Source: Actinobacteria bacterium IMCC19121 (GTDB lineage Bacteria > Actinomycetota > Actinomycetes > Nanopelagicales > Nanopelagicaceae). From it: 64,000 bases of DNA. The position numbers were made by a program, and so were the translations under genes. The stretch covers positions 992,001-1,056,000 of the forward strand of contig CP015605.1 in the NCBI GenBank assembly GCA_002284895.1, in the 5' to 3' direction. How positions within the stretch are numbered: the stretch's first letter is position 1; the number at the start of each line of letters is the position of its first letter. This document shows, in pieces, positions 1 through 64,000 of the stretch. Under the pieces are notes generated by a model. It searched no databases. It saw nothing but the letters and a program-made list of their open reading frames with translations, and had not been told where the DNA came from.

Positions 1-680
1 ATGTCCGCGGAGGGCATTTCTTTGATGAGTTAACTGCAGCTTTAGCGGAGTTAAAGAAGAATGGTTCGGCATTTCGATTAGTTTTCTTAGATGCTACTGA
101 TCAAGCTTTAGTGCAACGCTTTGAATCCACTCGTAGACCACATCCATTACAAGGTGGCGATCGCATTATGGATGGAATAGCGCGCGAGCGGGCCAAACTC
201 GAGGAAGTTCGTGCTGAGTGCGATATTGCAATTGATACGACAAATTTGAATGTGCACCAACTAGAAAAGAGAATTGGTGAGATTTTTGGTGGCGGAAAAA
301 TTCAAGGGATTCGCATCAATGTTCTCTCCTTTGGCTATAAGTATGGAATCCCAGTTGATTCAGATTTGGTTCTGGATTGTCGCTTTATTCCAAATCCACA
401 TTGGATACCTGAGCTTCGACCTTTAACCGGATTAACGAGGCAAGTAAGTGAAAAGGTTTTGGGTAGTGAAGGTGTGAGTAAGTTTGTCAAAGATTATGTT
501 GCTCTCATTAATTCCATGGTTCCTGGATATATGCATGAAGGTAAAAAGTATGTGACTATCTCTGTTGGTTGCACGGGTGGAAAGCACCGAAGCGTTGCAG
601 TTGCCGAAGAGATTGCACGCCAACTCAGTTCTAATGATCGCTCTGCCTATGCAACCCATCGTGACGTTGGGCGAGAATAG
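1..680 (+). CDS. rapZ: RapZ/YvcJ family P-loop protein, 5' truncated
   Basis: The reading frame is open from base 3 and ends at TAG 678-680, so about 225 C-terminal residues are present. The N-terminal Walker A region lies before the window. Visible family hallmarks are VRGGHFFDEL near the start, a LDATDQALVQRFESTRRPHPL stretch, and GCTGGKHRSVAVAE near the C terminus. RapZ proteins bind nucleotides; in E. coli RapZ also controls glmS mRNA decay. In actinobacteria the gene always precedes yvcK and whiA, as here, with only 3 bases before the next start. A GTG at 111 is in frame but internal. The identification is firm; the cellular role in this lineage is not known. Confidence 0.95.
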   Translation, partial: VRGGHFFDELTAALAELKKNGSAFRLVFLDATDQALVQRFESTRRPHPLQGGDRIMDGIARERAKLEEVRAECDIAIDTTNLNVHQLEKRIGEIFGGGKIQGIRINVLSFGYKYGIPVDSDLVLDCRFIPNPHWIPELRPLTGLTRQVSEKVLGSEGVSKFVKDYVALINSMVPGYMHEGKKYVTISVGCTGGKHRSVAVAEEIARQLSSNDRSAYATHRDVGRE

Positions 681-683
681 ATA

Positions 684-1628
684 GTGCAAAAAGTAGTTGC
701 ACTTGGGGGAGGCCATGGCCTTGCCGCAACTTTGTCTGCCCTTCGCCAACTTACAAATGAAATAACTGCCGTAGTCACTGTTGCAGATAATGGTGGCTCT
801 AGTGGTCGACTGCGAGAAGAGTTTCCAATTTTGCCTCCAGGTGATTTACGTATGGCCTTAGCTGCATTATGTGCAGATGATGAGTGGGGTCGCACATGGG
901 CCAACATCATGCAACATCGCTTTGAAAGTGATGGACCGCTCAACGGCCATGCAATGGGCAATCTCTTGTTGGCATCGCTATGGAATGAGAATGAAGATCC
1001 AGTTATTGGTTTAGATCGCGTTGGTCAGTTACTAAAAGTTATTGGTCGAGTTCTTCCTATGGCTGAAACTGCATTAGATATTGAAGGAACTTTTAATACC
1101 TCAACGGGCAGAATCGTTGTGAGAGGACAAAAGGAAGTTGCCACAGCTAAGGGACGCATTGAATCTTTGCGCGTAATTCCGGAAAATCCGCAGGCGAGAT
1201 TAGAGGCACTGACTGCTATTCGCGTTGCCGATTGGATAACCATGGGTCCAGGATCTTGGTTCTCTTCAGTCATGCCACACCTGATGGTTCCGATGCAGCA
1301 GGATGCGTTGCTTCGCACAAAAGCTAAAAAGATATTGATTCTCAATCTAGATGCCACTAATTCAACTACAGGAGAAGAGTTCGCAGGGTCCACACCGGAA
1401 GAACATCTAGAGTTTTTCCACTCATATGCCCCCGAATTAAAGATTGATTACTGCCTGGTGGATTCATCCGTAGTCCGAAATTCAGTCGCCCTCGATGAAG
1501 CTGCAGCAAAAATGGGCGGAAGAGTGATTGCAGCCGATATTCGTAAGGCACCAGGCAGTGTTCATCATGATGTTTCAAAATTAACTCTCCATTTGGGCCA
1601 CATCATGGGTCCAAAACTGGTTGGATAA
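684..1628 (+). CDS. yvcK: YvcK/GlmR gluconeogenesis factor (CofD-like)
   Basis: A 314-residue protein of the usual length for the YvcK/GlmR family, which has the fold of the phospholactate transferase CofD. It shows the glycine-rich nucleotide site GGGHG (residues 8-12), [32 protein letters not shown] and [13 protein letters not shown]. In Bacillus and mycobacteria the family binds UDP-GlcNAc and steers carbon into cell-wall precursors; that role here is inference. It starts with GTG 3 bases after rapZ and ends just before whiA, so rapZ-yvcK-whiA is one transcription unit. Confidence 0.94.
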
Positions 1629-1632
1629 CCCC

Positions 1633-2610
1633 ATGGCAATGACAGCATCAGTTAAGGACGAACTCAGTCGCATTTCTGTGACTAAGCCATGCTGTCGCAA
1701 AGCCGAAGTTTCCTCACTTCTTCGCTTTGCTGGGGGATTACACATAGCTGCAGGCAAGATTTTGATTGAAGTTGAATTAGATACTTCTCAAAGTGCTCGC
1801 AGACTTCGCAAAGACATTGCAGATATTTATGGACATGGATCTGACTTGGCAGTGCTTTCATCGAGTGGATTGCGAAAAGGTTCACGCTATGTTGTTCGCG
1901 TGATCGAAGCAGGAGATGCCCTTGCTAGACAAACAGGTTTAGTAGATGCCAATGGTCGTCCAGTAAGAGGGCTACCGCCACAAGTTGTTTCAGCTGCCAT
2001 CTGTGATTCAGAGGCTGCATGGCGCGGAGCATTTATTGCACATGGTTCACTAACTGAACCAGGGCGCTCTTCTTCACTGGAAATTACATGCCCTGGACCA
2101 GAGGCTGCATTGGCATTAGTTGGGGCCGCACGTCGTATGGGAATTGTTGCAAAGGCCAGAGAAGTTCGCGGTGTGGATCGTGTTGTTATTCGTGATGGCG
2201 ATGCCATTGGAGTTTTGCTTACACGCCTTGGTGCACATGAATCTGTGCTTGCTTGGGAAGAGCGTCGCATGCGGCGTGAAGTTAGGGCAACAGCAAATCG
2301 TTTAGCTAATTTTGATGATGCAAATCTTCGTCGCTCTGCTCGGGCTGCAGTTGCAGCAGCAGCGCGCGTGCAGCGAGCGATGGAAATTCTTGGACCAACA
2401 ATTCCTGATCACTTAAAAGAAGCCGGTGAGCTTCGCATTAATCATGGCCAAGCATCACTGGAAGAGTTGGGCTCACTTGCCACACCTCCGATGACTAAAG
2501 ATGCAATTGCCGGTCGAATTCGCCGCCTTCTGGCAATGGCCGATAAACGCGCAGGAGAACTCGGTATTCCTGATACCGAGAGCGGGCTTTCGCCTGATTT
2601 GTTGAACTAA
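1633..2610 (+). CDS. whiA: WhiA DNA-binding regulator
   Basis: The product is 325 residues from ATG 1633. This start gives [14 protein letters not shown], which matches the usual WhiA N terminus; an upstream TTG at 1621 overlaps yvcK and is less likely. The N-terminal part, with [18 protein letters not shown], is the degenerate homing-endonuclease-like domain. The C-terminal part ([34 protein letters not shown], split across the domain) is the helix-turn-helix. In Streptomyces WhiA works with WhiB to activate division and sporulation genes. A non-sporulating small cell probably uses it for cell division, which is inference. It is followed by a 138-base gap before gap. Confidence 0.95.
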
Positions 2611-2652
2611 ACACCTTTTCTACCCGCAAGTTAGGCCTATGGCCACTGATAG

Positions 2653-3746
<1,094 letters not shown>

Positions 3747-3747
<1 letters not shown>

Positions 3748-4934
3748 TGTCAGATCTTGCACACTTTGATGTAGCGGGAAAGCGAGTTTTTCTACGCTGT
3801 GATCTCAATGTCCCATTAAAAGATGGTGTCATTAAAGATGATGGTCGTATTAAAGCCTCGCTTCCTACTATTCAAGCTTTGCTTGAAAAAGGTGCATCAC
3901 TCATTATCGCTGCGCATTTGGGCCGTCCAAAGGGTGAAGCAAAACCTGAGCTCTCACTTGCTCCAGTAGCAAAACGATTAGGTGAGTTACTGGGCAAAGA
4001 AATCATTTTTCTAGGTGCAGTAGTTGGCGATGTTGTTTCAAACGCAGCTGCGGCGTTAAAGCCAGGGCAGATTCTGCTTCTTGAAAACATTCGCTTTAGT
4101 GGCGCAGAGACAAGTAAAGAAGAGTCAGAACGGGCAGAGTTTGCAGCAGAGTTAGCAAAGTTGGCCGATGCTTATGTTGGCGACGGCTTTGGCGCTGTGC
4201 ACCGCAAGCACGCATCAGTTTTTGATCTACCAAAGCTTTTGCCTCATGTTGCTGGCACCTTAGTTGCAGCAGAGGTTGAGGTTCTAAAGAAACTCACACA
4301 AAATCCAGAGCGTCCATATGGAGTGGTTCTTGGTGGAGCAAAGGTTTCAGACAAGTTAGGTGTCATCGAAAACCTTCTAGGCAAGGTAGATGTTCTAGCT
4401 ATAGGTGGAGGAATGGTTTTTACGTTCCTTAAAGCACAAGGCAAGGAAATCGGCACATCACTTGTTGAGAATGAGATGCTCGATGTTGTTAAAAGCCTCA
4501 TTGAAAGTTCGAAGAAGAACGGCGTGAAATTGGTTCTTCCCACTGACATCGTTGTTGCACCTAGCTTTTCTGCCGATGCCACACCCACTCTTGTTTCAGC
4601 CGATGCAATTCCAGTCGATCAAATGGGATTAGATATTGGCCCTGAGTCGGCTAAAGCATTTGCCATTGAAATCGAAAAATGCAAGACAGTATTTTGGAAT
4701 GGTCCAATGGGCGTATTTGAATTTGCAAACTTTGCTGCCGGTACGAAAACTGTTGCCACAGCTTTAACCAAGGTTTCAGGTATTTCAGTTGTTGGCGGGG
4801 GAGACTCAGCTGCCGCGGTGCGTGCTCTAGGCTTTGCAGACTCAGAGTTCGGTTATATTTCAACTGGCGGCGGAGCATCGTTAGAATATTTAGAGGGCAA
4901 GGAACTTCCTGGTCTTCAAGCACTTGGCTTATAA
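3747..4934 (+). CDS. pgk: Phosphoglycerate kinase
   Basis: Transfers phosphate from 1,3-bisphosphoglycerate to ADP in glycolysis. The product is 395 residues from ATG 3747, which overlaps the gap stop by one base. The N-terminal domain contains RVFLRCDLNVPL and the substrate-binding loop AAHLGRPKGE. The C-terminal nucleotide domain contains GGAKVSDKLGVI and VVGGGDSAAA. Length and motif order are normal. Translation is probably coupled to gap; tpiA follows 9 bases later. Confidence 0.97.
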
Positions 4935-4943
4935 GGAGCACTC

Positions 4944-5720
4944 ATGCGTAAACCATTGATGGCTGGAAACTGGAAGATGAACCTCAATCACCTTGAGGCG
5001 ATTGCAGTTGCCCAGAAGTTGGTTTACTCACTCGATGACAAAGACTATGACGCAGTTGATGTTGCAATCATTCCTCCTTTCACAGATATTCGCTCGATTC
5101 AGACTTTGATTGATGGAGATCGCTTGCGCCTTACATATGGTGCGCAAGATCTTTCACCAGAGGCAAGCGGAGCTTTCACTGGAGATATCGCTGGCTCCAT
5201 GTTGCACAAGCTTGGTTGCACATATGTTCTTATCGGCCACTCTGAGCGCCGTGCTATTCATGGTGAATCTGATGCATTAATTAATCGCAAGATCAAGGCT
5301 GCACTTGCTAATGAGATTATTCCAATCTTCTGTGTTGGAGAAGAGTTAGCGATTCGTGAATCGGGGGCTCACGTTAGCCATGTGATTCGCCAAGTTCGCG
5401 CAGGCCTTGAAGGATTTACTAAACCAGAGCTAAAGAAGATTGTTATTGCCTATGAGCCAGTGTGGGCAATTGGTACAGGCAAAGTTGCTACACCAGAAGA
5501 TGCTCAAGAAGTTTGTGCGGCTATTCGCGAAGAAATTGAAAACATTGGATCAGCTGAGGTCGCATCCAATATGCGAATCCTTTATGGCGGTTCAGTAAAG
5601 TCTTCCAACGTCGCAGAAATCATGAAAAAGAGCGATGTGGATGGCGCCCTCATCGGGGGAGCCAGCCTAGATCCAGAGGAATTAGCCAAGATTGTGAAGT
5701 TCCACGCGCAAGCAGAGTAA
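4944..5720 (+). CDS. tpiA: Triosephosphate isomerase
   Basis: Interconverts dihydroxyacetone phosphate and glyceraldehyde 3-phosphate. The 258-residue TIM barrel has the active-site Lys11 in AGNWKMN, His99 in IGHSERR and Glu171 in AYEPVWAIGTG. The phosphate-binding end LYGGSVKSSN and GALIGGASL are also present. ATG 4944 is preceded by AAGGAG with good spacing. It completes the gap-pgk-tpiA operon, conserved in actinobacteria, and is followed by secG. Confidence 0.97.
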   Translation: MRKPLMAGNWKMNLNHLEAIAVAQKLVYSLDDKDYDAVDVAIIPPFTDIRSIQTLIDGDRLRLTYGAQDLSPEASGAFTGDIAGSMLHKLGCTYVLIGHSERRAIHGESDALINRKIKAALANEIIPIFCVGEELAIRESGAHVSHVIRQVRAGLEGFTKPELKKIVIAYEPVWAIGTGKVATPEDAQEVCAAIREEIENIGSAEVASNMRILYGGSVKSSNVAEIMKKSDVDGALIGGASLDPEELAKIVKFHAQAE

Positions 5721-5777
5721 GGCTGCGGCCGATTTTGCAGGTATCCTTACCCTCTACGAAACAAGGAGTTCGACAAC

Positions 5778-6005
5778 GTGAAATTACCTCTATCAATCCT
5801 GCTCGTCATTACAAGCGTTCTAATGATTCTGCTCGTCCTTTTGCATAAGGGCAAGGGCAGCGGACTATCCGACCTTTTCGGTGGCGGTATCTCAACAAAC
5901 TACGGTGGATCATCAGTAGTTGAGCGCAACCTAGATCGCATCACGATTGTTGTTGGTGGCCTTTGGTTCGCACTCGTTGTTGCCTTAAGTCTTGTTCTTA
6001 AGTAA
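5778..6005 (+). CDS. secG: Preprotein translocase subunit SecG
   Basis: A 75-residue membrane protein that accompanies the SecYE channel. It has two hydrophobic helices (about residues 3-22 and 53-73) joined by a glycine-rich loop with LHKGKGSGLSDLFGGG, the family signature. GTG 5778 has AAGGAG at 5763-5768. Position directly after tpiA is the standard actinobacterial context. A TATCCT element at 5742-5747 could be an internal promoter. Confidence 0.93.
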   Translation: MKLPLSILLVITSVLMILLVLLHKGKGSGLSDLFGGGISTNYGGSSVVERNLDRITIVVGGLWFALVVALSLVLK

Positions 6006-6039
6006 AACCTTTCTTTCCATATTTAAAAAGGAGTAATAC

Positions 6040-6381
6040 ATGGCAAGTGCAATTCGTGGAAGCCGAGTCGGCGCCGGCCCAATGGGCGAGGCAGAACGCG
6101 GTGATTCGATTGCTCGCGCATATGTGTCATATTTTTGTGCAAACGGACATGAAGTTCGTCCATCATTTGCAGTTGAAGAAACTGTAGTTATTCCAGCTGA
6201 GTGGGATTGCCCAAAGTGTGGTTACCCAGCAGGACGAGATCGAAACAACCCACCAAGCCCAGTTAAGAATGAGCCATACAAGACTCACCTTGCCTACGTT
6301 AAGGAGCGTCGCACTGATGCTGAAGGCGAGAAGATTCTAGAAGAGGCTTTGCGCAAACTTCGTGGAGATGACGAAGACTAA
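6040..6381 (+). CDS. rbpA: RNA polymerase-binding protein RbpA
   Basis: An actinobacteria-specific transcription factor that binds the principal sigma factor and RNA polymerase and stabilises the open complex. The product is 113 residues. Putative zinc ligands are Cys33, His37, Cys57 and Cys60 (YFCANGH and CPKCG). The C-terminal sigma-interacting region with PYKTHLAYVKERRT is intact. ATG 6040 follows a strong AAGGAG. The gene ends tail-to-tail with pgi, the two stop codons overlapping by 4 bases, and no terminator is visible between them. Confidence 0.96.
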   Translation: MASAIRGSRVGAGPMGEAERGDSIARAYVSYFCANGHEVRPSFAVEETVVIPAEWDCPKCGYPAGRDRNNPPSPVKNEPYKTHLAYVKERRTDAEGEKILEEALRKLRGDDED

Positions 6382-7907
6382 ATCTTTTTTACAGCATCAA
6401 GAAGTTGGTCTATACCCGCACTGCGATTTGTTAAATTGAATCGAAGGAGCGGGTATTTTCTTGAGGCAAGTGCTTTTCCATCACCCAATGCTTGAGCTGC
6501 AACTAAAGTCTTAAAACCAAAGATCTGTCCTGGGATTGCAATATCTGTTGATGGCGTTCCAGTGATTTGCAGGAATGAACCATTTTGTTGGCCACCTTTA
6601 TGGAACTGACCGGTGGAGTGCAGAAAACGTGGACCCCAACCAAAGGTAACTGGCTTGCCGATTTTCTCTGAAAGTATGTATCTGATCTCTGAAATCTTTG
6701 CTTCATCTTTGCGATCTAGATAAGCCATGATCGCTACGTAACCATCCTTGTGGATGCCTTGAATGAATGTTGATAATGCGTGGGCAACATCAGCGCCATC
6801 TCCAAATATTTCAATTGCTCCATCGGTGTGGGGGGCAGTAAAGACGGGCAGTACACCGCCCCATTCCTTGAGTAATGCAGATGTCTGCTCTTTAGCTTCA
6901 GTGACATTAGGTTGATTAAATGGATCTATTTCAAGTGCTGCGCCAACCAGGGCGGTTACCCATTCCCAAATAATAAATTGCGCTGCAAGCTCTGCCTCAA
7001 CGACTAGGTCGGCAGAACCGGCATATGCAATTGAAAATACATTGGCACTTGTTGCAGCTTTTTCAATAACCACGGGAAGGCGTCCGACTTGATTCTTACC
7101 CGTTGATTCGGCCACTAACTGTTCAGCCCAATCACTTAAGCCGGGCATCGCAGAACCATCATCGGTATAGGAAAGGTATTGACCTGCGTGATAGGCCAGA
7201 AGGTAGGCAATATCTACAACTAGCGTTGAATCTTTAAGGAATGCGCTTTTTGCATCACTTGCGCTGTCAAGGAGAACAGAGACATCCACGCCGATCAAAG
7301 CTGATGGAACTAAACCAAAGGCACTTAAAACACTAAAGCGTCCGCCAACATTTGGATCGGCGTTGATAACGGTGAAGCCAGCTGCGCGGCTTTGCTTATC
7401 GAGAGGTGAATCTGGATCAGTAACGATGACCATATGGTTTTGGGGTGTTAATCCTGCTTTTGTGAATGCATCTTCAAAGAGTGCGCGCTGTGAAGCAGTT
7501 TCAATAGTTGAACCAGATTTAGAACTTACGACAACAATGGTTTTTGCCAAATCAGCCTTGAGTGCATGGGCGACATAATCAGGATCAGTTGAGTCAAGAA
7601 TGAAAAGTTTCCTCTTAAAACTCTGTGCGATCACTTCAGGGCCAAGTGATGATCCACCCATGCCACACAAAACCACGTTCGTCTTATCGCGATGCTTTGC
7701 ATAAAGAGCATCCAGTGCAGGCAAGAGATCTCTAGAACTTTCCGGAAGATCTATCCAATTTAAGCGAGTGGAGGCTTCAGCTTGTGCAGCCTGACCCCAA
7801 ATAGTTGAGTCCTTCTTAGCCAGACGTGCATGAACCTGAGTGAGCGCCACATAACGCACATCGCTGCGATCAATGTTTTTGATCGCATGTCCTGAAATCT
7901 TTATCAT
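6378..7907 (-). CDS. pgi: Glucose-6-phosphate isomerase
   Basis: Interconverts glucose 6-phosphate and fructose 6-phosphate. The 509 residues are somewhat shorter than the common 550-residue enzymes. SIS-domain motifs are visible: GMGGSSLGPEV for sugar-phosphate binding, SSKSGSTIET, and GGRFSVLS. The start codon overlaps the tal stop by 4 bases, so it is the last gene of ctaA-tkt-tal-pgi. Some bacteria carry fused Tal-Pgi proteins; here the two are separate but translationally coupled. Confidence 0.93.
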   Translation of the reverse strand: MIKISGHAIKNIDRSDVRYVALTQVHARLAKKDSTIWGQAAQAEASTRLNWIDLPESSRDLLPALDALYAKHRDKTNVVLCGMGGSSLGPEVIAQSFKRKLFILDSTDPDYVAHALKADLAKTIVVVSSKSGSTIETASQRALFEDAFTKAGLTPQNHMVIVTDPDSPLDKQSRAAGFTVINADPNVGGRFSVLSAFGLVPSALIGVDVSVLLDSASDAKSAFLKDSTLVVDIAYLLAYHAGQYLSYTDDGSAMPGLSDWAEQLVAESTGKNQVGRLPVVIEKAATSANVFSIAYAGSADLVVEAELAAQFIIWEWVTALVGAALEIDPFNQPNVTEAKEQTSALLKEWGGVLPVFTAPHTDGAIEIFGDGADVAHALSTFIQGIHKDGYVAIMAYLDRKDEAKISEIRYILSEKIGKPVTFGWGPRFLHSTGQFHKGGQQNGSFLQITGTPSTDIAIPGQIFGFKTLVAAQALGDGKALASRKYPLLRFNLTNRSAGIDQLLDAVKKI

Positions 7908-8989
7908 CCTTGTTGAGCTGCTTTCACGTTTGCAAGTAGATCATCCCAAGCTTGGGCGAACTTTTTGACACCATCAACTTCAAGATCAGTCGTCACCGTA
8001 TCTAGTGAGATGTTGAGAGCTGATAAACCTTTGAGGACTTCAACTGCAGCGCCGTAGTTAGAAGTAATCGTGTTATTGCGAACTTTTCCATGATCAATAA
8101 CGGCATCTAATGTTGATTGAGGCATGGTGTTGACAGTATCTGGTGCAATGAGTTCAACAACGTAGCGAGTGTCATCATAGGCAGGGTCTTTCACGCCAGT
8201 TGATGCCCACAAAGGACGTTGCTTGTGTGCACCTCTTGCACTTTGTGCTTGCCATCTAGGGGAGGAGAACTTTTCTTCAAAGAGTTGGTAAGCGAGATGG
8301 GCATTAGCAATCGCTGCTTTTCCAAGGAGGGAGGTTGCAGCTTCGGAGCCATCTTTTTTAAGTAGTGAGTCGATAGATGAATCGATTCGGCTAATGAAAA
8401 AAGATGCTACTGAGTGAACATGTGCTGGATTAGTCGCAGCTTCAATTCCTGAGATGTAGGCATCGATTACTGCGCCGTAGCGCTTAACTGAGAAAATCAA
8501 AGTAACGTTTACGCTGATGCCAGCGGCGATGAGTGCGGTGATTGCTGGAAGGCCCTCAATGGTTGCTGGAACTTTGATCATCAAGTTAGGTCGATCAATT
8601 ATTGACCAGAGCTCTTTGCCTTGGGCGATTGTGGCTTGGGTATCGTGGGCAAGACGAGGATCAACTTCAATACTTACTCGTCCATCTACGCCCTTAGTTG
8701 ATGAGTAGATATCTTTGAAAAGATCACAGGCTGCTCGCACATCATCAGTAGTTAGTTTCTTAACAACATCATCGACTGAAGCGTTTTTCATGGCCGCTAT
8801 ATCGGCGGCATACTCATCTGCACCAGCAATTGCTGCGCCAAAGATTGAAGGATTGGTTGTAACACCTACTACGCCAGATTTTGCAATACGCGATGGAAGA
8901 GAATGGGCATCGGTGCCTGAAATCTTCGCTCTGGATAAATCATCGAGCCAGATTGAGGTTCCACCCTTGGCTACATCTGCAACAGACAC
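7904..8989 (-). CDS. tal: Transaldolase
   Basis: Moves a dihydroxyacetone unit between sedoheptulose 7-phosphate and glyceraldehyde 3-phosphate in the non-oxidative pentose phosphate pathway. The 361-residue length matches the long actinobacterial class. The motif LMIKVPATIEGLPAI carries the Schiff-base lysine, and GVTTNPSIFGAAI is the N-terminal signature. It begins immediately after the tkt stop codon and overlaps pgi by 4 bases. Confidence 0.95.
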   Translation of the reverse strand: MSVADVAKGGTSIWLDDLSRAKISGTDAHSLPSRIAKSGVVGVTTNPSIFGAAIAGADEYAADIAAMKNASVDDVVKKLTTDDVRAACDLFKDIYSSTKGVDGRVSIEVDPRLAHDTQATIAQGKELWSIIDRPNLMIKVPATIEGLPAITALIAAGISVNVTLIFSVKRYGAVIDAYISGIEAATNPAHVHSVASFFISRIDSSIDSLLKKDGSEAATSLLGKAAIANAHLAYQLFEEKFSSPRWQAQSARGAHKQRPLWASTGVKDPAYDDTRYVVELIAPDTVNTMPQSTLDAVIDHGKVRNNTITSNYGAAVEVLKGLSALNISLDTVTTDLEVDGVKKFAQAWDDLLANVKAAQQG

Positions 8990-11035
8990 TTATAGAGCCG
9001 CCTTAATCTTGGTAACGATCGCTTCAACAGAGAAACCAAATTCCTTGAATAAACGCTTAGCATCAGCTGAAGCTCCGTAGTGCTCTAGTGAAATTGCAAT
9101 ACCACTATCACCAATTAACTGGTGCCAGCCTTGGGCGATTCCCACTTCAATACTCACCTTCAACTTAATTGAGGGTGGAAGTACCTGGTCCTTATAGCTT
9201 TGATCTTGTTCGCTAAACCATTCAAGACATGGAGCACTTACTACGCGAACTGCAATTCCTTCACTGGCAAGCGCGCTCTGCACATCAATAGCTAGTGAGA
9301 CTTCAGAACCAGTAGCAATAAGGATTGCTTGTGGATTCTGTGCATCTTTGAGAATGTAGGCACCCTTAGCCGTCCCAGATGCTGGTTCACAATCTGTGCG
9401 ATCTAAGACAGTAAGATTTTGACGAGAGAGCAGAATTCCAGCAGCGCGACCACGAGTCAGAATCTTCTTCCAACTCTCAGCGACCTCATTGGCATCACCA
9501 GGGCGAACAACATCTAAGCCTGGGATAGCACGCAAAGCTGCGAAATGTTCGATTGGTTGGTGCGTAGGTCCATCTTCACCAACACCGATTGAGTCATGAG
9601 TCCAAACAAAAGTGGAAGGAATATTCATCAGAGCAGCAAGACGAACAGCTGGGCGCATGTAGTCGCTAAAGACTGCAAAGGTGCCACCAAATGAGCGAGT
9701 TAGCCCATGAAGAGCAATGCCGTTGAGGATTGATCCCATTGCATGTTCGCGAATTCCAAAGTGAATGATTCGACCGTAAGGATGAGCGCCTTTAATGGCA
9801 CTGGATGAAGGTAGGAATGAGCCACCACTATCAATGCTGGTGTTATTGGATCCAGCTAAATCTGAAGAACCGCCCCAGAATTCCGGCAAGTGTTTAGCGA
9901 TTGCATTAATGACTTGACCAGATGCTGCGCGAGTTGCAACATCTTTTCCGGGAGCAAAAGTTGGGATCTCTGAATCCCAGCCAGCCGGCAACGCCTTAGC
10001 GCGCAAGCGCTCCAATAGCTTTGCTTGCTCTGGGTTACTGGTTTGCCATGTTGCAAACTGTGCATCCCACGCTTTGCGAACTTTTGCGGCGCGATCTTTT
10101 ACTAAGCGAGCATGTGCCAATACATCTGCTGGCATTGCAAACTTTTCCTCTGGATTTAGGCCAAGAGCTACTTTAGTTGCGGCAATTTCTTCATCACCAA
10201 GTGCTGAACCATGTGAGCCTGCAGTTCCTTGCGCCTTTGGTGCCGGCCATGCGATCACAGATTTCATGCGAATCAACGATGGCTTAGTTGTTTCTTTTTT
10301 AGCTGCAACCATTGCAGCATCAAGGGCGGCGATATCAACGTTGCCGTTAGAAGCAGCAGCAACATCAATGACATGCCAACCGTAAGCGCGATATCTGGCA
10401 GAGACATCTTCGGTAAATGCGTTGTGTGTGTCGCCTTCAATGGAAATTCGATTGTCATCATAAATTACATTTAATGCACCAAGCTCTTGTGTTCCAGCAA
10501 GAGAAGATGCTTCGGCGCTGACACCTTCTTGTAGATCTCCATCAGAACAAATCACCCAGATGCTGTGATCAAAGACAGAACTACCTGCAGGTGCCTGTGG
10601 ATCTAATAATCCACGCTCATAGCGCGCAGCCATAGCCATACCCACTGCTGTTGCAACACCTTGGCCAAGGGGACCAGTTGTCATTTCTACGCCGGCAGTG
10701 TGACCAAACTCAGGATGTCCTGGAGTAAGTGAGCCCCACGTGCGAAACTCTTGAAGATCTTTCATTTCAAGGCCATAACCACTTAAGAAAAGTTGTGTGT
10801 AGAGAGTTAGTGATGAGTGTCCACAAGAGAGAATGAAACGATCTCGACCAACCCACTGAGGATCAGATGGATCATGAATGAGATGGCGTTGAAAGAGCGT
10901 GTAAGCAACTGGGGCTAATGACATTGCCGTGCCTGGGTGACCATTGCCGACTTTTTGAACTGCATCAGCTGCTAAGGCACGAGCATGGGCAACTACCAGA
11001 TCATCCATCTCTGACCAATTAGACATTGAACTCAT
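8990..11035 (-). CDS. tkt: Transketolase
   Basis: A thiamine-diphosphate enzyme that transfers two-carbon units in the pentose phosphate pathway. The product is 681 residues. The N-terminal domain has GNGHPGTAMSLAP, and the ThDP motif runs from SDGDLQEG to YDDNRI. The middle domain has IREHAMGSILNGIA and the substrate loop HDSIGVGEDGPTHQP. The start overlaps the ctaA stop by 4 bases (ATGA on the minus strand), so it is co-transcribed with ctaA, tal and pgi. Confidence 0.96.
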   Translation of the reverse strand: MSSMSNWSEMDDLVVAHARALAADAVQKVGNGHPGTAMSLAPVAYTLFQRHLIHDPSDPQWVGRDRFILSCGHSSLTLYTQLFLSGYGLEMKDLQEFRTWGSLTPGHPEFGHTAGVEMTTGPLGQGVATAVGMAMAARYERGLLDPQAPAGSSVFDHSIWVICSDGDLQEGVSAEASSLAGTQELGALNVIYDDNRISIEGDTHNAFTEDVSARYRAYGWHVIDVAAASNGNVDIAALDAAMVAAKKETTKPSLIRMKSVIAWPAPKAQGTAGSHGSALGDEEIAATKVALGLNPEEKFAMPADVLAHARLVKDRAAKVRKAWDAQFATWQTSNPEQAKLLERLRAKALPAGWDSEIPTFAPGKDVATRAASGQVINAIAKHLPEFWGGSSDLAGSNNTSIDSGGSFLPSSSAIKGAHPYGRIIHFGIREHAMGSILNGIALHGLTRSFGGTFAVFSDYMRPAVRLAALMNIPSTFVWTHDSIGVGEDGPTHQPIEHFAALRAIPGLDVVRPGDANEVAESWKKILTRGRAAGILLSRQNLTVLDRTDCEPASGTAKGAYILKDAQNPQAILIATGSEVSLAIDVQSALASEGIAVRVVSAPCLEWFSEQDQSYKDQVLPPSIKLKVSIEVGIAQGWHQLIGDSGIAISLEHYGASADAKRLFKEFGFSVEAIVTKIKAAL

Positions 11036-11913
11036 TGAGCCATTTCCTTTGCGCTAAATTGAACTGATAGCCAGATTCGCCACGCGCCAATCCAAACTAA
11101 AGTTGTACCTAACAAATGCAGTCCTACCAAAAGTTCAGGTACACCTAGGTGATATTGAATATAGCCGAGTGCGCCCTGAGCAAGTGAGATTACAAAAAAT
11201 AGACGAATGCGGTGCTTAGTCAGCGCAGATAAGTCTTTTCTCATATAGAAAGCGATTGTTAAAAGCATCAGAATAATTACAGACACGGAGTGCATTCTTG
11301 CGGTGTCTTGAATTCTTATATCAAGTCTGGGTGCATCGATATCTCCCGCATGGGGACCAGAGGCAGTAACGATTGTTCCTAAAATAATTACAATTGTTGA
11401 CCAAGTTACATGAGCCTTTGAATAGTTACTTAAACCCGCCTGCACACCAGCCTTGACTGCTGGCTCACTGCGTCGCGAGTGAAGTGAAGTGGCTGCAGCA
11501 ATCAATATTGTTGAAAGCAAAAAGTGGCTAGCTACCGATAGTGGATTCAGATTTGTTAGTACGGTGATACCACCAAGAACACCTTGACCAAATATTCCTA
11601 AAAATTGCCCAGCTGCGAGAACGCGTAAATCTTTTCTTCCCGCACGAAATACTGCGATCAATGTCGCAAGTGCAAAAATGACTAGAACAAATGTGAGTAA
11701 GCGGTTGCCGAACTCAATCCACGAGTGGAACGTTCCCTCGATTTGGTTTTCAACTGGTAGATATGAACCTGGCGTGCACTCGGGCCACGTAGGACAGCCC
11801 AGGCCCGATCCAGTTAGGCGCACTGCGCCTCCGGTTACGACGATGGCAGCTTGGGAAACTAAAAGGGCCAGAGTCAGAGGTTTTAAGGCTCGGGCCGCGC
11901 GCGTGGATGCCAT
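11032..11913 (-). CDS. ctaA: Haem A synthase, CtaA/COX15 family
   Basis: An integral membrane enzyme that oxidises haem O to haem A for aa3-type cytochrome oxidase. The 293 residues carry about eight hydrophobic segments. The first helix is followed by GGAVRLTGSGLGCPTWPEC, with a cysteine pair, and then the haem-ligand region FHSWIEFGNRLL. Later histidines are in ASHFLL, RMHSVS and GLHLLG. It is the first gene of the minus-strand operon. The neighbouring ctaB (haem O synthase), often found near tkt in actinobacteria, is not here. Confidence 0.92.
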   Translation of the reverse strand: MASTRAARALKPLTLALLVSQAAIVVTGGAVRLTGSGLGCPTWPECTPGSYLPVENQIEGTFHSWIEFGNRLLTFVLVIFALATLIAVFRAGRKDLRVLAAGQFLGIFGQGVLGGITVLTNLNPLSVASHFLLSTILIAAATSLHSRRSEPAVKAGVQAGLSNYSKAHVTWSTIVIILGTIVTASGPHAGDIDAPRLDIRIQDTARMHSVSVIILMLLTIAFYMRKDLSALTKHRIRLFFVISLAQGALGYIQYHLGVPELLVGLHLLGTTLVWIGAWRIWLSVQFSAKEMAQ

Positions 11914-11925
11914 GGCCCAACCCTA
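11914..11925 (-). promoter_or_regulatory. Leaderless promoter -10 for the ctaA operon
   Basis: On the minus strand TAGGGT (11920-11925) stands 6 bases before the ctaA ATG, and no ribosome binding site intervenes. The spacing predicts transcription starting at or within a base of the start codon. Confidence 0.5.
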
Positions 11926-11962
11926 TGGCTAGTCGGTGCTCAGGCGGGCCGAGTGGCCGAAG

Positions 11963-11991
11963 GTGTCGAATTACGACACAATACTGTTGTG
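11963..11991 (+). promoter_or_regulatory. Two overlapping dyads before sufR (candidate SufR operator)
   Basis: GTGTCG-N5-CGACAC (11963-11979) is a perfect 6-base inverted repeat. It overlaps CACAA-N5-TTGTG (11977-11991), a perfect 5-base one. The second covers the proposed sufR -10 TACTGT (11982-11987), 7 bases before ATG 11995. SufR proteins are known to bind short inverted repeats at their own promoter, so autoregulation is the natural reading. Neither dyad matches exactly the M. tuberculosis SufR site as I remember it. Confidence 0.6.
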
Positions 11992-11994
11992 AAA

Positions 11995-12675
11995 ATGAGC
12001 GGCCAAACAAGCCCAGTTCCAGGTGATGATCTTCGCACCCGGGACTTAGTGGCGCGTTCCATATTAGAAAACGGCCCCTCAACGGCTGCCGTTCTAGGTC
12101 AGCGCTTAGGTCTAACCCCTGCTGGAATTCGCCGCCATCTTGATTTACTTGTTGCAGATGGAGTTTTACAAGCACGTGAACCACATTCTGCGATCAACCG
12201 CGGTAGAGGTCGGCCTTCAAAAGTTTTTGTCATGAGCGATAAGGGCCGTGAACAATTCGAACATTCTTATGACGACTTAGCGGTAGCTGCATTGAAGTTT
12301 ATGTCTGCCCAATCAGGAGAACACTTAGTTTCCAATTTTGCTCAGTCTCGCGCAGATGACATTGAGCGAAAGGCGACAGTAGCTCTTTCTAAGAAAAGCA
12401 ATAAAACTGAAGCTCTTGCACAATTTCTCACTGAGCAGGGCTACGCCGCAAGTATTGCAAAGAAGCCAATGGGTGAAGAACTATGTCAACACCATTGTCC
12501 AATTGCCCACGTTGCATCTGAATTTCCCCAGTTATGTGAAGCAGAAACTGAAGCACTCTCACGTTTACTAGGTACTCACGTTCAGCGTTTAGCAACAATT
12601 GCACATGGTGATGGAGTGTGCACAACTTTTATACCCACAACAACAGCTACAACAAAGCGAAAGGTACGTGCATGA
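11995..12675 (+). CDS. sufR: SufR-type Fe-S-sensing transcriptional regulator
   Basis: A winged-helix regulator that represses the suf operon when Fe-S supply is adequate. With ATG 11995 it has 226 residues. In-frame GTGs at 11953 and 11989 are less likely because they would place the operator dyads inside the gene. The helix-turn-helix is in [24 protein letters not shown]. The C-terminal part holds the cluster cysteines: CQHHC, then QLC, then GDGVCTTF. The stop overlaps the sufB start by 4 bases (ATGA). It heads the complete suf operon, the standard actinobacterial order. Confidence 0.93.
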
Positions 12676-14081
12676 CAATCGCACATCCAGAACTCGAAGG
12701 TATCGGCAACTACGAATACGGTTGGTCGGATAAGAGCGATGTAGGCACAAATGCTAAGCGCGGCCTGAATGAAGATGTCGTGCGCGATATCTCGTCAAAG
12801 AAATCAGAGCCACAGTGGATGCTGGACCTTCGCTTAAAGGGCCTTGCACTTTTTGAGAAAAAGCCAATGCCAAACTGGGGTTCTGACCTTTCTGGAATTT
12901 TCTTCGACACAATCAAATACTTCGTGCGCTCTACAGAAAAACAGGCCGCAACGTGGGAAGACCTACCTGATGAAATTAAGAACACTTACGATCGTCTAGG
13001 TATCCCAGAAGCTGAAAAGCAACGCTTAGTTTCAGGTGTTGCTGCCCAATATGAGTCAGAGGTTGTTTATCACTCAATCCGTGAGGATCTAGAGAAGCAA
13101 GGCGTTATTTTCCTTGATACAGATAGCGCGCTCAAGCAGCATCCAGAGCTGTTTAAAGAGTACTTCGGAACTGTTATCCCAGTGGGCGATAACAAGTTCG
13201 CAGCTCTTAATACATCTGTGTGGTCTGGCGGTTCATTTATCTATGTTCCAAAGGGTGTTCACGTGGATATTCCTTTGCAGGCATATTTCCGCATTAACAC
13301 TGAGAACATGGGGCAGTTCGAGCGCACATTAATCATTGCTGATGAAGATTCATACATTCACTATGTTGAAGGCTGTACAGCCCCTATCTATAAGTCAGAT
13401 TCACTTCACTCAGCTGTAGTTGAGATCATTGTGAAAAAGGGTGCGCGCGTTCGCTACACCACAATTCAAAACTGGTCTAACAACGTTTATAACTTGGTTA
13501 CCAAGCGCGCAACATGTGCTGAGGGTGCAACCATGGAATGGGTTGATGGAAACATTGGTTCGAAGGTAACGATGAAGTACCCAGCAATCTTTTTGATGGG
13601 TCCACACGCAAAGGGCGAGACGTTATCTCTTGCCTTTGCTGGAGAAGGTCAACACCAAGATTCTGGTGCCAAGATGGTTCACGCTGCGCCATACACATCA
13701 TCATCTGTTATCTCTAAATCTGTTGCACGAAATGGTGGACGTACTTCATATCGCGGACTTGTCCAAGTTCAAGAGGGAGCTCACCACTCTAAGAGCACAG
13801 TTAAATGTGATGCACTTCTAGTTGACACAATATCTCGCTCTGACACATATCCATATGTTGATATCCGAGAAGATGATGTTTCAATGGGTCACGAAGCAAC
13901 TGTTTCAAAGATCTCTGATGATCAGCTCTTCTACTTGATGTCTCGTGGATTAACTGAAGATGAAGCCATGGCAATGATTGTCCGTGGATTCATTGAGCCA
14001 ATTGCACGTGAGCTACCTATGGAATATGCCTTAGAGCTCAATCGCCTCATTGAACTTCAAATGGAAGGTGCTGTTGGTTAA
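12672..14081 (+). CDS. sufB: Fe-S cluster scaffold subunit SufB
   Basis: Part of the SufBC2D scaffold on which Fe-S clusters are assembled. The product is 469 residues from ATG 12672, which overlaps sufR by 4 bases; an upstream in-frame start would run well into sufR. The beta-helix core includes [29 protein letters not shown], and the C-terminal [21 protein letters not shown], where conserved histidine and acidic residues sit. Stop and sufD start share a base (TAATG). Confidence 0.97.
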
Positions 14082-15163
14082 TGTCTGTTTTAACTACTAA
14101 TTACTTAACCCCAACGGGACGCGAAGAGGCTTGGCGTTTTACACCGATAAAGCGCTTGCACGGTTTACATGATGGCTCAGCCATTGTTGGAGACCGTAAC
14201 TCCCTTGTGACCAAGGCGGGATTACCTCAAGGTGCCAGCTTCACTCGTGAATCTTTGGCACCTCTTGCTGTGAGCGATGATGTCATCATCGAGCGCATCC
14301 GTGGAGAAGTCTCTGATGTTGCACATCTTTCGATTGATGCAAATGCTGAAATCAAAGAACCAATATTTCTGACTCGCTCAGCTGGCGCCCTTGATTCAGC
14401 TGAACTTTCCAGAGTGCGTATTTCACTAGGTACTCATGCTGTCGCAACAGTAATCGTTGAAAACATTGGCGATACATTGCTGGCAGAAGATCTAGAGATT
14501 TCATTGGCTGCTGGCTCATCGCTGACTTTTGTAACCCTTCAGGAGTTTGATTCAAAGAGTGTCTACACGGCTCGCCACCACGCAGTGGTTGATAAGGATG
14601 CAACATTCAAATCAATCACTGTAACTGTTGGGGGAGATGTAGTTCGCATCCTTCCAACTGTTGAATTCACAGCACCTGGTGCATCAGCAGAACTTCTTGG
14701 AGTGTATTTCGCAACTACCGGACAGTTCTTTGAGCACCGTATGCACGTTGATCACGCTGTGCCAAATGCTAAATCTAGAGTGAACTTTAAGGGCGCACTT
14801 GCTGGCAGAGATGCTCACACAGTGTGGATCGGTGATGTTTTAATTCGCGCAGTTGCCGAAGGTACTGACACTTATGAGCTCAATAGAAATCTCTTGCTGA
14901 CAGATGGAGCACGCGCTGATTCTGTTCCCAACCTTGAGATTGAAACTGGTGAAATCGTTGGCGCCGGACACGCAAGTACTACAGGCCGCTTTGATGATGA
15001 GCAGTTGTTCTACTTGATGTCACGTGGAATCACATTAGAAAATGCCCGTCGCCTTGTTGTTCGTGGTTTCTTCAATGAAATCATCACAGAGATTGGCAAC
15101 GAAGAAGTGCAAGAGCGCCTCATGGAGCGCATAGATGGCGAACTTGAAAGAGCTGGTGCATAA
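14081..15163 (+). CDS. sufD: Fe-S cluster scaffold subunit SufD
   Basis: The SufB paralogue that completes the SufBC2D complex. It has 360 residues. The C-terminal domain shows [24 protein letters not shown], parallel to the SufB C terminus, and the central beta-helix contains FEHRMHVDHAVPNAKS. The N terminus, TPTGREEAWRFTPIKRL, is typical of actinobacterial SufD. It overlaps sufB by one base and abuts the Rieske gene. Confidence 0.96.
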   Translation: MSVLTTNYLTPTGREEAWRFTPIKRLHGLHDGSAIVGDRNSLVTKAGLPQGASFTRESLAPLAVSDDVIIERIRGEVSDVAHLSIDANAEIKEPIFLTRSAGALDSAELSRVRISLGTHAVATVIVENIGDTLLAEDLEISLAAGSSLTFVTLQEFDSKSVYTARHHAVVDKDATFKSITVTVGGDVVRILPTVEFTAPGASAELLGVYFATTGQFFEHRMHVDHAVPNAKSRVNFKGALAGRDAHTVWIGDVLIRAVAEGTDTYELNRNLLLTDGARADSVPNLEIETGEIVGAGHASTTGRFDDEQLFYLMSRGITLENARRLVVRGFFNEIITEIGNEEVQERLMERIDGELERAGA

Positions 15164-15460
15164 ATGGCCGACTTAACATTGGATCAATTAGAGGTCGGCA
15201 AGCCGGTCAAGATTGAAAAAGATGGCAGGACCATCTGTGTTGCCCGAGTGGGCGATGAAGTCTTTGCAGTTGATGACACCTGCTCTCACTCAGAGGCTTC
15301 GCTATCAGAGGGTGAAGTTACAGATTTCAAAATTGAATGCTGGCTACATGGTGCTGAATTCGATTTGAGAACTGGTGAGGCGTTGACCTTGCCGGCGAAC
15401 ATAAGCCTTGAAACATATGCAGTAAAAATCGACGGAAATTCCGTCACGGTTGAGATTTAG
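15164..15460 (+). CDS. Rieske-type ferredoxin of the suf operon
   Basis: A 98-residue soluble Rieske [2Fe-2S] protein. Ligands are Cys40 and His42 (CSH) and Cys59 and His62 (CWLH). A gene of this kind lies between sufD and sufC in most actinobacteria. It is usually annotated as a non-haem iron oxygenase ferredoxin subunit, but no oxygenase is present here, so it more likely serves electron transfer for cluster assembly (inference). ATG 15164 follows the sufD stop without a gap. Confidence 0.93.
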   Translation: MADLTLDQLEVGKPVKIEKDGRTICVARVGDEVFAVDDTCSHSEASLSEGEVTDFKIECWLHGAEFDLRTGEALTLPANISLETYAVKIDGNSVTVEI

Positions 15461-15484
15461 TACACGAGTAGAAGAGAGAAAATA

Positions 15485-16237
15485 ATGAGCGTTCTAGAAA
15501 TCCGCGGACTACAAGTCTCAGTCGATACTGAAAACGGTAGCGTCGAAATTCTCAAAGGTGTTGACCTAACAATCAAGTCAGGTGAGACGCACGCAATCAT
15601 GGGTCCTAATGGATCTGGTAAATCAACTCTTGCTTACTCAATCGCAGGTCACCCTAAGTACACAATCACAGGTGGCTCTGTTACCTTGGATGGCGCAGAT
15701 GTTTTGGATATGACTGTTGATGAGCGTGCTAAAGCTGGCTTATTCCTAGCCATGCAGTACCCAGTAGAAGTTCCAGGCGTTTCAGTTTCTAACTTCCTTC
15801 GCACAGCAGCAACTGCCCTTCGTGGTGAAGCTCCAAAGCTTCGCACATGGGTCGCCGAAGTTAAGGGTGCAATGGAAGCGTTGAACATGGATCCATCATT
15901 TGCTACACGCAATGTTAATGAGGGATTTTCTGGCGGCGAAAAGAAGCGCCATGAAATTATGCAGCTTGAGCTACTTAAGCCAAAGATGGCCATTCTTGAT
16001 GAGACTGATTCAGGGTTAGATGTTGATGCCCTTCGTATTGTTTCTGAAGGTGTTAACCGAGCAAAAGCTAATAATGATCTCGGGGTATTGCTTATCACTC
16101 ACTACACGCGTATTTTGAAGTACATCAAGCCTGACTTTGTTCACGTTTTTGCTAACGGCAAAATCGTTGAAGAGGGTGGACCAGATCTAGCAGACAAACT
16201 AGAGGCCAACGGCTACGCAGATTACGTGAGTAAGTAA
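15485..16237 (+). CDS. sufC: Fe-S assembly ATPase SufC
   Basis: The ABC-type ATPase of the SufBC2D complex. It is 250 residues long. Walker A GPNGSGKST is at residues 40-48, the signature is FSGGEKKRHEIMQ, and Walker B is MAILDETDSGLD. The FSGGEKKR version of the signature separates SufC from transport ATPases. The 24-base gap from the Rieske gene carries a purine-rich AGAAGAGAG that can serve as ribosome binding site. Confidence 0.97.
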   Translation: MSVLEIRGLQVSVDTENGSVEILKGVDLTIKSGETHAIMGPNGSGKSTLAYSIAGHPKYTITGGSVTLDGADVLDMTVDERAKAGLFLAMQYPVEVPGVSVSNFLRTAATALRGEAPKLRTWVAEVKGAMEALNMDPSFATRNVNEGFSGGEKKRHEIMQLELLKPKMAILDETDSGLDVDALRIVSEGVNRAKANNDLGVLLITHYTRILKYIKPDFVHVFANGKIVEEGGPDLADKLEANGYADYVSK

Positions 16238-16244
16238 GGATCTA

Positions 16245-17495
16245 ATGAGTTTTTCTGTCGCGGAAGTACGTAAAGATTTTCCAATCTTTGAACGTACTAT
16301 TCGCGATGGTAAAAGGCTTGTCTATTTAGATAGCGGGGCAACGGCGCAAAAGCCGTGGGTTGTCATTAATGCAGAGAGTGATTTCTATTCAAAGCACAAC
16401 GCTGCCGTTCATCGTGGAGCTCATCAGCTAGCTGAAGAAGCTACCGATGCCTATGAGGGTGCCCGCGAAATAGTGGCTAAGTTTATTGGTGGACAAGAAA
16501 GTGAAGTTATCTTCACAAAAAGTGCCACCGAGTCAATCAACTTGGTTGCCTATGCAATGGGAAATGCTCTGTCTGGAAATCGTTTCGCCTTAAGTGCATC
16601 TGACTCCATCGTTGTTACTGAAATGGAACACCACGCTAACCTGATACCTTGGCAGCAATTAGCTGCTCGCACCGGTGCGCAGCTTAAGTGGTTTAATGTC
16701 ACGCAGGATTCAAGATTGGATCTTTCAAATATTGATCAGGTTATTACTGCTAATACCAAAGTTGTTGCAGTTACGCACCAATCAAATGTTTTGGGAACGA
16801 TTAATCCACTGGAAGCAATCGTTAAGCGAGCCCATGAAGTTGGTGCAGTAGTTGTTCTAGATGCTTGCCAGTCCGTTCCACATATGAGTGTGAATGTTGT
16901 TGAACTAGATGTGGATTTTTTGGCTTTTTCGGGACACAAAGCAGTTGGCCCAACTGGTGTGGGAGTTCTGTGGGGTAAAGCTGAACTTCTAGATGAGCTT
17001 CCACCCTTTCTTACCGGTGGATCAATGATTGAAAATGTAACAATGACGACTGCAACATGGGCTCCGGTTCCACAAAAATTTGAAGCCGGCGTGCCAAACA
17101 TGGCACAGGCCGTTGGTCTTGGCGCTGCATGCAAATATCTATCAGAGCTAGGAATGGACGCCGTTCGCGAACATGAGATTGCCCTTACTGGATATGCATT
17201 AGAGAAGATGTCGTCAATAGATGGAATTAGAATTGTTGGCCCATTAGAAAATGTTGCTCGGGGTGCGACAGTTTCCTTCACACTTGCAGAAATTCACCCG
17301 CACGATATTGGTCAATACGTTGATAGTCAGGGTGTTGCTGTGCGCACAGGACACCACTGTGCTTGGCCTTTAGCTCGGGCCATGAATGTTCCAGCCACTA
17401 CACGTGCCTCGTTCTATCTCTACAATGATGAGCGTGATGTCGATGCTCTAGTAGAAGCCTTATTAGGTGCTCAAAAATACTTTGGGAGATTTTAG
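16245..17495 (+). CDS. sufS: Cysteine desulfurase SufS
   Basis: A PLP enzyme that removes sulfur from cysteine and hands it to SufU. It has 416 residues. The PLP lysine is Lys232 in FSGHKAVGPTG, and the catalytic Cys372 is in RTGHHCAWPLA. HHANLIPW is the substrate and PLP contact motif. The short active-site loop marks the group II (SufS) class. It starts 7 bases after sufC and overlaps sufU by one base (TAGTG). Confidence 0.97.
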   Translation: MSFSVAEVRKDFPIFERTIRDGKRLVYLDSGATAQKPWVVINAESDFYSKHNAAVHRGAHQLAEEATDAYEGAREIVAKFIGGQESEVIFTKSATESINLVAYAMGNALSGNRFALSASDSIVVTEMEHHANLIPWQQLAARTGAQLKWFNVTQDSRLDLSNIDQVITANTKVVAVTHQSNVLGTINPLEAIVKRAHEVGAVVVLDACQSVPHMSVNVVELDVDFLAFSGHKAVGPTGVGVLWGKAELLDELPPFLTGGSMIENVTMTTATWAPVPQKFEAGVPNMAQAVGLGAACKYLSELGMDAVREHEIALTGYALEKMSSIDGIRIVGPLENVARGATVSFTLAEIHPHDIGQYVDSQGVAVRTGHHCAWPLARAMNVPATTRASFYLYNDERDVDALVEALLGAQKYFGRF

Positions 17496-17938
17496 TGGAA
17501 CTAGATTCGCTGTATCAGGAAGTGATTCTTGATCACTACAAGCACCCACAACATAAAGGACTCAATCCTGTTTACACGGCCCAGGTGAGCCATGTGAATA
17601 CAAGTTGTGGTGATGAAATCACTTTGAATCTTAATGTTGAAAACAATGTCATCACTTCAATCACATGGGACGGTCAAGGCTGTTCAATCTCACAGGCCAG
17701 TGTCTCAATGCTCAGTGACTTAGTTACCGACAAAACTTTGGAACAAGCCGATGCGATTGTTAAATCTTTTTCAGAGTTAATGGCAAGCAAAGGCACAGCA
17801 GCTGGAGATCCAGAAGTTCTTGAGGATGCAGTGGTATTTGCCGGCGTTTCAAAGTTTCCAGGTCGTGTAAAGTGCGCACTGCTTGGTTGGATGGCCTTTA
17901 AAGATGCAGCGATTCAGTCACAGGGAGAGAGCAAATGA
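17495..17938 (+). CDS. sufU: Zinc-dependent sulfurtransferase SufU
   Basis: Accepts persulfide sulfur from SufS. The 147 residues contain the three cysteines and the aspartate of SufU: SCGDEI, GQGCSIS and RVKCALLGW. The extra stretch between the second and third cysteines distinguishes SufU from the IscU scaffold. GTG 17495 overlaps the sufS stop; the end overlaps the next gene by 4 bases. Confidence 0.95.
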   Translation: MELDSLYQEVILDHYKHPQHKGLNPVYTAQVSHVNTSCGDEITLNLNVENNVITSITWDGQGCSISQASVSMLSDLVTDKTLEQADAIVKSFSELMASKGTAAGDPEVLEDAVVFAGVSKFPGRVKCALLGWMAFKDAAIQSQGESK

Positions 17939-18246
17939 CAACGAGTGTTGAAGATGTAACAGAGGCAATGAAGGACGTTGTCGACCCCGAATTGGGAATT
18001 AACGTTGTCGACTTAGGACTCATTTATGACGTTATGGTCGATGAAGCAAATATCGCAATTTTAAATATGACGCTGACTTCAGCTGCATGCCCTCTTCAAG
18101 ATGTCATTGAGGATCAGACGCGTTCAGCGTTAGCGGGCATGACAACAGATGTGAAGATTAACTGGGTTTGGATGCCACCTTGGGGCCCAGACAAGATTTC
18201 TGATGATGGAAGAGATCAGCTTCGCGCTCTCGGTTTTACTGTCTGA
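17935..18246 (+). CDS. sufT: SufT-like MIP18/DUF59 protein
   Basis: A 103-residue DUF59 (MIP18) family protein. It shows DPELGINVVDLGLIYDV near the N terminus and LTSAACPLQDVIEDQ around the conserved cysteine. Members aid maturation of Fe-S proteins, and this gene closes the suf operon in most actinobacteria. Overlap with sufU is 4 bases. Family and context are certain; the biochemical step is not well defined. Confidence 0.93.
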   Translation: MTTSVEDVTEAMKDVVDPELGINVVDLGLIYDVMVDEANIAILNMTLTSAACPLQDVIEDQTRSALAGMTTDVKINWVWMPPWGPDKISDDGRDQLRALGFTV

Positions 18247-18270
18247 GGTATAACTCAATAAGGTAGTCAC

Positions 18271-20142
18271 ATGTCAATGCATGCGGCTTGGATGACCCAC
18301 AGATCAATGACTGCAGACCCATCGGTCAAGCAGCAAAAACTCAAAGCCGGCACAGTAAAGCGAATCTTTACATTTGCAAAACCATATCGCCTCAGCATCT
18401 GGATCTTCCTTTTTACAGTTGTCGTGGACGCTGCCTTAATCGTGGCTACGCCATTACTTTTGCGCCAACTCATTGATAAGGGTGTTATTCCAAAAGATGG
18501 TGCGTTGGTAACACGCTTAGCCATACTTGTTGGATTACTTGCTATCGCTGATGCAGCAATGAGCATGCTGGGACGCTATTTCTCCTCTCGAATCGGTGAA
18601 GGTCTAATTTATGATCTTCGATCATTAGTCTTTGGCCATGTTCAAAGACAATCCATCGCTTTCTTTACTCGCACACAAACAGGTGCGCTTATTTCTAGAA
18701 TCAATTCGGATGTAATGGGGGCCCAGCAGGCATTTACGGCAACTTTGTCAGGCCTTGTCAGCAATGTTGTGAGTTTGGTTTTAGTGGGTGTGACCATGAT
18801 GATTTTGTCTTGGCAGATTACGATTTTTTCACTTTTGCTTTTGCCAGTATTTCTGATCCCAACCAAATGGGTTGGCCGCAAACTTCAAGAATTAACACGA
18901 GATTCCTTCAATACCAATGCTGAGATGTCGAGCACGATGACTGAGCGATTCAATGTTTCTGGCGCAATGCTTGTTGCTCTCTATGGTGAGCCTTCTAGAG
19001 AGCGGGAATACTTCAGGTCTAGAGCGCGCAAGGTCGCCGATATTGGGATAAAGATGGCAATGCTCAACCGTCTTTTCTTTATTGCACTTACTAGCGTTGC
19101 AGCAATCGCTACAGCTTTTGCTTACGGTATTGGTGGGCATTTAGCAATTAATGGGGGAGTAACTGTTGGAACTTTGCTAGCGATTACCGCTCTGCTAGCA
19201 AGACTCTATGGTCCACTCACTGCGCTATCGAATGTGCGCATTGATGTGATGACATCACTTGTCTCATTTGAACGAGTATTTGAAGTATTAGATCTAGAAC
19301 CTATGGTTAAGAATCGCGAGAATGCCATTGAGTTGAAACCAACTCATCCAAAGATTGAGTTCAAAGATGTTAGTTTTTCTTATCCGCGTGCAGAAGAGAT
19401 TTCACTTGCATCCCTTGAATCAGCTGCAAAGCCCGAGACGATTCAAAGTGGGGAAGTACTTCGGGGCCTTTCATTTACTGCAGCACCTGGAACGTTAACT
19501 GCATTAGTTGGTCCATCTGGTGCCGGTAAAACTACAATCAGTGCACTGTTGCCGCGTCTCTATGATGTGACAACGGGCTCTATTGAAATTGATGGACATG
19601 ACATTCGTGATCTGACTCTAGAGTCTTTACGCGGTGCAATAGGTGTTGTGATGCAAGATGCGCATCTATTTCACGAAACAATTGCAGAGAATTTGCGATA
19701 TGCCAAAAACGATGCAACTGAAGATGAAATGCGCGTTGCATGTGAGTCAGCGCAGATTTGGGAGTTGATTAAGTCGCTACCAAACGGGCTAGACACAATG
19801 GTGGGAGAGCGTGGACACCGTTTATCTGGTGGAGAGAAGCAACGTTTGGCTATTGCTCGCTTACTTCTGAAATCTCCTTCAGTCGTCATTCTTGATGAGG
19901 CGACGGCGCATTTAGATTCAGAGAATGAGGCCCTAGTTCAGGCTGCTTTACAGAGCGCTTTGAAGGGTCGCACGAGCATTGTTATTGCCCACCGTTTGAG
20001 CACGGTGCGAGATGCTGATCAAATTCTTGTTCTTGAAAAGGGTCAGATAGTTGAGCGTGGTCAGCATGATGAACTTGTGGCACGCGGCGGTCTATATGCA
20101 GACCTCTATAACCGTCAGGACTTAACGGGTGCGGCGAATTAA
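18271..20142 (+). CDS. ABC exporter, fused membrane and ATPase domains
   Basis: A 623-residue half-transporter that would dimerise in the inner membrane. About residues 35-330 form the six-helix transmembrane domain; about 360-615 form the ATPase. Walker A GPSGAGKTT is near residues 413-421, followed by the signature LSGGEKQR and Walker B VVILDEAT. The TMD motif QTGALISRINSDV is typical of lipid or multidrug exporters. The substrate cannot be told from sequence. The 3' end overlaps the convergent SURF1 gene by 21 bases. Confidence 0.9.
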   Translation: MSMHAAWMTHRSMTADPSVKQQKLKAGTVKRIFTFAKPYRLSIWIFLFTVVVDAALIVATPLLLRQLIDKGVIPKDGALVTRLAILVGLLAIADAAMSMLGRYFSSRIGEGLIYDLRSLVFGHVQRQSIAFFTRTQTGALISRINSDVMGAQQAFTATLSGLVSNVVSLVLVGVTMMILSWQITIFSLLLLPVFLIPTKWVGRKLQELTRDSFNTNAEMSSTMTERFNVSGAMLVALYGEPSREREYFRSRARKVADIGIKMAMLNRLFFIALTSVAAIATAFAYGIGGHLAINGGVTVGTLLAITALLARLYGPLTALSNVRIDVMTSLVSFERVFEVLDLEPMVKNRENAIELKPTHPKIEFKDVSFSYPRAEEISLASLESAAKPETIQSGEVLRGLSFTAAPGTLTALVGPSGAGKTTISALLPRLYDVTTGSIEIDGHDIRDLTLESLRGAIGVVMQDAHLFHETIAENLRYAKNDATEDEMRVACESAQIWELIKSLPNGLDTMVGERGHRLSGGEKQRLAIARLLLKSPSVVILDEATAHLDSENEALVQAALQSALKGRTSIVIAHRLSTVRDADQILVLEKGQIVERGQHDELVARGGLYADLYNRQDLTGAAN

Positions 20143-20817
20143 TATTCGCCCATAAATAACTAAGCCAGCAAAGAAGAGCCACTGCAAGGCATACGCCATG
20201 TGAGGGCCATCGCTGAGTTCTGGAAGTTGAGCAGATACTGCTGGTGTGAGTGAGCTTTCAGATCCACCTAAGAGATCGATGTAGTAATCCTCGGTATTGA
20301 GTTGGGATTGCGCATCGAGTTTAGAAATAAGGCCGCTTCCATCAGCTGGAAGTGCAAAAAAGGATCCTCGGGGAAGTGAAGAATCTAAACGCAACCGACC
20401 AGTGATCGAAACTTGATTTGCTGGAGGGGGAGTAATTGTCGGTGCGATTGTGGCATTAGCTCCCGCTTTTACCCAACCTCGATCTACCCAGAATTTTTCA
20501 TTATTTTGGGTTGTAAACAAAGTGAGAACTTCAAAGCCATACACGCCCTCGCTATAGCGATTGCGCAGAAGTATTTGCTTAGTTGAGTCAAAAACGCCTT
20601 GAGTCGTGACACTCTGCCACTCAGCTGCAAGCGGTGAATCCTTGACTGCGTCTAGAGAAGTTGGCGCAAGTGCAATATGTTTTTCAATCATCGCATTGCG
20701 TGCATGCCTATCTACCCCACGGTGATATTGCCATTGGGCTGCAATCAGGCAGAGAGCAATTAGGGCGAGTGCAATAAATGATTTAAGAACAGCATATGGT
20801 TCGCGAGCTTTTTCCAT
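20122..20817 (-). CDS. SURF1 family cytochrome oxidase assembly protein
   Basis: A 231-residue protein with one N-terminal membrane helix (about residues 10-27, followed by QWQYHRG) and one C-terminal helix (YALQWLFFAGLVIYG). The central domain contains GVFDSTKQILLRNR and WVDRGWV, which are SURF1 landmarks. SURF1 helps insert haem A into cytochrome aa3 oxidase, so it fits functionally with ctaA elsewhere in the window. It is downstream of the DUF3099 gene by 2 bases. Confidence 0.92.
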   Translation of the reverse strand: MEKAREPYAVLKSFIALALIALCLIAAQWQYHRGVDRHARNAMIEKHIALAPTSLDAVKDSPLAAEWQSVTTQGVFDSTKQILLRNRYSEGVYGFEVLTLFTTQNNEKFWVDRGWVKAGANATIAPTITPPPANQVSITGRLRLDSSLPRGSFFALPADGSGLISKLDAQSQLNTEDYYIDLLGGSESSLTPAVSAQLPELSDGPHMAYALQWLFFAGLVIYGRILIRRTR

Positions 20818-20819
20818 GA

Positions 20820-21092
20820 TTAATCGAGAGATAAAGGTTTCTCTTCAATAATCTGATTATTACGCGAAATAGTTTCTCTTCCGGCATTTGCGATGACCAC
20901 GGCAAAATATGGCAGACCAACGGCTCCGGCGAGTGCGATCCAACGATAGGGACTAGGCAAAACAACGGTTAAGACAAAGCAAGCAGTTCGAACCATCATG
21001 GAAATGAAATACCTTTTTTGGCGAGCGGATTGATCGCGGGTCAGGGCTAAGGGCGCATCAGTAATCGCGAAAACTTTCTTCTTCTTAGCCAT
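20820..21092 (-). CDS. DUF3099 membrane protein
   Basis: A 90-residue actinobacterial protein of unknown function. A basic N terminus, MAKKKKVFAITDAP, is followed by RQKRYFISMMVRTACF and two hydrophobic helices (about 29-46 and 49-68). The family is commonly found close to SURF1 and fabG in actinobacteria. It heads the two-gene minus-strand unit with SURF1. Confidence 0.9.
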   Translation of the reverse strand: MAKKKKVFAITDAPLALTRDQSARQKRYFISMMVRTACFVLTVVLPSPYRWIALAGAVGLPYFAVVIANAGRETISRNNQIIEEKPLSLD

Positions 21093-21164
21093 GTATGAAG
21101 AGTAGTGCTAGGCGCACGGATGCGCTTCTTTTGAATACCTAGCGGTAACCAGTAAGTTTTGGCT
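21093..21164. promoter_or_regulatory. Divergent leaderless promoters (DUF3099 and fabG)
   Basis: Both genes have a -10 hexamer exactly 6 bases before their ATG. On the minus strand TACTCT (21099-21104) precedes the DUF3099 gene; on the plus strand TAAGTT (21153-21158) precedes fabG. Neither gene has a ribosome binding site, so both transcripts probably begin at the start codon. Confidence 0.5.
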
Positions 21165-21869
21165 ATGAGTTCAGTGGCCTTGGTAACAGGTGGAAATCGT
21201 GGGATCGGTTTAGCAGTTGCGCACTCACTTGCAGCCGCAGGCCATGATGTCGTTGTTACATACCGAAGTGGAAGCGCGCCAACTGGCTTTAAGTCCGTGA
21301 TCATGGATGTGACCAGTACAGAGAGTGTCGATAAAGCTTTCGATGAGATTGAAGCCCAGTGGGGAATTCCAGAGATCATTGTTGCTAATGCAGGAATCAC
21401 CAAAGATGGTCTTGTGATGCGCATGAGTGATGAGGATTTTGAATCAGTTATTGATGCAAATTTGACTGGGGCATTTCGCGTGGCACGTAGGGCAACCAAG
21501 GGTCTTTTGAAATTGAAAAAGGGTCGTTTGATTTTTGTTGGCTCAGTCGTTGGAGCATTGGGCTCTGCAGGACAAGTGAACTACTCATCTTCCAAATCTG
21601 GCCTTGTCGGTATGGCTAGATCATTTGCTCGTGAAATTGGCAGTCGTGGCATCACAGCAAATGTTGTTGCGCCAGGCTTTGTTGAAACAGATATGACTTC
21701 GACTTTGGATGAAAAACGCAGAAATGAAATCGCTGGATCTATTCCTCTAGGCCGTTTCTGCTCTGCGCAAGAGATTGCCGATGTTGTTACTTTTATCGCT
21801 TCACCGCAAGCTAGCTATATCTCTGGAGCGTTGATTCCAGTAGATGGCGGATTAGGAATGGGTCACTGA
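21165..21869 (+). CDS. fabG: 3-oxoacyl-[ACP] reductase FabG
   Basis: A 234-residue short-chain dehydrogenase that reduces 3-oxoacyl-ACP in fatty acid elongation. It has the NADP-binding TGGNRGIGLA, the NAG motif in VANAGITKDG, and the catalytic Ser-Tyr-Lys in VGSVVG...NYSSSKSG. ATG 21165 is chosen over an in-frame TTG six bases upstream. It precedes fabI by one base, the actinobacterial fabG1-inhA arrangement. Confidence 0.93.
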   Translation: MSSVALVTGGNRGIGLAVAHSLAAAGHDVVVTYRSGSAPTGFKSVIMDVTSTESVDKAFDEIEAQWGIPEIIVANAGITKDGLVMRMSDEDFESVIDANLTGAFRVARRATKGLLKLKKGRLIFVGSVVGALGSAGQVNYSSSKSGLVGMARSFAREIGSRGITANVVAPGFVETDMTSTLDEKRRNEIAGSIPLGRFCSAQEIADVVTFIASPQASYISGALIPVDGGLGMGH

Positions 21870-21870
21870 T

Positions 21871-22641
21871 ATGGGATTACTAGATGACAAGAAGATTCTT
21901 GTTACGGGAGTACTTACAGATAGTTCCATTGCTTTTCATATTGCCCGTCTTGCACAAGAACAGGGTGCACAAGTTGTTCTCTCTTCCTACGGTCGCGTTC
22001 TCTCATTAACAACACGCATTGCAGGACGCTTGCCACAACCGGCGGCCATCATTGAACTCGATGTTACAAATGAGGCAGATCTAGCCGCTCTTGAATCACG
22101 AGTGCGTGCGCATTTTCCAGATGGTCTAGATGGTGTTGTTCACTCAATTGGATTTGCTCCAGAGGCAGCCCTTGGTGGCAATTTCCTCAATACTTCTTGG
22201 GAAGATGTTTCAACTGCCATGCATGTCTCTGCCTATTCGCTGAAATCTTTGACGATGGCTGCAAAACCGCTCTTTACTGGCGGTGGATCAGTTGTGGGCC
22301 TTGATTTTGATGCAACTGTTGCTTGGCCAAAATATGACTGGATGGGTGTTGCAAAAGCTGCGTTGGAATCAACATCTCGTTATTTGGCGCGAGATTTAGG
22401 TGCTGAAAATATTCGAGTGAATTTAGTTGCCGCAGGTCCTATTCGCACAATGGCTGCAAAATCTATTCCAGGCTTTGATGAGTTTGAAAAAGTATGGAAT
22501 GAGCGAGCTCCACTGGCATGGGATGTCACAGATCCAGTGCCTGCTGCTAAGGCCGTTGTTGCTCTGCTATCAGATTGGTTTCCTAAGACCACTGCTGAAA
22601 TCATCCATGTTGATGGTGGCGTCCATGCCATGGGTGCCTAA
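21871..22641 (+). CDS. fabI: Enoyl-[ACP] reductase, FabI/InhA type
   Basis: Reduces the enoyl-ACP double bond, the last step of each elongation round. The 256 residues resemble InhA: LVTGVLTDSSIAFHIA for NADH binding, VVHSIGFAPEAALGG, and catalytic Tyr and Lys in YDWMGVAKAALES. This is the classical target of triclosan and isoniazid-type compounds in the family. It is coupled to fabG and followed by a 220-base leader of infC. Confidence 0.95.
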   Translation: MGLLDDKKILVTGVLTDSSIAFHIARLAQEQGAQVVLSSYGRVLSLTTRIAGRLPQPAAIIELDVTNEADLAALESRVRAHFPDGLDGVVHSIGFAPEAALGGNFLNTSWEDVSTAMHVSAYSLKSLTMAAKPLFTGGGSVVGLDFDATVAWPKYDWMGVAKAALESTSRYLARDLGAENIRVNLVAAGPIRTMAAKSIPGFDEFEKVWNERAPLAWDVTDPVPAAKAVVALLSDWFPKTTAEIIHVDGGVHAMGA

Positions 22642-22660
22642 GCGCACTTTGGGCCTCAAT

Positions 22661-22689
22661 TTCACCTTTTAGCCCACAGCCGGTAATCT
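22661..22689 (+). promoter_or_regulatory. Candidate promoter of infC-rpmI-rplT
   Basis: TTCACC (22661-22666), a 17-base spacer and TAATCT (22684-22689) resemble a housekeeping promoter. Transcription would start near 22696 and leave an untranslated leader of roughly 165 bases, unusually long for this genome. Confidence 0.45.
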
Positions 22690-22861
22690 TTGCCCCAGAC
22701 CAGTGGCCTAATAATCACTGCAAGAGGAGTTACCGCTCCCACCTTCTTCGCCACTAGTGCGAGCTGGTTTGTCGGATGAGAGATTAACTTCTCTTTTTCC
22801 TTGCGGTTTTCTCATGCAGCGCTGTTAGACCAAAGCGTTAAACGAAGCCGAAGGAGCACAA
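22690..22861 (+). promoter_or_regulatory. Structured leader of the infC operon
   Basis: A non-coding leader. It contains a GGAG-N6-CTCC hairpin around 22726-22740 and AGAGA-N6-TCTCT followed by TTTT (22779-22798), which could be a weak attenuator. It ends with AAGGAG (22851-22856). In other bacteria infC operons are controlled by L20 or IF3 acting on such leaders. Here only position and short pairings are seen. Confidence 0.35.
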
Positions 22862-23452
22862 ATCACAACTGACCCGCGCATTAATGATCGAATTCGCACA
22901 CCCGAAATTCGTCTTATCGGTTACACCGGTGAGCAAGTTGGAGTTGTCGATATCGATACAGCGTTAAAGATGGCTGATGAAGTTGGTCTCGACCTAGTCG
23001 AAATCGCACCAGAAGCCAATCCACCCGTTTGCAAGATCATGGACTTCGGAAAATATAAGTACGAAGTTGCACAGAAGGCACGGGAAGCGCGACAGAACCA
23101 GACCCACATTGTGGTGAAGGAAGTGCGTTTAACACCAAAGATCGAAACTCATGATTACGTGACAAAGCGCAATCAGGTTGAGAAATTTCTCAAGGGTGGC
23201 GACAAGGTGAAGGTGACGATGAAGTTCCGCGGCCGCGAACAAACGCGACCTGAGATGGGCTACAAGCTATTGCAACGTCTTGCAGAAGATGTCGCAGAGT
23301 TTGCCTTTGTTGAGTTCGCCCCTAAACAAGAGGGACGAAATATGACAATGGTGTTAGGCCCAACAAAGAAGAAGACAGAAGCAGTAGCTGAAGCAAAAGC
23401 AGCGCGTAAGGCAAAGGCCGATGCCGCAGCAGAGACAACGGATGGAGCGTAA
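22862..23452 (+). CDS. infC: Translation initiation factor IF-3, ATC start codon
   Basis: Binds the 30S subunit and enforces start-codon fidelity. Reading from ATC 22862 gives 196 residues starting (M)[19 protein letters not shown], the standard actinobacterial IF-3 N terminus. The in-frame stop at 22826 leaves no ATG, GTG or TTG before 22862, and the next ATG (22970) would delete 36 conserved residues. AAGGAG (22851-22856) lies 5 bases before ATC. The C-terminal domain with [13 protein letters not shown] is intact. Non-standard AUU/AUC starts are a known autoregulatory device of infC. Confidence 0.92.
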
Positions 23453-23455
23453 GAA

Positions 23456-23653
23456 ATGCCAAAGATGAAAACACATAGTGGTGCGAAGAAGACTTTCCGC
23501 ATCACAGGTACTGGAAAGGTTATGCACGAGCGTGCTGGAAAGCGCCACTTACTCGAGCACAAATCTTCACGAGTCACCCGCCGTCTCTCAACTGAGAAGT
23601 CAGCAAAGCCAACCGTAACGATGACTGCCAAGCGCATGCTTGGCTTGAAGTAA
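23456..23653 (+). CDS. rpmI: Ribosomal protein bL35
   Basis: A 65-residue basic protein of the 50S subunit. It begins [20 protein letters not shown], the bL35 signature. It lies 3 bases after infC and 15 bases before rplT, the universal infC-rpmI-rplT order. Confidence 0.97.
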
Positions 23654-23668
23654 GGAAGTGTGAATTAA

Positions 23669-24028
23669 ATGAGAGTAAAACGCGGAGTTCACGCTGCTAA
23701 GAAGCGTCGCACAACTTTAGAACGTGCCAGTGGTTATCGCGGACAACGTTCCCGTCTTTTCACAAAGGCGAAGGAACAAGTTACGCACTCAATGGTTTAT
23801 GCATTCAACGACCGTAAAGACAAGAAGGGTGATTTCCGTCGCCTATGGATTCAGCGCATTAACGCTGGATGCCGCGAGCATGGTCTTACATACAACCGCT
23901 TCATCCAAGGCCTTAAGGCTGCTGGAGTGGAAGTAGATCGTCGTGTTCTTTCAGATCTAGCAACAAATGATCCAGCTACTTTCAAGACACTTGTTGATGT
24001 TGCTCGCAAGAGCCTTGTATCTGCTTAA
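23669..24028 (+). CDS. rplT: Ribosomal protein bL20
   Basis: A 119-residue 50S protein needed for early assembly. It contains [21 protein letters not shown], the long basic N-terminal extension, and [20 protein letters not shown] in the globular part. A GGAAGTG sequence precedes the ATG. In several bacteria L20 represses its own operon, which may explain the structured leader here. Confidence 0.97.
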
Positions 24029-24037
24029 TAGATCCCA

Positions 24038-24820
24038 ATGATTGAGAGCCTTAACTCGCCACATATCGCGCGAGTTAAGGCTCTAATTGGTTCTAGGGGC
24101 ACAAAAGAACGTAAATCTTCAGGCCATTTTGTTGCAGAGGGATTGCAATGTGCTCGTGAAGCAATGGTGGCAATAACCGGTCCACGTATTGAAACTTTAT
24201 ATGTAACACCAAGTGGGCGAATCAAAGTAGAACAGATTTCTGATTTATCAGCGTTTAATGTCATTGAAGTAAGTGATGACGTCATGAAGGCGATGTCAGA
24301 AACCATTACGCCTCAAGGAATTCTGGCCGTGTGTTCTATTCCAAATAATTCTCTAGACTCAATAACTCTCAATGGCAAACGTAAATTTGTTTATCTCTCA
24401 GAGATTCAGGATCCAGGTAATGCTGGAACCATCATTCGCTCGGCTGATGCTTTTGGAATAGATGCTGTTATTACATCTCCAGGAAGTGTGGATCTTTACT
24501 CACCGAAAGTTGTCCGTAGTACTGCAGGTTCGCTCTGGCACACACCTGTATTTGAAAACATAGAGCTATCTACAGTTCTCGCTTTGGGTGTTCAAGCCTT
24601 CACTCTGGCTGCAGAAGGTCAAGAATCACTCAAGGACCTGAAGATCACTAAGGATTGTGTAGCAATATTTGGTAATGAGGCCAGGGGATTAGCAACTGCC
24701 CAAGGCATATCTTCTATTGAGCAAGTCAAAATATCGATGCCCGGTAATGCCGAAAGCCTGAATCTTTCAGCGGCGGCAACCATTGTTATGTATCACCTAG
24801 CAAATATCCCATCTTCCTAA
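24038..24820 (+). CDS. TrmH/SpoU-family RNA 2'-O-methyltransferase
   Basis: A 260-residue SPOUT-class enzyme. The N-terminal substrate-binding domain includes GHFVAEGLQCAREA. The C-terminal knotted domain has the three family motifs: QDPGNAGTIIRSADAFG, FGNEARGL and ISMPGNAESLNLSAAATI. The gene sits between rplT and pheS in most actinobacteria. A 23S rRNA target is likely, but the modified base cannot be read from the sequence. Confidence 0.92.
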   Translation: MIESLNSPHIARVKALIGSRGTKERKSSGHFVAEGLQCAREAMVAITGPRIETLYVTPSGRIKVEQISDLSAFNVIEVSDDVMKAMSETITPQGILAVCSIPNNSLDSITLNGKRKFVYLSEIQDPGNAGTIIRSADAFGIDAVITSPGSVDLYSPKVVRSTAGSLWHTPVFENIELSTVLALGVQAFTLAAEGQESLKDLKITKDCVAIFGNEARGLATAQGISSIEQVKISMPGNAESLNLSAAATIVMYHLANIPSS

Positions 24821-24832
24821 ACTCTCACAGGA

Positions 24833-24845
24833 TAGAGTTCGCTCT
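24833..24845 (+). promoter_or_regulatory. Leaderless promoter -10 for pheST
   Basis: TAGAGT (24833-24838) is followed by 7 bases and ATG 24846, and there is no ribosome binding site in between. Transcription would start at or next to the start codon. Confidence 0.45.
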
Positions 24846-25853
24846 ATGCGCCAAGAAGATGTCTCACAATGGGTTAAAGATGCCCAAGCAGCCTTTGGCG
24901 CCGCTACAGATTTAGATTCGCTTAAAGCTGCTCGCTTAGCCCACGCTGGAGACAAGGCACCTATCTCTCTTGCTTCACGAGGACTTGGATCCTTGTCGCC
25001 AGATGAAAAAGCTAGCTTTGGCAAAATTATTGGGGATGCGAAGGCCGCAATTGCACAAGCACTTGCTACGGCAACAGAAAAACTTGAAGCGGAGCGCGAT
25101 AAGAAAGTTTTGCTGGAAGAAGTTGTCGATATTACTTTGCCCGTTAATCGCAGACACCGTGGTGGTTTACATCCGATTTCGATTATTAAAAATGAAGTCT
25201 CAGATTTCTTTATTGAGCAGGGTTATGCAGTTGCCGAAGGACCAGAGCTTGAATCAGGGTGGTTGAACTTTGATGCGCTCAACATTCCTGCAGATCATCC
25301 AGCTCGCACAATGCAGGATACATTCTTTGTTGAGCCAGTTGAATCTGGAATGGTCCTGCGAACTCACACATCACCTGTTCAAATTCGCACGATGCTGACT
25401 CAGACTCCACCTATTTATGTCATTTGTCCTGGGCGAACATTTAGAGCAGATGAGTTGGATGCAACGCATAGTCCAGTTTTTCATCAGGTTGAAGGCTTAG
25501 TTGTTGATGAGGGCATCACGATGGCCCACCTCAAAGGAACGCTGGATAACTTTGCCCGTCATATGTTTGGTCCTGATGTGACAACTCGGCTTCGCCCATC
25601 ATTTTTCCCATTCACTGAACCAAGTGCTGAGGTCGACATATTCTTTAACAATCGCTGGATTGAATGGGGCGGTTGTGGAATGGTCAATCCAAAGGTTCTG
25701 CAAAGTTGCGGGATAGATACCGATGTCTACAGTGGCTTTGCTTTTGGTATGGGATTAGAGCGAACCTTGATGGTGAGACATGGCATTACAGATATGCATG
25801 ACATTGTTGAAGGAGATCTGCGCTTTACGCGCCAGTTCGGAGTGGGACTCTAG
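24846..25853 (+). CDS. pheS: Phenylalanyl-tRNA synthetase alpha subunit
   Basis: The catalytic subunit of the heterotetrameric class II synthetase. It has 335 residues. Class II motif 2 appears as CPGRTFRADELDATHSPVFHQ, and motif 3 as FGMGLERTLMVRHG. The substrate region FPFTEPSAEVDI is also present. The stop TAG and the GTG of pheT share a base, so both subunits are translated in a coupled way. Confidence 0.97.
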   Translation: MRQEDVSQWVKDAQAAFGAATDLDSLKAARLAHAGDKAPISLASRGLGSLSPDEKASFGKIIGDAKAAIAQALATATEKLEAERDKKVLLEEVVDITLPVNRRHRGGLHPISIIKNEVSDFFIEQGYAVAEGPELESGWLNFDALNIPADHPARTMQDTFFVEPVESGMVLRTHTSPVQIRTMLTQTPPIYVICPGRTFRADELDATHSPVFHQVEGLVVDEGITMAHLKGTLDNFARHMFGPDVTTRLRPSFFPFTEPSAEVDIFFNNRWIEWGGCGMVNPKVLQSCGIDTDVYSGFAFGMGLERTLMVRHGITDMHDIVEGDLRFTRQFGVGL

Positions 25854-28309
25854 TGCGCGCACCTCTATCGTGGATTAAAGAGTTTGTAGACATCCCTGCA
25901 AAAGTAAGTGCAGATGAGATCTCTGATGGCCTTATTCGAGTTGGCTTTGAAGTTGAAGAAATCATCTACCAAGGCGCTGATTTAACTGGCCCACTTAAGT
26001 TTGCAAAGGTTCTCTCAATTGAAGAGTTAACTGAACATAAGAAACCGATTCGCTATGTGGGTCTTGATTGTGGCGAAAAAGAAACGCGCTACGTCATTTG
26101 CGGAGCTACTAATTTTGCAGTGGGGGACATGATTGTTGCAGCTCTTCCAGGAGCTGTGTTGCCTGGCAATTTTGCAATTAGTGCCCGTGAGACTTATGGC
26201 AAAACTTCTAATGGAATGATCTGCTCTGCTCGCGAACTAGGCATTAGTGATGAGCATGCTGGCATCATGGTTTTCTCAGAAGACGATGCAAAGATTGGTG
26301 CCGATGCAATCAAAGGCTTGCAGATTAACGATGTGATCTTTGATGTGGCAGTTAATCCAGATCGCGGCTATGCATTGAGCATTCGAGGAATAGCACGTGA
26401 GGTTGCTGGCTCACTTGGACTTACGTTTACAGATCCAGTCGATGCGCTGCGTTCACTAAAGTTCTCAGAAACCGGCAAAGGTGTGAGTGCAAAGATTGAG
26501 GATAAATCTTCAGCCTCTGTTTTCTATCTCCGAACAATGTCTAATTTTGATCCAAAGGCCACAACGCCCCTATGGATGCGCAGACGAATTGAAAAGATGG
26601 GAATGCGCTCTATTTCACTTGTTGTAGATGTTACTAACTACGTCATGTTAGAACTTGGCCAACCATTGCACGCTTTCGATAAATCAAAAATCAAAGGTGG
26701 GCTCACAGTTAAACGCGCTGGCAAGGCACAAAAATTTGTTACCTTGGATGGGCAAGAGCGCACATTAGATCCAGATGATTTGATGGTGTGTGATGATGAT
26801 CAACCGTTGGCATTAGCTGGAACTATGGGTGGGCTTTCATCGGAGATCACTCAAACTACGACTGAGATTGCTTTGGAAGCTGTTCGATTTGATCCCGTGT
26901 GTATTGCTAAGAATTCACGCAGACACAAACTCTCATCAGAGGCATCAAGGCGTTTAGAACGAAGCGTTGATCCTTCATTGGCCGAGTTCGCATCTGCCAG
27001 ATTCGTTCAACTACTCACCGAACACAGCTCAGCGGTTCATGTGGCAACTGTTGTGGCAGGCGAGCCGATTTACCCGGCAGTTGTGAAGATTGACCCCACA
27101 TACATATCTAGGATTCTGGGCTTTGAGGTTTCAAATGCTGATGTAGCCCGCATCCTTCGCCTTATTGGCTGCGATGTGGATGAGAAGAGTTGGACCGTTG
27201 ATCCACCATCATGGCGCGCAGATTTAGTTGGTGTTGCAGATTTTGCTGAAGAAGTAGCGCGCATGATCGGTTACGACAAAATTCCTTCTATCTTGCCACC
27301 ACGACCTCTACACGCATCACTAACCCCAACTCAAAAGCGTCGCAGAGCCGTTGCGACAATGCTTGCAAGTCGTGGTTTAGCCGAAGTTCAAACTTTCCCA
27401 TTCACAAACCAAGAAACTATTGATGCGATGGGCTTTGTTGGCGAACGTGCTTCAACCTATGCAATTGCTAACCCAATGTCGGAAGAGTTTCCATTGATGC
27501 GAGTGCATCTAGTTCCGGGGTTGATTGAGGTTGCACAGCGCAATATCAGCCGCGGGGCGAAAGATTTTGCAATCTTTGAAATGGGATCCATTTTCCGAAG
27601 TGCTCAGAAATTAGTACCTGCAATTTCACCTGACTTGTCCAAGCGACCAAGTGAAAAAGTAATTGAAGAGATTTTTGCTTCCGTTCCTCCACAGGCTTAT
27701 CACGTGGCTGGTTTGCTCGTAGGAAAAGTTGAGAATGAGAATTGGCAAGGAAAAGCTCGCGCATATACCTGGCACGATGCAATTGAATATGCCCAAGATA
27801 TTTTGGCGCTGTGTAATCTGGAGTGGAGTATCAAGCACTCTGATTTTGCACCGTGGCATCCTGGTCGATGCGCAGAATTAATCGTTGATGGAAAAGCTGT
27901 GGCACATGCCGGAGAGCTTCACCCACGAATTATTGCTAAATATGGATTACCTGAGCGAAGTGTGGCATTTGCTGTTGGATTAAGCGCGCTTCCAGATTCT
28001 TCCCTCGTACGCCCAACACGTGTTGGAACTATGCCTGCAGCGTTGCAAGATGTGGCCTTAATTGTTGATGTGAAGGTGACGGCAGCTGAAGTTCAAGCGG
28101 CGTTAACCGAGGGTGCTGGAGATTTACTTGAATCTATTTCTCTCTTTGATCGCTACGACAAGATTGGCGATGGCAAGATCTCTCTAGCTTTCACTCTGGT
28201 CTTTAGAGCACCTGATCGCACGTTAACTGGCGATGAGGTTTCAGCCATGCGTGAGGCAGCTACTGCGGTGGCGGCCAAGAAGTGTGGGGCAGTAGTCCGC
28301 ACCGCATAA
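25853..28309 (+). CDS. pheT: Phenylalanyl-tRNA synthetase beta subunit
   Basis: The 818-residue partner of PheS. It contains the N-terminal tRNA-binding OB domain (CGATNFAVGDMIVAALPGA), the B3/B4 editing region, the B5 domain, and the C-terminal anticodon-binding domain (LFDRYDKIGDGKISLAFTL). Length is normal. GTG 25853 overlaps pheS by one base. The stop codon lies inside the first of two ARG-box-like sites for the arg operon. Confidence 0.96.
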   Translation: MRAPLSWIKEFVDIPAKVSADEISDGLIRVGFEVEEIIYQGADLTGPLKFAKVLSIEELTEHKKPIRYVGLDCGEKETRYVICGATNFAVGDMIVAALPGAVLPGNFAISARETYGKTSNGMICSARELGISDEHAGIMVFSEDDAKIGADAIKGLQINDVIFDVAVNPDRGYALSIRGIAREVAGSLGLTFTDPVDALRSLKFSETGKGVSAKIEDKSSASVFYLRTMSNFDPKATTPLWMRRRIEKMGMRSISLVVDVTNYVMLELGQPLHAFDKSKIKGGLTVKRAGKAQKFVTLDGQERTLDPDDLMVCDDDQPLALAGTMGGLSSEITQTTTEIALEAVRFDPVCIAKNSRRHKLSSEASRRLERSVDPSLAEFASARFVQLLTEHSSAVHVATVVAGEPIYPAVVKIDPTYISRILGFEVSNADVARILRLIGCDVDEKSWTVDPPSWRADLVGVADFAEEVARMIGYDKIPSILPPRPLHASLTPTQKRRRAVATMLASRGLAEVQTFPFTNQETIDAMGFVGERASTYAIANPMSEEFPLMRVHLVPGLIEVAQRNISRGAKDFAIFEMGSIFRSAQKLVPAISPDLSKRPSEKVIEEIFASVPPQAYHVAGLLVGKVENENWQGKARAYTWHDAIEYAQDILALCNLEWSIKHSDFAPWHPGRCAELIVDGKAVAHAGELHPRIIAKYGLPERSVAFAVGLSALPDSSLVRPTRVGTMPAALQDVALIVDVKVTAAEVQAALTEGAGDLLESISLFDRYDKIGDGKISLAFTLVFRAPDRTLTGDEVSAMREAATAVAAKKCGAVVRTA

Positions 28310-28338
28310 ATATGCAGGTGTTTGCATAAATATCAACT
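28301..28338 (+). promoter_or_regulatory. Paired ARG boxes (candidate ArgR operator)
   Basis: Two 18-base boxes (28301-28318 and 28321-28338) share GCATAAATAT and are separated by 2 bases, so their centres are 20 bases apart. Each resembles the known TGAAT-N4-ATTCA consensus: CGCAT-AAAT-ATGCA and TGCAT-AAAT-ATCAA. The second covers the -35 element of argC. The 2-3 base spacing of paired boxes is the classical arrangement for hexameric ArgR, and argR is in the downstream operon. Confidence 0.7.
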
Positions 28339-28356
28339 AGAAGATATCCTAGGGCC
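28322..28356 (+). promoter_or_regulatory. argC promoter, leaderless
   Basis: TTGCAT (28322-28327), a 17-base spacer and TATCCT (28345-28350) form a good housekeeping promoter. Only 6 bases separate the -10 from ATG 28357, so the transcript is probably leaderless. The -35 lies within the second ARG box. Confidence 0.65.
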
Positions 28357-29379
28357 ATGAAAACAGCGGTCATCGGTGCAAGTGGCTATGCCGGGGGAGA
28401 ACTCCTTCGTTTGCTAGCAGTACATCCCCATTTTCAAGTTACGGCCATTAGCGCCCATTCAAATGCTGGCGAGCTAGTCACATCCGTCCATCCGCACCTA
28501 ACAACTCACAGCGGTGAAAAGTTTTTGGCTGTTTCAGAGATTGATTTTTCAGATATCGAACTAGTTTTCATCGCCCTGCCACATGGTGAGTCAGCCTCAC
28601 TTATTGCAAAGTTTCCAGCTGCTACAAAAATTGTTGATCTTGGTGCAGATTACAGATTAGAAGATGCTTCTGCGTGGGAGAAATACTATGGGGGAGTCCA
28701 TGCCGGAGCTTGGGTATATGGGTTACCTGAACTTAGCGCGGGACAACGTCAAGCCATCGCTAAGGAAAGCAAAGTCGCCAATCCTGGTTGCTATGCAACC
28801 GCCATTACTTTAGGAATTGCACCTGCAGTTAATCATGTTGATGTTAGCGATGTTGTTGTTGTCGCAGCATCAGGAACAACTGGGGCAGGTAGAAGCGCCA
28901 AGATTAATCTGATTGCAAGTGAAGTGATGGGCTCTTTGACCTCATATAAGTTCGGCGGAGTTCATCAACACACACCAGAGATTGAGCAGGCTGTGTCAGC
29001 TATTGCAAAAAAGCCGGTGAAGATCTCTTTCACACCAATTCTTGCACCAATGCCCCGTGGCATTCTGGCAACAATTACTGCCAAGTTGAACAAGCCAATG
29101 AATTCAAAAGAAGCACACGAACTTTTTGCAAAGCATTACGCAGGAGAATACTTCGTGGATGTGTTGCCTATTGGTCAGATGCCTAAGACAGGTTCTGTTA
29201 CTGGATCCAATAAGGTTCAAATCCAGGTTGCTGTTGATGAACACACTGACCGTTTAGTCATCAGTGTTGCCTTGGATAATTTAGGAAAAGGCGCAGCAAG
29301 TCAGGCAATACAAAATGCAAACATCATTACCGGTTTTCATGAAGGTTCTGGTCTATCAACTGATGGCTTAGGCGCATGA
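28357..29379 (+). CDS. argC: N-acetyl-gamma-glutamyl-phosphate reductase
   Basis: The third step of arginine biosynthesis. It has 340 residues. The NADP-binding start is VIGASGYAGGELLRLL, and the catalytic cysteine is in VANPGCYATAI. The histidine region FGGVHQHTPEI is present. It is the first gene of argCJBDRH and overlaps argJ by 4 bases. Confidence 0.97.
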   Translation: MKTAVIGASGYAGGELLRLLAVHPHFQVTAISAHSNAGELVTSVHPHLTTHSGEKFLAVSEIDFSDIELVFIALPHGESASLIAKFPAATKIVDLGADYRLEDASAWEKYYGGVHAGAWVYGLPELSAGQRQAIAKESKVANPGCYATAITLGIAPAVNHVDVSDVVVVAASGTTGAGRSAKINLIASEVMGSLTSYKFGGVHQHTPEIEQAVSAIAKKPVKISFTPILAPMPRGILATITAKLNKPMNSKEAHELFAKHYAGEYFVDVLPIGQMPKTGSVTGSNKVQIQVAVDEHTDRLVISVALDNLGKGAASQAIQNANIITGFHEGSGLSTDGLGA

Positions 29380-30518
29380 AACTACCTCAAGGCTTTGTGG
29401 GAGCTGCATGTGCTGCAGGCTTAAAAAGCACAGGTGCACTTGATTTAACGCTTATTGAAAACAAAGGGCCGTCCTTTTTCGGCACAGCGGTTTTCACATC
29501 AAACAAAGTAGTTGCAGCACCGGTCATTTGGAGCAAGCAAGTAGTTAAAGATCAGATCGTTAGAGCAGTAGTGCTCAACTCCGGCGGGGCCAATGCTTGC
29601 ACTGGACCTCAAGGATTTGCTGACACTCATGCAACTGCCGAGTTAGTAGGGGAGTTACTAGAAGTTTCATCGGGTGAAGTGGTTGTTTGTTCCACTGGCC
29701 TCATTGGTGAATTACTACCAATGGCAAAGATTGAAAGTGGCATTAAATCTATTGCATCAGTTCTTAAGTCTGAGTCACTTCAGGAGTGCGCACAAGCCAT
29801 CATGACAACGGATTCAGTGCCAAAGATTGCACAAGCCAGCCTAGGCAAAGTTGAAGTAGCAGGTATTGCCAAGGGTGCCGGAATGTTAGCTCCGGCTTTA
29901 GCAACAATGCTTTCGGTTGTTATGACGGATGGGCTTGTCAGTTCAAATGCGGCCAAGATATTTGCACAAGTAACGGATCGAACTTATAACCGAATTGATT
30001 CAGATGGTTGTACATCAACTAATGACACAGTGCTCTTTATGGCATCAGGTGCCTCAGGACAGACACTCTCTGATTCAGAATTAGAGGAACTGTTAATGAA
30101 AGTTTGCGGTTCACTTGCGGCACAACTCATAGAAGATGCTGAGGGCTCTACCAAGTCAGTTGCGATTACAGTCAACAGTGCAGTGAGTGAAAAGGATGCT
30201 GTTGAAGTAGGCAGAGCATGTGCTCGCAACAACTTACTCAAGGCAGCAATCTTTGGTGGAGATCCAAACTGGGGCAGAGTGTTAGCTGCCGTTGGCACAG
30301 CAGATGCCCATATGGATCCGCTAACCATTGATGTCGCGCTTAATGGTGTTCAAGTTTGTTCTAACAGCGCACCGGATGCCGATAAGAACGACGTAGATTT
30401 CAGTAATCGGTTGGTAGAAATAGTCATAGATCTAAAGGTTGGCAATGCAAGTGCAACTGTGATGACTAATGATCTCTCACATGACTATGTTCATGAGAAC
30501 TCGGCGTATTCAACATGA
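29376..30518 (+). CDS. argJ: Ornithine acetyltransferase ArgJ
   Basis: Transfers the acetyl group from N-acetylornithine to glutamate, recycling it; some ArgJ enzymes also acetylate glutamate with acetyl-CoA. The 380-residue precursor self-cleaves before Thr177 in KGAGMLAPALATML. The C terminus has the usual KNDVDFSNRLVEIVIDL region. No argA is seen, so a bifunctional role is plausible but unproven. It overlaps argC and argB by 4 bases each. Confidence 0.96.
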   Translation: MKLPQGFVGAACAAGLKSTGALDLTLIENKGPSFFGTAVFTSNKVVAAPVIWSKQVVKDQIVRAVVLNSGGANACTGPQGFADTHATAELVGELLEVSSGEVVVCSTGLIGELLPMAKIESGIKSIASVLKSESLQECAQAIMTTDSVPKIAQASLGKVEVAGIAKGAGMLAPALATMLSVVMTDGLVSSNAAKIFAQVTDRTYNRIDSDGCTSTNDTVLFMASGASGQTLSDSELEELLMKVCGSLAAQLIEDAEGSTKSVAITVNSAVSEKDAVEVGRACARNNLLKAAIFGGDPNWGRVLAAVGTADAHMDPLTIDVALNGVQVCSNSAPDADKNDVDFSNRLVEIVIDLKVGNASATVMTNDLSHDYVHENSAYST

Positions 30519-31300
30519 TCGTCGTTAAATTCGGTGGCCATGCCATGAAGGATGAAGACGGGGCATTTGCTCAGGCAATTGCGGCTGCTCAAGCAACAGG
30601 GGAATACGTTGTTGTTGTGCACGGCGGCGGACCTCAAATCGATGCGGCGTTGAAAACTAAAGGAATTGAGAGTTCATTCATTGGTGGCTTTCGCTACACG
30701 ACTCCCGAGATTTTTGAAGTTGTTGAGACAGTCCTAGCTAATGAAGTCGGCCCAAAGGTTGCACAAACTCTTGTTAAAGGTGGAATTAAGGCGCAAGCCC
30801 TATCTGGTCGCACACTGCCAACTCTGATCGCGAGAAGGAAAACTAGATTGGTAGATGGAAGTAATGCCGATCTAGGGCGAGTGGGCGATGTTGTCAGGGT
30901 CGATGTTTCGGCGCTAAACGAATTAGTCCGTAAAGGAATAGTTCCAGTCGTTGCACCCATTAGTAGTGATGAAGCCGGCTCTGGTGGATTGAATGTGAAC
31001 GCTGATTTAGCTGCTGCAGCTATTGCTGGAGCGTTAGATGCTTCTGCACTCATCGTTATGACTGATGTTGCTGGGATTTATCGTAGTTGGCCAGATACTT
31101 CATCTTTGATTGAATCTATTTCATCGGATGAGCTTAATTCTATAAAGGCAGGGTTTGCCGAAGGTATGGCACCTAAAGTTCAAGCTGCACTGGACGCAGT
31201 TGCAAGTGGTGCCAAAGCGGTAAGAATTATTGATGGCACGGATCCAAATAGCTTTGCGGATGCATTGCTGAGTAAAGGTGGAACATTGGTGATCGCATGA
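30515..31300 (+). CDS. argB: N-acetylglutamate kinase
   Basis: Phosphorylates N-acetylglutamate, the step usually inhibited by arginine. It has 261 residues, somewhat shorter than typical arginine-sensitive kinases with an extended N-terminal helix, so feedback control may be weak (inference). Motifs are VVKFGGHAM, VVHGGGPQID and LNVNADLAAAAIAGAL. It overlaps argJ and argD by 4 bases. Confidence 0.95.
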   Translation: MIVVKFGGHAMKDEDGAFAQAIAAAQATGEYVVVVHGGGPQIDAALKTKGIESSFIGGFRYTTPEIFEVVETVLANEVGPKVAQTLVKGGIKAQALSGRTLPTLIARRKTRLVDGSNADLGRVGDVVRVDVSALNELVRKGIVPVVAPISSDEAGSGGLNVNADLAAAAIAGALDASALIVMTDVAGIYRSWPDTSSLIESISSDELNSIKAGFAEGMAPKVQAALDAVASGAKAVRIIDGTDPNSFADALLSKGGTLVIA

Positions 31301-32466
31301 AAAACACAGATCTCATAAAGCAGTGGAAGAGCACAACACAGAATAATTATGGTGTGCCATCCATAGCTCTTGTAAAGGGCAAAGGAATCGTCGTCACTGA
31401 TGCTGATGGAAAACAGTACTTAGACTTTTTAGGTGGAATTGCAACGAGTGTATTGGGTCATGCGCATCCAGCAATTGTGAAGGCGGTTAGCAAGCAGATT
31501 GCACAGTTAAGTCATGTGAGCAATTTCTATGCCCATCCCAACGCCCTAGCGTTAGCGGCAAAGTTAGTTGAAATGAGCGGTGATAAGAGTGCCCGTGTTT
31601 TCTTTTGCCAATCTGGCGCTGAAGCTAATGAGGCGGCGCTAAAGCTTTCTCGTCGCACAGGACGTAGTCGGATTATTGCTGCGCAAGGTGCTTTCCACGG
31701 AAGAACTATGGGTGCACTTTCACTGACAGGCCAACCTGCAAAGCGCGAACCATTTTTGCCTCTGGTTAAAGGTGTTAAGCATGTTGCATTTGGTGACATC
31801 GAAGCGATGCGCCGTGCAATATCAAGAAAGACTGCAATGGTGATTCTGGAGCCAATCATGGGAGAAGCCGGAGTGATCATTCCATCAGTTGATTATTTGG
31901 CACAGGTGAGAACACTCTGCGATAGATATGGTGTGTTGTTAGTAATTGATGCTGTGCAAACAGGCATGGGTCGCACAGGTGATTGGTTTGGATATGAGTA
32001 CTCAGGGATAAAGCCTGATGTGATTACGTTGGCTAAAGGATTAGGTGGTGGGTTGCCATTAGGGGCGATGATCGCACTCGGAAAAGCAGCATCACTTTTT
32101 AAGGCCGGAGATCACGGCACAACTTTTGGCGGCAATCCCGTAACTACAGCGGCAGGTCTTGCAGCCATCGCAGTCATTGAAAAAGAGAAACTTATTGAAA
32201 AGACTGTTCTTCATCATGAATATCTTTTAACAGAGTTAGCGATGGTCAAAGGTGTGAAGGAAGTGCGCGGAGCTGGTTTGCTGATTGGAATTGAGTTGGA
32301 TACACCTACTGCAAAAGAGTTTGCGGCCAAGATGGCAAAGGCTGGGGTTTTAGTTAATGCGGCCAATGAATCAACTATTCGAATTGCACCTGCTCTCATT
32401 GTTACTCAGGCGCAGCTCGTGAAATTCGTTTCCATCTTTAGAAAGGTGATCAGTGATGGCAAGTAA
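31297..32466 (+). CDS. argD: Acetylornithine aminotransferase
   Basis: A PLP aminotransferase (class III) that makes N-acetylornithine. It has 389 residues. The PLP lysine is in ITLAKGLGGGLPLGAM, and FHGRTMGALSLTGQ and VIDAVQTGMGRTG are also seen. The 3' end overlaps the argR start by about 11-14 bases. In canonical actinobacterial clusters argF follows here; it is absent. Confidence 0.96.
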   Translation: MKNTDLIKQWKSTTQNNYGVPSIALVKGKGIVVTDADGKQYLDFLGGIATSVLGHAHPAIVKAVSKQIAQLSHVSNFYAHPNALALAAKLVEMSGDKSARVFFCQSGAEANEAALKLSRRTGRSRIIAAQGAFHGRTMGALSLTGQPAKREPFLPLVKGVKHVAFGDIEAMRRAISRKTAMVILEPIMGEAGVIIPSVDYLAQVRTLCDRYGVLLVIDAVQTGMGRTGDWFGYEYSGIKPDVITLAKGLGGGLPLGAMIALGKAASLFKAGDHGTTFGGNPVTTAAGLAAIAVIEKEKLIEKTVLHHEYLLTELAMVKGVKEVRGAGLLIGIELDTPTAKEFAAKMAKAGVLVNAANESTIRIAPALIVTQAQLVKFVSIFRKVISDGK

Positions 32467-32938
32467 TGCAACGAATGTTTCTGCGCGCAGAGCTAAGGCT
32501 ATTGCACTGATTCAATCTGGAGTTATTCATTCCCAGTCTGATTTAGTTGTGGCACTCAAGAAGAGTGGATATCGAGTTACTCAGGCAACTGCTAGTAGAG
32601 ATCTCGAAGAAATTGGCGCGGTTCGTGCTCGTGGTCGAGATGGTGAATCTGTCTACCAAATTAGAGAGTCCTCTGATGACGCTCTCTCTCGTATCAATCC
32701 TGTCCCATCAAAGTTGATTCTCTCCGTTGATCACAGCGCCAACTTGGCCGTGATTCACACACCACCAGGAGCTGCTCAGTTCGTTGCAAGTTCACTTGAC
32801 CACGCCAATCTCACAGGTGTTATTGGCACGATTGCAGGCGACGACACGATTATCCTTGTGTCCAAGAAAGCAACAGGTGGAGCGCAATTAGCGAAAGAAT
32901 TACTCGCTTACGCAGCAACTAAGAATGGGAGAAAGTAA
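32456..32938 (+). CDS. argR: Arginine repressor ArgR
   Basis: Represses arginine genes with arginine as co-repressor. It has 160 residues from ATG 32456; a GTG at 32453 is equally in frame. The N-terminal winged helix includes SQSDLVVALKKSGYRVTQATASRDLEEIG, and the C-terminal hexamer and arginine-binding domain includes GTIAGDDTIILV. It is encoded inside the operon it probably controls through the paired boxes at 28301-28338. Confidence 0.95.
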   Translation: MASNATNVSARRAKAIALIQSGVIHSQSDLVVALKKSGYRVTQATASRDLEEIGAVRARGRDGESVYQIRESSDDALSRINPVPSKLILSVDHSANLAVIHTPPGAAQFVASSLDHANLTGVIGTIAGDDTIILVSKKATGGAQLAKELLAYAATKNGRK

Positions 32939-34366
32939 ATGGCGCTCTGGGGTGCACGCTTTAGTGATGGCCCAGCTGATGCTGTCTTTGCACTCTCTCG
33001 CAGTGCTCACTTTGACTGGCGTTTAGCTCCTTATGACATTCGCTCATCCCTAGCTCACTTATCTGTTATGGAATCCAGCAAGTTGGTAGCAAAGGAAGAT
33101 GCGGCAGCTATTCGCGGTGCTCTCAAAGAATTAGCAGTTGAGGTATCAAAGGGCTCATTTGTGGCGCAAGCAGATGATGAAGATGTTCATAGCGCTTTGG
33201 AGCGTGGGCTAACTGCCAAGCTGGGCGCAGTTGGGGGAGCACTTCGTGCTGGGCGCTCTCGCAATGATCAAGTCACAACTGATCTACGTCTCTTTGCCAT
33301 CGATCACATGTTGGAAGTTGCCTCATTAATAACTGCGCTGAATAGTGCAATTTTGAACAAGGCCAGTGAGTATGTCAACGATAGTGCTCCAGGGTTTACT
33401 CATATTCAACATGCACAGCCCGTTTCATTTGGACATGAATTAGCTAAGCACGCACATGCTTTTGCAAGAGATTTGGATCGCATTAACGACTGGTTAAAGC
33501 GCACATCAGTGAGCTCTCTTGGGGCTGGTGCACTTGCCGGTTCTTCACTTCCACTAGATCCAGCACACACTGCAAAAGAGCTTGGTTTTGACTCTAGTTT
33601 TGCTAACAGTATTGATGCCGTTAGTGATCGTGATTATGTTGCCGAAGCATTATTCATCTGCGCAACAATTGGTCTGCACTTATCTCGCATCGGTGAAGAG
33701 TGGACGTTGTGGGCTTCAACTGAGTTTGCTTGGGCAAAAGTGGCCGATGAATACTCAACGGGTTCATCGATTATGCCTCAGAAGAAAAATCCAGACATGG
33801 CAGAACTTGCACGAGGCAAATCTGGTCGACTGATTGGCAATCTGGTTTCGGTCATGACAATGCTTAAGGGATTGCCCTTTGCCTATAACCGCGATCTGCA
33901 AGAAGATAAAGAACCGTTCTTTGACAGTATCGATACATTGCTCCTAACGTTGCCCGCAGTAACTGGCATGGTTGCCACTACCGATTTTGATCGCAAAAAA
34001 ATGGCGCTGGCAGCACCAACTGGCTTCTCTCTTGCTACAGAAATTGCAGATTATTTGGTTCGAAAGAATGTTCCTTTTGCTACTGCGCATGAATCTGCTG
34101 GAAAATGTGTTGCGTTGTGTGAAAAGGGTTCACGTCAATTGCATGAACTTAGCGATGATGAGTTTAAATCTATCCATCCATCTCTAGATGGGGGAGTTAG
34201 AGACGTGCTAAACGTGGCCGGAGCATTGAGTTCACGAACAACTGCCGGAGGAACTGCGCCGGCGTTAGTGGCTGAGCAAATTAAGAGCGCGCTTAAAGAA
34301 AATGCGACGCAATCTAAGAAAATAGCCGACAAAGCGAAGGCCTTTTCAGAGATGATGAGTTCATGA
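32939..34366 (+). CDS. argH: Argininosuccinate lyase
   Basis: The final step of arginine synthesis, releasing fumarate. It has 475 residues. The fumarase-superfamily signature [16 protein letters not shown] is present, as are [13 protein letters not shown] and [15 protein letters not shown]. It begins directly at the argR stop and overlaps tyrS by 4 bases. The usual argG upstream neighbour is missing. Confidence 0.97.
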
Positions 34367-35628
34367 ACCTTCTAGAAGATCTACGCTGGCGCGGGCTATT
34401 AGCCCAGTCCACTGATGAGGCGGCTCTGCTTGAATCATTGAAAAAACCCATCACTTTGTATGTGGGCTTTGATCCAACTGCGCCATCACTACATGTGGGC
34501 AATCTCGTAGTTCTTCTTGTTCTACGCCGTTTTCAATTAGCTGGTCACACTCCTATTGCCCTAGTGGGCGGTGCTACAGGATTAGTGGGAGATCCCAGCG
34601 GTAAGAATGAAGAGCGCACACTCAACAGCACTGAAATCGTTGAGGGCTGGGTCAATCGTATTCGCACACAGGTTTCAGCCTTCCTGGATTTTAGTGAAGC
34701 TAAAAATAAGGCCATTGTTGTTAACAATCTTGATTGGACTTCACCCTTGAGTGCCATTGAGTTTTTGCGCGATATTGGCAAGCACTTTAGTGTCAACCAG
34801 ATGCTTTCTAAAGATTCAGTCTCGGCCAGATTAGAAGCTGGTGGAATTTCATACACAGAGTTTTCTTATCAAGTTTTGCAGTCCTATGACTTCTTAGAAC
34901 TCTACCGCCGTAATAACTGCACATTGCAATTAGGCGGCTCAGATCAATGGGGCAACATTGTTGCTGGCTTAGATTTGATTCGCCGCGTTGAGCAGGGAAG
35001 TGGTCATGCACTCACTGTGCCACTGTTGACCAAAGCCGATGGAACTAAGTTTGGTAAAACAGCTGGGGGATCAGTCTGGCTAGATCCTGCGATGACTTCT
35101 CCTTATGCCTTCTTCCAATATTGGTTAAACACTGATGATAAAGATGTCATCAACTTCCTTAAGGTCTTTTCTTTCAAATCTCATGAGGAAATTACGGCTC
35201 TTGAAAATGCACATAAGGAAAATCCTGGTTTGCGTGAAGCCCATCGCGCCCTTGCCCGTGAATTAACTGCACTCGTGCACTCACAAGCAACAACTGATCG
35301 AGTAGAAGCAGCCGCAAAGGCGTTATTTGGTCAGGGAGATCTCACAGAACTTGATGAAGAAACATTGGCAGGTGCACTGGCAGAACTACCTCGCACGACT
35401 GTGTCGAAAAATGATGCGATTCCAACCTGGGTGGATCTCTTAGCAGCAACTGGTGTTGTTGACTCAAAATCAGCAGCGCGCCGTATTGTTAAAGAAGGTG
35501 GCGCATATCTCAATAATGAAAAGATCTTCGGAGAAGATTTTGCACCTCAAAAATCTGACTTTTTATGCGGTAAATATGCGGTTTTGCGAAAAGGCAAGCG
35601 AGACTTAGCCGCTGTGGAGCTGATCTAA
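34363..35628 (+). CDS. tyrS: Tyrosyl-tRNA synthetase
   Basis: A class I synthetase of 421 residues. The HIGH-like motif is PSLHVGNL, and the KMSKS-like motif is KFGKT in [16 protein letters not shown]-terminal S4 RNA-binding domain contains [19 protein letters not shown]. The overlap with argH means arg biosynthesis and tyrS share a transcript. A terminator follows at once. Confidence 0.97.
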
Positions 35629-35640
35629 AAATCGACCTTT

Positions 35641-35673
35641 TTGGCCTAAAACGCTAGCGGGCCAACGTTTTTT
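35641..35673 (+). terminator. Intrinsic terminator after tyrS
   Basis: The arms TTGGCC (35641-35646) and GGCCAA (35660-35665) pair perfectly around a 13-base loop. The sequence CG and TTTTTT (35668-35673) follow. It ends the long argC-tyrS unit. Confidence 0.75.
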
Positions 35674-36126
35674 GATGCATCAGAAGTGGTCGAAAAGCTC
35701 CGAAAACCCCGATTTGACCCCCCTGGGCCTGGGGGTTATAGTTTCCCTCTTGCTGTGAAACGGACGATTGAGGCCGAACAGCATTGATTCCCAGATCTAG
35801 AGCTTCATTGAGCGCGGTTTGACCGTGCCTGCGTGTATGCACTAGGTTTGGCGGTCTGCCCTGAAAAACAGGAGAAATCCTGGGACTCAGTGCGCATCCG
35901 TACCTTGAGAACTCAACAGCGTGCTAATAAGTCAATGCCAATATGTGGCTCTATTTGTCATGCTTTTAGTAGCAAGAAACCAGTGTTTTACACTGCTTTG
36001 ATAGATATCCACGGCAAATAAATACTTCAATGAGGTATGACCGTTAAAAGTTATACCCGTTGATTTCCTTTGGTAATAAGACAAAATAAACGTTAGTTTG
36101 TTTGTCTGTACGCCAGATAAAACTTT
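35674..36126 (+). promoter_or_regulatory. rRNA operon promoter and leader region
   Basis: A non-coding stretch. Promoter P1 has TTGACC (35714-35719), 17 bases, and TATAGT (35737-35742); its spacer is a GC dyad CCCCC-N7-GGGGG (35719-35735). Promoter P2 has TTGACC (35819-35824), 18 bases, and TAGGTT (35843-35848). Downstream, TTGAGAACTCAACAGCGTG (35905-35923) matches a motif that recurs before 23S and 5S. The rest is AT-rich leader, with no gene visible. Confidence 0.75.
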
Positions 36127-41036
<4,910 letters not shown>

Positions 41037-41046
41037 AAAGTTGCTA

Positions 41047-41059
41047 CGCGTCCACTGTG
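41047..41059 (+). other. 23S processing stem, 3' arm
   Basis: CGCGTCCACTGTG pairs perfectly with 37919-37931 across the whole 23S gene. A second hairpin, TCTCGAGA-N5-TCTCGAGA (41064-41084), follows directly. Confidence 0.8.
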
Positions 41060-41093
41060 TGGCTCTCGAGATACGGTCTCGAGATCCACGATC

Positions 41094-41123
41094 AAATGAA
41101 AAGGCTTTGACCCCTTTTCATTT
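41094..41123 (+). other. Perfect hairpin between 23S and 5S
   Basis: AAATGAAAAGG (41094-41104) and CCTTTTCATTT (41113-41123) pair over 11 bases around an 8-base loop. It could be a processing signal or a partial terminator that lowers 5S read-through. A degenerate leader motif, GAAAACTCAATAGCG (41130-41144), lies just before 5S. Confidence 0.65.
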
Positions 41124-41143
41124 TAGACCGAAAACTCAATAGC

Positions 41144-41262
41144 GTTTCGGCGACCATAGCGAGAGGGAAACACCCGGTCCCATTCCGAACCCGGAAGTTA
41201 AGCCTCTCAGCGTCGATGGTACTGCAAGGGTGACCTTGTGGGAGAGTAGAACGTCGCCGGAC
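41144..41262 (+). rRNA. rrf: 5S ribosomal RNA
   Basis: About 119 bases. GTTTCGGCGACCATAGCG at the 5' side pairs with the 3' end CGTCGCCGGAC. The internal CCCGGTCCCATTCCGAACCC and GGGAGAGTAG segments are standard for 5S. Ends are accurate to a few bases. Confidence 0.95.
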
Positions 41263-41271
41263 TTCTTTTAT

Positions 41272-41306
41272 AAAAAGGGGCGCTTTAACGAGCGCCCCTT
41301 TTTTAT
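41272..41306 (+). terminator. Terminator of the rRNA operon
   Basis: GGGGCGCT (41277-41284) and AGCGCCCC (41291-41298) form a perfect 8-base stem with a 6-base loop. It is preceded by AAAAA and followed by TTTTTT, so the stem could extend with A-T pairs. This is the strongest intrinsic terminator in the window. Confidence 0.95.
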
Positions 41307-41349
41307 TTCTCTATCATTTCTTTTGATAAACAAAGATTGGAGTATGACA

Positions 41350-42204
41350 ATGGAAGATAGAAACAAACGTCCATCACGTCCTGCTTCATCGCGCCCATCA
41401 GGGCCAAATAATGCACGCCGGCGTGAAGATTTGCCTGCTCGCGGCGGATCTTCTAATCGCGCCGGAGCTCCGCGCCAAACTCGTGATGGATCAGATCCAC
41501 GCGGTGCGCGTCCGGCACCTATTGATCGCGAACAATCACGTCTTCGTCCACGAATTTTTGAACCAGATATTCCAGATGAGATTACTGGTGAAGAGTTAGA
41601 CAAGTCATTGCGTGCAGAACTGCTATCTCTTTCTGCTGAAAATGCAAAAGTTGTTGCTAGACATTTAGCGTGTGTGAATTTGTATGCAGAAGATGACCCA
41701 CAACGTGCTCATAAGCATGGTGTAGCAGCTGCCCACCACGCAGGTCGTTTAGCTGTTGTCCGTGAATCTGCTGGCTATGCCGCATATCGCGCAGGCCATT
41801 ATGAAATTGCGTTAAAAGAACTACGTGCATCGCATCGAATCTCTGGTGATGTCTCCATGTGGCCGGTAATGGCTGATTGTGAGCGAGGTCTTGGAAACCC
41901 TCTAAAAGCATTGAATTTGGCTGGTTCTGAAGAGGTCAAGCGATTGGCTAAACCTGAAGAGATTGAAATGCGAATTGTTGCATCAGGTGCTCGCCGCGAT
42001 CTTGGTGAATTTGATGCAGCCGTTGTCACACTTACATGCAAAGAGCTCAAAAATGAGCAAGAGGAGTGGGCAGTGCGATTGCGCTATGCCTATGCCGATG
42101 CTCTAGAGGCTGCCGGGCGCAAAGAAGAGTCACAAGAGTGGTTTGCTAAGTGTGCAGAGATCGACACCGAAGAGGTAACCGATGCTGCAGAACGCTGCTT
42201 GTAA
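41350..42204 (+). CDS. TPR-like protein, Rv1691 type
   Basis: With ATG 41350 the product has 284 residues; this start is 7 bases after GGAG, whereas ATG 41344 is too close. The first 75 residues are low-complexity, rich in Arg, Pro, Ser and Gly, and probably disordered. Residues about 85-284 are helical with tetratricopeptide-like pairs such as HHAGRLAVVRESAGYAAYRAGHY and YAYADALEAAGRKEESQEWF. Position between tyrS and tlyA matches M. tuberculosis Rv1691. Function is unknown; protein binding is likely. Confidence 0.8.
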   Translation: MEDRNKRPSRPASSRPSGPNNARRREDLPARGGSSNRAGAPRQTRDGSDPRGARPAPIDREQSRLRPRIFEPDIPDEITGEELDKSLRAELLSLSAENAKVVARHLACVNLYAEDDPQRAHKHGVAAAHHAGRLAVVRESAGYAAYRAGHYEIALKELRASHRISGDVSMWPVMADCERGLGNPLKALNLAGSEEVKRLAKPEEIEMRIVASGARRDLGEFDAAVVTLTCKELKNEQEEWAVRLRYAYADALEAAGRKEESQEWFAKCAEIDTEEVTDAAERCL

Positions 42205-42300
42205 TTAGTTACCCACAGCAAAACTTTTAGGCTTCAACTTTTTGTCGCACCCTCTGGTAATCATCATCCTTTCCGATTAAGCGAAGAGATGAGTTGAATT

Positions 42301-42654
42301 ATGAGTGAGAAAAAGGGCAAGAAGAAGAACGTGGTAATTGAAGTAGAGGAAGAGGATTTCTCCCTTAATGATCTTCTTTTGCGAGGTCGTATTTCTGCTG
42401 CGGCAGTTGAGAAAGAACTACCGTCGGGGGATAGGCTCGTTGAGTTTCGCCTCATTGTTTCTAGAGAGCGACGCGATGGTGTTGACACCTTAGATATAGG
42501 TGCTTGGAGCGCTAAATCCCGGCGAATTGCGCTGACTTTAAAGCCCGATGAATGGGTTGAAGTATCAGGTGCAGTACATAGGCGTTTTTGGACTGGTGCT
42601 GGTGGACTTGCAAGCCGTTGGCAGGTTGAAGCCGTTAAGATTTCTCGAATTTAG
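42301..42654 (+). CDS. SSB-like OB-fold protein
   Basis: A 117-residue protein. After a lysine and acid-rich N terminus (about 25 residues), it resembles the single-stranded DNA-binding fold: LLLRGRISAAAVEKELPSGDRLVEFRLIV, VDTLDIGAWSAKSRRIA, and VEVSGAVHRRFW. It lacks the acidic C-terminal tail tip that recruits partners in true SSB. Similar short proteins exist in other actinobacteria. It is probably an accessory, not the main, SSB (inference). Confidence 0.65.
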   Translation: MSEKKGKKKNVVIEVEEEDFSLNDLLLRGRISAAAVEKELPSGDRLVEFRLIVSRERRDGVDTLDIGAWSAKSRRIALTLKPDEWVEVSGAVHRRFWTGAGGLASRWQVEAVKISRI

Positions 42655-42655
42655 A

Positions 42656-42668
42656 TAGGCTTGCGGGT
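42656..42668 (+). promoter_or_regulatory. Leaderless promoter -10 before the lysine-rich protein
   Basis: TAGGCT (42656-42661) lies 7 bases upstream of ATG 42669 and no ribosome binding site separates them. It begins immediately after the previous stop codon. Confidence 0.4.
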
Positions 42669-42974
42669 ATGGCCAATGACATTTTTTCAACACTTCGCAC
42701 CTACCTCAGCAAAGTAACTGATGGGGATAAGAACGCATCAGAAGTAGCCTCCACGGTCAATCAATGGCTGCGTGAAGGTGGCGAGGCGTTGAAAATCAAA
42801 ATTGAAGATGAAGTTGAACGCTCCGTTTCTAAAATGGGTTTTGTTAAACGCGGAGAATTCGAAGCTCTTAAAGAGGAAGTTGCGCGTCTGAAAATGAACA
42901 AGCCGATCAAGAAGGCTGCGCCAGTCAAGAAAACTGTGAAAAAAGCTGCGACTAAGAAAGCGAGCAAAAAATGA
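42669..42974 (+). CDS. Coiled-coil protein with Lys/Ala-rich tail
   Basis: I do not recognise a named family with certainty. The 101 residues have a helical N-terminal part, a short coiled coil (VKRGEFEALKEEVARLKM, about 58-75), and a tail of about 25 residues made of Lys, Ala, Pro, Val and Thr. The coiled-coil segment recalls UbiK/BMFP-type accessory proteins. The tail recalls histone H1-like nucleic-acid-binding tails. It overlaps the next small gene by 4 bases, so it belongs to the tlyA operon. Confidence 0.7.
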   Translation: MANDIFSTLRTYLSKVTDGDKNASEVASTVNQWLREGGEALKIKIEDEVERSVSKMGFVKRGEFEALKEEVARLKMNKPIKKAAPVKKTVKKAATKKASKK

Positions 42975-43132
42975 CAACTAACTCTGAACATACACAAGGT
43001 GAGAATTTAGTAGAAGAAGTTCGTAGCGAATTAGTCGAAATCGATTCTATGAATGTCAATGATCATGGTGATCGCTATGAGCAGTTGCATCAGAAATTAT
43101 CTACTGCTCTTTCTTCCATTGATGGGTTGTAA
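42971..43132 (+). CDS. Conserved 53-aa small protein, Rv1693-like
   Basis: ATG 42971 overlaps the preceding stop (ATGA) and TAA ends at 43132, giving 53 residues. The protein is acidic and helical: residues about 12-53 contain LVEEVRSELVEID, DRYEQLHQKLSTALSSIDGL. Small proteins with the same ending, helix-Y/F-E-x-L/V-H-x-x-L, sit directly before tlyA in mycobacteria (Rv1693) and streptomycetes. Function is unknown. Confidence 0.75.
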   Translation: MTTNSEHTQGENLVEEVRSELVEIDSMNVNDHGDRYEQLHQKLSTALSSIDGL

Positions 43133-43141
43133 GTAGGTCAC

Positions 43142-43930
43142 GTGAAGATTCGCCTTGATGCAGAGTTAGTGCGCCGGGAGTTAGCCCGCTCGCGCGAGCA
43201 TGCATCGGATCTAATTGAGGCACGTTCAGTTTTAGTAAATGGAATCCCAGCCTCAAAACCTGCAACTATGGTCGATGCAGAAACGTCGATAAAACTTCAC
43301 GGTAAGCGAGATGATTTTGTTTCTCGTGGTGGCCATAAATTGGCTGGGGCACTTGATGCCTTCACTGGCGTTGTTGTCGAGGGAAAACGCTGCCTAGATG
43401 CCGGAGCTTCAACTGGTGGATTTACTGATGTTTTATTGCGCAGGGGAGCCGATCGTGTTGTGGCAGTTGATGTTGGCTACGGGCAATTGGCATGGGAGCT
43501 GCGCCAAGATCCTCGCGTAACAGTTCATGATCGCACCAATATTCGTCATTTAACAGGTGAAGTAATTGGGGATCCGATTGATTTAGTTGTTGCAGATCTC
43601 TCCTTCATTTCATTGACTCTGGTTCTGCCTGCTTTAGCTGCAGTTTCAAAGCCGGATGCCGATTTTGTCGTGATGGTCAAACCTCAGTTTGAAGTCGGAC
43701 GCGAAAAGTTGGGAGCTGGCGGGGTTGTGCGCGATCCTGCTCTTAGAAAAGCTGCCGTAATCGAAGTGGCAGATTCTGCTTATGATGTCGGTCTTGGAAC
43801 CTTAGGTATTGCTGCTAGTCCACTGCCAGGACCTGCTGGAAATGTTGAATATTTCTTGTGGCTACGTCGAGGAGCCCCAGAGATTAACCATGAAGCGTTA
43901 GATCAAGCGATAGCGATTGGACCGCAGTAA
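43142..43930 (+). CDS. tlyA: TlyA rRNA 2'-O-methyltransferase
   Basis: A 262-residue protein with an N-terminal S4 RNA-binding domain (LDAELVRRELARSREHA) and an FtsJ-like methyltransferase domain. The SAM site is CLDAGASTGGFTDVLLRRGA, with VADLSFISL and VKPQFEVGR further on. In mycobacteria TlyA methylates 16S C1409 and 23S C1920 and its loss gives capreomycin resistance. GTG 43142 is preceded by AGG. It abuts nadK. Confidence 0.94.
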   Translation: MKIRLDAELVRRELARSREHASDLIEARSVLVNGIPASKPATMVDAETSIKLHGKRDDFVSRGGHKLAGALDAFTGVVVEGKRCLDAGASTGGFTDVLLRRGADRVVAVDVGYGQLAWELRQDPRVTVHDRTNIRHLTGEVIGDPIDLVVADLSFISLTLVLPALAAVSKPDADFVVMVKPQFEVGREKLGAGGVVRDPALRKAAVIEVADSAYDVGLGTLGIAASPLPGPAGNVEYFLWLRRGAPEINHEALDQAIAIGPQ

Positions 43931-44788
43931 ATGAGTGAGCGTAATTTATTACTTGTCTGCAATCCTTCGCGCAAGGAAGCAGTAGATGCTGCCACAGCCC
44001 TTGCAAAAGATTTTACTGCTGGAGGTTTTTCACTCTACACAATCTCTGATGTTGAAATTGCTGGAGTAATTAAGTGTGATGTTGTATCCATGCCAGCCCT
44101 AGAAGTCGCCGTTGTGCTGGGCGGAGATGGCACAATGTTGCGAGCTGCAGAAGTCACGCGCGAGCAGCAAATTCCATTGCTGGGCGTGAACTTGGGCCAT
44201 GTTGGATTTTTAGCAGAAGTTGAAAAACCACCACTATCTGCAATTGTTTCGGCAATAACAAAGCGTGAGTATGTCTTGGATTCACGAATGGTGCTGCAGT
44301 ATGCCGTTAAGAGAGACGGCAAAACTGTTTCACAAGGTTGGGCGCTTAATGAAGTAACGGTTGAGCGCGAGCGTTCAACGATGGTTGAGCTTTTCCTTGA
44401 AATTGATGGACGTCCTATTTCTCGCTGGGGCTGTGACGGTTTGATCTGCTCCACACCAACTGGCTCAACTGCCTATGCTTTTTCTGCCGGGGGTCCAGTT
44501 GTGTGGCCAGAGGTAGATGCGCTTGTCGTTCTGCCAATCTCGGCGCATGCTTTGTTCTCACGTCCACTTGTTATTTCTCCTCAGTCTGAAATTGTTGTGA
44601 AAGTAGAATCCAAAGAAGCAGCCTTATCTGCGGATTCACTACGCAAGTTTGATTTACTCGCTGGTGATCGCGTGATTATTACTAAGGATTCCCACGTTGT
44701 TAAGTTGGCGCATTTGACTAACACTTTATTTAGTGATCGATTAGTGGCTAAATTCAAACTTCCCGTTGAGGGCTGGCGCGGTGAGTGA
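43931..44788 (+). CDS. nadK: NAD kinase
   Basis: Makes NADP from NAD. It has 285 residues. It contains the GGDGT motif (VLGGDGTMLRAAE), the following GVNLGHVGFLAE, and the C-terminal CSTPTGSTAYAFSAGGP. It starts directly after the tlyA stop and overlaps the recN start by 8 bases. Confidence 0.96.
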   Translation: MSERNLLLVCNPSRKEAVDAATALAKDFTAGGFSLYTISDVEIAGVIKCDVVSMPALEVAVVLGGDGTMLRAAEVTREQQIPLLGVNLGHVGFLAEVEKPPLSAIVSAITKREYVLDSRMVLQYAVKRDGKTVSQGWALNEVTVERERSTMVELFLEIDGRPISRWGCDGLICSTPTGSTAYAFSAGGPVVWPEVDALVVLPISAHALFSRPLVISPQSEIVVKVESKEAALSADSLRKFDLLAGDRVIITKDSHVVKLAHLTNTLFSDRLVAKFKLPVEGWRGE

Positions 44789-46508
44789 TCGCACATTTCT
44801 AGAAGAAATATCTATTCGCTCTATCGGAGTTATTGAGCACTCCACCCTTGAAATATCCCCGGGTTTAACTGTTCTAACTGGTGAAACCGGTGCAGGAAAG
44901 ACAATGATTTTGACGGCGCTCAATCTCATTTTGGGTGGAAAGAGTGATAGTTCACTCGTGCGCAAAGGCAGTGAGAGATTAGTTGCCAGTGGCAGCTTTA
45001 GCGTTCCTAAGTCTTTGCAGGATTCTTTTGAAGAAAACGGTTTGCAAGTTGAGGATGGACAGTTAATTCTTACAAGAACTGTTAATGCAGACGGAAAAAG
45101 CAAAGCAACGAGCAATGCGATTTCTGTGCCATCCGGTGCCTTAGCTGCGGCAAGTGAGAACTTAGTGGAAGTGCACGCACAAGCAGCTAACTTGAACATG
45201 ACCAAGGCTGCCAAGCAAAGAGATTTACTGGATCGCTTTGGTGGCAAAGAGTTACATAGCTCTTTAGTGAATTATCAAAACGAGTTAGCTAACTATCACG
45301 AGCTCAAGTCCCGCATCGCTGCCATGAAGAAAAGTATTGATTCAAGGGATGCACAGTTAAGTGAAATGCGTGAGTTCGCAGCCGTGATGGGCAAGTTAAA
45401 ATTAGAGCGTGGTGAGCTACAAGAGATCACTACCGAGATAGGCCGATTATCTAGCGTTGAAGATTTGCGATTGGCTGCCCAAAGCGCCTCATCAGTTATT
45501 GAAGAAGAAGAGTCAGGTTCGCTGACAACCCTTGGAATTACGAGGAAATCTTTGGATTCGGTTCGCGCCAAAGATCCACAAATTGAAGAGCTCTATCAAA
45601 GGGTGAGTGAAGCGTTTTTCTTAGTAGATGATGCAAAGGGTGTTCTCGCTTCATATATAGCAAATTTAGAGGCCGATCCTGCTCGCTTAGATTATTTGAA
45701 CGCTAGAAAAGCTGAGATTAACGCACTGATTAAGAAATATGGCGGTTCACAATCTGGCGATGATGAACTTATTGCACTTATCGAGCGCTTTGAGAGTTCA
45801 AAAAATGCCATAGCAGATCTTGAAGGTGGAGATGAGCGGTTAAAGGAGTTAGAAACCGAGCTTGTTGGAATCAAAAAGAAACTTGTAGCAGCCGCAAAAT
45901 TACTCACAAGCATTCGAAGCGAAAATGCGGCAAAGTTATCAAAGGAAGTTACTAAGGAAATTCAGCAGTTATCTATGCCTCACACTTCTTTCCATTGTCA
46001 GGTGCAGAGTGCTGACTACAACGCACTTAAGGAGTCCGACTTCACAGCCCTTGGTTGTGATGAGATTGCAATGCTGATTCAAGGGCACAAAGACGGACCA
46101 CTCGTTCCACTTGCAAAAGGTGCAAGTGGTGGTGAAATGTCTCGAGTGATGTTGGCGCTTGAAGTAGTACTTGCTGCAACGCATCCAGTTGGCACATATG
46201 TTTTTGATGAAGTAGATGCTGGAGTCGGCGGTAAAGCAGCCATTGAAGTGGGTCGACGATTGCATGCACTTTCTCAACATGCACAAGTCATTGTCGTGAC
46301 TCACCTGCCTCAAGTTGCAGCCTGGGCTGATTCACATTTTGTCGTCACAAAGAACTCTGATGGTTCTGTTACTGAAAGCAATGTGCGAAAAGTCGTCAAA
46401 GATGATCGTGTTGAGGAGATTGCCCGCATGTTGGCTGGAATGGAGAGCTCGACAAGCGCGCGTGAACACGCCACCGAACTCCTAGAACTGCCATTGTTGA
46501 AGCGATAG
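44781..46508 (+). CDS. recN: DNA repair protein RecN
   Basis: An SMC-like ATPase for double-strand break repair. It has 575 residues from GTG 44781; a TTG at 44766 would extend it 5 residues further into nadK. Walker [10 protein letters not shown] is near the N terminus and the ABC signature is [15 protein letters not shown]. Walker B is [12 protein letters not shown], and the H-loop is [13 protein letters not shown]. The centre (about 155-360) is coiled coil. tlyA-nadK-recN is the conserved actinobacterial order. Confidence 0.95.
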
Positions 46509-46534
46509 GCAAACCGATGATAGGTTGGTCTCCC
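46497..46534 (+). promoter_or_regulatory. Candidate pyrG promoter
   Basis: TTGAAG (46497-46502), 18 bases, and TAGGTT (46521-46526) end 8 bases before ATG 46535. No ribosome binding site is seen, again consistent with a leaderless or nearly leaderless transcript. Confidence 0.45.
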
Positions 46535-48169
46535 ATGGGCCGACCTCATGTGACTAAACACTTATTTGTAACTGGCGGAGTCGCCTCTTCACTCGGCAAA
46601 GGACTCACCGCCTCATCCCTTGGCAGGTTATTAGTTGCCCGTGGTATCCGCGTAACGATGCAAAAGCTAGATCCCTATCTCAATGTTGATCCCGGCACGA
46701 TGAATCCATTCCAACACGGTGAAGTTTTCGTTACCGATGATGGTGCTGAGACAGATTTAGATATCGGTCACTACGAAAGATTCCTTGATACCAATTTGCA
46801 CGGGTCTGCAAACGTGACTACTGGACAGGTGTATTCACGAGTCATAGCTCGTGAGCGTCGTGGTGAGTATTTAGGTGAAACTGTTCAAGTTATTCCACAC
46901 ATCACCAATGAGATCAAAGAGCGCATTCGCGCTATGGCTGCCCCTGACATTGATTTAGTAATCACTGAAGTGGGTGGAACTGTTGGAGATATTGAATCTC
47001 AACCATTCCTTGAATCTATTCGACAGATTCGCCAAGAAGTTGGCCGCGATAATGTTTTCTATTTACACATCTCCCTTGTTCCATACATCGGTCCATCAGG
47101 AGAGTTAAAGACAAAGCCAACCCAGCACTCAGTTGCTGCCCTTCGCAGTATCGGTATTGCACCCGATGCGATTGTGCTTCGCTCTGATCGTGAGATTCCA
47201 CTGGGAGTCAAGAAGAAGATTTCATTGATGTGTGACGTTGATTTAGAAGCAGTAGTTGCTGCGATGGATGCACCGTCAATCTATGACATTCCTAAGGTGT
47301 TGCACTCTGAAGGCTTAGATTCCTATGTTGTGAAGCGCCTTGATTTAGGCGGTCATGAAGTTGTGTGGGGGGAGTGGGATGCTCTCTTGCAGAAAGTTCA
47401 TCACCCTAAGCATCATGTGCGGGTCGGCCTTGTTGGAAAATACATCGATCTTCCTGATGCTTACCTTTCAGTTTCAGAAGCGTTACGTGCTGGCGGCTTT
47501 GCAAATGAGGCAAAGATTGAGATTGTTTGGATTCCAAGTGATGAGTGCGAAAGTGCAGAAGGTGCCAAGAAGCACCTGAGTGGATTAGATGCCATTGTTG
47601 TTCCTGGCGGTTTTGGAATTCGTGGAATCGAAGGCAAGGTCGGCGCACTTAAATTTGCTCGCGAAAACAAGATTCCAACTTTGGGTCTGTGTTTAGGATT
47701 GCAATGCATGGTCATTGAAGCAGCGAGAAACTTAGCTGGAATGAAAGATGCAATTTCAGCAGAGTTTTCAGATTCGGGAACTCCAGTAATTGCAACTATG
47801 GATGATCAAAAGCATGTGGTTGCAGGAGAAGGTGACATGGGTGGCACGATGCGTCTAGGTCTCTATAAAGCAGATCTGCTCAAAGGCTCAGTTGTTGCAG
47901 ATACTTACGGTTCACTTGAAATATCAGAGCGACATCGTCATCGATATGAAGTCAACAATCTCTATCGAGATCAGATTTCAAAGGCTGGTTTAGTTTTCTC
48001 AGGCATGTTTGCCGAGCGCGACTTGGTGGAGTTTGTGGAACTGCCTCGAGAGGTGCATCCTTACTACGTAGGAACACAGGCTCACCCGGAGCTACGTTCA
48101 CGTCCAACTAAGCCACACCCACTCTTTGTTGGATTGATTAAAGCGGCGGTAGCAGCGAAAGGTAAGTAA
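46535..48169 (+). CDS. pyrG: CTP synthase
   Basis: Aminates UTP to CTP using glutamine. It has 544 residues from ATG 46535; ATG 46517 would overlap the proposed promoter. The synthase domain begins [16 protein letters not shown], with [20 protein letters not shown]. The glutaminase domain has the catalytic cysteine in GLCLGLQCM and ends with HPELRSRP, which holds the His and Glu. It abuts ald. Confidence 0.97.
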
Positions 48170-49267
48170 ATGATTGTTGGAGTACCTAAAGAGATAAAGG
48201 TCCACGAATCACGAGTAGCAATCACGCCCGAAGGAGTATCAGAGTTTGTAGCAGCCGGCCATCAGGTAGTCATTGAAACTGGCGCAGGACTCGGCTCTGC
48301 AATCACCGATCAGGATTTCACTTCCGTTGGAGCAACTATTGCTGCCAAAGCTAGTGATGTGTGGGAAAAAGCAGAGCTGTTGCTCAAAGTGAAAGAACCA
48401 ATCGAAAGTGAATATTCACTGCTACGTAAAGACCAGGTTTTGTTTACATATTTACATTTAGCAGCTTCTAAAGCATGCACGGACGCACTCGTTGCTAGCA
48501 AAACAACTGCTATTGCCTATGAGACTGTTGAAGTTAACGGACAGTTGCCATTACTTGCTCCGATGAGTGAAGTTGCCGGACGCCTTGCCACACAAGTTGG
48601 CGCAACTGCTCTGCAAAAGCCCCACGGTGGTCGTGGAGTTTTGCTCGGGGGAGTTCCAGGTGTAGCCCCCGGCAAAGTGCTGGTGATTGGTGGCGGTGTA
48701 GCAGGACTTAACGCTGCAGTAATTGCAGTGGGAATGGGCGCTGATGTAACAATCATTGATCGCTCTGTCACACGTCTTCAATACATAGACACAATTTATG
48801 GCGGACGGATTAAGACTTTGACCTCATCCAAACATGCAGTTGAGCGGGAAGCCAAGCAAGCAGATCTAGTTATTGGCGCAGTGTTGGTTCATGGAGCAAA
48901 AGCGCCAAAGTTGGTCTCAAATGCTTTAGTGGCACAGATGAAATCAGGTTCGGTTCTAGTAGATATCGCTATTGATCAAGGTGGATGTTTTGAAGATTCC
49001 CGTCCAACAACCCATGCCGAGCCAACCTATCAAGTGCACAACTCTGTTTTTTACTGCGTTGCAAATATGCCAGGTGCTGTTCCAGTTGCCAGCACATATG
49101 CGCTCACAAATGCGACTTTGCCGTATGCATTATCGATTGCAAATCTTGGTTGGGAAAAAGCATGCAAAAAAGATTCCAACTTAGCTAAGGGTCTAAATGT
49201 TCATGATGGGAAGATTTACTATCAAGCCGTAGCCAAGGCACATGGATATGACAGCGTTGAACTTTGA
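48170..49267 (+). CDS. ald: Alanine dehydrogenase
   Basis: Interconverts alanine and pyruvate plus ammonium with NAD. It has 365 residues. The N terminus MIVGVPKEIKVHESRVAITP holds the substrate arginine, Lys and His residues of the family are in place (LLLKVKEP, YLHLA), and the NAD site is VIGGGVAGLNAAVIAVGMGA. The start is one base after the pyrG stop codon; the end overlaps xerD by about 20-26 bases. Confidence 0.95.
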   Translation: MIVGVPKEIKVHESRVAITPEGVSEFVAAGHQVVIETGAGLGSAITDQDFTSVGATIAAKASDVWEKAELLLKVKEPIESEYSLLRKDQVLFTYLHLAASKACTDALVASKTTAIAYETVEVNGQLPLLAPMSEVAGRLATQVGATALQKPHGGRGVLLGGVPGVAPGKVLVIGGGVAGLNAAVIAVGMGADVTIIDRSVTRLQYIDTIYGGRIKTLTSSKHAVEREAKQADLVIGAVLVHGAKAPKLVSNALVAQMKSGSVLVDIAIDQGGCFEDSRPTTHAEPTYQVHNSVFYCVANMPGAVPVASTYALTNATLPYALSIANLGWEKACKKDSNLAKGLNVHDGKIYYQAVAKAHGYDSVEL

Positions 49268-50171
49268 TTTAGTCTCTACTTCTTTTCTAAATCATTTAAC
49301 AATTGAACGTGGTTTATCTGTTCACACAATCGCTGCTTATCGCAGGGATTTGATTAAGTTTGAAAACTTCCTAAACGGGAAAGCATTAGGGGATGTGGAC
49401 CCACAAATCATTGCAGATTTTGAAGTTTCACTTAAAACTGACCAAGCATCACCTGCCAGCATTAGTCGAATCAATTCAACACTTCGTTCTTTTTTCAAAC
49501 ATGCTATGAGTGAGTTTGGGATAGCCAATCCTACTTTTGAAATGCTGCCGAGTCAGTCAAAGCGCAGGCTTCCTAAAGCACTAACTGTTGAACAGATTAT
49601 GTCGTTGATAAATGCCGCCTATAGAGAAAGTGAACCAATCACTCTTCGAGATCAAGCAATGATCGAACTGCTCTATAGCAGCGGTGCCCGTGTCTCTGAA
49701 TTAGTGGGAATCAATATTGCCGACATTTCCACTGCACAAAGTGCTGATGGTGAAATTACGACTTTAAAGCTGCGCGGGAAAGGTTCTAAGGAGCGAATAG
49801 TTCCACTTGGCTCCTTTGCAACGAAGGCGATTACTGATTACTTAGTTCGCATACGTCCAATGCTTGCAGTTAAGAATTCAAAAACTAATACCGCTCTTTT
49901 TCTTAACTCCAGGGGAGCCCGATTAACTCGACAATCTGCTTGGAACATGGTGATTAGAGCAGCAAAAGATGCAGGAATTGAGGCGCATGTTTCGCCCCAT
50001 GTCTTTAGACATTCCTATGCAACACATCTGTTAGATGGTGGAGCAGATATTCGCGTTGTTCAAGAACTACTAGGGCATGCATCAGTAACAACAACGCAGA
50101 TATATACGCTTATAACTATCGATAAAGTACGAGAAAGTTACTCGCTAGCTCATCCGCGCGCACGTGGTTAG
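49242..50171 (+). CDS. xerD: Tyrosine recombinase XerD
   Basis: A site-specific recombinase that resolves chromosome dimers at dif. It has 309 residues from ATG 49242; ATG 49248 is an alternative. The N-terminal SAM-like domain is about residues 8-92. Catalytic residues are Arg150 (SSGARVSEL), Lys near 180 (RGKGSKERIVPLG), His253 and Arg256 (HVFRHSYA), His279 (LGHASV) and Tyr288. Position next to ald and parA matches Streptomyces. Confidence 0.93.
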   Translation: MDMTALNFDLVSTSFLNHLTIERGLSVHTIAAYRRDLIKFENFLNGKALGDVDPQIIADFEVSLKTDQASPASISRINSTLRSFFKHAMSEFGIANPTFEMLPSQSKRRLPKALTVEQIMSLINAAYRESEPITLRDQAMIELLYSSGARVSELVGINIADISTAQSADGEITTLKLRGKGSKERIVPLGSFATKAITDYLVRIRPMLAVKNSKTNTALFLNSRGARLTRQSAWNMVIRAAKDAGIEAHVSPHVFRHSYATHLLDGGADIRVVQELLGHASVTTTQIYTLITIDKVRESYSLAHPRARG

Positions 50172-50177
50172 TAGTTC

Positions 50178-50588
50178 TTACAGTCCGCGTAAACGGCGGG
50201 CAAGAATACTTTGATCACCTTTAGCTTCAAGATCAGCGATGATGACAGCGATTGATTCGCGAACAATACGACCGCGATCAACTGCAAGTCCAAGATCACC
50301 ACGAAGCTGTAGTCGTGCTTGATCTAGTTCAAAGAGTTCATCAGGTGAGAGATAGACAGTGATTTTTTCATCATGTCGCTCACGGCCTGATGGAGAGCGA
50401 TCAACTGTTGTGACACGACGTCGTGCGATTGTGCGAACACCCTTTTTACTAGATGGTGCCTTTGGTGTTGCAATAGCTGGTGGCACAAGTGGTGCAGGTG
50501 TTTCACTTTGTGCTGGAACAGCGCTTAGCGCTGGGGCAGTGGAACGAAATAGTTCATCAGCACCTGGAAGATTTGCTCTGCGTGTCAT
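50178..50588 (-). CDS. Partner of orphan ParA, ribbon-helix-helix-like
   Basis: A 136-residue actinobacterial protein with no experimentally established role that I know. Residues 1-60 are low complexity, rich in Ala and Pro. Residues about 70-136 are conserved: HDEKITVYLSPDELFELDQARLQL, RGRIVRESIAVIIADLEAKG. A beta strand followed by two helices suggests ribbon-helix-helix DNA binding. It overlaps the upstream ParA-like gene by 4 bases, so a ParA-partner relation is likely. Confidence 0.7.
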   Translation of the reverse strand: MTRRANLPGADELFRSTAPALSAVPAQSETPAPLVPPAIATPKAPSSKKGVRTIARRRVTTVDRSPSGRERHDEKITVYLSPDELFELDQARLQLRGDLGLAVDRGRIVRESIAVIIADLEAKGDQSILARRLRGL

Positions 50589-51469
50589 CGTGCGCCTCCT
50601 CGGGCAATAAGTTCTCTAGCTAGTCGGCGATATGAAGCTGCGCCGCCTGAGCTGGTTGCATATGTGGTGATTGGTTCGCCAACAACAGTTGTTTCAGGGA
50701 AACGAATTGTCTTGGCAATAATTGTTTCAAATACATCTTGTGGGAACTGCTCAAGAATGCGCTCTAATACTTGGCGATTGTGTGAAGTCTTCTTGTCATA
50801 CATCGTTGCCAAAATACCAATGAGCTTAAGATTAGGATTAAGGAAGTTCTTCACCTTGTCCAAGTTACCTTTAAGTTCAATGAAGCCGTGGAGTGCGAAA
50901 TATTCACATTGCAAAGGAACAATTACTTCATCAGCTGCAACAAGTGCGTTGATTGTTAACTGACCCATTGTTGGCTGGCAGTCGATCAAAATTACGTCGT
51001 AGTAATCACGCAGTGAACCAAGAGCGCGCTTGAGATATTGCTGTCCACCAATTTCAGCGCCCAGTGTTGTTTCAGCTGTTCCAAGGTCGCGGTTTGCCGG
51101 CAAGAAATCAAGGCCTGGCACGGCAGATTTAAGAACGATGGAATCCACATTGGCTGTTGGAGTCATCAGTGCGTAATAAACAGTTTGTTCTAACGGAAGC
51201 GAGTGGGCGTTAACACCCAAGCCAAGTGAGAGACCACCTTGAGGATCAAAGTCCACAAGCAAAACTCGACGACCCATCTCGGCAAGGGAAGCACCAAGAT
51301 TGATTGTTGTAGTTGTCTTGCCGACTCCACCTTTTTGGTTGAAGATCGCGACAACTTTTGCATTTCCATGTTCGGTGATCGGAGGTGGTGTGGGGATATT
51401 TGTCGCGCTTTTACCCAGAAGAGTTGCAGTAGTGGCTACATCTTCTTGCTTTGTCGATTTAGCGTTCAA
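50585..51469 (-). CDS. Orphan ParA-family ATPase
   Basis: A 294-residue Walker-type ATPase. The deviant Walker A KGGVGKTTT is at about residues 46-54, followed by VLLVDFDPQGGLSLGLG and IDCQPTMGQLTINAL. It begins with TTG at 51469, preceded by AGAGG 8 bases upstream on the minus strand. It is the Rv1708-like paralogue beside scpAB, not the parAB pair near oriC. Chromosome or protein positioning is inferred from family and context. Confidence 0.88.
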   Translation of the reverse strand: MNAKSTKQEDVATTATLLGKSATNIPTPPPITEHGNAKVVAIFNQKGGVGKTTTTINLGASLAEMGRRVLLVDFDPQGGLSLGLGVNAHSLPLEQTVYYALMTPTANVDSIVLKSAVPGLDFLPANRDLGTAETTLGAEIGGQQYLKRALGSLRDYYDVILIDCQPTMGQLTINALVAADEVIVPLQCEYFALHGFIELKGNLDKVKNFLNPNLKLIGILATMYDKKTSHNRQVLERILEQFPQDVFETIIAKTIRFPETTVVGEPITTYATSSGGAASYRRLARELIARGGAR

Positions 51470-51538
51470 GCGTCAAACCTCTTTTCCGTGAAGTGAGCGC
51501 GAGCCTACGCGCTACCCAGAACTGGAGCAACTGTGAAG

Positions 51539-51550
51539 TAGGGTGACGCC
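51539..51550 (+). promoter_or_regulatory. Leaderless promoter -10 for scpAB
   Basis: TAGGGT (51539-51544) is followed by exactly 6 bases and ATG 51551. The identical hexamer and spacing occur before ctaA. Confidence 0.5.
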
Positions 51551-52423
51551 ATGGATTTATCACTGGAGGAATCAAAGGATGTGAACGCCGTCGCCGGCGC
51601 CTTCTCCGTCCACCTCGATAACTTTGATGGTCCTTTCGACCTGCTCCTACAGCTTATTTCTCGCCACAAAATGGATATCACTGAGATATCTCTGAGCCTT
51701 GTGACCGATGAATTCATAGCCTTTATTAGGGCCTTGGAGGCCTCAGGAGAGGGTTGGCGCTTGGATCAGGCCACCGAATTCCTAGTCGTGGCTGCAACCT
51801 TGTTAGATTTGAAAGCGGCGAGATTATTGCCAAGTGGTGAAGTCGATGATGAGGAAGATCTAGCCCTTCTTGAGGCTCGAGATATTCTCTTCGCACGTCT
51901 GCTGCAGTACCGAGCCTTCAAAGAGATTGCAGCGACCTTTAGCGAGCGCATCACAACGGCCGATAAGTTCTTCCCACGCGTTGTGGCTCTGGACCCAACC
52001 CTGAGCGCGCTTTTACCTGAAGTCCTCATTGGTGTCGGGCCACAGCGTTTTGCAGCTATAGCCGAGCGAGTATTAACTCCTAAGGTTTCACCGGTTGTCA
52101 GTGTGGAGCATCTGCATCTACCGCTGGTCAGTGTTGCTGAAGAGTCTCGACTTGTAGTTGAGGCTTTGCGCAGATCTAAGTCGATGAGCTTTAGAAACCT
52201 CGTCTCTGATGCTGAAAACACCCTTGTAATTGTTGCCCGATTCCTCGCCTTGCTCGATCTTTATCGACAGGGTGTTTTGCGCTTTGACCAGGTCATGGCT
52301 CTAGGAGAGCTGCAAATCTCGTGGACTGGATCTGAGTCCGGGGAAGTAGAAGTCACAGATGAATTTGATATCCCCGTAGTTTTAGAAGATGACGAGCCGA
52401 CAGAAGGTAGTACCAATGTCTAA
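51551..52423 (+). CDS. scpA: Segregation and condensation protein ScpA
   Basis: The kleisin that bridges the Smc dimer. It has 290 residues. The N-terminal motif VHLDNFDGPFDLLLQLISRHKMDITEI binds the Smc neck (shown here split), and the C-terminal winged helix contains RFLALLDLYRQGVLRFDQ. A GTG at 51581 with GGAGG upstream is an alternative start. It overlaps scpB by 8 bases. Confidence 0.93.
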   Translation: MDLSLEESKDVNAVAGAFSVHLDNFDGPFDLLLQLISRHKMDITEISLSLVTDEFIAFIRALEASGEGWRLDQATEFLVVAATLLDLKAARLLPSGEVDDEEDLALLEARDILFARLLQYRAFKEIAATFSERITTADKFFPRVVALDPTLSALLPEVLIGVGPQRFAAIAERVLTPKVSPVVSVEHLHLPLVSVAEESRLVVEALRRSKSMSFRNLVSDAENTLVIVARFLALLDLYRQGVLRFDQVMALGELQISWTGSESGEVEVTDEFDIPVVLEDDEPTEGSTNV

Positions 52424-52967
52424 TGTAGAAGTTGAGCGTTCAATCGAAGCGATCCTGATGGTCGTCGATGAACCTGTTTCAGAGATCATTTTGGCTCAGG
52501 TCTTGGAGAGGACTGTCGAGGAAGTCGAAGCAGCATTAGCCCACCTGGTCACCACCTATGACGACCGTGGATTTTCCTTGCGCAAAATCAACGGGGGATG
52601 GCGCTTTTATAGCAACCCTGATTACCACACAGCCGTTGAAAAGTTCGTCCTGGATGGGCAGCAAAATCGATTGACCCAAGCCGCCCTTGAGACGCTTTCA
52701 GTGATTGCCTATCGCCAGCCAGTCTCACGCGCCCGTGTTTCAGCCATCCGTGGCGTGAATGTGGAAGCGGTTATGAAGACTTTGATCACCAGAGGTCTGG
52801 TGGAGGAGTCGGGGATTGAGCACGAGAGCGGTGCCATCCTTTATAAGACGACGAGCTATTTCCTGGAGCGTCTGGGACTCAATTCTCTTGAAGATCTGCC
52901 AGCTCTAGCTCCATACCTGCCAAATCTGGATGGGCTAGATGAAATCCTTGATTCGCTAACTGACTAA
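52416..52967 (+). CDS. scpB: Segregation and condensation protein ScpB
   Basis: A winged-helix subunit that binds ScpA. It has 183 residues from ATG 52416, which has AGAAGG upstream; an ATG at 52389 lies deeper in scpA. It contains LRKINGGWRFYSNPDY, ALETLSVIAYRQPVSRARVSAIRG and the GVN linker. It precedes rluB by 42 bases. Confidence 0.93.
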   Translation: MSNVEVERSIEAILMVVDEPVSEIILAQVLERTVEEVEAALAHLVTTYDDRGFSLRKINGGWRFYSNPDYHTAVEKFVLDGQQNRLTQAALETLSVIAYRQPVSRARVSAIRGVNVEAVMKTLITRGLVEESGIEHESGAILYKTTSYFLERLGLNSLEDLPALAPYLPNLDGLDEILDSLTD

Positions 52968-53009
52968 CTGCCGCGCTATCCTTCACCCCTGACTGTCGGG
53001 AGGATAGCC

Positions 53010-53723
53010 ATGGGCCAGATGCGCCTTAATAAGATAATTGCTGATGCGGGTATTACAAGCCGCCGTGGTGCAGATGAACTCATTGAATCTGGCCGAGTCT
53101 CAGTCGATGGAATCACTATTCGCGAGATGGGGTCGAAATTTGACCCTGATTTAGTTCAAGTCATGGTAGATGGTGAGACAATTACAAGTTCTGTGTCTAA
53201 GTCTTATTTAGTACTTCATAAACCTAAAGGCGTTTTGTCAACCATGTATGACCCAGATGGTCGTCCATCCTTAAGTGACTTCATTGACCTGCGAAAAGAA
53301 CGACTTTTTCACGTAGGGCGATTGGATAAGGACTCCGAAGGATTGATCCTTTTGACCAATGATGGGGACCTCACATTCCGTGCCACCCACCCATCTTTTG
53401 GCTTGGAGAAGACATACATCATCGAACATGAGGGAAAACTGCCTACGGGAATCGATAAAATTTTGCTCAAAGGCATCGAATTAGAGGATGGAATGGGTCG
53501 GGTTTTGACCTATAAAGAGCTCTCTCCAACCTGGCTGGAAGTCTCGATTCACGAGGGTCGCTACCACATTATTCGCCGCCTAATGGAGGCAGTCGATGTT
53601 CAAGTGCTTCGATTGATCCGCACTAACTTCGGGCCGATCTCATTGGGAGACACCCCAGAAGGACGCTGGAGAAACCTCAATGAGGGGGAATTAACAAATC
53701 TACGTAACGTTTTAAGGCTTTAA
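53010..53723 (+). CDS. rluB: 23S rRNA pseudouridine synthase, RluB/RsuA family
   Basis: A 237-residue enzyme. The N-terminal S4 domain is MRLNKIIADAGITSRRGADEL. The catalytic motif VGRLDKDSEGLILLTNDGDL contains the active-site aspartate. YLVLHKPKGVLSTMYDPDGR and HEGRYHIIRRLMEAVD are typical of RluB. GGGAGG precedes ATG 53010. The scpA-scpB-rluB order is conserved in Gram-positive bacteria. Confidence 0.93.
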   Translation: MGQMRLNKIIADAGITSRRGADELIESGRVSVDGITIREMGSKFDPDLVQVMVDGETITSSVSKSYLVLHKPKGVLSTMYDPDGRPSLSDFIDLRKERLFHVGRLDKDSEGLILLTNDGDLTFRATHPSFGLEKTYIIEHEGKLPTGIDKILLKGIELEDGMGRVLTYKELSPTWLEVSIHEGRYHIIRRLMEAVDVQVLRLIRTNFGPISLGDTPEGRWRNLNEGELTNLRNVLRL

Positions 53724-53994
53724 CGGCTTTACTATAAATCGATAATAGCCTAAATACAGTTAAATCTATATATCGATAAAATAAAAAGTAAATATATATT
53801 TATCGATTTTTCAGATGCTCACGTAAGGCTCTGGATAACGATAAATCGATATTCAATATTCTTAGAGTACGCAGAAAGAAGAAGGGATTCGTTGAAGCTA
53901 ATATCGTAAAAAGGTTTTATCGATAAATACTTAAACAATCTTAGAAGCATTCAAAATCAAGCGAAAAAGTGACCGAGAAAGGTACCCTTATCCC
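53724..53994. repeat. AT-rich intergenic array of five ATCGAT palindromes
   Basis: A non-coding 271-base stretch, very rich in A and T. ATCGAT occurs at 53738-53743, 53772-53777, 53802-53807, 53845-53850 and 53919-53924, each flanked by A/T runs (consensus about WWWATCGATWWW). A degenerate copy, ATATCGTAAA, is at 53901-53910. The centres lie 34, 30, 43 and 74 bases apart. No gene, tRNA or known regulatory class fits. Repressor sites for aroH-tyrA or a chromosome-organising site are possible. Confidence 0.75.
53983..53994 (+). promoter_or_regulatory. Leaderless promoter -10 for aroH-tyrA
   Basis: TACCCT (53983-53988) is 6 bases before ATG 53995 with no ribosome binding site. It lies at the downstream end of the ATCGAT array. 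Confidence 0.45.
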
Positions 53995-54357
53995 ATGTCG
54001 ATCAGAGCTATACGTGGCGCCACTCAAGTGAGCGCAAATACCCCAGAGGCAATAGCCACAGGGGTTAAAGAGCTGATCCAGGCGATTTTGGATGCCAACA
54101 CTCTGACACCGAGTGATGTTGTCTCGGTCTTTTTCACATCGACCCCCGATTTGACGGCCTCCTTTCCGGCAGCGGCATGTCGCGAGATCGGCTTTGCCTC
54201 AGTGCCACTTATTGGCTCAGTAGAAGTCGATGTACCAGGGGCCTTAGCAATGGTCATCCGTGCGATGCTCCACGTTGAGAGCGGCAAGAGCCATGAAGAG
54301 ATTTCTCATATCTATCTACACGGGGCAGTAGCCCTGCGCCGAGATATAGCTCAGTAA
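53995..54357 (+). CDS. aroH: Chorismate mutase, AroH type
   Basis: Rearranges chorismate to prephenate for Phe and Tyr synthesis. The 120 residues match the trimeric AroH class: IRAIRGATQV with the active-site arginine, SVFFTSTPDLTASFPA, CREIGFASVPLIGSVEVDV, and the C-terminal IYLHGAVALRRDI. It overlaps tyrA by one base (TAATG), so the two consecutive steps are co-expressed. Confidence 0.93.
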   Translation: MSIRAIRGATQVSANTPEAIATGVKELIQAILDANTLTPSDVVSVFFTSTPDLTASFPAAACREIGFASVPLIGSVEVDVPGALAMVIRAMLHVESGKSHEEISHIYLHGAVALRRDIAQ

Positions 54358-55409
54358 TGGTGCGCACGGTTCGAATTGTGGGGGCTGGCCTGATTGGCAC
54401 TTCCATCGGATTGGCTCTTTCAGCCAAAAATATCGCGGTTGAGATGATCGACGTAGATAGCCGTAGTCAGGCTTTGGCACGGGATTTAACAGGTGCTACT
54501 TCTGTTTCTGACCCAGAGCTGATTATCCTGGCAACACCGCTTAGAGCCCTTTCCCAGGTCATAAACGAGCAATATGAGCTAAACCCAAACTCGACGTTTA
54601 TGGATGTGTGCAGTGTAAAAGTTGAACCTCTAGGAAAGGTTAAGGCATCAGCCCTGCCTTTGAGGCAATTTGTTGGCACCCATCCAATGGCCGGCCGTGA
54701 AGTCGGGGGAGCAGAGTCAGCTCGCGCCGATCTCTTTCTCTCCAGAAGTTGGATCATCACTCCGGATGCTCAAAGTGATCCCGAAGCCGTAGCCAAGGTC
54801 AAATGGCTTATTGAACTGCTCGGGGCAACCTGCGTGGAATTAGATGCGATTTCTCATGATGCAGCGGTGGCCAGAGTTTCCCATCTGCCACAGATCACAG
54901 CCACACTTTTGGCTGGGTCATTGCATGGTGTAGCCCCTGAATGGCTAGACCTTGCTGGAGCCGGACTCCGAGACACCACACGCATCGCGGCATCGGATGA
55001 GAATTTATGGAAAGAAATCATTAGTTCAAATTCTCAAGAGATAAAGACGTTGCTTACAAATTTACATAATGAGTTAGGCGCAATCATCGAAGCAGTTGGT
55101 GATCAAGAGAAGATTGCTGCCTTTATGCGTAAAGGTCGTGATGGACGAAATTTGATTCCGGGTAAACATGGTGGAAAAGCACGTGAATACACTTACCTTC
55201 CAATCGTTATCGATGACAAACCAGGTCAATTGGGAGCAATTTTTAATGAATGCGCTGCGATGTCAGTAAACGTTGAGGATTTAGCAATTGAACACTCTCC
55301 AGGACAACTCAATGCATTAATCACTTTGGCGCTTTCTGCAGATGATGCAGTTAAGTTATCAAATCATCTCTCATCAATCGGGTGGAACGTTCATCCGGTT
55401 CGTAAATAG
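54357..55409 (+). CDS. tyrA: Prephenate dehydrogenase with ACT domain
   Basis: Oxidatively decarboxylates prephenate in tyrosine synthesis. It has 350 residues. The NAD site is VRIVGAGLIGTSIGLAL, and the catalytic region includes VGTHPMAGREVGGAESA and SHLPQITATLLAGSL. A C-terminal ACT domain (about 275-350, YLPIVIDDKPGQLGAIFNECA) suggests feedback by an amino acid, presumably tyrosine. Base composition changes near 55,010: the first two thirds are more G+C-rich than the end. Confidence 0.93.
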   Translation: MVRTVRIVGAGLIGTSIGLALSAKNIAVEMIDVDSRSQALARDLTGATSVSDPELIILATPLRALSQVINEQYELNPNSTFMDVCSVKVEPLGKVKASALPLRQFVGTHPMAGREVGGAESARADLFLSRSWIITPDAQSDPEAVAKVKWLIELLGATCVELDAISHDAAVARVSHLPQITATLLAGSLHGVAPEWLDLAGAGLRDTTRIAASDENLWKEIISSNSQEIKTLLTNLHNELGAIIEAVGDQEKIAAFMRKGRDGRNLIPGKHGGKAREYTYLPIVIDDKPGQLGAIFNECAAMSVNVEDLAIEHSPGQLNALITLALSADDAVKLSNHLSSIGWNVHPVRK

Positions 55410-55424
55410 AAGTAGGCTCATCAC

Positions 55425-57380
55425 ATGGGCATAGTCGTAGCAATTGATGGCCCGAGTGGCGCAGGTAAATCCAGTACATCTAAAGCAATCGCAATTCGCG
55501 CTGGGTGGAATTATTTAGACACCGGTGCGCTCTATCGCGCTGTTACTTGGGTTGCATTAGAAAATAACTGCATCGAAGCAGAAGCAATTTTGAAAGCGCT
55601 AAAGAGTGCACCAATCAGATTTGTCTCTGATCCCAATTCACCGGATGTATTTGCAGGTGACACACAAATTACTCATGCAATTCGTGGAACATCAGTAACA
55701 GAAAATGTGAGTCGCATTAGTGCAATGCCACAGATTCGTGAAGAACTCCTTGCAATTCAACGCAAGATAATTTCTCAGGCACCACGTGGAATTGTTGTTG
55801 AGGGGCGCGATATAGGAACGGTAGTAGTTCCTGACGCAGCCTTAAAGATATATCTAACAGCTGATTTAGATGCCCGAGCATATCGCCGCGAGAATGAAAC
55901 CGAAGATAAATCTGTGGATGTGAAGAGCTCACTTGAAAACCGCGATTCCATTGATTCAACGCGCACTGTCTCACCTCTTGCTATGGCATTTGATGCAGTT
56001 GAGGTTGATTCAACGAATCTGGATCTTGATGAGACTGTAGAGCGAATTTGGGAACTTCTTCGTCAACGCTCACTCCTTGGACTTCCGATTGTTGCCATAT
56101 TGGGCCGACCTAACGTTGGTAAATCAACTCTAATTAATCGTTTCTTAGGACGCAGAGAAGCAATCGTTGAAGACACACCAGGTGTTACACGCGATCGTGT
56201 TCAGTATGAGTGCGAGTGGGGTGGACGTCGATTCATCATTATGGACACAGGCGGTTGGGAAGCAAAACCTGACGGCATCTCTGTGCAAGTAAGCGCCGGT
56301 GCCGAAATTGCGATGCAAGAAGCTGACGTACTAGCTTTTGTTGTTGATGCACAAGTTGGTGCATTAGGTGAAGATGACATTTTGGTTCAGCATTTGCGCA
56401 AATCAAAGAAGCCCTTGATTTTAATCGGTAACAAAGTTGATGGAGAGCGCGAAGAATCAGAAGCTCATGGTTTATGGTCTTTAGGTCTTGGTGAACCGTA
56501 TTTTGTTTCAGCACTACATGGCCGTGGCTCTGGAGATTTACTTGACCACATCGTTGCTGAGCTTCCTGAAGTCGGGGGAGCGCAAATACAAGATGGTTAT
56601 CGCAAAGTCGCGCTCATTGGTCGACCAAATGTTGGTAAGTCATCACTGCTAAATGCTCTAGCTGGAGAGAACAGGTCCATCGTTGATGATGTTGCAGGAA
56701 CAACCAGAGATCCAGTTGATGAGTTAATTGAATTTGGTGGGTCGATCTGGAGATTTATCGACACCGCAGGATTAAAAAAGCGCGCCAACCAGGCATCAGG
56801 TACTGATTACTACGCATCCCTTCGCACACAAACAGCCCTTGAGCGCTGTGAAGTGGCAGTCGTAGTCCTGGATGCTTCAGAGCCAATTACAGAACAGGAT
56901 TTGCGAGTCATCACCATGGTGGAAGAGGCTGGAAAAGCCATGGTTATCGTGATGAATAAGTGGGACTTAGTTGATGAGGACCGCCGGGATCAGTTGGATC
57001 GCGAAATTGATCGCCATCTGGACCAAGTCGAGTGGGCCCAACGAGTAAACGTGGCTGCCAAAACTGGCTGGCACCGAGATCGTCTGGCTCCTGCCCTTCG
57101 CACGGCACTTGATAGTTGGGAAAAGCGAGTTCCAACAGCCAAACTCAACTCATTCCTCGGAGCTCTCATTGGTGCAACTCCGCCTCCAGTTCGTGGCGGC
57201 AAGCAGCCCAAGGTGTACTACGCCACCCAGGCTGGAATCGCTCCTCCTAAATTTGTCGTCTTTTCTAACGGCTGGATTGAGGCCTCATATCGCCGCTTTA
57301 TTGAACGCAGATTGCGTGAAGAGTTCTCCTTTCCTGGCACTCCCGTGCAAGTAGCGATCAGGGTTAAAGAGCGAGAGTAA
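55425..57380 (+). CDS. cmk-der: Fused cytidylate kinase and GTPase Der
   Basis: A 651-residue two-domain protein. Residues 1-215 are CMP kinase (P-loop [22 protein letters not shown]). Residues 220-651 are the ribosome-assembly GTPase Der, with two G domains whose G1 motifs GRPNVGKS lie at about 226-233 and 398-405. Both NKxD motifs are visible (GNKVDG and MNKWDLVD), and a C-terminal KH-like domain ends the protein. The fusion is known in actinobacteria. From about 56,830 the DNA becomes more G+C-rich. Confidence 0.95.
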
Positions 57381-57383
57381 GCA

Positions 57384-57956
57384 ATGAATTCATCCCTGCT
57401 CTCCATTCCAAATGCTCTTACATTTCTGCGCTTTCTAGGTATTCCGCTTTTTGTTTATCTGACTCTTTTTATTGAGGCAGATGGATGGGCGATAGTGGTT
57501 TTAGCAATCGGGGGAGCTACCGATTACTTTGATGGCAAGTTAGCAAGAGCGTGGAATCAAACTTCTCGCTTTGGAGAGTTAGCCGACCCTGCCATTGATC
57601 GCCTCTACATTTTGACGATTCTGATTGTGTTCTTGGTCCGCGACATTGTTCCGGCTTGGATTATCGTTTTACTCATTACCCGTGATCTTGCACTTGGCCT
57701 GATTACTGTTGTGATTAAAGCCAAAGGTCACGCCCCTTTCACGGTTACCTATTTGGGCAAGGCAGCAACGTTTAACCTTATGTATGCCTTCCCTTTTTTG
57801 CTCTTAGCCAAAAGTGATACACCTCTCGGCACGATTGCTTTTGTTCTGGGGTGGAGTTTTGCCATCTGGGGGATTGCCCTCTACATTGCTACAGGTATAA
57901 GTTATGGGCGCGAAGGTTTTTCGCAGATAAGAGGATCACGTGTCATCAATTCCTGA
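57384..57956 (+). CDS. CDP-alcohol phosphatidyltransferase, PgsA-like
   Basis: A 190-residue membrane enzyme of phospholipid synthesis. The full family motif D-x2-DG-x2-AR-x8-G-x3-D-x3-D is at residues 47-72 (Asp47, Asp50, Gly64, Asp68, Asp72). About five hydrophobic helices are seen. Phosphatidylglycerophosphate or cardiolipin synthesis is likely, but the acceptor alcohol cannot be read. It overlaps gcvH by 17 bases. Confidence 0.85.
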   Translation: MNSSLLSIPNALTFLRFLGIPLFVYLTLFIEADGWAIVVLAIGGATDYFDGKLARAWNQTSRFGELADPAIDRLYILTILIVFLVRDIVPAWIIVLLITRDLALGLITVVIKAKGHAPFTVTYLGKAATFNLMYAFPFLLLAKSDTPLGTIAFVLGWSFAIWGIALYIATGISYGREGFSQIRGSRVINS

Positions 57957-58314
57957 AGGTTTGCAGTACACCAAAGAGCATGAGTGGGTAAGTTCATCTG
58001 GAAATCTTTACACAATGGGAATCACAGACTTTGCGCAAGGTGCACTCGGTGACATCGTCTACGTGCAGTTACCTAAAGTTGGAGAAACACTGACTGCGGG
58101 CAAAGTGTGCGGTGAAATCGAATCCACAAAATCAGTATCTGAGATTTTCGCAGCCGTGAGCGGTGTCGTAAGTGAAATTAACGGGGCACTGTCCCAAACC
58201 CCAGAGCTTGTTAATAGTGATCCTTATGGAGCTGGCTGGTTGGTCAAGGTTGAGGTCTCAGCAGCTCCTTCGGATCTGCTAGATGCTGCGGGTTACGGCC
58301 AAATTACGGCTTGA
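57940..58314 (+). CDS. gcvH: Glycine cleavage system H protein
   Basis: The lipoyl carrier of the glycine cleavage system. It has 124 residues from GTG 57940. The lipoylated Lys64 is in EIESTKSVSE, after the usual YTKEHEWV and GALGDIVYVQLPKVG. gcvP is 2.4 kb downstream, separated by four regulatory genes as in mycobacteria; gcvT is not in the window. Confidence 0.96.
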   Translation: MSSIPEGLQYTKEHEWVSSSGNLYTMGITDFAQGALGDIVYVQLPKVGETLTAGKVCGEIESTKSVSEIFAAVSGVVSEINGALSQTPELVNSDPYGAGWLVKVEVSAAPSDLLDAAGYGQITA

Positions 58315-58373
58315 CCAAAGCCTCTCACCCCTTTAGTGTCAGCCTCAGGTTGACGGTGAAGGAGGAGAGAAAA

Positions 58374-58823
58374 GTGAAGGCAGAACAAACGCCCAGCGAA
58401 CTCACCACCACTTTGCACCTAGGTCTGCGCACAGCCAGTGATTCCCCAGTTGGAGCCCTTGATGAGTTTCTAGCCACTGTCTCAGCACCAGATCGAAGCA
58501 TTATCGAAGAAATTGCACAATCAGCAGAAAAAGCAATGGTGATTATTAATCGAGGATCAAATCTTGGTTCTAGATTCTTGATCACCGCCCAAGGCGCAAG
58601 CATTGGTCGCTCATCTGCCAGTGATGTTTTCCTAGATGATGTAACAGTTTCAAGATCTCACGCACAGATTGAAAGTTCCCCTTCGGGTTTTTCTCTCAAA
58701 GATAGTGGGTCTTTAAATGGCACCTATGTCAACAACGTTTCAGTAACAGAACAAGTTTTACATTCCGGAGATCAGATTCAAATCGGCAAGTTTCATCTGC
58801 TCTTTGTTTCTGGCAGAAAATAA
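58374..58823 (+). CDS. garA: FHA-domain regulator, GarA/OdhI-like
   Basis: I chose GTG 58374 because GGAGGAG (58361-58367) lies 6 bases upstream; a TTG at 58311 overlaps gcvH. The 149 residues consist of an N-terminal tail and a C-terminal FHA domain (about 55-149) with IGRS, VSRSHAQIE and GSLNGTYVNN. GarA and OdhI inhibit 2-oxoglutarate dehydrogenase and are switched by phosphorylation of a threonine pair in the tail. Here a TTT (residues 11-13) is the candidate site (inference). Confidence 0.88.
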   Translation: MKAEQTPSELTTTLHLGLRTASDSPVGALDEFLATVSAPDRSIIEEIAQSAEKAMVIINRGSNLGSRFLITAQGASIGRSSASDVFLDDVTVSRSHAQIESSPSGFSLKDSGSLNGTYVNNVSVTEQVLHSGDQIQIGKFHLLFVSGRK

Positions 58824-58839
58824 TTAGGGGAGAATTACG

Positions 58840-59565
58840 ATGGCAGTTCCAGCTCGCGCATATCTGAGCATTGGTGAAGTTCTCAACAGACTTCGCCCAG
58901 ATTTCACAGATATAACAATCTCAAAGATTCGCTTCCTGGAATCTGAAGGTTTGATTGAGCCGCAGCGAACACCATCGGGTTACCGCAAGTTCACAACTTC
59001 TGATCTAGAGCGTCTGCGCTATGTCTTACTAGCTCAGCGCGATCAGTACTTACCTCTTAAAGTAATCAAAGATAATTTAGATGCCATCGATCGTGGACTA
59101 GTTCCAGCTGCTACTGGTTCAGTTCCAGCACCGCGCCCAACTCTTGGCCTTGCAACAATTGATGGCGAGATGGCACCGAGCACCTTTGGTGAAGTATCAG
59201 AGATGCGTTTGTCTCGTAATGAGCTTTTGAAGAACTCAGGATTAAAGGAAGAACAGCTGGTTGAATTAGAGGCCTATGGCCTTATAACAATTCGCGGTCG
59301 TCACTACGACGGGGATGCCTTAGCAATCGCCAAAGCCGTCACTGAGATGTCAGGTTTTGGAATCGAAGCGCGCCATTTGCGATCATTTAAATCGGCAGCA
59401 GATCGTGAGATTGGTTTGATTGAACAAGTCATCACACCTCTGACTCGCCAAAAGGGAGCCGATTCAAAGGCTCGAGCTGAAGAAGTTCAAAAGGAAATTG
59501 CTTCTCTATCTATTCGTCTGCACGCAGCACTTGTTCGCGGCGGGCTTCATCGCCTTCGTTCATAA
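58840..59565 (+). CDS. MerR-family regulator, FtsR-like (Rv1828 type)
   Basis: A 241-residue protein with a MerR winged helix at the N terminus (YLSIGEVLNRLRPDF, ISKIRFLESEGLIEPQRTPSGYRKF) and a C-terminal helical domain. It has no metal-binding cysteines. Position after the GarA gene equals Rv1828; the Corynebacterium homologue FtsR activates ftsZ. That target here is inference. GGGGAG precedes ATG 58840. Confidence 0.88.
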   Translation: MAVPARAYLSIGEVLNRLRPDFTDITISKIRFLESEGLIEPQRTPSGYRKFTTSDLERLRYVLLAQRDQYLPLKVIKDNLDAIDRGLVPAATGSVPAPRPTLGLATIDGEMAPSTFGEVSEMRLSRNELLKNSGLKEEQLVELEAYGLITIRGRHYDGDALAIAKAVTEMSGFGIEARHLRSFKSAADREIGLIEQVITPLTRQKGADSKARAEEVQKEIASLSIRLHAALVRGGLHRLRS

Positions 59566-59568
59566 CCG

Positions 59569-60063
59569 ATGATGATTTCTATGGAGGTCATCGGCGTTCG
59601 AGTCGAGATGCCTTCCAATCAGCCAATCGTTCTTCTCAAAGAGATCGATGGTTCACGCTTTCTGCCCATCTGGGTGGGCGCAGTTGAAGCCACTGCAATC
59701 GCCTTTGCCCAGCAGGGGGTCCAACCACCAAGGCCGCTGACGCATGATTTAACCCAAAACATTGTCGAAGAGCTAGAAGCCACATTGACTGCGGTGCATG
59801 TGACCCACATTGATGAAGGTGTTTTTTATGCCAACCTCATCGTTAGGGATAGCTCTGACACTACCCACACCATTTCTGCCCGGCCTTCAGATGCCATTGC
59901 TCTAGCCCTGCGGGCAGCAGCTAACATCTTGGCCAGCTCTGAACTACTCGATGAAATAGGAATTGAGATTCCGGCCGAGGCCGCGCCAGGGGATGAGAAC
60001 CAGGAAGTGGAGCGCTTTAGAGAGTTCTTAGATCAGATCAACCCAGAGGATTTTGCGGGGTAG
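59569..60063 (+). CDS. Bifunctional nuclease family protein (DUF151)
   Basis: A 164-residue DUF151 domain protein: MEVIGVRVEMPSNQPIVLLKE, LPIWVGAVEATAIAFAQQG, and SARPSDAIALALRA. Several ATG codons (59569, 59572, 59581) are possible starts. The M. tuberculosis homologue is Rv1829. Plant members have RNase and DNase activity; bacterial function is uncertain. It lies 3 bases after the MerR gene. Confidence 0.88.
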   Translation: MMISMEVIGVRVEMPSNQPIVLLKEIDGSRFLPIWVGAVEATAIAFAQQGVQPPRPLTHDLTQNIVEELEATLTAVHVTHIDEGVFYANLIVRDSSDTTHTISARPSDAIALALRAAANILASSELLDEIGIEIPAEAAPGDENQEVERFREFLDQINPEDFAG

Positions 60064-60096
60064 AGGGCCAAACCCTCAATCTCTAGTAGAGGTTAC

Positions 60097-60139
60097 GACC
60101 GTGTCGGTCATTGAAGGTGGGGCCTTGCTGCCCTAGATT
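60097..60139 (+). promoter_or_regulatory. Dyad plus promoter of the second MerR gene
   Basis: GACCG-TGT-CGGTC (60097-60109) is a perfect palindrome ending one base before a TTGAAG -35 (60111-60116). After 17 bases comes TAGATT (60134-60139). Transcription would begin near 60146, 26 bases before GTG 60172. The dyad is a candidate operator for one of the flanking MerR proteins. Confidence 0.55.
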
Positions 60140-60171
60140 TACATCACTCCCCAAGAGAAACGAGTTTCCCC

Positions 60172-60672
60172 GTGACTTCCCAGGAACTAGAAATTGGCTA
60201 CCGTGGCGCTACTGCATGTTCTGCCGCCGGTATTACATATCGCCAGCTAGATTATTGGGCACGAACAGGATTAGTAGAGCCAAGTATTAGAACTGCAAGT
60301 GGCTCTGGAACTCAACGCCTGTATGGGTTTAGAGACATTCTTGTATTAAAAATTGTTAAGCGCCTTTTAGATGCTGGCGTTTCACTTCAAAACATTCGCA
60401 CAGCCGTTGATCACCTGCGCAGCAGGGGAGTGACAGAGCTTGAGAGCATGACGCTGATGAGCGATGGTGCATCTATCTATGAATGTGCAAGTCCTGATGA
60501 AATCATTGACTTACTAGCGGGTGGCCAAGGTGTTTTTGGTATCGCAGTCGGAAAAGTCTGGCATGAGGTTGAGGGTTCACTCTCACTTTTGCAGGGTGAA
60601 GTCAGTGGTCAAAGCGTGGGTGTTGAATCTAACGATGAACTTTCCCTTCGTCGCAAGAGCAAAGGCGCTTAA
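60172..60672 (+). CDS. MerR-family regulator, Rv1830 (ResR/McdR) type
   Basis: A 166-residue MerR regulator. The DNA-binding domain is ACSAAGITYRQLDYWARTGLVEPSIR, with TQRLYGFRDILVLKIVKRLLDAGVSLQNIR (split here) for the wing and helices. The C-terminal part is short and lacks effector cysteines. In mycobacteria Rv1830 affects cell growth and division. GTG 60172 has no clear ribosome binding site. Equivalent to the gene just before gcvB in M. tuberculosis. Confidence 0.88.
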   Translation: MTSQELEIGYRGATACSAAGITYRQLDYWARTGLVEPSIRTASGSGTQRLYGFRDILVLKIVKRLLDAGVSLQNIRTAVDHLRSRGVTELESMTLMSDGASIYECASPDEIIDLLAGGQGVFGIAVGKVWHEVEGSLSLLQGEVSGQSVGVESNDELSLRRKSKGA

Positions 60673-60738
60673 AAGGTCATATTCTTAACTCATTCGGGCC
60701 GCTAATGGCCTGCTTGTATGGGTAGGGGATGTTTGTCC

Positions 60739-63600
60739 ATGGTTGATTACGACGCATTTTCACGTCGCCACATTGGTCCATCAGAGGATCAAGCACAAAC
60801 AATGTTGATGGAACTTGGTTATTCCTCAATGGCAGATTTTATTGCTGATGTCGTTCCTGAAAACATTGCAATCACCCAACGTTTAAGTCAGACACTTCCA
60901 ACGGCCCTGAACGAAGTAGATGCAATTGCAGAACTGCGTGCGTTAGCCAATAAGAATGATGTTTATCGAAATGCGATAGGTACTGGGTATTACGGAACTA
61001 TTACTCCACCAGTTATTTTGCGAAATGTTTTAGAAAACCCAGCGTGGTATACCGCTTACACACCATATCAACCAGAGATTTCACAAGGGCGTTTAGAGGC
61101 GCTGTTTGCATTTCAAACTGCAGTTTGTGATCTAACCGCTCTCTCAATTGCTAATGCATCTATGTTAGATGAAGGCACAGCTGCAGCTGAGGCTATGACC
61201 TTAGCCCGCCGCGTTTATAAGGGCAGCGACGATGCGCTCTTTCTCATCGATATCAATGTTCATCCTCAAACAATTGCAGTTGTTCAAACACGTGCAAAAC
61301 CACAAGGCATCACTGTTGAAGTAGTTGATCTTTCCAAGACTCCTACAAACGGTGAAGTATTTGGTGTGCTAGTTCAATATCCAAACACACGTGGTGAAAT
61401 TATTGATTACAGCGATCTTGCAACTTGGGTTCATTCAAAAGAAGGTTTGCTAATTGCAGCAACTGATTTACTCGCACTCACACTCATAAAGGCACCAGGG
61501 GAGTGGGGCGCAGATATTGCAGTTGGCTCAGCCCAGCGCTTTGGAGTTCCTATGGGCTTTGGCGGACCACACGCTGGTTTCATGTCAGTGCGTGAAGGTT
61601 TGGAGCGATCACTACCAGGTCGTTTGATTGGACAGAGTGTTGATTCACATGGAAATCCAGCGTTTCGTTTAGCTTTGCAAACTCGTGAGCAACATATCCG
61701 CCGTGATAAAGCTACAAGCAATATTTGTACGGCTCAAGTTTTATTAGCTGTCATGAGTGCTTTCTATGCGATGTGGCATGGTCCAGCAGGTTTGAAGACT
61801 ATTGCCTCACGAATAAATCGACAGACACAAGAATTGGCGAATTCGGTTACTGCATCTGGTCATACTGTCGTGCATTCTCACTATTTTGATACCTTGGTCA
61901 TCAAAGTCAAAGATGCGGCAGATCTACATAAAAAGGCTGATGCTAAAAAGATCAACTTAAAGAAAATTGATGGAACTCATGTTGGAGTTTCGCTAGATGA
62001 AACCACCGACGCCACAATGCTTAGCGATCTTTGCGAGATTTTTGGTGGTGGGGCAGTAGGGGTTGCCGGAAAATCTATTCCAGATTCAGATGTGCGCTCT
62101 TCGACCTATCTGCGTCATCCAATCTTTAACACTATGCGCTCTGAAACTTCGATGCTGCGCTATTTGCGCACACTCTCTGATCGTGATTTAGCCTTAGATC
62201 GCACCATGATTCCATTGGGTTCTTGCACAATGAAGCTCAATGCAACCACTGAGATGGAAGCTGTGACATGGCCTGAATTCTCTTCACTTCACCCATTTGC
62301 ACCTGCCAAGCAGAACGCAGGATCGCGTGAACTCATGGCCCAACTCTCGGATTGGTTAGTCAAAATAACTGGTTACGACGCAGTTTCATTGCAACCAAAT
62401 GCCGGTAGCCAAGGGGAGTTCGCAGGTCTTCTAGCTATTCGCAATTATCACGATTCACGTGGTGATCAGGGCCGCACTATTTGTTTGATTCCAAGCTCTG
62501 CCCATGGAACCAATGCCGCAAGTGCGGTTATGGCTGGAATGCAGGTAGTTGTTGTTGAATGCGATGCACATGGAAACGTCAGTATTGATGATTTGAAGGC
62601 AAAAATTGCCGAACATGCACAAACTTTGGCCGCAATCATGGTTACTTACCCATCTACCCATGGTGTTTTCGAATCAGCTATTACGCAATTGTGTGGTCTC
62701 GTTCATGATGCAGGCGGTCAAGTGTATGTTGATGGAGCGAACTTGAATGCCTTGGTTGGTTTAGCTCAACCTGGAAAATTTGGCGCAGATGTTTCGCACT
62801 TGAATCTGCATAAAACTTTTTGTATCCCACATGGTGGCGGGGGACCAGGTGTTGGACCAGTTATTTGCCGTTCACATTTAGCACCATTTTTACCAAATCA
62901 TCCATTAGATGAATTAGCAGGACCTGCAACTGGCCCTGGACCTATTAGCGCTGCGCCATTTGGCTCTGCAAGCATCTTACCGATTTCTTGGGCCTACATT
63001 CGCATGATGGGTGGGGAAGGGTTAACTCTTGCAACATCCATTGCTATTTTGTCTGCTAACTACATGGCTGCAAAGTTGAACCCAATGTTTCCTGTTCTCT
63101 ATACCGGTGAAAATGGTCGTGTTGCACATGAATGTATTTTGGATCTCAGAGAGATAACCAAAGTAAGTGGAGTAACAGTCGATGACATCGCAAAGCGGTT
63201 GATGGATTATGGATTCCACGCGCCAACAATGAGTTTTCCTGTTGCAGGAACGCTGATGATTGAGCCAACTGAAAGTGAAGACATTGCTGAGATTGACCGC
63301 TTTATCGCCGCAATGACAGCCATTCACGCAGAAATCCAAGAGATCATGGATGGCAAGATTTCGGTGGAGGAGTCAGCATTGCGCCATGCTCCACACACCA
63401 TTGAATCTGTTGTGGCAGCTAATTGGGACCGTTCTTACTCACGTGAAGTGGGCGGACTACCATCAGTGCGAAATGGCCTTGTGAGCGGTGAAATCATCGG
63501 AATGCAGGGCAAGTACTGGCCGACGGTAGGGCGTATCGATGGCGCACACGGGGATAGGAACCTGATTTGCTCCTGCCCGCCTATATCTGAATTTGCTTAA
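60739..63600 (+). CDS. gcvP: Glycine dehydrogenase (decarboxylating), P protein
   Basis: The PLP-dependent decarboxylase of the glycine cleavage system. It has 953 residues from ATG 60739, which gives [20 protein letters not shown] 60718 adds 7 unconserved residues. The N-terminal half has [16 protein letters not shown]. The C-terminal half has the PLP Lys692 in [17 protein letters not shown], and [16 protein letters not shown]. It is a single-chain P protein. No glycine riboswitch fits in the short upstream gap. Confidence 0.96.
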
Positions 63601-63616
63601 CTTTACATAATGTAAC

Positions 63617-64000
63617 TTATCGGCGATATACATACGCTCGACAGGCAACCAAGAGCAGCCAGATCAGCGTCATTACTAAGGCCCAATCCCCATATCTATC
63701 CCTTGGTGATGTGCTGCTTGTTAGCCCAACCGAGGCATAAAGATGCTGCGCAGTTCCCATGTCACTCTTTTGTAGAACTTTTCCGTTGTAATCAATGACA
63801 GCTGAATATCCAGTTGTTGAAACAGATAAAACGTTTCTTGAATGTTCTATAGCTCTAATACGAGTTATTTGAAGTTGCTGGGCACTTTGCGCAGAATTCC
63901 CAAATGTTGCACTGTTAGTTTGAACAGCCAAAAGATTTGATGTTTTTGCTGCATCTTCAAGGATGCGATCATCTAGTAACTCATAGCAGATTACCGGCGC
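63617..64000 (-). CDS. lnt: Apolipoprotein N-acyltransferase, C-terminal part
   Basis: The minus-strand frame is open from the window end to TAA at 63617-63619, about 127 residues; the N-terminal part lies beyond 64000. It has the catalytic-cysteine motif VICYELLDD near 63975, then LLAVQTNSATFGNSAQSAQQ and RAIEHSRNVLSVSTTGYSAVID, typical of the nitrilase domain of Lnt. A C-terminal hydrophobic helix (ALVMTLIWLLLVAC) and basic end follow. It converges on gcvP with a 16-base gap. Confidence 0.92.
   Translation of the reverse strand, partial: APVICYELLDDRILEDAAKTSNLLAVQTNSATFGNSAQSAQQLQITRIRAIEHSRNVLSVSTTGYSAVIDYNGKVLQKSDMGTAQHLYASVGLTSSTSPRDRYGDWALVMTLIWLLLVACRAYVYRR

Follow-up and report, generated by a model that had tools for sequence, protein, structure and literature searches.

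A conserved ARG-box pair predicted to act as the ArgR operator over a leaderless argC promoter in Nanopelagicaceae

The arginine biosynthesis genes of Actinobacteria bacterium IMCC19121 were studied in a window of 64,000 nucleotides, corresponding to positions 992001–1056000 of a single-contig genome of 1,506,415 bases. The genes argC-J-B-D-R-H-tyrS follow each other without gaps (Table 1), with argR being the fifth of the run. This agreed with the first-pass annotation, which had placed argR within the operon, and the gene product is ArgR by both of its Pfam domains and by the motif GTIAGDDT. The argR gene of E. coli, unlike that of IMCC19121, is not known to lie in a biosynthetic operon. The last gene, tyrS, is probably carried on the same transcript as argH. 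Unless it has an internal promoter, this essential tRNA synthetase gene may be controlled by arginine. No obvious promoter was seen directly 5' of tyrS (34363–35628). A complete 16S-23S-5S rRNA operon (36126–41262) follows downstream, some 500 bases past tyrS.

Table 1. Genes and predicted regulatory elements of the argC region (window coordinates).
Feature	Position	Strand	Details
pheT stop codon TAA	28307–28309	+	within box 1; pheT ORF 25853–28309
ARG box 1	28301–28318	+	18-mer ACCGCATAAATATGCAGG; kept in relatives
ARG box 1 core 14-mer	28303–28316	+	CGCATAAATATGCA; 13/14 to TGCATAWWTATGCA
ARG box 2	28321–28338	+	18-mer TTTGCATAAATATCAACT
ARG box 2 core 14-mer	28323–28336	+	TGCATAAATATCAA; 12/14 to TGCATAWWTATGCA
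-35 element TTGCAT	28322–28327	+	formed by box 2
-10 element TATCCT	28345–28350	+	6 nt before argC ATG; predicted leaderless
argC	28357–29379	+	TIGR01850, 374.2 bits (cut-off 233.6)
argJ	29376–30518	+	NF003802
argB	30515–31300	+	TIGR00761
argD	31297–32466	+	NF002874
argR, arginine repressor	32453–32938	+	GTG start overlapping argD; PF01316 and PF02863
argH	32939–34366	+	TIGR00838
tyrS	34363–35628	+	TIGR00234; 4-base overlap with argH

The ArgR protein displays the two domains that define the ArgR/AhrC family, the N-terminal DNA-binding domain (PF01316, 60.0 bits for a cut-off of 27) and the C-terminal arginine-binding domain (PF02863, 82.2 bits for a cut-off of 25). Its GTIAGDDT motif, implicated in arginine binding and oligomerisation, aligned with that of solved arginine repressors; in corynebacteria it is described as indispensable for binding arginine (excerpts of PMC5839063). 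The 13 matches of ArgR among solved structures were all arginine repressors, the best being 3ere (E 1.7e-33). The whole-length NCBIfam cut-offs were not reached (NF002880, 155.5 of 200 bits; TIGR01529, 130.0 of 130.45 bits). We have treated this shortfall as a cut-off effect and not as a missing feature, since both Pfam domains passed and all of the structure matches were arginine repressors. ArgR was detected in 56 of the 61 family genomes. In three genomes argR and argC were jointly missing (G013, G047 and G059), and in two others (G032 and G042) argC and the boxes were present with no ArgR match, perhaps because argR was lost in draft assembly.

Upstream of argC, direct reading showed GCATAAATAT at 28304–28313 and again at 28324–28333, forming two imperfect palindromes with a period of 20 bp. 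When taken as 18-mers, the two ARG boxes are separated by 2 bp. Box 2 of IMCC19121 has a degenerate right half (TGCATAAATATcaa) and is only half palindromic. The promoter reads TTGCAT, 17 nt, TATCCT, 6 nt and the argC ATG at 28357. The first-pass annotation had described 18-base boxes of shared sequence, 2 bases apart, overlapping the -35 of TTGCAT-N17-TATCCT, with the first box reaching into the pheT stop codon; the direct reading reproduced all of this exactly, including the position of the TAA inside box 1. The locus thus has the traits of a tandem ARG-box operator, in that its two palindromic boxes are offset by some two turns of the helix (period of 20) and overlap the promoter of an arginine gene, the promoter itself being predicted from sequence. 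A consensus sigma-70 scan of positions 25800–36200 returned 7 sites, for 13.4 expected. The argC promoter was not among them, because TTGCAT is a weak -35.

We have then investigated the conservation of this arrangement. The argC upstream regions of 60 family genomes (IMCC19121 included) and of 79 of the 80 loci of a named collection were gathered, giving 139 regions. Locus L140 and genomes G046 and G058 were set aside as the argC start was missing from their matches. Removal of 11 duplicates left 128 distinct regions, which include close relatives. Pairs were scored by applying TGCATAWWTATGCA twice, with a threshold of at least 22/28. Lack of conservation in relatives had been named beforehand as evidence that would speak against the boxes; instead, a pair at or above the threshold was found in 125 of the 128 distinct regions, IMCC19121 included, versus none of 2,560 dinucleotide shuffles. 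The three pairs below the threshold (L075, L078 and L089, scoring 21 each) all come from one genus with weaker boxes. An iterated matrix gave a similar picture, with 57 of 60 regions above its threshold, having been fitted on those same data. In the 64-kb window the pair pattern occurred once, without mismatch, for 0.01 occurrences expected at up to 3 mismatches. Taken with the shuffles, this count ruled out a chance origin of the pair. The spacing between boxes was 20 bp in 121 of the 125 pairs, 21 bp in two and 30 bp in two. The best pairs of L050 and L088 were spaced 30 bp instead of 20 bp, that is, one helical turn more.

The predicted promoter was also widely kept. A TAnnnT -10 ended 6 nt before the start codon in 115 of the 128 regions and 7 nt before it in 10 (125 together), a placement suited to transcription starting at the start codon, and a Shine-Dalgarno-like core was seen in just 4 of the 128. 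Based on these two counts, a leaderless argC mRNA, as predicted in the first-pass annotation, is well supported, with its start site deduced from the position of the -10. Leaderless mRNAs are described as common in mycobacteria in the excerpts consulted of two studies (PMC3898074, PMC4633059). Three regions had no TAnnnT at 6–7 nt (L087, L088 and L163). The first two become regular when the start codon is placed 6 nt upstream. L163, with a box 2 that reaches almost to the ATG, is a true exception. In the named collection, the nearest relatives by ArgC belong to actinobacterial MAGs, the best with 96% identity; ArgC of Candidatus Planktophila versatilis MMS-IA-79 (L148) is 66% identical to that of IMCC19121, and that of IMCC25003 (L161) is 68% identical. 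Five records titled as Bifidobacterium breve or Streptomyces griseus MAGs (L145, L147, L151, L163 and L195) hold argC regions of the acI type, and their names look wrong.

Taken together, these features make it very probable that the box pair serves the argCJBDRH(-tyrS) operon as its arginine-responsive operator; ArgR binding, arginine dependence, repression and the exact transcription start are what we infer from the layout. With plentiful arginine, ArgR produced from the same operon, as a hexamer by analogy, would bind both ARG boxes. The bound protein would block RNA polymerase, since the -35 is formed by box 2, with box 1 immediately 5' of it. At low arginine, ArgR would be released and a leaderless mRNA would start at or beside the argC ATG. 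The presence of argR in the operon would render repression self-limiting. It could be argued that the boxes owe their conservation chiefly to a role as AT-rich promoter DNA (an UP-like element followed by a -35), with ArgR binding being secondary or absent, as the box region is AT-rich and box 2 also serves as the -35. We consider this extremely improbable: box 1 is palindromic and about as conserved as box 2, the 20-bp period is held while the pair shifts relative to the promoter (see below), ArgR is encoded in the operon, and the layout matches that of known ArgR operators. The wide conservation supports a circuit of arginine regulation in freshwater bacteria that do not lend themselves easily to experiment.

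The overlap with pheT was less general than the pair itself. The pheT TAA occupies the identical register of box 1 in 69 of the 128 regions; overall, the end of pheT overlaps box 1 in 73 and does not in 53, giving 126 assignable regions, with the remaining 2 lacking an assignable upstream frame. The overlap is therefore common and not universal, and it is probably economical rather than mechanistic. In an alternative reading, most arg operon transcripts would come from pheST by read-through, and ArgR bound to box 1 would chiefly be a roadblock where pheT stops. Only 47 bp lie between pheT and argC, no terminator-like site was listed between them, and pheT terminates within box 1 in the 69 regions just mentioned. 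The conservation of a -10 at 6 or 7 nt from the start codon favours a local start instead, and we regard read-through as a highly unlikely main source.

To define how many sites ArgR may have, we have used a pair model (R1) built from 39 sequences, the alignment leaving out 4 of 43 non-redundant pairs (L083, L087, L170 and L185); this model does not detect boxes that stand alone, and pairs of another spacing may escape it. In the 1.5-Mb genome of IMCC19121, R1 found the argC site alone, even at E ≤10 (150 of 700 candidates scored). The match appeared on both strands, since the site is palindromic. Among the 61 family genomes, 55 had a match at E ≤0.1, all at argC save for three weak extras: G028:C1:640387 (E 0.0019) and one each in G037:C26 and G058:C137 (E ~0.06), the latter being the sole match of its genome. 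The six genomes without a match were the three that lack argC, one lacking the argC start (G046) and two divergent ones that have argC and boxes and were missed by R1, G005 for its weak boxes and G033 for its 30-bp spacing. Among 148 genomes of the class, at E 0.01, all 11 family members and none of the 137 others were matched. R1 is thus lineage-specific and uninformative on the operators of other families.

The first-pass annotation had asked for the same boxes upstream of argF and argG. None was found near the starts of argF (1500300) or argG (706226) in the IMCC19121 genome. The nearest 14-mers with at least 10/14 were, for argF, at 1500003 (10/14, about 300 bp before the gene), 1499728 (10) and 1499458 (11), and, for argG, at 705954 (10/14, some 240 bp upstream of the likely ATG) and 705137 (10). 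Both genes (argF at G000:C1:1500297 and argG at ~706190) lie far from the arg operon, and argG seems leaderless too (TAGACT, 6 nt, ATG). Hence, "complete" is too strong for the compact autoregulated circuit claimed initially, as argF and argG are elsewhere and have no boxes near their starts. Since R1 finds the argC site alone and argF and argG are without boxes there, the operator of its own operon is probably the one paired operator of ArgR, which on this evidence would cover argCJBDRH and perhaps tyrS. This suggests a regulator stripped to a single paired operator.

A search for single boxes on the + strand revealed five sites with 2 mismatches elsewhere in the genome. Three of them (598591, 779898 and 952153) fall within long reading frames and one (6662) outside such frames; we do not think the latter a likely ArgR site. 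The fifth, at 395710–395723 (12/14; G000:C1, L093), begins 25 bases before a possible ATG at 395735 of a gene that, by domain scan, carries an FkbM methyltransferase domain. It is probably a chance match and likewise not thought a likely ArgR site.

By analogy, the IMCC19121 circuit would belong to an already known kind, its box geometry being that of the footprinted argC operator of Streptomyces clavuligerus. In the excerpts consulted, DNase I footprinting of the S. clavuligerus argCJBDR operator is reported to cover two 18-nt ARG boxes 2 bp apart, an arrangement conserved at argC, argG, arcB and argH of S. coelicolor (PMC3293853). As in these Streptomyces argCJBDR operons, the site lies upstream of argC and the operon includes argR; the boxes, alternatively described as two contiguous 20-bp boxes, and the GTIAGDDT motif of ArgR are also shared (excerpts of PMC3293853 and PMC5839063). 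The regulons differ, with S. coelicolor being credited in the same excerpts with adjacent boxes at argG, argH and arcB and with many further targets (PMC3293853, PMC5839063), whereas R1 finds one paired site in IMCC19121, and argH, which has its own boxes in S. coelicolor, is inside the arg operon. In wild-type S. coelicolor most arg genes are described as showing no significant arginine-dependent repression, yet they rise without ArgR (excerpt of PMC3293853), so that arginine dependence need not be strong.

Two other systems can be compared, as far as the excerpted text of PMC3293853 describes them. The E. coli operators also consist of two 18-bp boxes, nearly always on the promoter; unlike in IMCC19121, a gap of 3 bp between the boxes is usual (2 bp at argR) and many operons are targeted (PMC3293853). 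In B. subtilis, AhrC is of the same protein family and targets the same gene, argC, with boxes 11 bp apart and a third one inside argC, and it also activates catabolic genes, both points differing from IMCC19121 and its ArgR as proposed here (PMC3293853). In a limited literature search, the excerpts consulted mentioned neither a one-pair regulon nor an offset ladder of the kind described next. No paper came up on leaderless transcripts of Nanopelagicales, and none of the papers listed treated ArgR of this lineage, the phasing of operators among relatives or the start sites of Planktophila.

The position of the pair relative to the start codon fell into four classes about 10 bp apart. Among the 128 regions, box 1 started at -64 in 3, at -56 to -53 in 92, at -45/-44 in 28 and at -35 in 5, with three offsets set by hand (L087 and L088, whose start codon was taken 6 nt 5' of the match, and L078, with the pair taken from the iterated matrix). 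A mechanical search of 296 family genomes over 31 distances (-34 to -64) at 20-bp spacing matched 160. Among the 150 matches listed, the offsets were -35 (5), -45 (32), -53 to -56 (112) and -64 (1), with none between; many of the genomes are shared with the 128-region set, and the searched range ends at -64. On a quick single-gene ArgC tree, with 43 of 122 forks open, an arbitrary root and the short L089–L091 left out, the four classes needed at least 7 changes. Parsimony on exact offsets gave 21 changes, of 1 bp (13), 2 bp (1), 9 bp (1), 10 bp (4), 11 bp (1) and 19 bp (1), and none of 3–8 or 12–18 bp.

The boxes seem to serve additionally as promoter elements, with a different element in each class. 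Base counts were taken from the 123 regions with 20-bp spacing, and Fisher p-values on them ignore shared ancestry. In the -54 class, a T precedes box 2 in 87 of 90 regions, giving the TTGCAT -35, versus 9 of 33 in the other classes; before box 1 of the same class this holds for 2 of 90 regions. Where the pair lies at -45, box 2 abuts the -10, which is preceded by TGn in 19 of 26 regions. In the -35 class the TAnnnT -10 lies within box 2 in 4 of the 5 regions, the exception being L163. Box 2 thus seems to supply the -35, an extended -10 or the -10, depending on the class. Such doubling in each class fits promoter-element reuse; the T and TGn counts support it while being compatible with phasing, and the ladder also fits a demand that ArgR stay on one helix face.

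The ladder, as distinct from the operator itself, might also be mutational in origin. TGCA recurs every 10 bp, at 0, 10, 20 and 30 in many members, and this period makes slippage possible, with 10-bp units being gained or lost without any selection on helical phase; the 30-bp box spacing of two regions is in line with this. Against it, the measured length change falls between box 2 and the -10, a stretch that is not box-like, and the parsimony gave many 1-bp changes and none of 3–8 or 12–18 bp. On balance we find this origin of the ladder rather unlikely. A bolder reading, somewhat less likely than not, is that the Nanopelagicaceae ArgR operator is locked to one helix face of a leaderless promoter and has moved in whole turns (-64, -54, -45 and -35), the same box taking a different core-promoter job at each stop, and that the pair is ArgR's only paired operator in these small genomes, with a regulon that is essentially its own operon. 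The offsets offer a natural series on whether repressors need a fixed face of the DNA or whether their positions reflect boxes that double as promoter elements. In a subgroup (L163, G352, G384, G395, G396 and G412) a single base separates the end of the pair from the argC ATG and there is no -10 apart from the boxes, so that box 2 would have to hold it.
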